Shown here: positions 1-52,199 of the stretch, one piece after another
How positions within the stretch are numbered: position 1 is the stretch's first letter
How the letters are laid out: every line of letters begins with the position of its first letter
Made by a program: the position numbers and the translations under genes
Assembly (NCBI GenBank): GCA_937924495.1
Contig: CALDSS010000136.1
Location: 1 to 52,199 of the forward strand
Direction: 5' to 3'
Source: an uncultured Saprospiraceae bacterium
GTDB lineage: Bacteria; Bacteroidota; Bacteroidia; Chitinophagales; Saprospiraceae
DNA length: 52,199 bases
Notes under the pieces: generated by a model
What the model saw: the letters and a program-made list of their open reading frames with translations, nothing else
The model's database searches: none
Told to the model about the DNA's origin: nothing

Positions 1-621
1 TTGCCTCCCAATGGCGATTATCTAATCCAAGTGAGAAGAGAAGGTTATAAAAGCAATGAGATTGGGATTTCAACACATGGTGAGAAATTCATGAACCAAG
101 ACATTTCTATTGAACAAGCAGAAAGGTTCATCCAAGAAAAACCACAAGCAGTAGAAGCTATTGTGGAAGAAGAACCAAAAATCAATACTTCTCCTACTGA
201 AAGCGCAGCAGTGGTGGCTTATCAAGAAGAAACAACTTATACTGAGCCGGCAGTGACTTCATCAACTACGACTTCTAAAGTATATGATGATTTGACCTAT
301 ATTACCAAAGGAATATCCAAAAGAGATAATTTAGAATATAGTACACGTGCCCCACGGCACGGAGGAACTTATTATAAAATTCAGTTGATTGCCGATAAGA
401 CTTTTTCACCTTCTGCACCAAAATTTGCCAATCTGCAACATCTTGGTAGGTACGATACAGAGTATCTTTCTGAAAGAGGGATTTATCGAGTTTTGTTGGC
501 AGATTTTTTCTCCTTAGAATCAGCAAAGGAAGTTTTGCAAACGGTAAAAGAAAATGGTTTCAAAAGAGCCTTTGTTGTTAAATATATTGATGGTGAACGA
601 TTAGGGATGTTTTATCGTTAA
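1..621 (+). CDS. C-terminal part of a protein with a SPOR-like C-terminal domain (5' end truncated by window)
   Basis: ORF open to the window start; C-terminus YYKIQLIADK...RYDTEYLSERGIYRVLLADFFSLESAKEVLQTVKENGFKRAFVVKY resembles SPOR repeats. Confidence 0.55.
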   Translation: MPPNGDYLIQVRREGYKSNEIGISTHGEKFMNQDISIEQAERFIQEKPQAVEAIVEEEPKINTSPTESAAVVAYQEETTYTEPAVTSSTTTSKVYDDLTYITKGISKRDNLEYSTRAPRHGGTYYKIQLIADKTFSPSAPKFANLQHLGRYDTEYLSERGIYRVLLADFFSLESAKEVLQTVKENGFKRAFVVKYIDGERLGMFYR

Positions 622-670
622 TATTGCGCAAACACACATTCGGCTTTCAAGAAAAAATAGCGAAATAAGA

Positions 671-698
671 GGCATTCCAAGTTGGGATGCCTTTTTTT
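671..698 (+). terminator. Rho-independent terminator
   Basis: GGCATTCC-aagt-TGGGATGCC hairpin followed by T-tract. Confidence 0.7.
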
Positions 699-712
699 AT
701 AAACGTCGTTTG

Positions 713-1759
713 CTAAGCTTTCTCTCCCTCCTTCTCCAAAGCCGCTTCATAAACTCTTCTCATTCCTTCTTCCATAGAAATAGTTGCTCTCCAGCCAAGG
801 TTGTTATTCACGTGATCCATGTTGGAGTAGCGAGAGAAAACACCGACCGGTTTGTCGAGTAGGCGTTTAATTTCAGGTTTGTAACCAGCAATTTTGCAGA
901 GCGTTTCGATGATTTCGATGAAGGTAGTCAAGCGCCCCATACCGATGTTGATGGCCGTACCATCTTTAATTTTCTCCATCGCTACAAAAATGCAATCCAA
1001 TACATCGTCAATGTGAACGAAATCACGTCCTTGCAGCCCCGTACCCCATACTTCAACAGGGTTCTCACGACGAGCGACACGCGCTGCAATCGCAGGAATC
1101 GGATAAGTTAAATCTTGATCTTCTCCATAGCCAGAAAACGGACGAATACACGTTACAGACAATCCATAATATTTTGCAGCAATGTGCGCGAGGTACTCGC
1201 CTGTCAATTTTGACCAACCATAAGTCATGTCAGGTTCACCCATTTTTTTAAAATCAATGTCTGTCTCGGAAAGTGCAATCGCATTGCCTTCTGCTTGCAA
1301 ATCTACTGGATAGGCTGCACTCGAACTTGGGTACAAAATCCGCTCAGGTTTATGGCGCGTGGCCCAATAGAAAAACTCCGCATCAATGGCCAAATCCATC
1401 GCCACCATCATTGGGTCACCATCAATGGTTGCACGTCCGCCAACAATTGCTGCAAAGTGAAATACATCCGTAAATTTATCGAACTCCAATCCGTAGGTAT
1501 CTTGAATGTATCGGTCATTTTGAGTGGCATTGCGCAAAAACTCACGGAAGTCTTCTTTCAAAAAGAGCAAACGACCATCACCAAAAACTTCGATGTCTTT
1601 GTTGTCACCAGTTTTTGCTTCTGGAAGCCATTCAGATGGGTGTTTTCCAACCAATAAATTATCAATAAAGAGAATTGTATCGTTAGTAGTATTGTATAAT
1701 CTTTTTACCATGTTGCGCCCTACAAATCCACAACCGCCTGATACCAAATGAATTTTCAT
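713..1759 (-). CDS. NAD-dependent epimerase/dehydratase (extended SDR, nucleotide-sugar type)
   Basis: MKIHLVSGGCGFVGRNMVKRLY Rossmann GxxGxxG, YxxxK (YGWSKLTGEYLA); start trimmed to the internal Met next to the Rossmann motif. Confidence 0.85.
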   Translation of the reverse strand: MKIHLVSGGCGFVGRNMVKRLYNTTNDTILFIDNLLVGKHPSEWLPEAKTGDNKDIEVFGDGRLLFLKEDFREFLRNATQNDRYIQDTYGLEFDKFTDVFHFAAIVGGRATIDGDPMMVAMDLAIDAEFFYWATRHKPERILYPSSSAAYPVDLQAEGNAIALSETDIDFKKMGEPDMTYGWSKLTGEYLAHIAAKYYGLSVTCIRPFSGYGEDQDLTYPIPAIAARVARRENPVEVWGTGLQGRDFVHIDDVLDCIFVAMEKIKDGTAINIGMGRLTTFIEIIETLCKIAGYKPEIKRLLDKPVGVFSRYSNMDHVNNNLGWRATISMEEGMRRVYEAALEKEGEKA

Positions 1760-2030
1760 GTCTATAGTGATTTTTTGCAAAGAAAAGAGTTCTTTTGAAA
1801 AGAGATATTATTCCGAAGTTTAATACGAAAAAATACTGGTTATTGTTGGGTGAAGTACAGGACAAAAGTAGAACGAAAGGATTACTAAACTTGATTTCAA
1901 AGTAACTCCAAAAATCTTTCTTTTAAAATCGAGCCTTAAATTTAGGGCGAAGTTCGTAGTTTGAATTCCCATACTTTCCCGCCATTTATTACTTTTGCGA
2001 TTTTAAAAACGAGTTCCTTATAATCAAGTA

Positions 2031-2372
2031 ATGGAAGAGTGGCAATTTGATTTTGAATGGTTGCAAATTCAGCATAAGGTAAAAGCTATGTTAGGTAGCG
2101 AAAAAATGCCTGATTTGAATGGAGTTTTATTTCTTATTGGTATTCAAGAATTGGGGCAATTGAGAGAGAATTATACCAAAGAAGAAAAACAAGATTTGAT
2201 GCATATCGCTATCTGTCGCCTACTAAGTGAAGAAGGATATTTTAGTTTTAAAGGCATTGATCAGGACGGTTGGCCACATTGGGAACCAAGCCGTAATATT
2301 GACGTAAAAGGACTCAAAAACCAAGAGGTTTTATTAAAAACCAAAGTCATCGAATATTTCAAACAGTTTTAG
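2031..2372 (+). CDS. Conserved hypothetical protein, 113 aa
   Basis: Complete ORF, 1 nt from the downstream PPIase gene. Confidence 0.6.
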   Translation: MEEWQFDFEWLQIQHKVKAMLGSEKMPDLNGVLFLIGIQELGQLRENYTKEEKQDLMHIAICRLLSEEGYFSFKGIDQDGWPHWEPSRNIDVKGLKNQEVLLKTKVIEYFKQF

Positions 2373-2373
2373 A

Positions 2374-3021
2374 ATGAAAAATATCTACGGTCTTTTATTC
2401 GCTTTTGCACTCGTTTTTTCTTTGTCTAATTGCAACTCAAGTGATGGTTATACTTATGCAATGGTAGAGACGGAGTATGGAAACATGAAACTTCGTTTGT
2501 TCAATAGCACCCCTGGACATAGAGATAATTTTGTCAAATTAGCCAAAGAAGGGTTTTATGATGATTTATTATTTCATAGAATCATTGATGGATTTATGAT
2601 TCAGGGAGGCGATCCAGATTCCAAAGGTGCTCCTGCTGGCAAACAATTAGGAATGGGTGGGCCGGGTTATACTATTCCTGCTGAATTTGGTGCACCGCAC
2701 ATCAGTGGCGCATTAGCAGCTGCGCGAAATAACAATCCACAAAAAGAATCTTCTGGTTCTCAATTTTACATCGTTCACGGCAAACCCCAAACTGACCTAC
2801 AGTTAGATAATTTTCAAAAAATGAAAAATATCACCTATAGCCCTGAGCAAAGAAAATTGTACAAAGAAAAAGGTGGTACTCCTCAATTGGATATGGATTA
2901 TACCGTTTATGGAGAATTGGTGGAAGGAGCTGATGTAGTTGAGAAAATTGTCAAATTGCCAAAAGATGGCAGTAATCGTCCTTTGCAGGATGTGAAAATG
3001 AAAGTTCGAATTTTAGAGTAA
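2374..3021 (+). CDS. Peptidylprolyl isomerase (cyclophilin type), lipoprotein
   Basis: Lipobox (SNCNSS), FHRIIDGFMIQGGDP, GSQFYIVHG cyclophilin motifs. Confidence 0.92.
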   Translation: MKNIYGLLFAFALVFSLSNCNSSDGYTYAMVETEYGNMKLRLFNSTPGHRDNFVKLAKEGFYDDLLFHRIIDGFMIQGGDPDSKGAPAGKQLGMGGPGYTIPAEFGAPHISGALAAARNNNPQKESSGSQFYIVHGKPQTDLQLDNFQKMKNITYSPEQRKLYKEKGGTPQLDMDYTVYGELVEGADVVEKIVKLPKDGSNRPLQDVKMKVRILE

Positions 3022-3048
3022 TATTAAATAGAAAAAAGAATTCAACCC

Positions 3049-3927
3049 ATGCGTAATATAATTTTAGGTTTTGGAATCGTATTAATGCTGGCGAGTTGTG
3101 CCAAGCCAATTGCGAATTTCACTTATCAACAAGCGGAGAAAAAATCTTCAAACGTCAAGTTCAATAACCAGTCTAAAAAGGCAGAGAGTTATGAGTGGCA
3201 GTTTGGAGATGGGAATTCGTCAAGCGATGCCTCTCCAGATCATAGCTATTCAACTCCTGGTACTTACACGGTTATTTTGAATGCAAAAAAGGGAAAGAAA
3301 ACCTCGAAAGTAGAGAAAACCATAACCGTGGAAGGAAAAGAAATCTGCTTAGTAGTACTCGAAACAGATTTCGGGATAATGGAAATTGAGTTGTTTAATG
3401 AAACACCTCAGCATCAAGATAATTTTTTGAAGTTGGTAGAAGATGGTTTTTATGATGGCTTACTTTTTCATCGTGTCATTGATGGATTTATGATTCAAGG
3501 TGGTGATCCGCAGTCAAAAAATGCTAAACCTGGTAAAGCATTGGGTATGGGTGGCCCGGGTTATCTAATACCTGCTGAATTTGTAGATAATCTTGGGCAT
3601 GTAAAAGGTGCGCTGGCAGCCGCCAGAACCAATAATCCTAAAAAAGAATCATCTGGTTCACAATTCTACATTGTGCATGGTCAGCCTGTTTCTGCGGAGC
3701 AGTTATCAATGAATGAAAGCAGAAAAGGCTTTCGCTATCCACCAGAACTAAAAGCACAATATTTGGAATTGGGAGGAACTCCATTTTTGGATCAAGACTA
3801 TACCGTTTTTGGGAGAGTAGTAAAAGGATTGGATGTAATTGACAAAATCGCTAAAGTAGCCAAAGACGGTAGAGATCGCCCAACGGAAGATGTGTCTATG
3901 AAAATTCGAGTTAAAAAGAATAATTAA
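3049..3927 (+). CDS. Lipoprotein with N-terminal PKD domain fused to cyclophilin-type PPIase
   Basis: Lipobox LASCAKP; PKD motif YEWQFGDGNSSSDASPDHSYSTPGTYTVIL; FHRVIDGFMIQGGDP/GSQFYIVHG. Confidence 0.9.
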   Translation: MRNIILGFGIVLMLASCAKPIANFTYQQAEKKSSNVKFNNQSKKAESYEWQFGDGNSSSDASPDHSYSTPGTYTVILNAKKGKKTSKVEKTITVEGKEICLVVLETDFGIMEIELFNETPQHQDNFLKLVEDGFYDGLLFHRVIDGFMIQGGDPQSKNAKPGKALGMGGPGYLIPAEFVDNLGHVKGALAAARTNNPKKESSGSQFYIVHGQPVSAEQLSMNESRKGFRYPPELKAQYLELGGTPFLDQDYTVFGRVVKGLDVIDKIAKVAKDGRDRPTEDVSMKIRVKKNN

Positions 3928-3932
3928 AAAAA

Positions 3933-4721
3933 ATGGTCAAAAAGAGAGGAAACAACGAAGAAGTAAAGAATCAAGTTTTGGGCTTGGATATAGGAGGAAG
4001 TGGTTGCAAAGCGGCCATCGTTGACATTACCACCGGTGCGTTTTTGACAGAACGCTTTAGGTTAGAAACGCCTCAACCCTCAACTCCAAAAGCAGTGGCT
4101 CAAACTGTAAAGAAGATAATTAATCACTTTGATTGGAAGGGAAGAGTAGGAGTTGGTTTTCCAGCAATTATAAAAAAAGGAGTAGCGCACAGTGCTGCAA
4201 ATATTCATAAAGATTGGTATTTGACCAATGTTGAGAAAGTCCTGTCAAAGGCAATTGATTTGCCTGTAAAAGTTACGAATGACGCGGATGCTGCTGGCAT
4301 TGCTGCTTTGAGATTTGGCGCAGGTAAAGGTAAGAAGGGTGTCGTACTTTTTTTAACTATCGGTACAGGAATAGGTTCCGCGCTCTTTTTAGACGGACAA
4401 TTGCTTCCAAATTCGGAATTTGGCCATGTATTTTTTAAAAAAGATATTGCTGAGAAATACGCGGCCAACTCCATTAGAAAGCGTGATGAATTGAGCTACA
4501 AACAATGGGGAAAACGCTGGAATGAATATCTAAAACACCTTGAAAGAATTGCTAATCCAGATCTTGTCATTCTTGGTGGTGGTGGTGGAAAAAAATTCAA
4601 TCAGTTTTCTGAATTCATTAAAGTTGATACAAAAGTAATTCCGGCCACCTTGCAAAACAATGCAGGAATCATCGGAGCAGCTATGTATGCTCATGAAAAT
4701 ATTAAGGCAGTTGGCGTTTAA
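3933..4721 (+). CDS. ppgK: ROK-family kinase, polyphosphate-glucokinase-like
   Basis: LGLDIGGSGCKAAIVD, TNDADAAGIA, LTIGTGIGSALFLDG, PNSEFGH; PPGK-type layout without the CxCGxxGC zinc motif. Confidence 0.75.
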   Translation: MVKKRGNNEEVKNQVLGLDIGGSGCKAAIVDITTGAFLTERFRLETPQPSTPKAVAQTVKKIINHFDWKGRVGVGFPAIIKKGVAHSAANIHKDWYLTNVEKVLSKAIDLPVKVTNDADAAGIAALRFGAGKGKKGVVLFLTIGTGIGSALFLDGQLLPNSEFGHVFFKKDIAEKYAANSIRKRDELSYKQWGKRWNEYLKHLERIANPDLVILGGGGGKKFNQFSEFIKVDTKVIPATLQNNAGIIGAAMYAHENIKAVGV

Positions 4722-5562
4722 ATCTTGCGTAAGAATCTCCTAGCGTGATACTGCTTCCAGCACTACAATTATTGCGGTTCATAAATTCTTGAATTACCGC
4801 CATTCTTACTGTAGCATCAGGGCTTTTAGTTTGAATCCACTTAAATTCATTAAGATCATTATTGGCACGTTCCAATACATTTTTCAAGCCTGAAGGATCG
4901 TATCGAAATGGGCAAATTAAATTCATCGCAAAAGTATCAGCATGAATTACTGCTTCCCGCTCATAACCCATAATCTTAAAATACTCCGCTATTTCTTCTA
5001 GTTTTCTTGGATCTCTATCATTGAGAATGTCATCTAAAGAACGACCCTCAAATTGGTTAATAAGATTCTCTACTACCCAATCTCCATCTGCATAAGCGAC
5101 CTCATGTGCTATCACTCCCATCAATTCAGCGTTATTATTCAAAAATTTTAAAAGACCAGTATAAATAAAAAGCTCTCCTCCTGGCAGAACAAAGCTATTG
5201 CGCTCATTATCATCATGGATAATATTTATTTTCCAATCTAAATCAAGTCGTCTATCAACTGCATGTGTATTGATAACCACTTTAAAAATGGAATCTCTCA
5301 GATACTGATACACTTGTTGATTTGCTGGATCGTTTTCATCCAAAACAGAAAAGGAAACGGGATTGGTATCAATGAAATTTGCAATTTTATTCCCGATCAA
5401 ACTTTGTTCCTCGATAGAAAACTCATTTGGATTTTTTGCAACTTCATTCTTAGGATCTGTTCTACAATTGGAGAAAAGGAGAATAATAGCAAGACATGCT
5501 ATGAATGGAATGTGTAGTTTGTTTGGTAACATGGTTATTTTCAGACTTGTGACAGGGGGCAC
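4702..5562 (-). CDS. M48-family-like (putative degenerate) metalloprotease lipoprotein
   Basis: Lipobox FSNCRTD; M48 architecture (INIIHDDNERNSFVLPGGELFIYTGLL, LMGVIAHEVAYADGD, HADTFAMNLI..RYDP), but HEXXH reads HEVAY. Confidence 0.8.
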   Translation of the reverse strand: MPPVTSLKITMLPNKLHIPFIACLAIILLFSNCRTDPKNEVAKNPNEFSIEEQSLIGNKIANFIDTNPVSFSVLDENDPANQQVYQYLRDSIFKVVINTHAVDRRLDLDWKINIIHDDNERNSFVLPGGELFIYTGLLKFLNNNAELMGVIAHEVAYADGDWVVENLINQFEGRSLDDILNDRDPRKLEEIAEYFKIMGYEREAVIHADTFAMNLICPFRYDPSGLKNVLERANNDLNEFKWIQTKSPDATVRMAVIQEFMNRNNCSAGSSITLGDSYARFKRQLP

Positions 5563-5608
5563 AATAAGGAATGGTGTAGAAATAAATTGACTTTCTTGGA
5601 TAGGTTAT

Positions 5609-5688
5609 TTTTGCTTCAATCAAGGCGACAAAACCGGAGTTTAGCCATAGCTAAATGAGGATTTTGTCAACGCAGAGTGAAGTAAAAA
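5609..5688. repeat. REP-like imperfect palindrome with TTTAGC-cata-GCTAAA core
   Basis: Nested arms TTGCTTCA/TGAAGTAA, GACAAAA/TTTTGTC, TTTAGC/GCTAAA in an intergenic gap. Confidence 0.65.
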
Positions 5689-5776
5689 GAAACAGTTAAG
5701 AATGAAAATTTATTTTTTCATCATTCCTAAAGGTGGGCGCTAACACAAAGTCACAAAAAATATGCCATAGGGCAAA

Positions 5777-5810
5777 GAAAAAAAGCCACCTTTTGCAAGG
5801 CAGCCTTTTT
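5777..5810 (-). terminator. Terminator of the TPR gene
   Basis: Minus strand GGCTGCCTT-gcaa-AAGGTGGC hairpin (two G-U pairs) followed by TTTTTTT. Confidence 0.6.
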
Positions 5811-5841
5811 GAAGAATCTTTTTTATACAAAAACTAATATT

Positions 5842-7257
5842 TTAGTACACTGACAATTTCTCTTTCTCAAATTTATTGATAAAATCAGTAATCTCTGTCA
5901 TCTTAGACAATCGTGGTTCTGCTTCAAAAAGGAAACGGTGACTGCCAAAATCCTCCGACAAAACCTCCTCTAAGTAATAGAGTGCTTCTGAAACTCTACC
6001 CATTACTACCTGATAAGCAATTCTATAATATTTTAAAGAAGAACAACTATGATAGGTAGAGGCCTTATCCACCATTTCTAGTGCCTTTTCCAATTCATTG
6101 ATCTGATATAAGAACTCAATATAAGTAGTCCAATTTTCTAAAACGTCAGGACCAATTTCAATCATTCGATTGAAGTATTTGCGTGCATGCTCTGGCTTAC
6201 CCATTTTGGCATAGGTCTGCCCCAAACCTCTGAAGATTTCTTCTCGTAGCGGAAACAGATTAATGGCTTTTTTATAATGCAATAGCGCATTCTTAAAATC
6301 ACCTTCACGCTGATAACACTCTCCCAATTGAAAATAAGCTTCTTCGTTAAATTCATTTTCATCAATCGCCATGAAAAGGAATTTTTTGGCTGCAGGAATC
6401 TTATTTAGTTTGGCGTAGCAAACCGCTATTTTGAGATACATATCCGCATCCGCATTAAATTTTCGAGCACATTCCTCAAAATACCTTAATGCTTTTTCAT
6501 ACTGGTTGGTATTGAAACAAACCTCTGCACAATAACGGAAGGCCATATCCTTGGTCTCATCAATGACCATGGCAAATTCGTATGCCTCAATCGCTTCCCT
6601 ATAGCGACAGCCGTATTCCAAACCTGTACCCAAATTAAACCATCCCCACCAGGAGTAAGGGTCATGGTCAACTACTTTTTTAAATAGTTCAATGTTTTTC
6701 TCCTGATAACATAGGCGGTTCATACACCACCACATTTTCTCTAAAGCTTCGGTATTGGTTGGGTCCAACTCGATAGCTCTTTTTAGTGTTTGATAAGTCT
6801 TGTTCATTTCGCCTTTGCGTTCTCGAACCAGTGCTTCATAAAAGTAAACTAGGCTCAAGTCTTGTTTATTAATTATTGAATCTTGAAGTTCATAAAGGAT
6901 TTCAACAGACTCATCAAATTGTTCGAGGTCTGCCAAGATCCACGCTTTATGTAATTTTAAGTCGAAACTACCCGGCACCATAGCCTCAGCTTTTCTCAGT
7001 TCTCTGAGTGCTTGTTCTGGTTTTTCTAAAAAGATAAAAAGATGTACTTTTCGAAACAGAAATTCTACCGTGTATGGGTATAATTCTATCGCTTCATCTA
7101 CCACCTCAAGCCCTTGATTATACAACCATTCGAGCTCATAATAATCGAGCAATCGATTATAATCATCTTGATTATAAAACCTATTTTCCCCTACCCTTGT
7201 AGAGGTTTCATATTGAACGACTAATTCAAATAGTGGTCTTTGTGGTGTAAAATTCAT
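5842..7257 (-). CDS. Tetratricopeptide-repeat protein, 471 aa
   Basis: Multiple TPR motifs, e.g. ALLHYKKAINLFPLREEIFRGLGQTYAKMGKPEHARKYFNRMIEIGP. Confidence 0.9.
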   Translation of the reverse strand: MNFTPQRPLFELVVQYETSTRVGENRFYNQDDYNRLLDYYELEWLYNQGLEVVDEAIELYPYTVEFLFRKVHLFIFLEKPEQALRELRKAEAMVPGSFDLKLHKAWILADLEQFDESVEILYELQDSIINKQDLSLVYFYEALVRERKGEMNKTYQTLKRAIELDPTNTEALEKMWWCMNRLCYQEKNIELFKKVVDHDPYSWWGWFNLGTGLEYGCRYREAIEAYEFAMVIDETKDMAFRYCAEVCFNTNQYEKALRYFEECARKFNADADMYLKIAVCYAKLNKIPAAKKFLFMAIDENEFNEEAYFQLGECYQREGDFKNALLHYKKAINLFPLREEIFRGLGQTYAKMGKPEHARKYFNRMIEIGPDVLENWTTYIEFLYQINELEKALEMVDKASTYHSCSSLKYYRIAYQVVMGRVSEALYYLEEVLSEDFGSHRFLFEAEPRLSKMTEITDFINKFEKEKLSVY

Positions 7258-7522
7258 ACTCTTTTTATATTCGAAACTTTCTGTCTTGTAAATGTAAGTA
7301 AGAATGCAATTTGAAAAATCCTATAATGTTGGAACGGTAGGGGTTTTTAAGAAAACGGTGGGAAGTATTTAAGATTCATTTTTTTAGTAATATGTTGTCA
7401 TTTTACCGCAAAACGCCTTTCTAAAAAATTATTCAATATCTAAAAACCTGATAATCAAAGTATTAACCCTATTAAACTATACAAAAACCTCTAGCAAATT
7501 CCATTTAGCCGATAAGAATCCA

Positions 7523-7530
7523 TAAATTTG
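7523..7530 (+). promoter_or_regulatory. Candidate -7 element (TAAATTTG) for ftsK
   Basis: Matches Bacteroidota -7 TAnnTTTG; no clear TTG -33. Confidence 0.4.
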
Positions 7531-7570
7531 TAGTTTAGGGAAAACTCAAGAGTTCATCTGCTCTAAAATA

Positions 7571-7618
7571 GTCTTTGTTCTGAAATAATTTGTATGTAAA
7601 TTATTTCAGAACAAAGAC
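7571..7618. repeat. Perfect 21-bp inverted repeat with 6-nt loop in the ftsK 5' leader
   Basis: GTCTTTGTTCTGAAATAATTT-gtatgt-AAATTATTTCAGAACAAAGAC. Confidence 0.95.
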
Positions 7619-7653
7619 CAATAACGTAGAATCGACTCCAAAAGAATTTATAA

Positions 7654-10128
7654 ATGGCAGCTGCAAAGAAAAAGAAGGGACAGCTAAGATTAAGATTGGG
7701 AATCAATGATGAGCGAGTGCCCAAATTATTTGGCATCGTCTGGATATTTGTAGCATTCTATCTCTTTATTGCATTTTTTTCCTACCTCTTCACTTGGCAC
7801 ATTGATCAAGATAGAGTACTTAGATTTTCAGGCAAACTTTTATTTCAGGATTTGGACATGGCCAATTGGCTCGGACGTTTAGGAGCCATTGTTTCCAATA
7901 TGTTCTTCTATTGGGGCTTTGGAGTGCCTTCATTTATTTTCGTATTCGTATTATCTATTCTTGGTTTTGATAAAGTTCAAAGAAAACCGCTCTCAACGAG
8001 ATATAGCTTTTTGGGAACTTGGTTTTTCATCTTACTTTTTTCTTCTATCTTTTTAGGTTTCGTAACCCCTAATTCAGAGTTTCCTTGGGGAGGAGCTTTT
8101 GGTGATTCCGTCAGTGGTTGGCTACAAAGTTTCCTTGGAGTGATTGGTTTGATGTTCCTTTTTATTTTTGTTTTAGCAGGAATTATCATTTGGAACATCA
8201 ATCCGAATTTCAATGACCTCACCCCTCAAAAAGCATGGGCAGATACCAAATATTGGTTTGAAAATCTCCTTTACAAAAAATATAGAAGAAAACCTGCACC
8301 TGCCATAAAACCAGCCGCCGCAGCCGCAACAGCCGTTGCAGGAGCGACCGCAGTAGCTGCTGGAGCTGCAAATACTTTACGCCCAGGAAGTGCCAAATTG
8401 GAAGGAGACTTGCCAGAGGCTACTCCTGAGAAAAAAGAAGGCCAACGATCTTTTGAATTGGGCGGTGATAGAAAACCTGGAGAAAAAGCAGAAGCTCTAA
8501 AAGCAGGAGAAGCCGCATTGGAGATCAAAGAAACTTCTCCTGATGATCCTGACAATGCTACCTTGCCAACATCGGCTCCAAGCATTCAACAAGAAAATGA
8601 AAATCACTCCGAGCCTTACGACCCGACCTTGGAGTTAAGTTCTTACGAAAACCCAGTTTTGTCACTTTTAGAAAATTATGAAGGACAAAAAGTAGAAATT
8701 GACAGAGCGGAGTTAGAGCAAAACAAAGATCAAATCATTGAGACGCTTCTCAATTATAAAATAGAAATCACAAAGATTAGGGCGACCATTGGGCCAACCG
8801 TTACACTTTACGAAATCGTACCTGCTGCTGGTGTTCGTATTTCCAGAATTAAGAACTTAGAGGATGATATTGCCCTGAGTCTTTCCGCATTGGGTATTCG
8901 TATCATCGCTCCTATTCCGGGTCGTGGAACTATCGGTATTGAGGTTCCAAACAAAAATCCTCAAATCGTTTCGCTACGAGAAGTATTAGAATCAGAAAAG
9001 TTCCGAAGAGCAAAAATGGACTTGCCTATTGCGCTTGGAAAAACAATTGCAAACGAAGTCTTTGTAGCAGATTTGGCAAAGATGCCTCACCTGCTGATTG
9101 CCGGTGCTACGGGTCAAGGTAAATCGGTTGGTATCAATACGGTATTGATGTCCTTGCTTTACAAAAAGCACCCATCTCAGGTAAAACTGGTTTTGGTTGA
9201 CCCGAAAAAGGTAGAGCTTTTCCCGTATGCAAAATTAGAAAGTCACTTCCTGACCTTCTTACCTGGAGCAGATGAGCCAATTACTACTGAAACGAATAAA
9301 GTAGTTTATACGCTCAACGCCTTGACTATCGAAATGGAGCAGCGTTACGATTTGCTCAAAGCAGCGCAAGCAAGAAATATCAAAGAATACAACGAAAAAT
9401 TCGTTGCGCGTAAATTGAATCCGAATAATGGTCATCGCTTCTTACCATTCATCGTTTTGGTGATTGATGAGTTTGCAGATTTGATTATGACTGCTGGTAA
9501 AGAAATTGAATTGCCGATTGGTCGTTTGGCGCAATTGTCTCGTGCGGTAGGAATTCACTTGATTATCGCCACGCAACGTCCTTCTGTAAATATTATCACA
9601 GGGGTTATCAAAGCCAACTTCCCAGCGCGTATCGCCTATAAAGTAAGTGCAAAAGTAGATTCAAGAACCATTCTTGATGCAGGTGGTGCCGACCAATTGA
9701 TTGGACGAGGAGATATGCTACTTTCTGTAGGTGGAAACATTGTTCGACTACAATGTGCCTTTGTGGATACGCCAGAAGTAGAAAGAGTCCTCAACTTTAT
9801 CTCTGAGCAACGTGGATTCCCTGAGCCATATTTGTTGCCTGAGTATTTTGGTGATGATGCAGAAATTGGCAACACCAAACTATCATTAGCAGATTTGGAT
9901 GACAATTGGGAAGCTGCTGCCAGACTCATTGTTCAAAGTCAGCATGGTAGTACCTCTATGATACAACGAAGAATGAAATTAGGCTATAATAGAGCCGGAA
10001 GAATAATGGATCAACTCGAAGCACTGGGCATCGTCGGCCCTGCAAATGGAAGTAAGCCTCGTGAAGTTTTAGTTTACGACGAGATCGAATTGGAACGGTA
10101 TTTGGAAGATGTGAAGAATAGGAAATAG
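7654..10128 (+). CDS. ftsK: DNA translocase FtsK/SpoIIIE
   Basis: N-terminal TM segments, Ala-rich linker, Walker A GATGQGKSVGIN, Walker B VLVIDEFADL, C-terminal gamma wHTH (STSMIQRRMKLGYNRAGRIMDQLEALGIVGP). Confidence 0.97.
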   Translation: MAAAKKKKGQLRLRLGINDERVPKLFGIVWIFVAFYLFIAFFSYLFTWHIDQDRVLRFSGKLLFQDLDMANWLGRLGAIVSNMFFYWGFGVPSFIFVFVLSILGFDKVQRKPLSTRYSFLGTWFFILLFSSIFLGFVTPNSEFPWGGAFGDSVSGWLQSFLGVIGLMFLFIFVLAGIIIWNINPNFNDLTPQKAWADTKYWFENLLYKKYRRKPAPAIKPAAAAATAVAGATAVAAGAANTLRPGSAKLEGDLPEATPEKKEGQRSFELGGDRKPGEKAEALKAGEAALEIKETSPDDPDNATLPTSAPSIQQENENHSEPYDPTLELSSYENPVLSLLENYEGQKVEIDRAELEQNKDQIIETLLNYKIEITKIRATIGPTVTLYEIVPAAGVRISRIKNLEDDIALSLSALGIRIIAPIPGRGTIGIEVPNKNPQIVSLREVLESEKFRRAKMDLPIALGKTIANEVFVADLAKMPHLLIAGATGQGKSVGINTVLMSLLYKKHPSQVKLVLVDPKKVELFPYAKLESHFLTFLPGADEPITTETNKVVYTLNALTIEMEQRYDLLKAAQARNIKEYNEKFVARKLNPNNGHRFLPFIVLVIDEFADLIMTAGKEIELPIGRLAQLSRAVGIHLIIATQRPSVNIITGVIKANFPARIAYKVSAKVDSRTILDAGGADQLIGRGDMLLSVGGNIVRLQCAFVDTPEVERVLNFISEQRGFPEPYLLPEYFGDDAEIGNTKLSLADLDDNWEAAARLIVQSQHGSTSMIQRRMKLGYNRAGRIMDQLEALGIVGPANGSKPREVLVYDEIELERYLEDVKNRK

Positions 10129-10177
10129 GAGGCAAAAATTCCTTGTGCAATGTGTAAGATTCATAAGGAATAACTTG

Positions 10178-10210
10178 ACCCGCAAAGCTTTACGCTTTGT
10201 GGGTTTTTTT
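10178..10210 (+). terminator. Rho-independent terminator after ftsK
   Basis: ACCCGCAAAGC-ttta-GCTTTGTGGGT stem plus T7. Confidence 0.85.
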
Positions 10211-10596
10211 ATATCAAAAAAATAATGATTTATTATTTTTTATAATAAAATCGAAATCTTTAATGCGTAAGTCGCTGATAAGTGTTGACAAAATTCAATT
10301 GTTTCAAATTTACAAACATTTCTTTTGCTAATCTCAAACAATCTATTAACTTGTGAATGATTTTAAAAATTTAGGTGAAATCGGGGTAATGGATTAAAAA
10401 ACATTTTGCCCTTCTATAAAACAGGGCTTGAGACTTTTGAAATTTTAGTTTTTCCGGAAAATAAATATTTGAGCTAATCCTCCAAAAAAATCAGCCCCTT
10501 ATCCGCTGAGCGGATGACCAAAACAAAGTGGATTTGAGATCATACACCACTGATTTATCTAAAGCTATTTTTTTAACTAACACTATTTTTTTCATT

Positions 10597-11224
10597 ATGA
10601 AAAATTTTCTAAAAACCGATTATTTTCAAACATTAAATTCACTTTTAAGGGGGGGGGAGTAAAGCCTCACTTCTAAAAATTTCGTTTTCTCTTCTTTTTA
10701 TTACTGCTGCTTTTTCTTGTGGGAAGGAGCAGATGCTGGAAATAAATAAATCTGCTCCTAAAAGCACTATTATTTCCGAAAGAACAAATGATGATTGTTC
10801 TTGTACTTTAACCCCTTTTTCAGCTACTGATATTAATCCTTTTCAAAGCTGGCAGGTAGGTATTTTTGACCCATCTAACCCATTACAATTGGATAAACTA
10901 GGGGGTGGAATAGGTATTGGAGCACCTGTTGGAGATGTTACTTCTGCTGTTTTTGTTCCTGGAGATGATCGTTTTATCTTCATCACTCTAATTCCAGATT
11001 TAGACACTAATCCAATAATTACGATAGTAGTTACTTGTACAGGAGTTAATGCCGATGGTAGCACGAGATATTTTCCACCTCAATATTTTACTTTTGAGTG
11101 GGAAAATGGAGTGCCACAAGATTCAAATGGGCTTTTTAGAAATTCTAGAGCTTTCGCCATAGATATTCCAAAAGATTGCGATGTAAGGGAGGATGTTCCT
11201 GATTGCCATCCTAATTGTCCATAA
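10597..11224 (+). CDS. Lipoprotein gene, frame-disrupted by a poly-G tract (putative phase-off allele)
   Basis: ATG at 10597 reads MKNFLKTDYFQTLNSLLRGGE* with G9; with G8 it would read MKNFLKTDYFQTLNSLLRGGSKASLLKISFSLLFITAAFSCGKEQMLEINKS... through 11224. Automatic ORF starts at 10733, inside the mature region. Confidence 0.7.
10649..10657 (+). repeat. G9 homopolymer tract inside the lipoprotein N-terminal coding region
   Basis: acttttaa-GGGGGGGGG-agtaaa. Confidence 0.97.
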
Positions 11225-11247
11225 ACTGGATATATAATATGAATTTT

Positions 11248-11288
11248 GATTTGTGCAAAAAAGTAAGACTTACTTTTTTGCACAAATC
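11248..11288. terminator. Perfect 20-bp hairpin, likely bidirectional terminator
   Basis: GATTTGTGCAAAAAAGTAAG-a-CTTACTTTTTTGCACAAATC between two plus-strand CDSs. Confidence 0.75.
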
Positions 11289-11310
11289 TTTCAGATAAAT
11301 TTGTAGTCAC

Positions 11311-13617
11311 ATGAAATTTTTAGGAGTCTTTATTCTTTTTTTTCAAATCATTCAAATATTTGGACAAAATTCATTTATAAAAACAATTGACTATGAATTT
11401 GAAGTACCTAACTATAGTTTTGAAGGCGACATGAATAATGAGGTTACTTTCTTAGACATGATAGGCTTTAGCGGACCAAATGAACATTTTAAAATAGTAA
11501 ATTTATCTACTCAAGGCGAAGTTATTTCAGGATATTCTATAAAAATTGATTCAGTTAATTTAACATTTGGATATAAATTTTTTGATAGAAAAGGAGATAT
11601 AAATCTGGTTTCATTTGGTCCTTTTTCTAATGACCAAAATTTAACACCAGGTATTTTTTGCTTTGATCTAAATTTAAATACTTATTGGTCTAAAAAAATT
11701 GCTTTCATTGATTTCGGCTCTCCTCTTCCAAGCATGATAGCTAAAAAAAGCAAAATGGTTCTTTCACAAATATTTACTAAAGATACACACTTAAACGGTC
11801 TTAAGAGTGGAGTAGCTGCCTTTGATCTTTACACTGGTAACTCTATTTGGTCATATAGTTTTTTGGAGGCAACAAGTAAAGAAATTGGCTTTGCTATAGA
11901 AGAAATAGCAGAATATCCAGATGGTAAAATTGCATTAACTTTTTTCACTGTAGATGAAAATTTAAATGGCAGGCAGGGTTTAGCAATAATGTCCAACTCT
12001 GGTGAAATTTTGAATAATATAGTTATTGATAAGAATCACGATAGCATACAGTTTTTACTTGAGCAAAACATTGGAATAGATGACAATAGTAATTCCTATA
12101 TATTAGGAGTAAATAGGACCCTTCTTGTGAATAATCAATATGATAGAAAACCCTTCATCGCCAAATTCAACTCCAACCTTGATCTCGTCTGGGCAAAAAG
12201 ACTATTCGCTGAAAATTTCCCTTATGAAGGTTTAAAACATAGAGTTTTCCCCAATGGAGATGTAATTTTCGTTTACAATACAGACGGAGATTTACCCGTC
12301 ATTGTAGGTAAATTAGATACAAATGGCAATTTACTTTGGCATCGGGGTTATTCGTTTTATAATCCAGAGATTCAGATTGGCTCGGATGGTTCCATTTATT
12401 TTTTAAGTCCTCGCAGGTATTTCCCAGATGGCACTTCTGAAGAAGCCACACTTTTTGCAAAAGCTGATCCAAATGGAGATATTGAAAGCTGCCCTCAGTT
12501 TGATGCTTGTCTCACACTTTTCGATATAGATATTCCTTACACACGTTGGGACTGGATTCGTGAGCCAGCAGATACTTTCGGTAGTTATACAGCAACCATT
12601 ACTCCTTTTACCACTTCTACAGAAGATTATTGTGGTACACCTGCGCCTCCTAATCCATACTTTACGTTACCAGACACTATTTGTCGAGGTACAATTTTGC
12701 GCCCTGATAGTCTCTACAATTTCCTCGCGCATGCTGTAGAATGGACAATAACGGGTCAAAACACCAACATAGCAATCAATGATGCCGCTTGGCAATATAA
12801 TTTCACTGAGCCGGGCACTTATCAAATTGAGCAAGAAATATGGTTACTGGGTTGCTCTGAGTTTTTTACTAGAAATTTAACTGTGTTGCCTGATAGTTTA
12901 GGCAATTTATTAGGTGAAGATCAATTGATTTGCGAGGGTGACACTTTAGTGCTTTCTCCATCTGCTACTCGTCCGCTTAAAAGTTTTGAATGGCAAGATG
13001 GTAGTACTGCTTCCAGCATTTCTGTTTCCAATTCAGGGGTATATTCAGTAGAGGTATCTGATGGTTTTTGCACAGCAAACGATCAAATTTCGCTAACTGC
13101 TTTCGAAGAAAAGTACCCTGAACAAATAATTGAATTACCAAACGACTCAAGTATTTGTCAGGATTTTTTACCAATTATTCTTCAGCCAATCAGCAGCTAT
13201 ACAGATAGTTTCTTTCTAAATAGCTCAAACGAACCTCGGTCTACTTTTGAGCTCAACTCGGCAGGTAATTATACAATTTCTGCAAAAATTGAAAATTGTC
13301 GAGTTGAAGAAAATTTTGAATTGAAGATCACTCCTTGTGAGGTAGATGTTTACATCCCAAATTCCTTTAGTCCAAACAATGATGGAATCAATGATTTTGC
13401 AGAACCCCTTGGAAAAGACTTTTCTGGTCTAAGTTTAGAAATCTATAATCGTTGGGGAGGAAAATTATTTGAAACCAATAATGCTCCTTTTGCATGGGAT
13501 GGAATGTTCGACAACGAAAAAGCAAGTGAAGGTGTTTATGTTTTGATTTTCAAATACCAAAACCAACGAAATGGAAAAGAAGAAACAATTTCAGGAGATG
13601 TACTTTTGGTTCGCTAA
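11311..13617 (+). CDS. Secreted protein with gliding-motility-associated C-terminal (T9SS type B / CHU_C) domain
   Basis: Signal peptide; C-terminus VYIPNSFSPNNDGINDFAEP...LEIYNRWGGKLFETNNAPFAWDG...GVYVLIFKY. Confidence 0.93.
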   Translation: MKFLGVFILFFQIIQIFGQNSFIKTIDYEFEVPNYSFEGDMNNEVTFLDMIGFSGPNEHFKIVNLSTQGEVISGYSIKIDSVNLTFGYKFFDRKGDINLVSFGPFSNDQNLTPGIFCFDLNLNTYWSKKIAFIDFGSPLPSMIAKKSKMVLSQIFTKDTHLNGLKSGVAAFDLYTGNSIWSYSFLEATSKEIGFAIEEIAEYPDGKIALTFFTVDENLNGRQGLAIMSNSGEILNNIVIDKNHDSIQFLLEQNIGIDDNSNSYILGVNRTLLVNNQYDRKPFIAKFNSNLDLVWAKRLFAENFPYEGLKHRVFPNGDVIFVYNTDGDLPVIVGKLDTNGNLLWHRGYSFYNPEIQIGSDGSIYFLSPRRYFPDGTSEEATLFAKADPNGDIESCPQFDACLTLFDIDIPYTRWDWIREPADTFGSYTATITPFTTSTEDYCGTPAPPNPYFTLPDTICRGTILRPDSLYNFLAHAVEWTITGQNTNIAINDAAWQYNFTEPGTYQIEQEIWLLGCSEFFTRNLTVLPDSLGNLLGEDQLICEGDTLVLSPSATRPLKSFEWQDGSTASSISVSNSGVYSVEVSDGFCTANDQISLTAFEEKYPEQIIELPNDSSICQDFLPIILQPISSYTDSFFLNSSNEPRSTFELNSAGNYTISAKIENCRVEENFELKITPCEVDVYIPNSFSPNNDGINDFAEPLGKDFSGLSLEIYNRWGGKLFETNNAPFAWDGMFDNEKASEGVYVLIFKYQNQRNGKEETISGDVLLVR

Positions 13618-13679
13618 TATTTTCATACCTGATAAATAGTGATTTAACGTCGATTTTCTACCATTGCTCACCTTATTAC

Positions 13680-13710
13680 TTGTTTCCACAACTATCAATC
13701 GTTAGTTTTG
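13680..13710 (+). promoter_or_regulatory. Bacteroidota sigma-A promoter for the E1 gene
   Basis: TTG-N20-TAGTTTTG (TAnnTTTG). Confidence 0.65.
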
Positions 13711-13785
13711 CATGAGAAGGTGTTTGAATTTATTTTTTAGAAAATAACAACTTCTAAGCTCTCCGGCTCTAATCAAAATTACACA

Positions 13786-15873
13786 ATGGCACACGAAGTG
13801 GTAAAAAGAAAAGGTTCTTCAAAAAAGGGAGGTTCTAAAGTTTCAAAAGAGGTTTTAAAGAAAGGGTTCTCCTTGCTTTGTACCGCCAAAGCAATGACGG
13901 AGCTATTTGAGGAGAACTTCAAAATGGTTTCTAAATATGTTCACGCCACTTCTCGCGGACACGAAGCTATCCAAATTGCCACTGGCCTTCAATTAAAGCC
14001 ACAGGACTATGCTTTTCCATATTATCGAGATGATGCGATGTTGTTGTCGATTGGTATGCGACCTTTTGATTTGATGATGCAATTGTTGGCAAAAAGAGAT
14101 GATCCATTTTCAGGCGGACGGACTTATTATTCACATCCAAGTTTGAGAGACGAGGACAAGCCCAAGATTCCTCATAATTCATCAGCGACAGGTATGCAGG
14201 CCATTCCTGCTACGGGTGTCGCCTTAGGATTTTGGTATAAAGAGCAATTGGGCATTGATGATAGAGATTTGCCAATTTCAGTTTGTTCATTGGGTGATGC
14301 GTCGGTTACAGAAGGAGAAGTTGCCGAGGCCTTTCAAATGGCTGCGCTGAAACAGTTGCCAATTTTATATTTAGTGCAAGACAATGGATGGGACATTTCA
14401 GCTAATGCAGAAGAAACACGCGCGCAAGATGCTTCTGAATACATTCAGGGCTTTAAAGGAATCGAATGCTTGAGCATCGACGGTGCCAATTTTACTGAAT
14501 CTTATTTGGCTGTTGAAAAAGCCATTCAATATATTCGTACAGAAAGAAAACCTTTTTTAATACACGCAAAAGTGCCACTGCTTAATCACCACACTTCTGG
14601 TGTGAGAATGGAGTGGTACCGCGACGACTTGGAGGAGGCGCGAAGTCGCGATCCATATCCGGTTATACGGAAACAAATGAAAGCAGCAGGCTTCACTGCT
14701 CAAGCCATCAAGGCCATTGAGGCGGAAGCGAAAGCAACTGTGCTTAGTGATTTTGAAGCTGCACAAAACACCGAAGACCCGAGACCGGAAGATTTATTTA
14801 CGCATGACTTTGCGCCAACTCCAATTACCGAAGAGCAAGGCGAACGTGCTCCTAAAGGCGCTGATAAAGTGGTCATGGTTGACTGTGCTTTATTGGCTGT
14901 GGAAGAATTGATGAGAGAACACAAAGAGTGCCTACTTTATGGACAGGATGTCGGAGGAAGGCTCGGTGGAGTTTTTCGTGAAGCAGCAACCTTAGCTCAA
15001 AAGTTCGGAGACGATCGCGTTTTCAATACGCCAATTCAAGAAGCATTTATTGTTGGTTCTACTGTCGGAATGTCTGCTGTTGGTTTGAAACCAATTGTGG
15101 AGGTTCAATTTGCCGATTACATTTGGCCAGGACTCAATCAATTGTTTACAGAAGTGAGTCGCTCGTGTTATCTTTCTAATGGGAAATGGCCAGTGAGTAT
15201 GATTTTGCGGGTGCCAATTGGCGCTTATGGAAGTGGTGGTCCTTATCATTCTTCAAGTGTAGAATCAGTCGTTACCAATATCCGAGGTATAAAAATCGCT
15301 TTCCCAAGCAATGGCGCGGATCTCAAGGGACTAATGAAGGCAGCTTATCATGATCCTAATCCAGTCGTAATTTTCGAACATAAAGGATTGTATTGGTCAA
15401 AAGTGCCTGGGACAGACATGGCCAAAACTGTCGAGCCATCTGAGGATTATATTTTACCTTTCGGAAAAGCGAATGTCGTTCAATCTGTTTCTGAAAACGA
15501 AGAAAATGCAATGACTGTGATTACTTATGGAATGGGCGTTCATTGGGCATTGAATGCTTCAAAAGATTTCAAAAATCAGGTAGAAATTATTGATTTGAGA
15601 ACTTTACATCCGCTGGATGAAGAAGCCATTTTCAACTCCGTTAGAAAAACAAATAAATGCCTCGTCGTTACAGAGGAACCTTCCAATAATTCCTTCGCTC
15701 GCAGCCTGAGTGGATTGATTCAGGAACAATGTTTTACTTCGCTTGATGCACCAGTCATGACGCTTGGTTCTGAAAATATGCCAGCCATTCCATTGAATAG
15801 TACATTGGAGCAAACCATGATTCCTTCTGCCGAGAAAGTGAAAGTTAAAATGGAGTTTTTATTGGCGTACTAA
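13786..15873 (+). CDS. Fused alpha/beta 2-oxoacid dehydrogenase E1 component (branched-chain type)
   Basis: ThDP motif SLGDASVTEGEVAEAFQMAALKQLPILYLVQDN; beta half LLYGQDVGGRLGGVFREA...GLKPIVEVQFADYIWPGLNQL. Confidence 0.93.
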   Translation: MAHEVVKRKGSSKKGGSKVSKEVLKKGFSLLCTAKAMTELFEENFKMVSKYVHATSRGHEAIQIATGLQLKPQDYAFPYYRDDAMLLSIGMRPFDLMMQLLAKRDDPFSGGRTYYSHPSLRDEDKPKIPHNSSATGMQAIPATGVALGFWYKEQLGIDDRDLPISVCSLGDASVTEGEVAEAFQMAALKQLPILYLVQDNGWDISANAEETRAQDASEYIQGFKGIECLSIDGANFTESYLAVEKAIQYIRTERKPFLIHAKVPLLNHHTSGVRMEWYRDDLEEARSRDPYPVIRKQMKAAGFTAQAIKAIEAEAKATVLSDFEAAQNTEDPRPEDLFTHDFAPTPITEEQGERAPKGADKVVMVDCALLAVEELMREHKECLLYGQDVGGRLGGVFREAATLAQKFGDDRVFNTPIQEAFIVGSTVGMSAVGLKPIVEVQFADYIWPGLNQLFTEVSRSCYLSNGKWPVSMILRVPIGAYGSGGPYHSSSVESVVTNIRGIKIAFPSNGADLKGLMKAAYHDPNPVVIFEHKGLYWSKVPGTDMAKTVEPSEDYILPFGKANVVQSVSENEENAMTVITYGMGVHWALNASKDFKNQVEIIDLRTLHPLDEEAIFNSVRKTNKCLVVTEEPSNNSFARSLSGLIQEQCFTSLDAPVMTLGSENMPAIPLNSTLEQTMIPSAEKVKVKMEFLLAY

Positions 15874-16031
15874 TTCGATTCCCGCAACATTCTGTCTTCG
15901 CAAGAAAATACTTTTTTGAATCAAGGAAAAGATGAATTTTTTAAATAAGAAAAAATTGGTCAAAAACAATTTTCGAATTACTTCTTAATTTTTTTCGTGA
16001 ACTACTTAAGTGCTTGGACAAAATTCAGTTT

Positions 16032-16640
16032 CTAAAACTCATCTGAAGAAGGCTCACCTTCATCATCCTCCAAATCATAAATATTAGGCTCAGAGTCGTT
16101 GCGCTGAATAGAGCTATCCTCCATCTGATCAATAAAATCAAGAGATTGATTCCAGAAATCTTCAAAGGTAGGTTGGACCCTTGCCCAGATCTGTTTTGCT
16201 TGTCCGGGGTATTGTTCTAAAATCTTATAGGTTGCAGATTCAGTTTTTGTCTTATCCGTAATCAGATGAGACATATCTGCAAACCACAACATTATACTGT
16301 AAAATAAAACAAATATTGCAGCCATCAATACGCCTCCAAAAAATTTATTGATGATGTTGATTCGAGCAGTTTGGAGGATACCTTCGAGACCTTTTGCCAA
16401 AAGTTGAATCGCCACAATGGTCAAGCCAAGGCAAGTAATAAAACCCAACAAATACATCAGCGGAGATGAGGTTTTGAAAAGTTGTGTCAACAGATCGGTA
16501 GCCGCAGGTGCAAATTTCACTGCCACAATAAATCCAAAAAACGAAGCGAATAAATACATCACCGTTTTGATAATCCCACGTGAAAACCCGGACCAAAAGC
16601 CCCCCAAAACGGTAAGAAAAAATATAGCGTCAATTATCAT
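16032..16640 (-). CDS. CvpA family membrane protein
   Basis: MIIDAIFFLTVLGGFWSGFSRGIIKTVMYLFASFFGFIVAVKFAP, four TM segments; start trimmed. Confidence 0.8.
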   Translation of the reverse strand: MIIDAIFFLTVLGGFWSGFSRGIIKTVMYLFASFFGFIVAVKFAPAATDLLTQLFKTSSPLMYLLGFITCLGLTIVAIQLLAKGLEGILQTARINIINKFFGGVLMAAIFVLFYSIMLWFADMSHLITDKTKTESATYKILEQYPGQAKQIWARVQPTFEDFWNQSLDFIDQMEDSSIQRNDSEPNIYDLEDDEGEPSSDEF

Positions 16641-16784
16641 CTGTGTAGTTCTGATTTTCTCTATGAAGTTGTTTAAACTTAGCTGAAAGATTAAAATCAC
16701 TTCTGTCCCAAAATTAAAAGCATTCTATGATTATCTCTTTTGTTTTCGACCACTAAAGCTATTTTAGCGGTAAAATCAATTCAA

Positions 16785-17720
16785 ATGAGATATCAATGGC
16801 TATTGCTTTTGACTTTGGTGAATGTATTTAGTTGCAAAAATACAACAAAAGAAGCTGTAAATCAGCCACTTAAATCAGGAGTGGTTGTGCTGGGCATTGC
16901 TCAAGACGCTGGGTTTCCGCAAGCAGATTGTAAAAAAAATTGTTGCAAAGCAGCTTGGAAAACCCCTTCATTGCGTCGTCACGCCACCTGCCTTGCGCTC
17001 TTTGATTCGCTCGAAAACCAGTTTTGGTTATTTGAAGCAACGCCTGATATTAAATTTCAAATGAACCATTTTCAAGACATCGCACCTGACTCGGATTTGG
17101 CTGGCATTTTTCTGACCCATGCGCATGTTGGGCATTATACGGGTCTTATGCATTTGGGGCACGAAGTCATGGGCGCCAAAGGCATGCCCGTTTTTGCCAT
17201 GCCGCGTATGCGAACTTTCCTTTCAGAAAATGGGCCATGGAGTCAGTTGGTTGATTTTAAAAATATTGAGCTGCAAAATCTATCAGCAGACACTACCATC
17301 AATTTAAATGAGCGATTCTCCGTTAGTCCGTTTCGAGTTCCGCATCGCGATGAATTTTCAGAAACGGTTGGCTATAAAATTTCCACTCCGAAAAAATCTT
17401 ACCTATTCATTCCAGACATTGATAAATGGCATTTGTGGCAGCGAAACATTATTGAAGAAATTGCCAAAGTTGATATCGCTTTTTTGGATGGCACCTTTTA
17501 TGAAAATGGAGAAATACCAGGAAGGGATATGAGTCAGATTCCACATCCGTTTATTGAAGAAAGCATGAAGGTTTTTGAAAATCTTCCTGAAGCGGAAAAA
17601 GCGAAAGTGCACTTCATTCATTTCAATCATACGAATCCAGCATTGCAGGCAGATTCGGAGGCAAGGAAGAAAATTTTGGGAAAGGGATTTCGAATTGCCG
17701 AGGAAGGGAATGTTTACTAA
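16785..17720 (+). CDS. MBL-fold metallohydrolase, PqqB-like, lipoprotein
   Basis: Lipobox VNVFSCKN; VLGIAQDAGFPQADC; LTHAHVGHYTGLMHLGHEVMGAKGMPVFAMPRM. Confidence 0.85.
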   Translation: MRYQWLLLLTLVNVFSCKNTTKEAVNQPLKSGVVVLGIAQDAGFPQADCKKNCCKAAWKTPSLRRHATCLALFDSLENQFWLFEATPDIKFQMNHFQDIAPDSDLAGIFLTHAHVGHYTGLMHLGHEVMGAKGMPVFAMPRMRTFLSENGPWSQLVDFKNIELQNLSADTTINLNERFSVSPFRVPHRDEFSETVGYKISTPKKSYLFIPDIDKWHLWQRNIIEEIAKVDIAFLDGTFYENGEIPGRDMSQIPHPFIEESMKVFENLPEAEKAKVHFIHFNHTNPALQADSEARKKILGKGFRIAEEGNVY

Positions 17721-17763
17721 AACATCTCTGAGCAGCGATTAAAAATACGCTTGAATACATTCC

Positions 17764-19815
17764 TTACTCCACCAAAATCTCATCCACAAATAACCAACAT
17801 TCCTCACCAGCAGATGGATGCCAATCTGGATTTTTAAGTGTGCTTATTAAATTAACTTTTAGGAATTTCGACACCTTTGGTTCAATATCGATTTCAAAAA
17901 ATTTCAATTCCGTTAATGCCTCAGATGGTGTTGGTGGCACGCTAATCTCTTTACTCAACTCAAAATTTTTACCATCAAGAGAAGTATAGACCTTTATTCC
18001 TTTTGGAAAAAATATCCAACTATTTGGTGATGAAATTGAGCTTACATACACCTTCCGAATCACCTGTTTTTCGGCCAACTCCAAAGTAGCAGTAGCATGT
18101 TTTCCTTGCCAACCCAACCAATTGCCATCTGAAAAATTTTCCGAACCTTTCTGAAAATCAAACAATGACTCAACACCTTTTGACTGATAACTTTCAGCTG
18201 GTGCAATCGAAAGTTCACCATGCAAAAATTGAGCCTTCGAATGCACAAACTGTCGTTCTGCAATTATACTCGATGACCACCCAGACAACTCACTCATCGC
18301 TTTTAGTGTAGCTGACCTGTTCAAAAAGAAACTATCCACGTAGAGTGAAGATAAAGTATCAGGTTCACTTCCATCAAGGGTGTAATAAATGCGTGTGTCT
18401 TCAAATTCGCTCTTAAGTTTTATTGCAATGGAATCATTAAAAATTTGTCTATCGACAAATATTCGAGGTGGATTTAACCTTGTACTTCCGAAGATAGAGT
18501 CATCTATTTTATATAAAACAGAAAGCATTGGTCTTTCGTTTTGCAACACTTCAATTTCAGACTTTAAAATTTTAGTTTGCCAACAAAAAAGATTTTTCAA
18601 AGAAGCGATTTCCTTCAAAATTTTAATAGAACCACCCGTTACTTTAGTTCCATAAATATTGAGTGATTCTAAATATTTCAAATGCTCCAAAGATTGAATG
18701 GCTTCATCAGTAATGAGCGTATTTTGCAATTGCACCTTTTTTAAGTGAGACATAGTTGACAAATAACGAACAAGGTCATCTCCAAAGTTCGAATTAGACA
18801 AATTCAATTCTACCACGTTATTTTCAACCTTTTTTAGTTTCTTAAAAATAGAATTATTCAAATCTTCTCTACCAGAAAAATTGGCGATCAGAAATGGGTT
18901 ATTCGAGGATAGGCGCGATATAGAAATACCAGATTGCCTCAAATCACTCAGCATTTTTTCAGAGACAGAATCTACTTTCAACGCACTGATGTTCGTATTG
19001 ACTGATTTATACTTTTCTAAAATCGGCGCCACCGAAGCACGATTTTTTGAAGAATCAACAATACAATTAAAACATGCCTGATTTTCAATCCACCATAATA
19101 AAAGTTTTGCTTCGTCGTCTGTGATTTGTTTTTTGCCTTTGGGAGGCATGTGCTTTTTTTCTTCGAGGGGGAGATGAATTCTTTGAAGCAATTCACTCAT
19201 TGCTGGTGAATCGAAATTAAAAATCGAACCATTAGAACCTCCAGCCAGTAAGCCAGCCTGCGAAGTCATAATCAGATCACCTTTTGCTTTCGATGGGTTG
19301 TGACAGCTATTGCATTTTGCTTTTAGAATCGGCTCAATGAATGTAGGGAAGATTGGTGCTTTTTCAATATTTGTAACAACAATCGAATTGTCTTCTGGTC
19401 TTGAGAATAGATAATCAACTCCATGAGTAAGGTTCCCGCCCTGGTGTCCTGTGAAAGTTAAAAGCCCAACTGCAACCATAAAAAGTGGAATGAATACTTT
19501 TTGCAAAAAAGCATAATTTGTGCGATGCGTAAAAAACAAAACGCCTATCAAAACTGTCAAAGAAATGCCCGACCATTTGTGTCGCCAAAGCATATCCGCA
19601 TTATACCCTCCCTCTTCAGAAAGAAACCAACCCGTCGTCGCAGCTGCCAAAGCAGTCAAAAAACTAAGAGCTAGTGCCAAACGAATAGCACCTTCAAATT
19701 CTTCTGTTTTTTTGACCACCTGCCAAAGCACAAGCACAGTTGCGAAGAGCAAAATACCGATCGGCAAATGCACGAAAAGGGGATGTAGGCGAGAAAAATT
19801 CATTGAAATTAACAA
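17764..19815 (-). CDS. DUF2231-like membrane domain, Planctomycete-type cytochrome c, LRR and Fn3-assoc/chitobiase-like multidomain protein
   Basis: N-terminal TM block (LHPLFVHLPIGILLFATVLV), CNSCHNPSKAKGDL haem motif, LRRs, YYTLDGSEPD, C-terminal discoidin-like module. Confidence 0.8.
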   Translation of the reverse strand: MLISMNFSRLHPLFVHLPIGILLFATVLVLWQVVKKTEEFEGAIRLALALSFLTALAAATTGWFLSEEGGYNADMLWRHKWSGISLTVLIGVLFFTHRTNYAFLQKVFIPLFMVAVGLLTFTGHQGGNLTHGVDYLFSRPEDNSIVVTNIEKAPIFPTFIEPILKAKCNSCHNPSKAKGDLIMTSQAGLLAGGSNGSIFNFDSPAMSELLQRIHLPLEEKKHMPPKGKKQITDDEAKLLLWWIENQACFNCIVDSSKNRASVAPILEKYKSVNTNISALKVDSVSEKMLSDLRQSGISISRLSSNNPFLIANFSGREDLNNSIFKKLKKVENNVVELNLSNSNFGDDLVRYLSTMSHLKKVQLQNTLITDEAIQSLEHLKYLESLNIYGTKVTGGSIKILKEIASLKNLFCWQTKILKSEIEVLQNERPMLSVLYKIDDSIFGSTRLNPPRIFVDRQIFNDSIAIKLKSEFEDTRIYYTLDGSEPDTLSSLYVDSFFLNRSATLKAMSELSGWSSSIIAERQFVHSKAQFLHGELSIAPAESYQSKGVESLFDFQKGSENFSDGNWLGWQGKHATATLELAEKQVIRKVYVSSISSPNSWIFFPKGIKVYTSLDGKNFELSKEISVPPTPSEALTELKFFEIDIEPKVSKFLKVNLISTLKNPDWHPSAGEECWLFVDEILVE

Positions 19816-19821
19816 TACTTT

Positions 19822-20679
19822 TTATTGACGAAAGTTGAAAAATACCTCATCGATAAAGAACCAAGGAGGAGTTCCTTTTCCAGGATGCCAATCTGGAATT
19901 TGTGATAAATTTAAAATTTTAATGCTAACTTGATCTGTGTGTTCGACAGGAAAAAATATCGGCTCATAACTAAAGGAAGCTTTTCTTCCTTTTTGGGTTG
20001 GAGGCAACTCTTTTGATTTCACCATTTTTCCTCCAATCCAAATTTCTATGACTTTTGGTGAAAAAATCCAAGCATCATTATTCCTTAAAAAACTGATTCC
20101 AACTGATTCGATTTTCTCTTTTTTTAAAAAACCAAAATCAATAGTTACAATCTCAGATTGAAATCCTAACCAGTTCCCATCTTTAAAATTCATTGACCCT
20201 TTTTTGAAATCCGCCAAAGTCTTTGCACCAGCCCCTATGTAAGAATCAGAAGGCAGAGGACTCATTGAAATTTCGGCATTTGCAGCAAGGGAATTGACTT
20301 TAATCAAATCAATTGAAACCGTTTCACTTGATAAAAAATCTTTGTGAAAAGCTTTGGCCCGAATCGTTTGAGTAGAAGAAACATTAAATGATTTATCATA
20401 TTTTTTACTGTCTGAACTTACCTCCCAACCATCATCCGAAAATCGAAAATCTACCTGTGGGTGATTCAACTCAAGCTCCACTATTGCTGATTTTTGAAAG
20501 AAAATAGAATCCACTTTCAAAAGAGGTTTTGCCAATTGAATCGTTTTGACCTTTGTGAAATACCCTGGCATATACAACGGCGTTTTGCACGAAAATGCAA
20601 AAAAGAAAAACCACAAAATCAGCATTAAATTTTTCATACCCTCACTAATTTTATGGGATAAGTTGCTCCCGAATTCCAT
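19822..20679 (-). CDS. Lipoprotein with Fn3-assoc-like and discoidin-like module
   Basis: FSCKTPLYMPGYF lipobox; DFKKGSMNFKDGNWLGFQ...WIFSPK...IPDWHPGKG..WFFIDEVFF, paralogous to the C-terminus of the neighbouring gene. Confidence 0.7.
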   Translation of the reverse strand: MEFGSNLSHKISEGMKNLMLILWFFFFAFSCKTPLYMPGYFTKVKTIQLAKPLLKVDSIFFQKSAIVELELNHPQVDFRFSDDGWEVSSDSKKYDKSFNVSSTQTIRAKAFHKDFLSSETVSIDLIKVNSLAANAEISMSPLPSDSYIGAGAKTLADFKKGSMNFKDGNWLGFQSEIVTIDFGFLKKEKIESVGISFLRNNDAWIFSPKVIEIWIGGKMVKSKELPPTQKGRKASFSYEPIFFPVEHTDQVSIKILNLSQIPDWHPGKGTPPWFFIDEVFFNFRQ

Positions 20680-21656
20680 TGTGCGACGTATAAATTTTCG
20701 TCTTCATCAACGCATACATCGTGTGGATGATGAAATACTTTTAACGCCTGATACATGGGTTGCAATGCTCCATTTTCGTAAAAAGGAACACAACCGCCTG
20801 GCGCTGAAATCAGCCGATTATTTTCATTTAAAATAGAAACGAAACCTGTCCCTTCTCCTCCGTCGCCAGACCATATAGTAGCCAGATAAATTTCCTTTTC
20901 ATGAATCACCGGACGACAAATGAACGCTCCAGGTAAATTAATTTCAGAAAGAAATTTTCCTTCAAGGGAAAATCGTTTCAGCTTGTTTTGCTGACGTGCA
21001 GTAATGAGTAAGGTTGGATTTTTTAGATCCCGTTTATCAATTGCAATTCCATGTGCATTGTTAAAATATTCTTTTCCACCAAAAATATTTAGTAATTCTC
21101 CTTTTGAGTTGTAATGCAAAATCCATTGCTCGCCATAACCATCAGCAACATAAATATCGCCATTTTCGGCAACAGCCGTTTCCGTTGGTTTGTATTGGTT
21201 CGGAGCAGAATATTTTTCTCCTTCCGGAAAATTTAGCTCTAAAACTCGTTTCCCAGAAAGCGTCGTTTTTATAACTTTATTTTTTTCAGAATCAGTTATA
21301 TATAAAAAATCTTCGCCTCCTTCCACATTTAAAGTTAGTCCATGTGCTCCAGGCAAATTGGTTGTCCAAACTCCCTCAAGCTGCCCTGAATTGCTATAAA
21401 TTATAATGTTATTTTTTACGTGATTCGTCAGTAAAATAATACGGCCGCGCGAATCTTGCACCATCTCATGGCAATCTTTCACTGGGTAGAAATTCGAATT
21501 GAGCGCACCCCAATTCAGATCAATTTTATACTGATGAGAATTATGGCCAATAATCACATCTTTATATTTAGCAATCTCTGCCATAGGAAATTTCCCAAGT
21601 GCAAGACCTGCTAAAGCAAATGAAGTATTCTTTATAAAGTTGCGTCGAATCATCAT
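20634..21656 (-). CDS. NHL-repeat / 6-bladed beta-propeller protein
   Basis: [18 protein letters not shown] Tat-like leader; NHL-like repeats ([38 protein letters not shown]). Confidence 0.8.
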
Positions 21657-23140
21657 GTTAAAATATCCTTCACTACATGCCCATGCACATCTGTCAACCT
21701 AAACCGTCTTCCCTGATATTTGTAAGTCAGCTTTTCATGATCAATACCCAACAGATGTAATAGCGTTGCTTGAAAATCGTGCACATGCACTGGTTTGTCC
21801 GTAATATTGTAACCAAAATCATCCGTCTCACCATAGACCAAACCGGGCTTAACGCCTCCTCCCGCTACCCAAATCGTAAAACATCTTGGATGATGATCGC
21901 GTCCATAATTTTTCGGTGTCAAGATGCCTTGCGAATAGTTCGTTCTCCCAAATTCGCCACCCCAAATCACTAAAGTATCTTCCAGTAATCCGCGTTGCTT
22001 CAAATCCATTACCAAAGCTGCTGAGGGTTGATCTACATCCTTTGCTTGTTTAACAATTGCAGTCGGTAAATTGTCATGCTGATCCCACCCCATGTGATAG
22101 AGTTGTATGAAGCGAACGCCCTGCTCAGCGAGCCTGCGAGCCAACAAGCAATTGGCAGCAAACGTCCCCGGGGTCTTAGAATCAGGGCCATACATTCGGT
22201 AAATGTGGTCGGGTTCATTTTCAATATTCATCACTTCAGGGACAGAGGTTTGCATGCGATAAGCCATCTCATATTGCGCAATTCTGCTTTGAATTTCAGG
22301 GTCACCAAACTCTTCAAATTGCATTGAGTTTAACTCACTCAATTTATCCAACATTTTTCGGCGACTTTTCCGTGAAATACCTGCGGGATCATTCAAATAC
22401 AAAACGGGATCTTTTGCTGCTCGAAACTGTACCCCTTGATGAAGAGAATGCAAAAATCCATTTCCCCAAAGTCTTGAATAAAGCGGCTGACCATTGGGTC
22501 GCCCGGTGCCTCTAGATAATAAAACAGAGAAAGAAGGAAGGTTTTCATTTTCGGAACCTAAACCATAACTCAACCACGAACCAATACTTGGACGCCCCGG
22601 TTGTTGCGAACCAGTTTGAAAAAAAGTAATTGCTGGATCATGGTTGATTGCCTCCGTGTACATGGATTTAATGATACAAATCTCATCAGCGATTTTTGCA
22701 GTATAAGGCAGCAAATCACTCACCCACGCTCCATGCTGACCATGCTGTCTAAATTCAGACATCGAACCCACCAATGGAAAAGATTTCTGCCCCGAAGTCA
22801 TCCCTGTCAATCGTTGTCCTTGGCGTATAGATTCGGGCAAGTCTTCTCCTCTCATCTTATTAAGCAACGGTTTGTAATCAAACAATTCTAATTGAGAAGG
22901 GCCGCCACTTTGGAAGAGATAAATAACTCGTTTGATTTTCGCAGGATGATGAAGCGCATCTAAAATTCCTTTGGTGCCGCCGCCATTTTCTACAACAACT
23001 CCATGTTCATTTTTTGAAAAAAAACTCATTCCAAATAGCGACGCTAGTGCAGCCGTCCCGATACCTGTTGCCGACTTCGAGAGAAAAGCTCGACGATTGA
23101 GGTGCAATGCTCGGTCTGTGAAAATTTTTTTCATAAACAT
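21653..23140 (-). CDS. DUF1501 domain protein (sulfatase-like fold)
   Basis: Tat-like leader [95 protein letters not shown]. Confidence 0.92.
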
Positions 23141-23293
23141 AACGCGAAGCGGTTCTCCGCGATGATTTTAATTTTTAAAAATCAAAGTAACCAATTTCAA
23201 AAAGTTAATTTCGGACAGCTTCTAAAGATTTACCCATTCGTTTATTTTTAGACTTTCAAACACGACATTCTCGGATCACCGCTCCACGTTACG

Positions 23294-25651
23294 TTAGCGA
23301 TTTAGGGATTCATCTAAATTTAAAATAGCATTTGCCATCAAAGCATACGCAGCAAGTTCTGTTCTATTTTGAGTCGCTTCATCCGATTGAGCAGGCATAA
23401 ATTCACCAATCGATAGATAATCTTTTACGCGCTCAGGTTCTTTTCTAAAATTATTTTTTTCTTCTGCCAAATATTCAATTAGAGAAACAACCTCCTCTTC
23501 ATTTGGCAAGCGAGAAGTTACCAATTGAAAAATATATTTAATTCTTTTTTCTGGTGTATCTACCGCTGCCATAGCATTAGCAGCAATCGCTCGCGACGCC
23601 TCAATAATCTGTGGATCATTGAGCAAAACCAATGCTTGAAGTGGTGTATTGGTCTCTTGCCGTTTGATGGTACAAAAATCACGAGAAGCAGCATCCAGCG
23701 TCATCATGCTTGGCGGCGGAACCGTTCTTTTCCAAAAAGTATAAAGACTTCGGCGATATAAATCTTTGCCTTTAGAGGGAATGTATTTTGCAGTGCTTCC
23801 GCCACCGCCACCTGTAGTTTCCGCCCAAATCCCTGGAGGTTGATACGGCTTCACACTTGGCCCACCGACCTGCCGATTGAGCAAACCACTGATCGCCAGC
23901 GCTTGATCACGAAGCATTTCTGCTTTTAACCGAAGGCGCGGAGCACGAGCGTATAATTGATTTTCTGGGTCTTTGCGGAGCAGTTCTTTGGAGGCTTTTG
24001 CGGATTGCTGATAAGTTGCAGAAGACGCAATGTATTTTAGCATTGCTTTAATGTCCCAACCTTCATTCTGAAATTTGAGTGCTAAAAAATCAAGTAATTC
24101 AGGATGAGTTGGTAGCGACCCCTGATTCCCGAAATCATCAGAGGTGGCCACTAAACCGACTCCAAACATCTGTTGCCATAAGCGATTAACGGCCACACGA
24201 GCAGTCAACGGGTTTTCTTTATCGAAAAGCCAATTGGTCAAGCCTAATCGATTTGGTTCATATTTTTTTGATACTTGAATGGCTTCTGGCGTTTGAGGAA
24301 AAACCTCCTCGCCATGTTGGTCATAAAGCCCCCGATTAAGAATGAAAGATTTGCGAGGCTGGGGCATTTCCTTCATGACCATCAATTCAATTTTGGGTAA
24401 GGTGTCGAGGTTTTTGACGAAAGTTGCCATTGATTCAATCTCCTTTTGCGAAAGCGTAACATAAGGCTCTGGTGTCATACCTTCCTGATCACCAGGAAAA
24501 CCTTTTTCTTTCACATTGTTAAAATAACTAAACAACGAAAAATAGTCTTTTTGACTAATCGGGTCATACTTATGGTCATGACATTTGGCGCATTCCATGG
24601 TCAACGCAAGAAAAGCCATCCCAAATGTTTGGGCACGATCAGAGACATAATCAACTCTATATTCTTCATCAATCACCCCACCTTCAAAAGTAATTTTATG
24701 GTTGCGGTTAAAGCCCGTTGCAATGATTTTTTCGAGATTAGAATTAGGCATAAGATCACCCGCAAGTTGATACTTGACGAACTCGTCATAAGGCATATTT
24801 TTCGCGAAAGCGTGAATAACCCAATCGCGCCAAGGCCACATCACACGTGCAAAGTCATTTTGATAACCATGGGTGTCAGCATAGCGCGCCAAGTCAAGCC
24901 AATCGGCTGTCATTCGTTCTGCATAAGCGTCTGAGGCGAGCTTTCGATCAATTATCTTTTCTAAAGCGTCGGCGGAGTTGTCATTTAAGAAATCATGAAT
25001 TTCGTCGAGCGTGGGCGGCAGTCCCGTTAAATCAAAGCTGACTCTTCTGATCAGTTTTTCTTTGGTCGCTTTCGCGGAAAATGGCTGGTTTTGCGCCTCC
25101 AGTTTTTGCAAAATAAAATAGTCAATTTCATTTTGTGCTTTCGCAGAATTTGAAGGCGATGGTATTTTTGGTTTGACAGGTGGAATAAATGCCCAGTGCT
25201 CTTTCCACTCTGCACCTTGTTCTACCCATTTCTTTAGAATCTTTTTTTCATAATCACTCAAAGTCAGATTGGACTCTGGGGGCGGCATTATTTCATTTGG
25301 GTCAGTATCAAAAATTCGTTGAACCAGTCCACTGTTTTCTGGGTCACCAGCGATGATGGCAAAGCGATTTTTTTCTTTTCCTAAAGGAGTAAAGGCCGCT
25401 TCTTTGGTGTGAAAAGCCAGACCTGCTTCGATTTTATTTTTATCAGGACCATGGCATTTAAAACACCGATCAGAAAGAATTGGGCGAACATGAAAATTGA
25501 AATCTACTTTTTCGGGAACGGTCTGGAGCTTCTCTTTTTGGTAGGCTGTCTCCGTTTCTATCGTTTTATTTTCACAAGCATTCAAGAAGAGTAGGCAACC
25601 TGCCGCAATCCATGATAGTGCCTTGAAAAATGATAAATCAAAAATTTGCAT
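23294..25651 (-). CDS. PSD1 and cytochrome c domain protein (PSCyt1-DUF1549-DUF1553)
   Basis: CFKCHGPDKNKIEAGL; RRVSFDLTGLPPTLDEI; WLDLARYADTHGYQND; NRLWQQMFGVGLVATSDDFGNQGSLPTHPELLD; TPLQALVLLNDPQ. Confidence 0.95.
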   Translation of the reverse strand: MQIFDLSFFKALSWIAAGCLLFLNACENKTIETETAYQKEKLQTVPEKVDFNFHVRPILSDRCFKCHGPDKNKIEAGLAFHTKEAAFTPLGKEKNRFAIIAGDPENSGLVQRIFDTDPNEIMPPPESNLTLSDYEKKILKKWVEQGAEWKEHWAFIPPVKPKIPSPSNSAKAQNEIDYFILQKLEAQNQPFSAKATKEKLIRRVSFDLTGLPPTLDEIHDFLNDNSADALEKIIDRKLASDAYAERMTADWLDLARYADTHGYQNDFARVMWPWRDWVIHAFAKNMPYDEFVKYQLAGDLMPNSNLEKIIATGFNRNHKITFEGGVIDEEYRVDYVSDRAQTFGMAFLALTMECAKCHDHKYDPISQKDYFSLFSYFNNVKEKGFPGDQEGMTPEPYVTLSQKEIESMATFVKNLDTLPKIELMVMKEMPQPRKSFILNRGLYDQHGEEVFPQTPEAIQVSKKYEPNRLGLTNWLFDKENPLTARVAVNRLWQQMFGVGLVATSDDFGNQGSLPTHPELLDFLALKFQNEGWDIKAMLKYIASSATYQQSAKASKELLRKDPENQLYARAPRLRLKAEMLRDQALAISGLLNRQVGGPSVKPYQPPGIWAETTGGGGGSTAKYIPSKGKDLYRRSLYTFWKRTVPPPSMMTLDAASRDFCTIKRQETNTPLQALVLLNDPQIIEASRAIAANAMAAVDTPEKRIKYIFQLVTSRLPNEEEVVSLIEYLAEEKNNFRKEPERVKDYLSIGEFMPAQSDEATQNRTELAAYALMANAILNLDESLNR

Positions 25652-25707
25652 TCCGCTTTTACTTTAGAGCGAAAATATAGTCAACTTCAAATTGCAATTA
25701 TAAAAAA

Positions 25708-26613
25708 TCAGCTGATTTTATTGCCAATTTTTGCATTTTCTATCTCATTTGTCAACTTCTTGTACGTATCGACCGAGACAGGAACGAGAGGTAGGCGCAA
25801 TTCGTTTTCGCACAACTCCATACGGTGCAGTGCTGCCTTGATGCCAGCTGGGTTGCCATCCACATAAAGATGGGGATGAATGTCTAAAAGTAATTCGTGA
25901 TAATGTCTCGCACCTACATAATCGCCCTCATTAGCTGCACGCACCATTTCCGAAAATTCAAAAGGAAAAGCGTTAGCAATCACAGATATAACACCAGTAG
26001 CGCCCATTCCCATCATGGGAAGGGTTAAGGCATCATCACCAGACAATACAGCAAAATTTTCAGGTTTATATTTTAAAATTTTCGAGGCTTGAACCAAATC
26101 GCCTGATGCTTCTTTGACTGCTATAAATTTATCACTAGCTTTTGCCAAACGAATGGTGGTTTCTGCTGATATATTGGAAGAAGTACGACCTGGCACATTG
26201 TAGATAATAATCGGCAACGGCGACACTTTTTCCACTTCCACAAAATGCTGGAAAATGCCTTCCTGAGATGGCTTGTTATAAGAAGGACTACTCGACATTA
26301 TGTAATCGAATCCGTCGAAGTTAAAATTTTTGATTCTTTCTGTAAGGTGGGTGGTATTGTTGCCTCCAAAAAAACCAACAACGGTTGGAACTCGGCCATT
26401 ATTCACTTTTAAAGTAAAGTCTAATACAGCTCTACATTCTTCAGGATTCAGCGTAATCGCTTCTCCCGTCGTACCTAAAGAAACAAGGAATTTTACGCCT
26501 CCTTCAATACAATTTTCTATAATTCTCTCAAGAGCTGTATAGTCTATTGCGCCTCCTTTTTTGAATGGTGTAACGAGTGCTACGCCTGTCCCACTAAGCG
26601 GGTATTGGTTCAT
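25708..26613 (-). CDS. dapA: 4-hydroxy-tetrahydrodipicolinate synthase
   Basis: GTGVALVTPFKKGGAIDYTALERII; SLGTTGEAITLNPEE; IIYNVPGRTSSNI; AVKEASGDLVQ. Confidence 0.96.
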   Translation of the reverse strand: MNQYPLSGTGVALVTPFKKGGAIDYTALERIIENCIEGGVKFLVSLGTTGEAITLNPEECRAVLDFTLKVNNGRVPTVVGFFGGNNTTHLTERIKNFNFDGFDYIMSSSPSYNKPSQEGIFQHFVEVEKVSPLPIIIYNVPGRTSSNISAETTIRLAKASDKFIAVKEASGDLVQASKILKYKPENFAVLSGDDALTLPMMGMGATGVISVIANAFPFEFSEMVRAANEGDYVGARHYHELLLDIHPHLYVDGNPAGIKAALHRMELCENELRLPLVPVSVDTYKKLTNEIENAKIGNKIS

Positions 26614-27184
26614 GTTGTGTAGTCATTTTGGTCAAGAAAAATTCGGCTTGTTCAATAAAGTTAGCCAAATTCTCTGGATTTTTAGTGTCAATCATCAAGT
26701 CGCTGCTATAGGTATTTTCAGTAGAAGGTCCTACGCGGAAAGACGCTTTTGACAAAGCCATGATGTAATCAAAAGGAGGGTTGGTTTGACCAGAAAGATT
26801 GATAAGCAAATCGAACGGTTGCCCCATAAATTGAGCTGCGCTTTCACCTTTTGGCTTTCCAATAAAATTGATATCCTTTTTTGTAAAAAACGGAAAACGG
26901 TCTTCTTCTACTTCTTTTTTGGTGTCAAAATAGCCCAGTAAATTGACTGATTTTCCCTGATTGGAAAGTTTTTTTGAATAGTTGAACACTACGCTCAATT
27001 GTTGTTCATTTGAGGCATTAAATAAAATACCAACCGTATCTGCTTCCTCCAAACTTGTTGAAAGTCGTAAAACGCGGCTTTGGTTGAGGGATTTATTTAA
27101 TGATCTGAAATAAAGTTTATTCTTAAGTCTTTGTAAGAAATTCATCTTTTGTTTCTCTTTATAGTAAAGTTGAAAAAACAACAT
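26594..27184 (-). CDS. Conserved hypothetical protein (Bacteroidota family, DUF6913-like)
   Basis: MNFLQRLKNKLYFRSLNKSL...DLLINLSGQTNPPFDYIMALSKASFRVG; overlaps dapA start. Confidence 0.55.
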   Translation of the reverse strand: MLFFQLYYKEKQKMNFLQRLKNKLYFRSLNKSLNQSRVLRLSTSLEEADTVGILFNASNEQQLSVVFNYSKKLSNQGKSVNLLGYFDTKKEVEEDRFPFFTKKDINFIGKPKGESAAQFMGQPFDLLINLSGQTNPPFDYIMALSKASFRVGPSTENTYSSDLMIDTKNPENLANFIEQAEFFLTKMTTQHEPIPA

Positions 27185-27284
27185 TTTAATTTCAAAACTT
27201 TATTATTTCAACTTAACTTATTCACTAATTTTCGACTAAGATATGGTGGATATAGCCGAGCAAGTAGTGTCATAGTATGTCTGT

Positions 27285-28262
27285 TTATACTTTTTCTTTG
27301 ACTTTTTCATCAACAATCTGAAATCTTCCAATTTCAGAATATTTAGCAATTCGTTTTTCGATGCGCTCTTCTACAGATAGTTCACTTAGTTCAGCAATTG
27401 CTTTTTTGATGTATCTTTTCAAGAGTTTAGCCATTGCCTCTGGCTCAGCATGTGCACCGCCTGTTGGCTCTTTTATGATGTCATCTATAATTCCAAATTC
27501 AAGCATGTGATCTGCAGTCAACTTCAATGACTCCGCTGCTTGTTCTTTGTAATCCCAACTTCTCCATAAGATAGAAGAGCAAGACTCAGGAGAAATCACA
27601 GAGTACCATGTATTCTCAAGCATCGCAATTTTATCACCTAACCCAATTCCAATGGCACCACCTGAAGCACCTTCTCCAATTACCACACAAACAATTGGTA
27701 CCTTAAGTTGAGCCATTTCGAAAAGATTTCGGGCAATGGCCTCTGCCTGGCCACGCTCCTCTGCCTCAATACCTGGATATGCGCCTGGTGTATCAATCAA
27801 TGTCACCACAGGAAAACCGAAACGCTCGGCCATTTTCATCAATCGCAACGCTTTGCGATACCCTTCTGGGTTGGCCATTCCAAAATTGCGGTATTGGCGG
27901 AGTTTCGTATTAACTCCTTTTTGGTGACCAATAATTACAACAGATTGACCATCAATATTTGCCAAACCACCTACGATTGCTTTGTCATCCTTGACATTGC
28001 GATCACCATGCAGTTCTACAAACTTGCGGCACATCTCTCCAATATAGTAGAGCGTATAGGGTCGCTCAGGGTGCCTCGAAAGCTGAACTTTTTGCCAGCC
28101 AGTAAGATTTTCGTAAATCTCTTTTCGCTTTACCTTGATTTTCGACTCCAATTCCTTCACCATTGGCGCTACATCCACTTCTCCCTCTTCGCCCACTTGC
28201 TTGATTTTCTCAAGCTGTGCGTATAGGCTCTCTAGTTGTTCTTCAAATTCTAAAAAAACCAT
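27285..28262 (-). CDS. accA: Acetyl-CoA carboxylase carboxyltransferase subunit alpha
   Basis: [76 protein letters not shown]. Confidence 0.97.
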
Positions 28263-28370
28263 ATTGTCAGTTTTTTCGGTTTTGCTTAGTTAGTAGGAAG
28301 CGCGAAATTACTAATTCGCAGCCATGAATAAGAACAAGGTAAATTTTTTTAATTTTTTTTTACTGTTTGG

Positions 28371-28401
28371 TTGCACTCTTAACAAAACCATGTTACATTT
28401 G
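28371..28401 (+). promoter_or_regulatory. Promoter for tRNA-Asp
   Basis: TTG-N20-TACATTTG. Confidence 0.7.
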
Positions 28402-28473
28402 CACCCGCTTCGAACGAGAAGTTAATTATATATGATTTTTGGTATTATTTTTTCTACCTATAAATCATTCTAA

Positions 28474-28547
28474 GGTCCGGTAGTTCAGCTGGTTAGAATA
28501 CCTGCCTGTCACGCAGGGGGTCGCGGGTTCGAGTCCCGTCCGGACCG
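28474..28547 (+). tRNA. tRNA-Asp(GTC)
   Basis: GGTCCGG...CCTGTCACGCAGG...GGGTTCGAGTCCC...CCGGACC-G; complete cloverleaf. Confidence 0.97.
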
Positions 28548-28562
28548 CTTTCAAAGAAGCAT

Positions 28563-28598
28563 AAGCCTTGTAAGTCATTGACTTGCGAGGCTTTTTTT
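28563..28598 (+). terminator. Terminator after tRNA-Asp
   Basis: AAGCCTTGTAAGTC-att-GACTTGCGAGGCTT plus T-tract. Confidence 0.85.
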
Positions 28599-28635
28599 GT
28601 TTTATCTTTAAAAAAATGTCTTTTATTAGAGATCC

Positions 28636-30039
28636 TCAAATCTGCTCCAATAACCACCTTCGCTCTGCAATAGCTTTAGCATTTTCAATATCTGATTTCA
28701 GCTGAAGTCGTTGCGCCTTTTTAAAATCAGGAATTTCAATAATCCGTTTTAAAAAAGAAATGAAATTTTGAAAATTCTCTTGATGATAACCCATCACTTT
28801 TTTGCGGCGGATAAATTGGTTCATCGCATCCAAATGAGAGAATAAGACATCATATTCGCTCGATTCAAAAAAGATTTTAGCGATCAATGTTTTAGCTGTT
28901 AAATTCAATAGCAAATCTTTGTAAACCTCTGCCTGCAAAAGCGGTAATGCTTCTTCAAATTGCCCACGCTCATATTTCAAGCGAGCAAGATTATAATCGC
29001 TTATCGGTTTTCGATATTTGGAGGACAGCTGGTTTTTATATTGTTTAATGAAGTTTTCAGCAAACTCATATTTTTCAGTGACTAAGCTCATGGTTACGAT
29101 ATTGCTAAAGGTGATATGTGATAAAACACCGTCTGACAATAGAACTCCCTGTTGCAAGGCCTCTTTGTACAAATCCAACGCCTCAGCAGCAAATTGGGGG
29201 GCATCTTCATTCATTCGTTTAATGCAATAATTCGTGGCCAATAAATACAAATCTCTCAACTCATCTTTCGGAAACTCATTTCCAAAAGCGAATAACTGTT
29301 CTTTAAATTTTTTAAAATGAAATTCCTCATTCGGCTGCGTCAGCGCGAAATACCCATGATAGTAAAGTGAAATGGCGGGAATGAATTGGTACTTTTCTTT
29401 AGCAGCAATTTCGAGCAATGGTGGCAGCAATCCTAAATCATAATTTGCTGTGGAGTAAACACGACGATGCGCAATGGAGAAACAGGTTTGCCGTAACTTC
29501 TGAGCGAGATAAGCGATATCCAATTTGTCAGAAACTGCCTGCAAGTTGACTTCTTTCAATTGACGACGAACAGAGCGCGCTTGATATTTTTCAAATTCTA
29601 AGTCGTACGCATTGGAGTAATAATCTGCATCTCGAATATTTTCTTTTTCTATAATTTGTTCGGCTGATCGAAGCGTTTGATCATAGTGCTTTTGTAGTTG
29701 TAATTTGCGATAAGCTTCCGCCAATGCAAGTTGTCCTGCCGCCTCATCTGACTCCAGTGTTTTTAGTTTCAAATATCGTTCGATGACTTTGAGTAGTAAA
29801 CTCTGTGCATTGCGCATCCGCTCGTCGCGATAACTTGGTTCATTAGGAAAAATTCGCCGAAAGGCACTGTTTTTATCAGGTTCAATTTTTAGTTCTTCTC
29901 TACATTCTCTCAAATAATCGAATAACTTTATAACATAATCACGCTGATTGAACCATGGAGAACGGACAGATTTTTCCAATTCGCGTAGGTCTCGCCAATC
30001 AATTTTTGTAAAAACTTGCCATAATCTGCCTTTATTCAT
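28636..30039 (-). CDS. Hypothetical alpha-helical protein, 467 aa
   Basis: Complete ORF with helical-repeat-like composition. Confidence 0.7.
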   Translation of the reverse strand: MNKGRLWQVFTKIDWRDLRELEKSVRSPWFNQRDYVIKLFDYLRECREELKIEPDKNSAFRRIFPNEPSYRDERMRNAQSLLLKVIERYLKLKTLESDEAAGQLALAEAYRKLQLQKHYDQTLRSAEQIIEKENIRDADYYSNAYDLEFEKYQARSVRRQLKEVNLQAVSDKLDIAYLAQKLRQTCFSIAHRRVYSTANYDLGLLPPLLEIAAKEKYQFIPAISLYYHGYFALTQPNEEFHFKKFKEQLFAFGNEFPKDELRDLYLLATNYCIKRMNEDAPQFAAEALDLYKEALQQGVLLSDGVLSHITFSNIVTMSLVTEKYEFAENFIKQYKNQLSSKYRKPISDYNLARLKYERGQFEEALPLLQAEVYKDLLLNLTAKTLIAKIFFESSEYDVLFSHLDAMNQFIRRKKVMGYHQENFQNFISFLKRIIEIPDFKKAQRLQLKSDIENAKAIAERRWLLEQI

Positions 30040-30202
30040 TATTTAATTTTCAAAATGTATGATACAAAAATGCAATATTTAAATGTAAAAATTTAAGTAA
30101 CTGCGATACATTCGAATGAAAATGAAATTTTATTCAAGAAACTAAAGACTCATATTTGAACTAAACAATTAATAATTTTCAAGAAGTCTAAAAAAACAGC
30201 TT

Positions 30203-33200
30203 ATGAAATGGTTTATATCAGTTTTAGGAATTTTATTTTTTGGAAACCTCTTTTCGCAGATAATCACATTCAACGAATTAGATTCCATCAAAAGTAGCAC
30301 TATAGATATTTTTGAGGTAAATGACTTTGGAGAAATATTGGTGAATCAACATGGCAAAGGTCTCTTAAAGAGCAATGATACAGGTGCAAATTGGCAAAGA
30401 ATTGAAAGTAATCTCCACCCGTATGATTATGGTTTAGCACTAAGAACCATTAAAGATGCTCCTGATGGTAGCTTTTACCTCCTGCATGACGGTACGTTGG
30501 CCAAGCTTTCTCCGAGTAGTTCCAAAATGGTTGATATTGAATCTTCTACTATTGGAAGGATAATGGCATTTGCAATAAATATTGAAGGTCATATTTATAT
30601 TCTTAATGACAGCAATGAAATTTGGGAATCTTTAGATGATGGAGAAAACTGGCAATTAATAACTGTAATACCAGCTACAGGTCCCCTAATATCAATAGAT
30701 GGCTTTATATCAAAATTCCTCACTGATGGGTATTTATATATGGCATTGATGTCTAGTACCGATGGAACTCAATCCCTTTATAGAATTGACACTGAAAATG
30801 GCGATATAGTAATTGCTTCTGAACCAAACAATTATGTGCCAATGGATGGATTAGAAATTCACCCAAGTGGCAAATATTTATTAACAAGAAATAGAGAGCT
30901 CCTAATATCGGATTCTGGGGTTGATAACTGGACAGATATACTATTAGCTCAAAGCTTTGGAGACATATACAAAACGGTTGTTCATGAAAATGGGGAAATC
31001 GTATTATTCACCCAAACCGGAGCCTATAGTTCTGTAGATCTAGGAATCAACTGGAAGTCCCATCCTATAGCATTGCCAAATAATAGCTTTTTAAGTGCTA
31101 TCGTAATTTACGACAAAGTAAATTCTAAATATTTTACAACAATAAATAGTGGGTTAATACATAATCTCTTCTCCATAGAAAAAGATTTTTCGAATATTCA
31201 AGGAATACTAGCTGAAGAAAATGGAGCCAAAATTCTTTCAATCAAAGAAGATGAATTAGATAGATCTTACATTAAGCTTGGGTTTCTTGATGATCGATTA
31301 GGCACAAGTGGGGGATATCTAAGAGCTGATAGTAAAGAGGCAGGGTTTACTCAATTTTCAATAGAAGACTCTGATCATAAAATACGAGAATTAGCAATAG
31401 GAGATAATTCAACCTTTTTTGCAGTGGGCTCGAAAAGAAACGAACTCTTTAGAAGTGATGATGATGGAATGAATTGGACTGAAATTCAGCCCGCTGGAGT
31501 TTCAATTATATTTGGGCAGACACATGTGAAATATGTTAATGAAAAATTAGTTCTATTTAGTGATGGTGTTTGGCTATCTGAGGACAAAGGAGATTCTTGG
31601 ATTAAAATACATGACGAGCTTCTTCTTGAAAGAGAGACCTTTCTTTCAAGTGATGGAAATATCTATATAATAGATGATGCTTTCTTAATTAGATACAATA
31701 TAAGTCCTCAAACATTAGATACGATTTATCAGTCAAATAGAAATATTGAAAGCATCTTGATTGCAAATGATAAGGCAATCATCATAAATAACGACGGAGA
31801 AATTCTTTATTCATTCGATGGTGGAAATTCTTTTATTGAAAATCCGAAACATCAATTCACAAAAATAATTTCTTCGGAACTTGGCTACTTGGTTGGATTT
31901 ACTGAGGAAGAAATATTCATTTCATACACCGATGGCTTCCTATGGTCATACGCAGGAGAGAACCCAGCTGAAGTTTTAACGGCTGCTTATCTGGATAAAA
32001 GTAATTTTTTATACGTTGGAGAATCAAGCGGTTATCTAAAAAAATCTACTACTCCACTATTTTTTAACAATGTAATTAGTGGAAATGTTTTCAATGACGA
32101 GAATGTCAATTGTATAATAGAAACCAATGAAAAACCAATTCCTCGGATCATCATTTCAGCAACTGATAACAATGAATATTTTGGAGTTTCAGATGCTAAT
32201 GGAGATTATTTTATTCCATTGCCTCCAGGGACATATATTGTTGAGCCAAATTTAGATGTTAACTTATGGGATCTGAACTGTAGTGTACCAGCACAAGTAA
32301 CCCTTAATAGTTCTGACGTAACCAATATCGATTTTCCAGCTAGCGCAATTATTGATTGCCCCCAAATGAGAGTTGATCTTACAACTCCTATGATTCGAAG
32401 ATGCTTTGAAAATACACATTATATTTCCTACTTCAATGAAGGAACTACAGCCGCTGACAATGTTTTGATTCAAGTTGAAATGGATCCTCGATTTTCAATT
32501 ACTTCCTCATCAATTAATTTTACTATAATTAATTCAGGGACTTACGAATTTGATATAGGTACCGTTGAATCTTATGAAGGCAGTAATTTTTCATTCTCAA
32601 CTGTACACCCTTGTGATTCAGTAGATCTGGGAGAAACCATTTGTATGGAAGCTCATGTTTATCCAGACTCAATCTGTGTTCCGCCATTAAGTACTTGGAG
32701 CGGCGCATCGCTTGAAATAAATGGAGAATGTGATGGTGATTCAGTTCGGTTTTCAATAAAAAATATTGGGACTGGAGATATGATCCAAGCTCGCCAATAT
32801 ATCATCATAGAAGATGTAGCTATTATGCGGATTACTGATCCAATAAAATTACCTAGTGGAGAAGAACATGAACTTGACGCGATTTTTGCCGATGGCAGAA
32901 CTTTCCATATAGAAATCCCCCAAGTCGATGGTCATCCTGGAAACTCACAGCCTAGCTTAACGATTGAAAGTTGTGGCTCACCTCCTCATAATTTGGGCTT
33001 ATTCAATCAGTTTGGGCAAAATGATAATGATCCCCATATCGACATCGAATGCCGCGAGGTTAGAGGTGCGTATGACCCGAATGACAAATCCGCCGTGCCT
33101 GTTGGATTGGATGTTGAGCATAAGATCCAACCTGATCGGTCTATTGAATATTTGATAAGATTTCAAAATACTGGCACTGATACGGCCTTTACAGTAAGGA

Positions 33201-33775
33201 TCTTGGACACTCTTTCGAATTGGCTTGATGTCACAACATTTACTGCGGGAGCAAGTAGCCATGATTACACCTATGAAATTTCAGATCAAGGAACGATTTA
33301 TTTTATTTTCAACAATATCATGCTACCAGATAGTAATATCAACGAACCTGCATCAAACGGATTTGTCAAATACAAAATCGCTATGAAAACTGATCTTCCT
33401 CTTGGTACTGAGATTTTGAATAAGGCAGATATCTACTTTGATTTCAACGACCCGATTCGCACCAATGAGACCTTTCATGTGATAGACGAACCGTGGGTTT
33501 TAGTCAAAACAAGTGAAGTCTTTTTGCCAGAAACAGAAGTAAAAGTTTATCCCAACCCGTTTAATGAAAGTGCGATTTTAGAATTAAAAAGTGACTCATT
33601 TAAATCAGAATTCAATTGTCGTATCTTCGATTTGAATGGCAAAGTCATTTCAAGCCAAATTTCAGACAATCAAAAGATTACGCTTACGCGAAATAACCTT
33701 AATTCAGGTATTTACTTTTATCAACTTATTGGAAAAGGCGGAAAGATTGCAAGTGGAAAAGTTGTCATTAAATAA
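30203..33775 (+). CDS. T9SS type A sorting-domain protein with BNR/sialidase-like propeller and carboxypeptidase/SdrD-like regions
   Basis: Signal peptide; repeated SDDGxxW motifs (ESLDDGENWQ, RSDDDGMNWTE, SEDKGDSWIK); EVKVYPNPFNESAILELK...LNSGIYFYQLIGKGGKIASGKVVIK. Confidence 0.92.
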   Translation: MKWFISVLGILFFGNLFSQIITFNELDSIKSSTIDIFEVNDFGEILVNQHGKGLLKSNDTGANWQRIESNLHPYDYGLALRTIKDAPDGSFYLLHDGTLAKLSPSSSKMVDIESSTIGRIMAFAINIEGHIYILNDSNEIWESLDDGENWQLITVIPATGPLISIDGFISKFLTDGYLYMALMSSTDGTQSLYRIDTENGDIVIASEPNNYVPMDGLEIHPSGKYLLTRNRELLISDSGVDNWTDILLAQSFGDIYKTVVHENGEIVLFTQTGAYSSVDLGINWKSHPIALPNNSFLSAIVIYDKVNSKYFTTINSGLIHNLFSIEKDFSNIQGILAEENGAKILSIKEDELDRSYIKLGFLDDRLGTSGGYLRADSKEAGFTQFSIEDSDHKIRELAIGDNSTFFAVGSKRNELFRSDDDGMNWTEIQPAGVSIIFGQTHVKYVNEKLVLFSDGVWLSEDKGDSWIKIHDELLLERETFLSSDGNIYIIDDAFLIRYNISPQTLDTIYQSNRNIESILIANDKAIIINNDGEILYSFDGGNSFIENPKHQFTKIISSELGYLVGFTEEEIFISYTDGFLWSYAGENPAEVLTAAYLDKSNFLYVGESSGYLKKSTTPLFFNNVISGNVFNDENVNCIIETNEKPIPRIIISATDNNEYFGVSDANGDYFIPLPPGTYIVEPNLDVNLWDLNCSVPAQVTLNSSDVTNIDFPASAIIDCPQMRVDLTTPMIRRCFENTHYISYFNEGTTAADNVLIQVEMDPRFSITSSSINFTIINSGTYEFDIGTVESYEGSNFSFSTVHPCDSVDLGETICMEAHVYPDSICVPPLSTWSGASLEINGECDGDSVRFSIKNIGTGDMIQARQYIIIEDVAIMRITDPIKLPSGEEHELDAIFADGRTFHIEIPQVDGHPGNSQPSLTIESCGSPPHNLGLFNQFGQNDNDPHIDIECREVRGAYDPNDKSAVPVGLDVEHKIQPDRSIEYLIRFQNTGTDTAFTVRILDTLSNWLDVTTFTAGASSHDYTYEISDQGTIYFIFNNIMLPDSNINEPASNGFVKYKIAMKTDLPLGTEILNKADIYFDFNDPIRTNETFHVIDEPWVLVKTSEVFLPETEVKVYPNPFNESAILELKSDSFKSEFNCRIFDLNGKVISSQISDNQKITLTRNNLNSGIYFYQLIGKGGKIASGKVVIK

Positions 33776-33797
33776 TTTTCAAAACCAACTTTTTATC

Positions 33798-35699
33798 ATG
33801 AAAAGCACTCACTTCTACAAACTATTTTTCTCTTTTAGCTTTTTAGTATTTGCTATCAATATTACATCAGCTACCACTTATTTTGAATGGAATGAAGTTT
33901 ATGTTCATCAAGACGATCCTGAAAAAATAGTCTTATCTGCCAGAGTGATTAATTTTGGAAATACGACTTCTCCTTCCACTGAAATCACCTGCAACCTTGG
34001 CACAAGTCTCGATTTTAATGAGAATGGTAAAACGGTTTATGAAAACTTTTTAAGCATTCTCATCCCAGAAATTTCTGCAGGAGATACTGCTATCATAGAT
34101 ACATTTTTCATCATGCCGTCAGGAGAAAAGGAGCATCGAATTTTTATTCAAGGACAAATACAAACCTATCCAAAAAATTTTGACGTGAGAGGGGTGCTTG
34201 TTCCTAGTATTCCGAATATTGAACCATCAGTGGCTCTATTGACCAAGGGCGAAGGGCGAAAAGTCAGACAACGTGAAGATGAAAAATATGAGCTTTTGAT
34301 TTTTGATAGTCCTAACTGGAAAATCATGGTTTTAGATGTTGACTGTGAAATCAGTTATGAAAAAATACTTGGCTCAGGTGAGGCTGCATTTGATAATGAG
34401 GAAGGTTTCCTTTTGGCGACAAGCATTGATAGCGGAAAGGTTGTTCGCGTTAATAAATTTGACGGTCGAGGAAATAGAGTTAAAGAAGTTTCTTACCAAC
34501 TTCCAGTTGGAAGAGTCGACGACCATCCCAAAATCATCCCTAACCCTAAAGGAGGCTTTTATTTGTGCTCAAGTTTCGGATATGAAAATACACCGATAGT
34601 CTTACCAAATCAATTGAACTCCTATGTTTGGTCTGCAAAGTTTGGAGAAGATGGCATTTTAGAAAAAGAAGAAATTTGGGGGAATGGAGAACAAAATGAA
34701 TTCGTAAAAGAAATTGTAATAGCGAACGATGGCGACCTCTATATTTCAGTGAACTTTTCTAATTCTCCATTAGCGAGATTTGGAGGCAGGTTACTTCGAT
34801 TTGATTCCGAATTGGTTTTTCAGGAGGTAATTGAGGAAAATAGACATCATTTGGCGGGCTATCAAGTTACTCGAGTTTTAGAAGCTGATCCAAATGGAGG
34901 TATCATTACTGGTTTGTATGAGATATTGCCTCCCTTCCTTGCAGTAGGAAAAAGGCTCACACTGACTCGTGAATCTACTTATCAATTGTTTTGGGGTAAT
35001 ATGCAACCGGACTTTCAGGTACAGATGAGTCTTCGTTCTATTGCTCCTACCGCTGACGGTGGAATGATTGTTTTGGGTGGTTGGCAAGACACTGTTTTTT
35101 ACAACCCAATTCGCCTGATGAAATTGGATGCTTTGGGGCAAATCGAATGGATGAGAACCACTCCAAAAGGAGCGGAAGATATTTTGGTTAATTCAGAGGG
35201 CAATTTTGTCGTTACTGGAACTCGTGACAGCATGGCCTTTATCTCTGTTTTGAATGCATTCGGAAGATATGAAGAGGCGCTCAATTGCGACGAATTTATT
35301 ACACTTTCTGATAATGACATGGACGGCTTCAATTCAGATGAGGATTGCGATGATACAAATGCTAACATCAATCTAGATGCAATGGAAATTCCTAACAATG
35401 GAATTGATGAAGATTGTGATGGGCTTGATTCGGTTTCCAGCATTTCTACAATTCATAAAACTAATGTAAAAGTTTACCCCATTCCTTTTTCAGATCAGAC
35501 TACATTTGAGTTAAAAGATGCGCCTTTTGGCGAAAAACAATTTAATTTATTTTCCCTTTCGGGGAAAAAAGTCAGATCCGAAATATTCGAAAATAAGCGA
35601 TTCACTTTCAAAAGAAACAATTTGCCGAAAGGCATTTATTTTTATGAAATATTGGGCAATGCAGGAAAGATCGTTGTGGGCAAAATCATTATCGAGTAG
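33798..35699 (+). CDS. T9SS type A sorting-domain protein with MopE-like metal-binding motif
   Basis: Start corrected to ATG 33798 (MKSTHFYKLFFSFSFLVFAINITSA signal peptide); DNDMDGFNSDEDCDDTNANINLDAMEIPNNGIDEDCDGLD; C-terminal VKVYPIPF...GIYFYEILGNAGKIVVGKIIIE. Confidence 0.9.
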   Translation: MKSTHFYKLFFSFSFLVFAINITSATTYFEWNEVYVHQDDPEKIVLSARVINFGNTTSPSTEITCNLGTSLDFNENGKTVYENFLSILIPEISAGDTAIIDTFFIMPSGEKEHRIFIQGQIQTYPKNFDVRGVLVPSIPNIEPSVALLTKGEGRKVRQREDEKYELLIFDSPNWKIMVLDVDCEISYEKILGSGEAAFDNEEGFLLATSIDSGKVVRVNKFDGRGNRVKEVSYQLPVGRVDDHPKIIPNPKGGFYLCSSFGYENTPIVLPNQLNSYVWSAKFGEDGILEKEEIWGNGEQNEFVKEIVIANDGDLYISVNFSNSPLARFGGRLLRFDSELVFQEVIEENRHHLAGYQVTRVLEADPNGGIITGLYEILPPFLAVGKRLTLTRESTYQLFWGNMQPDFQVQMSLRSIAPTADGGMIVLGGWQDTVFYNPIRLMKLDALGQIEWMRTTPKGAEDILVNSEGNFVVTGTRDSMAFISVLNAFGRYEEALNCDEFITLSDNDMDGFNSDEDCDDTNANINLDAMEIPNNGIDEDCDGLDSVSSISTIHKTNVKVYPIPFSDQTTFELKDAPFGEKQFNLFSLSGKKVRSEIFENKRFTFKRNNLPKGIYFYEILGNAGKIVVGKIIIE

Positions 35700-35722
35700 C
35701 TAAAACCATAGCTGAAAAATAG

Positions 35723-35765
35723 AAGAGGAAGGCGAGTTAAAAACACTTGGCCTTCCTCTTTTTAT
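35723..35765 (+). terminator. Rho-independent terminator
   Basis: AAGAGGAAGGC...GCCTTCCTCTT plus T-tract. Confidence 0.8.
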
Positions 35766-35791
35766 CTATGTTTTTATATTGTTTTAAAATG

Positions 35792-35865
35792 TATTGCCGA
35801 CGGGGCTCGAACCCGCAATCTCTGCTGTGAAAGAGCAGTGACTTAACCAATTTGTCCACGGCAAC
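35792..35865 (-). tRNA. tRNA-Glu(TTC)
   Basis: Acceptor GTTGCCG/CGGCAAT, anticodon arm CTGCT-CTTTCAC-AGCAG, T-arm GCGGG-TTCGAGC-CCCGT. Confidence 0.85.
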
Positions 35866-35895
35866 ATTTGTTTTAGTTTTCAAACTTTCTCAATG

Positions 35896-35969
35896 TCGGC
35901 CCAGAAGGAATCGAACCTTCGACCCCCAGTTTAAAAGACTGGTGCTCTAACCAACTAAGCTACGAGCTG
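35896..35969 (-). tRNA. tRNA-Lys(TTT), acceptor stem with A2xC71 mismatch
   Basis: Anticodon arm CCAGT-CTTTTAA-ACTGG; T-arm GAAGG-TTCGATT-CCTTC; acceptor CAGCTCG/TGGGCCG. Confidence 0.75.
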
Positions 35970-35999
35970 ATCTTTTGAAGTACAAGTTCAAGAATCAAG

Positions 36000-36023
36000 T
36001 ACAAGTTCAAATTTGAACTTGTA
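36000..36023. repeat. Perfect 24-bp palindrome in the tRNA-Lys/tRNA-Phe spacer
   Basis: TACAAGTTCAAA|TTTGAACTTGTA. Confidence 0.97.
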
Positions 36024-36085
36024 TAGCTCCTTCACACATTACTTGTGCCAGTCTTAGTACACGTCAATCGATATCAAAATTCAAG

Positions 36086-36157
36086 TGGAAACCGGAGGAC
36101 TCGAACCTCCCTCTTCAGAGCTTCAATCTGACGCTAAACCATCTCAGCTAGATTTCC
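36086..36157 (-). tRNA. tRNA-Phe(GAA)
   Basis: GGAAATC/GGTTTCC acceptor, anticodon arm TCAGA-TTGAAGC-TCTGA, T-arm GGAGG-TTCGAGT-CCTCC, A73. Confidence 0.85.
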
Positions 36158-36218
36158 ATTAGTTTAAAGCAAGTGCAAAATTGAACTTGACTCTTGTACT
36201 TGATCTTGAACTTTATAT

Positions 36219-36291
36219 TGCGGTGATAACGGGGATCGAACCCGTAACTCCGAGGCGACAACCCGGTATTTTGCCGTTGCTACTATATCAC
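36219..36291 (-). tRNA. Divergent second tRNA-Asp(GTC)
   Basis: GGTGATA/TATCACC acceptor, anticodon arm CCGGG-TTGTCGC-CTCGG, T-arm ACGGG-TTCGATC-CCCGT, G73. Confidence 0.8.
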
Positions 36292-36346
36292 CAGATTTCA
36301 TCCAATAGCCACTTCGGGCCTAGATGCTCTTTGTTTTTTTACCAAA

Positions 36347-36520
36347 ATGTCTTTTACAGCTATGAAAAAAATTGTCACGTTTGCAGCTGCATTTCTGAAA
36401 GCTACAAACTCCTTTGAGGTAGGCTATCAGATAGGACAGATTTCAATTGCAAATGCTCGTGAAGCAGCTCGTTCGAGTGAATCTCGAAAGAAAGCTTCGT
36501 CCTGTTCAGTTGAGCTTTGA
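36347..36520 (+). CDS. Candidate small protein, 57 aa (below ORF-track cutoff)
   Basis: ATG...TGA: MSFTAMKKIVTFAAAFLKATNSFEVGYQIGQISIANAREAARSSESRKKASSCSVEL. Confidence 0.35.
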   Translation: MSFTAMKKIVTFAAAFLKATNSFEVGYQIGQISIANAREAARSSESRKKASSCSVEL

Positions 36521-36801
36521 CTTGATTTTATAAAATTTTGAAATCCTAACATTTGTATGTTTTGAATGTATTTTTGAATTACCAAAATACGACGGTGTAA
36601 ATGCTCTTTTGATAGATTTTAGTTCCCAGCTGCTTTATATTTTTTGTTTTAAAAATTACAACCAGCTGATAATGAGCAATTTAAGGGGTCAATAATTTTT
36701 AAAAATATTTTAACTGTTACTTGGTTTATCTTTGTGGAGCATTTGAAGTTGTTTAAAAATAGATTTTAAGCTGCAAAATCGCATTTGAAGAACCTGATTT
36801 T

Positions 36802-36847
36802 GCTAAATTTTTCAGCCGTAGCTAAGGCTATGACTGAAAAATTTAGC
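36802..36847. repeat. REP-like hairpin with AGCCgTAGCTaa core
   Basis: GCTAAATTTTTCAG-c-CGTAGC-taag-GCTATG-a-CTGAAAAATTTAGC. Confidence 0.8.
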
Positions 36848-36925
36848 TTCTTCGGAACCTTCAACTTCAATTTTTCGCTTCTGAACTCCATGCTTAAACA
36901 ACTTCATTTTAAAATAACTTAGAAC

Positions 36926-37333
36926 ATGAAATTAAGATACCTTCCTTTTTTACTTTTTATTTTCTCTGTCCAATCTGTTTCGATGCTCTCCTGCAAATCG
37001 AATGTATCGGAATCAACTGAATTTATTGAAAATGAAAATGAAAAATTAAATGGTAAGTGGAAACTACAAATCAAAACGCCTCGTGGGCAGAGAACACCAA
37101 TTCTATTTATTAATGGAAATGTAGGAACGTATGAAGGGAGTCCTATAGACATTGGCCTCGAAGGCGATAAATTTTCTTTCAAAGCTCAACAAGAAGCAGG
37201 TAAAATGGGGATGATGAAATTTCGATTTGATGGAATATTGAAAGACGATAAATTGGAAGGCGAATACACTTTATTGAATACCACTTTTGCTGGAAGGTCT
37301 AGTATCTTTTCTGGTGAGCGAGTGACTGATTGA
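36926..37333 (+). CDS. Hypothetical lipoprotein, 135 aa
   Basis: Lipobox VSMLSCKSN; complete ORF followed by a hairpin. Confidence 0.75.
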   Translation: MKLRYLPFLLFIFSVQSVSMLSCKSNVSESTEFIENENEKLNGKWKLQIKTPRGQRTPILFINGNVGTYEGSPIDIGLEGDKFSFKAQQEAGKMGMMKFRFDGILKDDKLEGEYTLLNTTFAGRSSIFSGERVTD

Positions 37334-37352
37334 ATTAGGATTAAAAAAAATA

Positions 37353-37376
37353 AGAGGTGCCCAAACGGACACCTCT
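37353..37376. terminator. Intergenic terminator hairpin between convergent genes
   Basis: AGAGGTG...CACCTCT stem preceded by an A-tract (functional for the minus strand). Confidence 0.6.
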
Positions 37377-37412
37377 ATAACCAAAAAGCAAGTTTCCCAA
37401 TATAATTCTTTG

Positions 37413-40400
37413 CTAATCTAATAGCATCATTTTTCGTGTAGCAGCGCCATCGGCGGTTTCAAGGCGATAGTAGTAGATCCCTGTCGCATTCAGGTCTTCT
37501 CTTGAAATTAAAATTTCATTATACCCGGCTGGATAATCTTCTTGAACCACTTTAACTACTTTTCCAGAAAGGTCGAAAATAGTCATTGTTGCCTCCGCAT
37601 CTTGAGGTAGTTCAAAACTAATTAGCGTTTCTTTAGCAAATGGATTTGGCTTGTTTTGGAACAAAGTGAAAACTTCATTTTGAACAGCCTGTCCATCAAA
37701 TATTAGATTGATGTTTTTAAGTTCACCTTCCTTATCAAATGCCTCAGCAGGAGTGTATTCTGAAGTGATTTTTAACATTTCTTTTAAATCAACATCTTGA
37801 GTAGCTCGGAAGACCAAGTCAAAGAATAATTCCTCTGATTCACTTCCATCCCAACTGGCAGTTATGACGCCATCCTTCACCATAGAGAGGCCGAAGTTGT
37901 TGCTATTTATGGATTCGTTTTCAATGATATTTTCAAAATCCAACAATGTCGGATTAAAGTTCAAAGTAAATTGGAATCCACGCAATGCTTCTGCATTTTC
38001 AAAATCAAATCTTACGGTCTGAGAAGTGCCAGCCTCTAAGAGCTTATTTTCAACACTGATAATCTGAGGTGCACCGCTTCTATCTTCTATCTTTTGAGAA
38101 CTATCTGTCTGTGCATCTCCGTTTACATCACCAATCTTGATGGCAATGAAATCAGTACTGAGCTGAGGAGAAAACAGGTCATTATAATTCACCACTTCTG
38201 GAAAAGTGAAAGGATTGTTTGGATTTTGGAATATGTAGTCTTTATCAACAAACCTCCAAGAGGTATTATTTCTGTATTGGCTGCTAACTCTCAAAACTAC
38301 TTTTCTTAATTCAACCATATCCAATGTTGTGATGCTACCTGACTTATTAATATCTGCAGCAATCATGTAGTAGGGTGATGAGAGCGGTTGTACATTTAAT
38401 ACATGTTTGGCAATCAAGTGTATATCAAAGGTTGATACTCCATTTGTAATGTCTGTATTTTTCAAAGGAGTCACTGTGTAATCATTGTGAGGAAGTAAGC
38501 CATTGAACTCAAACATACCTCCTTCATCAGTCATGATGAAAGTTGTCGCATTTCCACTCAATTCAACTTTTACATCCATTACACCATCCCCTTTTGAGGT
38601 AGCGATGTTTCCTCCCAACTTAGAGGCTCCAGTGCAAGTTCCCATATTATCTTGAACATCCATGAAGGCTACACAGAAATCCCAATTATCGTAATCATCA
38701 CCTACCCACATCTGAATCATCTGCACACCAAGATCAGCACAGGTAAAAGTGACTGATGATGAAGCTGGAGGAGTCATGATATAATCATCACTTGAGATAG
38801 AACCATCTCCATTTCGATCGGTGACGTGGTTCATACGGAATTTTAGATCGGATTTGTTTGTACAAAAATCAAAACTACCTGCATCGAAATCTGTTGCCCA
38901 AATCTGAAGCATACCAGTCTGCATGATATCTCCAGAGACTCCATTATGACAAACAGGTGTTGGTTTTTTACAATCAACTACTTCAAATTCAACAGTTTTT
39001 GTTCCAACGTTTCCACAACCATCCAAGACTGTAATCTCAATGCGATGACTGCCTAACGGAAGTGTTCTATTGAAAGTATTAAAACCTTCAGCATCAAAAC
39101 TGCCGTTGTTGTTTAGGTCAAATTTCCATCTAACATTTAAGTCTGTTGTACATTCCTCTTCTATATCAGTTGGGGCAATTGTGACATTTAGAGCCGTACA
39201 GTTATCGTTTGTACTACAAAACTCTGTTGGGCCATCGTAAACAATAACTGGCGCTACAGTATCCTCTACTTTGATAACCTGTTCGTAGGTATAAAAACCA
39301 AATGCATTATAATCCTCATGAGAGATTTTTATTCCGTTAGGACGATTTGGAATCACGATTGGGTCGCTGACACCATCATAAGAACACCAGTTCATGACAC
39401 GCCACGTTCTTAAAATTTTATAACATGCGCCATCAGATGAAATATCAAATTTTAAGTCTTCGAAATTAACGGCGATTTGATCACATGCCATTTCCATGAA
39501 TGTTACATCTTCTGCATCTTCCATATCACCACATTGACCAACCCAATCGGCCGGAAACTCAACCATATATTCATATTTTGGCTGAATCCGTATCAACTGG
39601 CGGCAAAGGTTTCTTGAAGAATTTCCACATTTATCTTTTGCCTCAAAAAGTCTCGTTACGGAACCGATACCACATAAGTTTACATCTATCTTTGGTGCTA
39701 ACTCAATGGATTGACCAATACAATTATCATATATACTGGCATTGCCAAAATTATTTTGTAAAAAGAGGGTATCTGTCAAATCACCAATTGGCAGTTCATC
39801 ACAATCAACCCAAACTTCTGCTGGTGGGATACACGTTGGAGAAAGCCTATCATGAATTCTCGCCTCTACCATACACTGATTGTGATTTTTGCTACAATCG
39901 TATGCCCTTAACACAATCATGACGGTAGAATCCATACAAACGTCATCACAACTAAAATCGAGACATGGACGATATAGTGAATCTGGTTCGCCCATTCTTT
40001 TTATCATCAAAGAATCGATACCACAATTATCAGTAGAGCCTTCATCAAACTCCCCAGCGCAAACGACAGCAGTTCCATCCAATGTAATGCTAATATCGGT
40101 GAACTCTCTACAGACCATGGTTGGGATTTTATCATCAATAATATTTAATACCACAGTATCCATTGTTTTGTTATGACAGGCATCTGAAACCTGATAAACA
40201 ATTTCATGGATACCAAATGACAATCCAGGATCAGGAATATATCCTCCCTCACTTCCATCAACTCCATTTTTATAAACGGCTTCTCCTAGTGGTGTAAAAA
40301 TTTGAACATGAAGATCAGGGTCACAATTATCATAAGCATTTGGAGGAGGTATAAGTCCGGTTGAACTACACTTTTGAGAATTATGCCCGACAGCTGGATT

Positions 40401-41744
40401 TTCGGCAACTAATTCAACGGTATCCATTTCAATAGTCGGTGCTACTTTATCCAGTACACTAATAATCTGAATATCAGTATAAGTTTCTCCATTACACCAA
40501 TTTCTAACCTCCCAGGTTCTTAAAATTTTAAAAGCAATGGTCGTATCTAATCCCGTACAAGCTGGTCCTTTTCTATCATGATAAGTAACTGAAAATGGAC
40601 ATGCTCCAAGGTCAAAGTAACTAGGAACTCCCGAACCTGAAAGTGCTAAAACATCAGCATCTTCCAGACCGTTGACTTGACCACCTGTTCTGAAAATTGG
40701 TGCAAAAACAGTTACAGGCTGGTGCCCAGCGTTATTTACGACTGTATCTATATAAGGGCAAAGACCTGTGCTTAAATTGCAAACATCTGATGCCGTATCA
40801 TTATCAGGACTATCATTATAATTTGGATCAAGAGTCACATCCAAATCCTCACTATCTGTCCAGTAACTCGTGCCAATTTCATAAGGTTCCAATCCGATTA
40901 CATCATCTCCACTTGGTCCATTACAATTAAGCAGAGCGGCATCAATCGTGGCTGCTTTTTGTAAGATAAATGGGTGAAGAAAAGTCGGTTCAACAATGTT
41001 TGGAAATGCCGCGTACTGATCGCACGTCCATGAAATATCGTCAGGAAACGCTGGGACAGAAGGTAATACCACTCTGATGTGCTGTACACATTCTCTTGAT
41101 ACGCTGCCGTAAGCATCTGCCGCCTGCCAAAATTTCTTAATCAAGGTTTCAGTACAAGCATCATCATCAATTACTATTTTATTGACCAAATTGTAAGATA
41201 CTGCCGTACAATTATCCACAGCTAAAGGAGCTGGAATACTATCTGGATCGATATTACACTCAATTTCAAGTGTATCAGATGGACACGTGATTATAGGCCC
41301 TCTCTTATCTTCTATCAGACCCTCTGACCAACATTTATTTAAGGTACAAGTGTCGGTAACTTCGATAATCAAGGTTTGACCTACCAAGTTACAATTAGCA
41401 ATATTTCCGATGTACTGATTGTCAAATTTCAAATCAACTTGAAAACAATCATAATCTGAATAAGTACCCTCTAAGACTTGATCAGCCGTAATTAGTGCCT
41501 CTCCATTCACATCAAGTGAAATTTGAATTTTATCATTACAAATAAGAGTGGCATCACTAATACCTGGCATGGAAAACATTACTGTCGGACAAAGCGACAA
41601 TAAAATAAAGGATAGAAGAAAAGTAATGGAGGTTAACCTCAGGCTTACTCCTCTCTCAACTGAAAGGGTGTTTGAAACTCGGCGTTTCATGGGACTATGC
41701 TTTTTATGTAGTAATTCGGTTAGCTGATTACATTTCGTTATCAA
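37413..41744 (-). CDS. Large T9SS type A secreted protein with HYR-like repeats, dockerin-like and cohesin-like segments
   Basis: Repeated 'APTIEMDTVEL'/'KPTPVCHNG' type modules; DINKSGSITTLDMVEL Ca loop; AGTSQTVRFDFENAEALRGFQFTLNFNPTLLDFENI; C-terminal FTLFQNKPNPFAKETLISFELPQDAEATMTIFDLSGKVV...GIYYYRLETADGAATRKMMLLD. Confidence 0.88.
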   Translation of the reverse strand: MITKCNQLTELLHKKHSPMKRRVSNTLSVERGVSLRLTSITFLLSFILLSLCPTVMFSMPGISDATLICNDKIQISLDVNGEALITADQVLEGTYSDYDCFQVDLKFDNQYIGNIANCNLVGQTLIIEVTDTCTLNKCWSEGLIEDKRGPIITCPSDTLEIECNIDPDSIPAPLAVDNCTAVSYNLVNKIVIDDDACTETLIKKFWQAADAYGSVSRECVQHIRVVLPSVPAFPDDISWTCDQYAAFPNIVEPTFLHPFILQKAATIDAALLNCNGPSGDDVIGLEPYEIGTSYWTDSEDLDVTLDPNYNDSPDNDTASDVCNLSTGLCPYIDTVVNNAGHQPVTVFAPIFRTGGQVNGLEDADVLALSGSGVPSYFDLGACPFSVTYHDRKGPACTGLDTTIAFKILRTWEVRNWCNGETYTDIQIISVLDKVAPTIEMDTVELVAENPAVGHNSQKCSSTGLIPPPNAYDNCDPDLHVQIFTPLGEAVYKNGVDGSEGGYIPDPGLSFGIHEIVYQVSDACHNKTMDTVVLNIIDDKIPTMVCREFTDISITLDGTAVVCAGEFDEGSTDNCGIDSLMIKRMGEPDSLYRPCLDFSCDDVCMDSTVMIVLRAYDCSKNHNQCMVEARIHDRLSPTCIPPAEVWVDCDELPIGDLTDTLFLQNNFGNASIYDNCIGQSIELAPKIDVNLCGIGSVTRLFEAKDKCGNSSRNLCRQLIRIQPKYEYMVEFPADWVGQCGDMEDAEDVTFMEMACDQIAVNFEDLKFDISSDGACYKILRTWRVMNWCSYDGVSDPIVIPNRPNGIKISHEDYNAFGFYTYEQVIKVEDTVAPVIVYDGPTEFCSTNDNCTALNVTIAPTDIEEECTTDLNVRWKFDLNNNGSFDAEGFNTFNRTLPLGSHRIEITVLDGCGNVGTKTVEFEVVDCKKPTPVCHNGVSGDIMQTGMLQIWATDFDAGSFDFCTNKSDLKFRMNHVTDRNGDGSISSDDYIMTPPASSSVTFTCADLGVQMIQMWVGDDYDNWDFCVAFMDVQDNMGTCTGASKLGGNIATSKGDGVMDVKVELSGNATTFIMTDEGGMFEFNGLLPHNDYTVTPLKNTDITNGVSTFDIHLIAKHVLNVQPLSSPYYMIAADINKSGSITTLDMVELRKVVLRVSSQYRNNTSWRFVDKDYIFQNPNNPFTFPEVVNYNDLFSPQLSTDFIAIKIGDVNGDAQTDSSQKIEDRSGAPQIISVENKLLEAGTSQTVRFDFENAEALRGFQFTLNFNPTLLDFENIIENESINSNNFGLSMVKDGVITASWDGSESEELFFDLVFRATQDVDLKEMLKITSEYTPAEAFDKEGELKNINLIFDGQAVQNEVFTLFQNKPNPFAKETLISFELPQDAEATMTIFDLSGKVVKVVQEDYPAGYNEILISREDLNATGIYYYRLETADGAATRKMMLLD

Positions 41745-41981
41745 CTAATTTTTAATTCAAACTTTTAGGAAACCCTTTTGGGAAATCAAAGGGTGGAGAC
41801 TAACTCTTATTCAGAGCTGAATTTTTTTATATTGGAAATAGTACAGAAAATTAGGTAGGCAATACGTAAGTACTATTTATAATGTGAATATTATGCCAAA
41901 AAATACTAATATGATACCCTAAAAGGGCTAATCATTAAATGATAATTTTTTATAATATGTTTTAGTTTAATAAAAAAAACA

Positions 41982-42053
41982 TGAGTCATCCCGAATTTTT
42001 GGTCAAAATTGCTCCATAGGAGCAGAGATTTTTCAAAAATTCGAGATGACTCA
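41982..42053. repeat. 72-bp nested palindromic element with GCTCC-ata-GGAGC centre
   Basis: TGAGTCATCcCGAATTTTTG...GCTCCataGGAGC...CAAAAATTCGaGATGACTCA (one mismatch in 20-bp arms). Confidence 0.85.
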
Positions 42054-42078
42054 AGTTTAATAGTAAGTTCAAATAAGT

Positions 42079-42738
42079 TTAGGATTTCTTATACTTTATT
42101 GAGCACCCAACTGCTTTGGTATAATCAGGATCTGGATCATTACCCGCTTCGAGTGCAGCAATTGCATCTTCCAAATATCTTTTCTCTACTGCACTGGCAT
42201 CTTGTGGATTATCATCAATAGAACCAATATACCTCACCGTCATATCATTATCAATCAAGAAAATGTGTGGTGTCTTGGTTGCTCCATATTGCGGATAAAC
42301 TTTCTGCCCGTCATCAAAAAGGTAAGCAAACTCAAAACCTTTTTCCTTTGCACGAACTCCCATGTTTTCAAAGGAATCTTCCGGCTTCACCTCTGGATCA
42401 TTTGGATTAATTGCTAAAACAGGGTAGCCTTGGCCCGCATATTTTGAATGAAGCATATTCAACCGATCTTCATACATCACTGCATATGGACAATGGTTGC
42501 AAGTAAAGGTCAAAATAGTTCCTTTCTTACCAGCATAATCACCAAGTGAAATCATGGTTCCATCATGATTTTTCAAACTAAAGTCAGGAGCTTTGTCTCC
42601 TACCTTCAATCCTTTTGTGGCGTTGTTTTTGACCAGCTCGGCTTTTGGTTTGTTAGCAGTTGCTGTCGTTTCAGTTGCTTTATCTTTACATGCAGCAAAT
42701 GACAACAAGCAAATGAGTGAGAAAAAGAAATTTTTCAT
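42079..42738 (-). CDS. Thioredoxin-like / redoxin-family lipoprotein
   Basis: Lipobox LSFAACKDK; KVGDKAPDFSLKNHDGTMISLGDYAGKKGTILTFTCNHCPYAVMYEDR. Confidence 0.88.
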   Translation of the reverse strand: MKNFFFSLICLLSFAACKDKATETTATANKPKAELVKNNATKGLKVGDKAPDFSLKNHDGTMISLGDYAGKKGTILTFTCNHCPYAVMYEDRLNMLHSKYAGQGYPVLAINPNDPEVKPEDSFENMGVRAKEKGFEFAYLFDDGQKVYPQYGATKTPHIFLIDNDMTVRYIGSIDDNPQDASAVEKRYLEDAIAALEAGNDPDPDYTKAVGCSIKYKKS

Positions 42739-42811
42739 AATAAATGTTTTAAAATGATGTCGAGAGCTTATTTTCTCGAAATTGCGAATACTCGGTTTCC
42801 CGAAATCTTAA

Positions 42812-43369
42812 TTATAAAAAGGTTTTTAAAATATTTTCCAATTCATCATGATTGGCAAATTGCTCACCGATGTATTGGCGTTTATTTTTATTGTAAATGA
42901 TGGTAATTGGAATGGCACCTTCCCATGATTCTTCCACTGCTGAAATCCAGTAATTAGAATCATTGTCAATCAGTACCATTACATCTGATTTAATATTTCT
43001 TTTTTCTAAAAACGGATAAAGTTTCGACTCCAGTTGTTTACTAAAATCCAAACTCACCAAAATTACCTTCACTGGTTGGTCGGCATATTTTTTATGAATG
43101 TCTTCAAAATAAGGTAACTCTTCAACGCAGGGTTTGCACCAAGTCGCCCAAAAATTAATGATATAAGTCGTATCATTTTTTTGATTGAAAATATAGGCCA
43201 TGTCTTTGTAAGAATCATAAACAGGAACTTTTGCAGCTGCTGTAGATTCCTTAGAAACAACCGGTTTCTTTTCCGTTTCTTTTGAATTTGACTCAACTAC
43301 CTTTTTAGATTCATTACATTGAATCATTAAAAAGGCAAGAGACAGAAGTATGAAAATCCTATTCATCAT
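42812..43369 (-). CDS. TlpA-like thioredoxin-fold lipoprotein
   Basis: LMIQCNES lipobox; INFWATWCKPCVEELPYFEDIHKKY. Confidence 0.9.
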   Translation of the reverse strand: MMNRIFILLSLAFLMIQCNESKKVVESNSKETEKKPVVSKESTAAAKVPVYDSYKDMAYIFNQKNDTTYIINFWATWCKPCVEELPYFEDIHKKYADQPVKVILVSLDFSKQLESKLYPFLEKRNIKSDVMVLIDNDSNYWISAVEESWEGAIPITIIYNKNKRQYIGEQFANHDELENILKTFL

Positions 43370-43941
43370 TTTTTTATTTTGGACAAATATGCGCGTTGCA
43401 TCACATTAATCGGATAACTTTTCACTTCAGGGATAGTATCCGTTCCCTGAATAGTATTCCCACTTGAAGTCGTATTGAGTAAAGAACCGGAAATAATTTC
43501 CCAAACCAAATTATTACCTCTAAGTTCAGTCGTAGTTGTCAATAAATTTCCCATCACTTCAAAACGTTCAAATAATTTCCCATCAAAAAGATAAGCATCA
43601 AGTAAAATAGAATTTTGCTCATCAACTTGGTAAATACCTTTTTCCACATCTTTTGGCTTCAAAAGATAATCTCGTTTACCAGTAACTTTGTTTTCTCCAT
43701 AGAAAATAGTCCAAGTCCACGCATCAGCAGTATCAATGGGTAAAATATGCAGCTCCATCGGAAGGGTTTGTTTCAACCCAGTATTTGCAAATATTTTTAA
43801 TTCACCAGCCCATTTGCCTTCCCAATCTTTAGGAAAAACAATAGGTTTTGGTTCTGAAATACTCGCCTGTTGATTAGCAGGCGGATTGCAGCTAAAAAGA
43901 AAGGTGAGAAAAATAAAAAACCGGAAAAAAGACATAAACAT
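43366..43941 (-). CDS. Hypothetical lipoprotein, ~190 aa
   Basis: FLFSCNPPAN lipobox; 4-nt overlap with the TlpA-like gene. Confidence 0.7.
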   Translation of the reverse strand: MFMSFFRFFIFLTFLFSCNPPANQQASISEPKPIVFPKDWEGKWAGELKIFANTGLKQTLPMELHILPIDTADAWTWTIFYGENKVTGKRDYLLKPKDVEKGIYQVDEQNSILLDAYLFDGKLFERFEVMGNLLTTTTELRGNNLVWEIISGSLLNTTSSGNTIQGTDTIPEVKSYPINVMQRAYLSKIKK

Positions 43942-44005
43942 CTAATTTCCGGTGAAAATACAAAATTACATAACGCTACTTGTGCGTCGAGTGATTAAAA
44001 CATTC

Positions 44006-44866
44006 TCAGAATTGGTCGTAACGTTGTAATTGCAGGTCATCGATTATTCCAATCAATTTTTCAGCATACCGTTTATCGGTAGCATAGCCTGCTTTTTTGA
44101 GCCCATGTGCCCATGCGCGATAATCACCTTTTTCTAAATCGAAAAGTTTGCGATAACGCTTATGTGTAAGTAATTGGCTGTGAGCACGGTAGCTTTCCCA
44201 AGTAGATCCGTATTTTCGGAAAAAGTCCTTGTGGGTATCATCCGAAAAATTGGAACAGTGCCCCTTCTTGCACTTTCGCGAAAAGCACTTGATGCCAAAA
44301 TGGTTATTGTTTTGAGTGGCCAGCTTGCTAGCGCCGGCATTGGTTTCGATGAGTCCTTGTGCCAGTTTAATACTGGCAGGAATTCCATATTTCTCCATTT
44401 CAGTTTGAGCAACTTTTACATGTCGATTCACATACTTCATTTGTCGCTCTCGCTTTGCTTGCTCTTTTTTAGAAAGTTTAGGTTTAAATTCTGAAATTGA
44501 AAAAATACTGAATTGTTCCTCTTTCGGTTTTTGAACTTCCTTCTTCTCTTTTTTCTCTACATCGAAGATTTCTTCTTTAGAAGTTTCTTCCACAGGAGAA
44601 AGAGCTTCCATTACACGCAGCACCGTTGGCCAAAAACCGTTTTTGTTTTCAGGGCTTGGCTCCACTAAGTTTACGGGCACTCGCGAAGCCGTCGGTGAAT
44701 TCATCTGAATAGAAAAACTCACATCTTTGAAATAAAAAAGCGTCAAAATCATCATAACCGAAAAAATGCGGCGTCGATATTTGAGCATCCATGCCAATGT
44801 GCTCATCTTTGCTGTGTCCCATTTTGCCTGCAGTTCTTTCTTTAATAAATCAATTTGACTGTTCAT
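44006..44866 (-). CDS. Glucosaminidase (FlgJ-like) domain membrane protein
   Basis: AQTEMEKYGIPASIKLAQGLIETNAGASKLATQNNNHFGIKC...FRKYGSTWESYRAHSQLLTHKRYRKLFDLEKGDYRAWAHGLKKAGYATDKRYAEKLIGII. Confidence 0.93.
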   Translation of the reverse strand: MNSQIDLLKKELQAKWDTAKMSTLAWMLKYRRRIFSVMMILTLFYFKDVSFSIQMNSPTASRVPVNLVEPSPENKNGFWPTVLRVMEALSPVEETSKEEIFDVEKKEKKEVQKPKEEQFSIFSISEFKPKLSKKEQAKRERQMKYVNRHVKVAQTEMEKYGIPASIKLAQGLIETNAGASKLATQNNNHFGIKCFSRKCKKGHCSNFSDDTHKDFFRKYGSTWESYRAHSQLLTHKRYRKLFDLEKGDYRAWAHGLKKAGYATDKRYAEKLIGIIDDLQLQRYDQF

Positions 44867-44926
44867 CTTTTAAGAATTGTTTAGATTAAAAAAATAGCTT
44901 TCATAGCTTCTCATAATATTGAGATA

Positions 44927-44958
44927 CAAATTTAAAACAATTTGTTTTATAAAATCAA
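44927..44958 (-). promoter_or_regulatory. Promoter for the glucosaminidase gene
   Basis: Minus strand TTG-N21-TAAATTTG. Confidence 0.65.
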
Positions 44959-45054
44959 TATTAAAACAAAAATATTTAAAACTTTTTGGTAATTGTATTT
45001 AAAAACATCCTCAACTAATTGATAATCAGCCTGTTTTACCGTTGAATTTTTTTT

Positions 45055-45453
45055 ATGAAAAATCCAATTTTACTCTTCGATGGTGTTTGTAATCTGTGCA
45101 ATAGTGCAGTACAGCAAATAATCAAGGCAGATCAGGATAAAGTTTTTCGATTTGCTTCACTGCAATCTGATTTTGGGCATGAGCAACTAAAACAGTTCAA
45201 CTTAGAAGATGATTTTTTGAAAACACTCGTTTTGATTTCAGATGAAAAAGCCTATACTCGTTCTGACGCCGCTTTGGAAACTGCTCGTCTTCTTGGGGGA
45301 TTTTGGTCAGTGTTTTATGTTTTTAAAATTATCCCACCCTTCATTCGCGATGCCGCTTATGATTTCATCTCCAATAACCGTTATAGATGGTTTGGCAAAC
45401 AGGAATCATGCATGATTCCTACTCCAGAACTTAAAGCACGATTTTTAGGTTAA
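45055..45453 (+). CDS. DCC1-like thiol-disulfide oxidoreductase (DUF393)
   Basis: PILLFDGVCNLCNSAVQQIIKAD...ETARLLGGFW. Confidence 0.93.
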   Translation: MKNPILLFDGVCNLCNSAVQQIIKADQDKVFRFASLQSDFGHEQLKQFNLEDDFLKTLVLISDEKAYTRSDAALETARLLGGFWSVFYVFKIIPPFIRDAAYDFISNNRYRWFGKQESCMIPTPELKARFLG

Positions 45454-45515
45454 ACAAAAATCGAATAACTCGTTAAAAAACCAGTATTTTCGCGGCTTCG
45501 AAAAATTAAGTTCCA

Positions 45516-46964
45516 ATGTATAACCGTACAGAAATAAAAGACGTCCTCGCTGGAGGACATTTAGACAAAGAAATTACCGTTTGTGGTTGGGTGCGTGCTT
45601 TTCGTTCCAATCGTTTTATTGCACTTTTTGATGGTTCAGATTTTAATACATTACAAGTGGTCATTGATGATGATTTTGGAAATGAAGATGTATTGAAAAA
45701 AATTCACTTCCATGCTTGTGTAAAAGCAACTGGTAAGTTGGTAGAATCGCAAGGTGCTGGTCAGAAATATGAATTGATTGCAAACGATATCGAGGTGCTT
45801 GGTGAGGCAAATCCAGATGAATATGGCTTGCAGCCAAAGGCCATGACGATGGAATACTTACGTGAAAAGGCGCATTTCAGAATGCGTACGAGCACGTTCT
45901 CTGCCGTCTTCCGTATCCGTCATGCGATTGCTTATGGGATTCATAAATTTTACAATGATCGTGGCTACTACTACATGCACTCACCAATCATTACAGGAAG
46001 TGATGCGGAGGGTGCAGGGGAAATGTTTCAGGTAACAACGCTCAACATGGGCGACATGCCGAAGAACGAAGAGGGCGGTGTTGATTATAGTAAAGACTTT
46101 TTTGCGAAGCACACCAATCTGACCGTTTCTGGTCAATTGCAAGCAGAGATTGGAGCGCTGGCCTTGGGTAAGGTTTACACTTTTGGCCCTACCTTCCGCG
46201 CAGAAAACAGTAATACTTCTCGCCACTTATCTGAGTTTTGGATGATTGAGCCAGAAGTTGCTTTCAATGACATTTACGACAACATGGATTTGGCGGAGGA
46301 ATTTTGCAAATACCTCATCAATTATGTCTTGGATAACTATGCTGATGATGTGGCTTTTCTTGATCAACGCATCGAGAAGATGGAGCGTAATATGCCCAAA
46401 GAAAAACGTCGTCCAATGGGACTTTTGGACACCTTGAAATTTGTGGTAGAAAATGATTTTGAGCGCATCACTTATACACAAGCTATCAATATTTTGAGAA
46501 ATTCAAAACCTTTCAAAAAAGGAAAATTTGAATTTGAGCCAACTTGGGGGAGTGATATGCAAGCAGAGCATGAGCGATTTTTGGTAGAAAAGAAATTTAA
46601 AAAACCAGTAATCGTACGAGATTATCCGCAGTCATTCAAGGCATTCTATATGCGCGAAAATGATGCAGATGAATCCGTTCCAGGTACAACCGTTGCAGCA
46701 ATGGATGTTCTTTTTCCAGGCATTGGCGAGTTGATAGGTGGTTCACAAAGAGAAGAAAGAATTGATGTGCTGAAACGACGAGTAGAAGCAATGGGCATCG
46801 ATGAAGAAGAGCTTTGGTGGTATCTTGAATTACGAAAATTCGGTGGTGCACCGCATGCTGGTTTCGGACTTGGCTTCGAACGTATGGTTCAGTTTATTAC
46901 AGGTATTCAAAATATTAGAGATGTGATTCCTTTTCCACGTACACCGGGGAGTGCACATTTTTAA
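45516..46964 (+). CDS. asnS: Asparaginyl-tRNA synthetase
   Basis: VCGWVRAFRSNRFIALFDGSDF; FGPTFRAENSNTSRHLSEFWMIEPEVAF; GAPHAGFGLGFERMVQFITGIQNIRDVIPFPRTPGSAHF. Confidence 0.97.
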   Translation: MYNRTEIKDVLAGGHLDKEITVCGWVRAFRSNRFIALFDGSDFNTLQVVIDDDFGNEDVLKKIHFHACVKATGKLVESQGAGQKYELIANDIEVLGEANPDEYGLQPKAMTMEYLREKAHFRMRTSTFSAVFRIRHAIAYGIHKFYNDRGYYYMHSPIITGSDAEGAGEMFQVTTLNMGDMPKNEEGGVDYSKDFFAKHTNLTVSGQLQAEIGALALGKVYTFGPTFRAENSNTSRHLSEFWMIEPEVAFNDIYDNMDLAEEFCKYLINYVLDNYADDVAFLDQRIEKMERNMPKEKRRPMGLLDTLKFVVENDFERITYTQAINILRNSKPFKKGKFEFEPTWGSDMQAEHERFLVEKKFKKPVIVRDYPQSFKAFYMRENDADESVPGTTVAAMDVLFPGIGELIGGSQREERIDVLKRRVEAMGIDEEELWWYLELRKFGGAPHAGFGLGFERMVQFITGIQNIRDVIPFPRTPGSAHF

Positions 46965-46993
46965 ACCACTATAAATTAGCCTTTGGCCTTTTT

Positions 46994-47038
46994 AAAAAAG
47001 TGCTGATTTTGACAAATGTCAGAATCAGCACTTTTTTT
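46994..47038 (+). terminator. Terminator after asnS
   Basis: AAAAAAGTGCTGATTTTGAC-aaat-GTCAGAATCAGCACTTTTTT. Confidence 0.9.
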
Positions 47039-47377
47039 ATCCTACACATTGATAAAATAAATAATATGTATTATCTTGCAGCCTAATTGTTTACCTTTCA
47101 ACAATCTGATTGTTTTTTATGGCAATCATCCTCCCCGGAATCGATTTTTAAATTCAAACTCCCCAGTTGTCCGATTTAGGATTTAATCCACTACTTGAAT
47201 AGCTTGCACTATTCATTGACACATAAATTTTACTTAAAGAGAGTGACTTAACCAAAGAGGGTACGTTTAAACAACGTATTAAATTTATTTTAATTCGTTG
47301 AGTCGCTTGCTGTGGGAAAACAACTACACACACGTTTTTTTTTGACAAATTATTTAAACCAAGCAACTGACTTACTC

Positions 47378-47506
47378 ATGAATCAAAAAAATCTTAACTC
47401 CTCAAAGGGAGCAACCTTGGGTATTCCAACCGAAGCAATTGCACCCACAATCGTTCTCGTTCTAATTCAATTAGTTCTTTTAGCATTTTACGTTTATATG
47501 TTTTAA
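47378..47506 (+). CDS. Small single-TM membrane protein, 42 aa
   Basis: MNQKNLNSSKGATLGIPTEAIAPTIVLVLIQLVLLAFYVYMF; internal ATG of the 64-aa ORF; followed by a strong terminator. Confidence 0.5.
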   Translation: MNQKNLNSSKGATLGIPTEAIAPTIVLVLIQLVLLAFYVYMF

Positions 47507-47539
47507 GAATTATCAAATAAGAACAAACACAAAAAGAAA

Positions 47540-47571
47540 AAAGCCTTTCAGAATAACATCTGAAAGGCTTT
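47540..47571. terminator. Terminator hairpin between small ORF and recA (convergent)
   Basis: AAAGCCTTTCAGA-ataaca-TCTGAAAGGCTTT. Confidence 0.85.
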
Positions 47572-47634
47572 CTCTTTATATTAGCTGAACGGTGGCCGTT
47601 CCACCGTTAAAACTGCTGCTCATCTCAACTTAAA

Positions 47635-48684
47635 CTATTTAGCTGCTTCCGCTTTCTCTGGCTTTTCCTCTTTCACTTCTTCTTCCTTATTCGGAGCATA
47701 ATAAGCTTTGATTTTTTCTTCAACTTCCAAGGCTAACTCTGGATTGTCTTTGAAAAAGTTCTTTGCCCCTTCGCGACCTTGAGCAATTTTAGCACCATCG
47801 TAGCTATACCAAGAACCACTCTTCTCTACGATATCTGCTTCAACACCGTGGTCAACGATTTCACCTACTTTCGAGATTCCCTCACCGAAAACGATATCGA
47901 ATTCAGCAATACGGAATGGTGGCGCTAATTTGTTTTTCACGACTTTCACTTTTACGTGATTCGCAACCACTGCTCCATCCTTATTTTTGATAGCCGCACC
48001 TGATTTACGAATATCCAAACGGATAGAAGCGTAGAATTTCAATGCGTTACCACCCGTCGTTGTTTCAGGGTTACCGAACATTACACCAATCTTCTCACGT
48101 AACTGGTTGATGAAAATACAACAACATCCTGTACGACCGATAGAACCAGTCAACTTACGCATCGCCTGAGACATCAAACGTGCTTGAAGACCCATTTTAG
48201 AATCTCCCATCTCACCTTCAATCTCACTTCGTGGAACCAAAGCTGCAACAGAATCAATCACAATAATATCAATCGCACCTGAGCGAATCAGGTTTTCAGT
48301 AATTTCTAATGCTTGCTCTCCATTGTCTGGCTGAGAAATCAATAATTCCTCAACATTTACACCAAGGCTTTCTGCATAGAATCTATCGAATGCATGCTCT
48401 GCATCAACGATAGCAGCAATACCACCTTTCTTTTGACACTCCGCAATAGCATGAATTGCCAAAGTCGTTTTACCTGATGATTCAGGGCCATATATCTCAA
48501 CAATACGCCCTTTTGGAAAACCATGAATACCTAATGCAATATCCAACCCTAAAGAACCAGTAGGAATGGTATCTATATCAACTACTTGTTTGTCGCCAAG
48601 ACGCATGACGGTACCTTTACCATAAGCTTTGTCTAGTTTGTCAATAGCTAACTGTAGCATTTTTTCTTTGTCTGTATTCGCCAT
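47635..48684 (-). CDS. recA: Recombinase RecA
   Basis: [92 protein letters not shown]. Confidence 0.98.
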
Positions 48685-48728
48685 GAAACTTTGTATTTTA
48701 AAAATCTAAAAATTGTTTTAATGCGGTG

Positions 48729-48760
48729 CAAATATAAAACTTTTTGTTTAAAAAAATCAA
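48729..48760 (-). promoter_or_regulatory. recA promoter
   Basis: Minus strand TTG-N21-TATATTTG. Confidence 0.7.
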
Positions 48761-48914
48761 TTTAAAACAAAAATGTTTGTTAAATTTTAACACATACGTG
48801 TTTTTTGCCCTTAAATATATGGAATATGAGTGGTTTTGGGGATATGATGAAGATTAAATCTTCTGCAGTTCTAAACTGGGAAAAGTATTTCTATAAAATT
48901 ATATGTTAAATATT

Positions 48915-48947
48915 TTGAGATCGAGGGGGGGGGGGATCGTATATTTG
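48915..48947 (+). promoter_or_regulatory. Candidate promoter with G11 tract in the spacer
   Basis: TTG(48915-48917)-N22-TATATTTG(48940-48947); 11 of the 22 spacer bases are the G tract. Confidence 0.6.
48925..48935 (+). repeat. G11 homopolymer tract
   Basis: gatcga-GGGGGGGGGGG-atcg. Confidence 0.97.
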
Positions 48948-49167
48948 TAATAACTAAACGAAATGAACTAAATAAATGAGACCTTGAAGAAACCAATAGA
49001 TATGGAGAGATTCCTTTCGTTTTAAGACTATTACTGCTTTATAATCAAGTTTGGAATTAAGTGCTTTTAAGAGCAATAACGCTCTAAAAAGTGTGTAATC
49101 AAAAGGCTGCTGCGATCAATTTTGCAGACAGAAAGCAACAGCCAATTTTTAAACATAAATTTTAAAA

Positions 49168-49428
49168 ATGGAAATTATGAAAAAATTTTCAATGGATTGT
49201 ATTTCTTTAGGGATTTTAGTGATAGGAATTATTTTTTCCTCCTGCCAAAAAGATAGCTCCCTAATTTTCACAAATTCCTCGGATGGAAAAATCTCAATTA
49301 GAAATGAAGATGGACTATGCGCCTTTTACATGAGTTATGATATAGAATCTCTAACCACTACTCGCATAAAAGAAGAGGCACAGCAAGAACATTTAAACAT
49401 ATTTGATAAAGAATCAAGAATGCTCTGA
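49168..49428 (+). CDS. Small lipoprotein, ~83-86 aa
   Basis: MKKFSMDCISLGILVIGIIFSSCQKDSS lipobox. Confidence 0.6.
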   Translation: MEIMKKFSMDCISLGILVIGIIFSSCQKDSSLIFTNSSDGKISIRNEDGLCAFYMSYDIESLTTTRIKEEAQQEHLNIFDKESRML

Positions 49429-49461
49429 GGCGACTGGTGGATTCTTTAGAACAGATTTAAG

Positions 49462-50640
49462 ATGATTATGAAAAAGTGTTTTATAATTTTATTAGTTATT
49501 TTAGGCTGCTCAAAACAGGAACAGCCGAATCCTTCCAATCCAAGTACAATTTGGAAAACCGAATTCACAAACGATGTTTTAGCAGCAGCCATTTATCCTC
49601 CAATAATCTATAAAGATTTGGTACTGGTTGGTCACTTTACATTAACACATGATCCAAAATTTATCGCCTTTGATAAACATACAGGAGATAAACTTTGGGA
49701 ATGGAATGACTTTTATAATGACTGGGAAACTGGACATTTTAATAGTTATCAATATGAAAATCTCTGGATTTTTACAACTGGCCCAAGGGTCTATGCAATA
49801 AATTTAGATACAGGGGAAACGGAATGGAAGACACATGCTCCTGAAACAGGAGATGTAAGATTAGATGGAATTGATAAGAAAATTTTTCACGTTCGAATTT
49901 TTGGAGACATAAATCAAGGTAATCGAATTGAACAAATGGTAATGTGTGATATTTTTAAAGGTCAGTGGAAAGAAGTTTTTCAACTTGAGCAATACAACCA
50001 TTTGCAGCCTTCTATCAATGACTTTGTTATTGATGTTAATGAAAAAAGCGATACCCTCATTTGGTTTGTTGATTTCAGATATGATTTTTCACAGAATAAT
50101 GAATACCACTTAAAAGTTTTTAATCTAACAAAAGACTCTTTTGTAGTTGATGAAAAACTAGCTGATCTCCAAATTGGAGAAATGCCTGTAATTATCAATG
50201 ACAACGTCATATTTGGAGGTGAAAATATAGTCTGTTATGACAGAAATACTTACAAGCAAAAATGGGTAAATCCTTCCATTCATGGTGATCCGTTTACTTT
50301 TGATAATATGCTTTTTATTGATGAGGAAATTGGTAGCCCTGTTCATCACCTGCGTCTTAATCCTGAAACTGGAAAAGTGATATGGAATACGCAAACCTCA
50401 GGCAGTAGTAGTGATTTGACATACAGAGATAAAAGGCTGTTTTTTATAGGAGGTGGAGATGGTAAATTGCATGGGATAGAAGCAGAAACGGGAGAATATT
50501 TTTGGCATTTTGAAGCCCCTGAATTGAAGCAAAATTCAAATCTGTGGTTTGACGAATCCATTAGCGTTGATAAGGAAACAGGAAGGATTTATACTTGTGA
50601 CTTTAAGAACATTATCTGCTACTCTCCCCCCAACAAATGA
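49462..50640 (+). CDS. PQQ-like beta-propeller lipoprotein, paralog 1
   Basis: LVILGCSKQEQ lipobox; repeats IAFDKHTGDKLWEW, YAINLDTGETEWKT, RLNPETGKVIWNT, HGIEAETGEYFWHF. Confidence 0.85.
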   Translation: MIMKKCFIILLVILGCSKQEQPNPSNPSTIWKTEFTNDVLAAAIYPPIIYKDLVLVGHFTLTHDPKFIAFDKHTGDKLWEWNDFYNDWETGHFNSYQYENLWIFTTGPRVYAINLDTGETEWKTHAPETGDVRLDGIDKKIFHVRIFGDINQGNRIEQMVMCDIFKGQWKEVFQLEQYNHLQPSINDFVIDVNEKSDTLIWFVDFRYDFSQNNEYHLKVFNLTKDSFVVDEKLADLQIGEMPVIINDNVIFGGENIVCYDRNTYKQKWVNPSIHGDPFTFDNMLFIDEEIGSPVHHLRLNPETGKVIWNTQTSGSSSDLTYRDKRLFFIGGGDGKLHGIEAETGEYFWHFEAPELKQNSNLWFDESISVDKETGRIYTCDFKNIICYSPPNK

Positions 50641-50666
50641 CGGAAAATGAGTAATCTTTTTAGTCT

Positions 50667-51848
50667 GTGACTATGAAAAAAAATATTCTAATTTTATTAA
50701 TTATTATTGGCTGCTCCCCTTTGGAGCAGCCGATGCCTTCCAGTCCAAATCCTATTTGGAAAACTAAGTTTATAGGAGATATAATTGCAACATCTTTTTA
50801 TCCACCAGTTATTCATGATGATAAAGTTATTATTAGTCGTTTTCCAATTCCTTATGATTCAAAAATAATGGCATCTGATAAAAATACAGGTGAGATGCTT
50901 TGGGAATGGGATGACTTTTTTCACGACTGGGAAACAGGTAGTTCATTTAAAGGTTATCAATATGAAAACTTGTGGATATTTTCGACTGGACCGAGAGTGT
51001 ATGCTATAAACCTTGATAACGGAGAAACAGTTTGGAAAACACATGCTCCTGAATCAGGTGATGTGAGATTAAAAGGAATTGGAAGGAAGGTTTTTCACAT
51101 GCAGATTTCTGGTGACATCAATCAAGCTAACAGAGTAAATAAATTATTTGTTAGTGACGTACAAAAAGGGAACTGGAAGGAAGTTTTCAGCTTACTTCAA
51201 ACAGACTCTTTACAACCCTCTTTTTCATATGATTTTCTTATTGATGTCAATTTAAAAGGAGATACTCTTATTTGGTTTAACGACATAATGCATAATTATT
51301 CACAAAATATTAGTTACAATCTAAAGGTATTCAATCTGCGTTTGGATTCTTTTGTAGTAGATCGAGAACTTACTGATCTAAAGGCAAGTCAAATGCCTGT
51401 GGTCATTGGTGATAATATAATTTTTGGAGGCTTACAAATCGTTTGTTACGACAGAAATACTTATAAGGTAAAATGGGTTAATCGAACTATCCACGGCGAT
51501 CCTTTTGCATTTGATGGAATGCTTTTTATTAATGAAGAAACAGGTATCCCTGCTCATCATCTTCGACTCGATCCAGATACGGGAGATGAGATATGGAAGA
51601 CCCAAACATCAGGTAGTAGTAGTGATTTAGTTTTCAAAGAGAATAGACTATTTTTCATTGGGGGTGGAGATGGAAAATTACATGGTCTCCATGCTGAGAC
51701 AGGAGAATATTTTTGGCATTTTGAGGCTCCTGAATTAAAAGAAAATTCAAATTTATGGTTTGATAGATCAATTAGTATTGATCAAGAAACAGGAAGAATT
51801 TATACTTGTGATTTTAAAAATATCATCTGTTATCCACCACCTAATTAA
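50667..51848 (+). CDS. PQQ-like beta-propeller lipoprotein, paralog 2 (tandem duplicate)
   Basis: IIIGCSPLEQ lipobox; same propeller repeats, strongly similar to the preceding ORF. Confidence 0.85.
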   Translation: MTMKKNILILLIIIGCSPLEQPMPSSPNPIWKTKFIGDIIATSFYPPVIHDDKVIISRFPIPYDSKIMASDKNTGEMLWEWDDFFHDWETGSSFKGYQYENLWIFSTGPRVYAINLDNGETVWKTHAPESGDVRLKGIGRKVFHMQISGDINQANRVNKLFVSDVQKGNWKEVFSLLQTDSLQPSFSYDFLIDVNLKGDTLIWFNDIMHNYSQNISYNLKVFNLRLDSFVVDRELTDLKASQMPVVIGDNIIFGGLQIVCYDRNTYKVKWVNRTIHGDPFAFDGMLFINEETGIPAHHLRLDPDTGDEIWKTQTSGSSSDLVFKENRLFFIGGGDGKLHGLHAETGEYFWHFEAPELKENSNLWFDRSISIDQETGRIYTCDFKNIICYPPPN

Positions 51849-51859
51849 TAGTAAAAAAT

Positions 51860-51893
51860 AATCGGGTAGCTCCTCACTTGGAACTACCCGATT
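51860..51893. terminator. Terminator between convergent genes
   Basis: AATCGGGTAG...CTACCCGATT. Confidence 0.75.
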
Positions 51894-51912
51894 CATTTTT
51901 CAAAAATATAAA

Positions 51913-52199
51913 TCAATCCACAATCATCTCCTGCTTATCCAACTCCTGCTGACGAATATTCACTGGCAAATCTCTAAACCCATATTGTTGATTTCTCAAT
52001 TGCGGATTAAATCCAGCTTCTTTGATAGCTTCCTGAATTCCATCTGCCGTGAAGCGGAAACGAGCACCTGCGGCAGAAACCACATTCTCCTCAATCATAA
52101 TCGAACCAAAATCATTGGCACCTGAGTGTAAACAAACTTGAGCGACTTTTTTACCAACCGTCAACCAAGACGCTTGAATGTTGACTACGTTCGGGAGCA
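51913..52199 (-). CDS. mqnC: Cyclic dehypoxanthinyl futalosine synthase, C-terminal part (truncated by window end)
   Basis: Frame is open to the window edge: LPNVVNIQASWLTVGKKVAQVCLHSGANDFGSIMIEENVVSAAGARFRFTADGIQEAIKEAGFNPQLRNQQY. Confidence 0.85.
   Translation of the reverse strand, partial: LPNVVNIQASWLTVGKKVAQVCLHSGANDFGSIMIEENVVSAAGARFRFTADGIQEAIKEAGFNPQLRNQQYGFRDLPVNIRQQELDKQEMIVD

Follow-up and report, generated by a model that had tools for sequence, protein, structure and literature searches.

Homopolymer tracts in the spacers of Bacteroidota promoters: candidate multi-copy phase switches ahead of lipoprotein and secreted-protein operons in Saprospiraceae

Results

A lipoprotein operon is preceded by a promoter with a G11 spacer tract

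The window, by which we mean the whole 52,199-nt stretch of DNA that was analysed, belongs to a draft assembly of an uncultured Saprospiraceae bacterium (3.26 Mb in 211 contigs, 85.9% complete; genome G000 below). It carries an operon of three lipoprotein genes behind a leader and a promoter-like sequence, with the following features:

48914-48917, + strand: −33 element TTTG (inside TTTTG), read from the sequence and retained in relatives
48918-48939, + strand: 22-nt spacer AGATCGA-G11-ATCG, read from the sequence
48925-48935, + strand: G11 tract within the 22-nt spacer, read from the sequence; a homopolymer is likewise placed in 9/9 readable leader copies of the genus
48940-48947, + strand: −7 element TATATTTG, read from the sequence; consensus from PMC7366714
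48950-49176, + strand: leader (5' UTR, ~225 nt), multi-copy in the genus
49027-49054, + strand: conserved leader block ACTATTACTGCTTTATAATCAAGTTTGG, from the alignment
49105-49143, + strand: GC-rich hairpin GGCTGCTGC...GCAACAGCC, then AATTTTT; anchor of covariance model R1, z about −1 to −2.6
49177-49428, + strand: 83-aa lipoprotein, without a relative found in the genus
49462-50640, + strand: PQQ-propeller lipoprotein 1 (Pfam PQQ_2, 1.3e-17), with a homologue in the G005 C216 operon
50667-51848, + strand: PQQ-propeller lipoprotein 2, 67% identical to lipoprotein 1; ATG 50673 is an alternative start

TATATTTG conforms to TAnnTTTG, the −7 box of promoters read by the Bacteroidota primary sigma factor (sigma-ABfr), whose consensus boxes lie at about −33 and −7, i.e. 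with a spacer near 20 nt (PMC7366714). The −33 box TTTG, sought at ~20 nt, stands at N22 and is thus 1-2 nt too far, and the core spacer holds a homopolymer of at least 8 nt, as in the porA, tp0126 and vlp promoters considered in the Discussion. The preliminary description of this DNA, which had read TTG (48915-48917), a 22-nt spacer with G11 and the −7 box at 48940-48947, is exact on rereading the sequence. Transcription, which in this class of promoter should begin 4-9 nt past the −7 box, would be expected to start at ~48950-48956. N20-N21 had also been proposed as the local optimum, from other promoters of the window. These promoters are indeed present (tRNA-Asp at N20, −7 at 28394, + strand; recA at N21, 48736, − strand; 44934, − strand, at N21), as are further N20 matches at 13703 and 15118 (+ strand), and the optimum itself was retained only as a hint, TTG occurring at N21 in 7.7% versus 1.8% and with a slight excess at N20 (n = 91).

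Since the consensus positions imply a spacer near 20 nt, N22 may be a weaker state, from which N21 or N20 would be reached by losing one or two Gs. Note that the −33 box is not essential, yet is needed for full activity (PMC2483708), and that F. johnsoniae data, at least as they are cited in PMC7366714, are without a −33 motif. As some Bacteroidota have a weak −33 box or none that is detected, spacing may count for less than in sigma-70 promoters, and the G11 allele as the weaker state is a direction to be read with the slight own-genome calibration and the missing F. johnsoniae motif in mind. As a separate observation, the recA promoter region (~48729-48778) and that of the 44934 (− strand) gene (44927-44977) have ~50 bp in common at 86% identity, perhaps a shared regulatory site.

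The operon agrees with the preliminary description, a small lipoprotein and two tandem PQQ-propeller lipoproteins separated by gaps of 33 and 26 nt, except that the start codon of the first gene, formerly placed at 49168, is replaced by ATG 49177, which is conserved across leader copies. That this first gene is a truncated remnant was considered and rejected, no clear homologue being found. The operon is accessory at this place, because the distance from recA to the gene beyond it is ~0.7 kb in the congeneric genome G004 versus ~3.1 kb in the window.

A run of this length is rare in the promoters of the genome

G11 is the longest G/C run of the whole assembly, which contains eight distinct G/C runs of at least 8 nt; homopolymer lengths in a draft assembly may be wrong by one. 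Under models of order 0-3, 0.01-0.18 runs of at least 11 nt are expected genome-wide, and the frequency of runs of at least 8 nt is about as predicted (3-19). A G11 somewhere in the genome is thus mildly surprising, and its position within a promoter spacer far more so. Over 408 kb of sequence from this genome, a run of at least 8 nt within the 25 nt upstream was found at 2 of 91 promoter-position sites, defined as intergenic TAnnTTTG no more than 300 nt upstream of an ORF. These two, the window promoter and a second one on contig C11, are members of the leader family treated below.

The promoter and its leader are repeated within the genus

A DNA search of six genus genomes with positions 48680-49465 as query returned copies of promoter and leader in G005. 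The aligned copies have in common the promoter, a block around TGCTTTA..ATCAAGTTTGG and the GC-rich hairpin with AATTTTT shortly upstream of ATTATGAAAAA, and conservation also extends upstream of the −33 element (AAATATGTTAAAA). We then used covariance model R1, built on the final 85-nt block of the leader and free of promoter sequence, so that the search was blind to the promoter. It returned 11 copies in three of the six genus genomes, of which G000 has three, G004 two and G005 six; 75 other relatives from beyond the genus gave no match. Two copies lie at contig starts, leaving nine with readable upstream sequence:

G000 C136 (window): G11, spacer 22
G005 C59: G8AG2, spacer 22
G005 C158: G10, −7 box lost through deletion
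G004 C189: G8, spacer 20
G000 C11: A13, spacer 23
G004 C158: A14, spacer 23
G005 C216: A12, spacer 21
G000 C44: A11, −33 box not clear where expected
G005 C13: A8, −33 box not clear where expected

A homopolymer of at least 8 nt, G8-G11 or A8-A14, thus stands shortly upstream of the −7 position in all nine, which are related by descent and do not amount to nine independent events. The poly-A-driven operon on G005 C216 contains a PQQ propeller homologous to those of the window. In G005, the leader blocks on C13 and C271 (L053, L057) are identical across 85 nt, precede different genes and lie at the ends of contigs, which suggests recent duplication or gene conversion, plus assembly breaks at the repeat.

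A second leader family shows the same arrangement

A pattern search of 298 genomes of the family gave 23 distinct places versus 7 for the reversed pattern. Most G7 matches were set aside as coding or wrongly spaced, and the matches with at least nine Gs were all intergenic and upstream of ORFs except one coding case; three of them lie in the complete genome G008. Counted per genome, the clustering of spacers among promoters found by pattern is weak evidence, and no conclusion is rested on it. The ~360-nt leaders of the three G008 promoters are paralogous to each other, and with one of them as query at least 10 additional places came up in G008 and others in two congeners. The runs are G9, G11, G10, G10, G10, G9 and A14 in G008, and T13, T12, T11, T12 and G9 in the congeners, the exceptions being one copy with an interrupted G run (G008 C26a), one with only A7 and one without a run. 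Some −7 boxes are imperfect (TATATTTA, TAAATTG). Three paralogues in G120 with nearly identical flanks carry T13, T12 and T11, and three in G008, also with near-identical flanks, carry G10, G10 and G9; flank and tract lengths trade off, as seen in T8GC-G9 (G008 C58) versus T5C-G11AGT (G008 C49).

Two further observations were made in these searches. In G120, second-family leader copies (C413, C107; L111, L113) follow tandemly arrayed TCCGTTCTAA decamers located at the start of the contig. In G002, a duplicated locus (C836:19352 and 13454; L035, L122) combines a third type of leader with one and the same lipoprotein gene; the tracts before TATATTTG are G7 and G8, and their flanks differ.

Over both leader families, the spacer measures 19-23 nt in every promoter with clear elements. 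Tract length differs between copies and species while the flanks are conserved, both among the T11/T12/T13 and G9/G10 paralogues and within the genus (G8-G11, A8-A14). The downstream genes encode lipoproteins, T9SS-tailed proteins, reprolysin- and subtilase-like proteases and PQQ propellers, that is, surface or secreted products.

The arrangement is rare in the phylum and often multi-copy

In a sample of 398 genomes across the phylum, promoters with at least nine Gs in the spacer were found at five places in four other genomes, and the reversed control pattern had 0 matches in the same 398 genomes. The promoters of G356 and G578 (G10-G12, from other families) have spacers of 21, 22 and 22 nt, and the two remaining matches (28 and 29 nt) may be due to chance. 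The arrangement is therefore rare, but often multi-copy where present: we count three tract-bearing promoters in G000, at least four in G005 and at least eight in G008. The locus that had been described singly is thus one of at least three in its own genome, with many in relatives. On the sequences compared, what is independent in this evidence is that the base changes inside either family and that the arrangement recurs, in two leader families and in two further families of the phylum.

The G578 promoters (L067, L069) carry G12 and G10, each at N22, and the small RiPP-precursor-like genes that follow them have the leader peptide KKLRLDxxxVxSFVT in common, making phase-variable peptide production possible there.

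Discussion

A candidate spacer-length switch

The preliminary description proposed G11 as a candidate transcriptional phase switch, and the comparison argues for it: base and length of the run vary, its place is fixed, the spacer stays at 19-23 nt and the targets are surface or secreted proteins. We favour, with a probability of roughly 0.7, a multi-copy set of phase switches that use the Bacteroidota promoter and act through slipped-strand changes of spacer length. The stretch 48914-48947 would be an active promoter of the primary sigma factor whose spacer holds a homopolymer prone to slippage. Mispairing of slipped strands at replication would add or remove Gs at a high rate, the −33/−7 distance, now 22 nt, would change accordingly, and with it the strength of transcription of the lipoprotein operon, leading to reversible transcriptional phase variation. 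Interrupted tracts (G8AG2 of G005 C59; G008 C26a) should slip less. The whole would form a set, a homopolymer-spacer promoter plus a conserved leader ahead of different lipoprotein or secreted-protein operons, by which groups of surface and secreted proteins are probably turned on or off in a random manner. The benefit would lie in mixed surface and secretome states within one lineage, and lipoproteins, T9SS-tailed proteins and proteases suit phase variation. We lean slightly towards the broader reading in which a dispersed cassette before many unrelated operons of this kind (at least three here, at least eight in G008), each copy slipping independently, produces combinatorial surface and secretome states, beside frame-switching tracts in other secreted-protein genes.

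The constant position of the run, its mononucleotide nature and the 19-23-nt spacer, together with variable base and length, fit selection for slippage better than a protein site or DNA shape. The strongest alternative, itself unlikely, is a static role of the homopolymer in tuning promoter strength or DNA shape (bent A/T, stiff G), with length changes that are rare and not used for switching. It would accommodate the constant run position, the interrupted tracts and the AT-rich spacers of variable length known from Bacteroidota (PMC7366714), but G, A and T runs, with opposite shape properties, substitute for each other at one place, near-identical paralogues differ in run length, and other promoters of this genome manage without a run. 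Quite unlikely, too, is a rheostat that does not work through the −33/−7 distance: run length would instead displace an activator or UP-like site upstream with respect to the polymerase, or would change the site of a regulator. Tracts acting in such ways include opc and tprL (treated in PMC7864442) as well as sabA (PMC4081817). The weak −33 box of the phylum, the conservation upstream of −33 and the A-type members that lack a clear −33 box (G000 C44, G005 C13) agree with it, whereas in nearly all members the tract lies between recognisable core elements with a total spacer of 19-23 nt.

Control at the level of the leader, with the hairpin just before the start codon acting as the true switch, by attenuation or by control of translation, and the tract as a minor element, is highly improbable. 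The leader and its hairpin are conserved between copies and AATTTTT follows the GC-rich hairpin, but a terminator scan found no intrinsic terminator before the start codon, where one had been suspected by eye, and the homopolymer in two unrelated leader families would be left unexplained. The hairpin is conserved in sequence, with 0 compensatory pairs in 5 sequences, so that a covarying RNA structure is unsupported, and neither the leader nor its relatives match Rfam. Such control could exist in addition to tract switching. A chance run or an assembly artefact, for which the expected number of G/C runs of at least 8 nt and the draft metagenome assembly would speak, is scarcely credible given the same placement in 9/9 leader copies from three species and in a second family from another genus. 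A Bacteroides-type invertible promoter was rejected, no inverted repeats flanking the promoter; the only repeat pair spanning it, an AT-rich 18-mer (89%) reaching from the recA promoter to the leader, is read as composition.

Relation to known phase-variable promoters

The closest precedents for slippage-driven spacing are porA of Neisseria meningitidis and tp0126 of Treponema pallidum, in which poly-G lies between −35 and −10 (PMC7864442). As there, a poly-G inside the core spacer would be expected to shift the boxes to or from their optimal distance and to control a surface protein. Those cases are experimentally tested single genes with sigma-70 promoters and a 17-bp optimum, whereas the present ones are of the Bacteroidota −33/−7 type with ~20 bp, and are multi-copy candidates with a common leader and G, A or T runs. 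In Mycoplasma hyorhinis, the vlp genes form a multi-gene set behind homopolymer-bearing promoters (PMC10502178), several surface-lipoprotein genes each having its own, independently switchable. Here, too, several genes stand behind related tract-bearing promoters within one genome (G000, G005, G008), but they are not one paralogous family, the first genes being the PQQ operon, protease-like, T9SS-tailed and orphan lipoprotein genes. The vlp genes are clustered, of one protein family and from a mollicute, whereas these promoters are dispersed before different operons, with G, A or T runs; no homology is claimed. The Bordetella fim promoters have a poly-C at or upstream of −35 that acts via an activator. 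The Neisseria opc promoter also carries a poly-C (PMC7864442). In both, run length alters distances in the promoter region of surface-structure genes, as proposed here, but the tract is at or upstream of −35 and activator-mediated rather than between the core boxes. The invertible promoters of Bacteroides (reviewed in PMC11868660) share with the present ones the phylum and the transcriptional phase variation of surface functions, and differ in relying on site-specific inversion between inverted repeats.

In the open-access literature on homopolymer and repeat phase variation, we found no description of a homopolymer-spacer promoter in Bacteroidota, though accounts may exist outside it. Phase variation in this phylum is known mainly as DNA inversion, and promoter switching by slippage mainly from host-adapted bacteria of other phyla. 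If true, our reading would provide a second source of cell-to-cell diversity for a major environmental phylum, and would offer a natural test of how strictly the Bacteroidota primary sigma factor requires its −33/−7 spacing, which is poorly understood.

Beside the promoters, runs of G9, C9 and C8 occur between start codon and signal peptide in this genome (window 10649-10657, + strand; G000:C109, L003; G000:C146, L011). As assembled, these frames stop early, and with the run one base shorter they give secreted-protein or lipoprotein ORFs of 208, 508 and 481 aa or more, so that these start-proximal runs look like translational phase switches.
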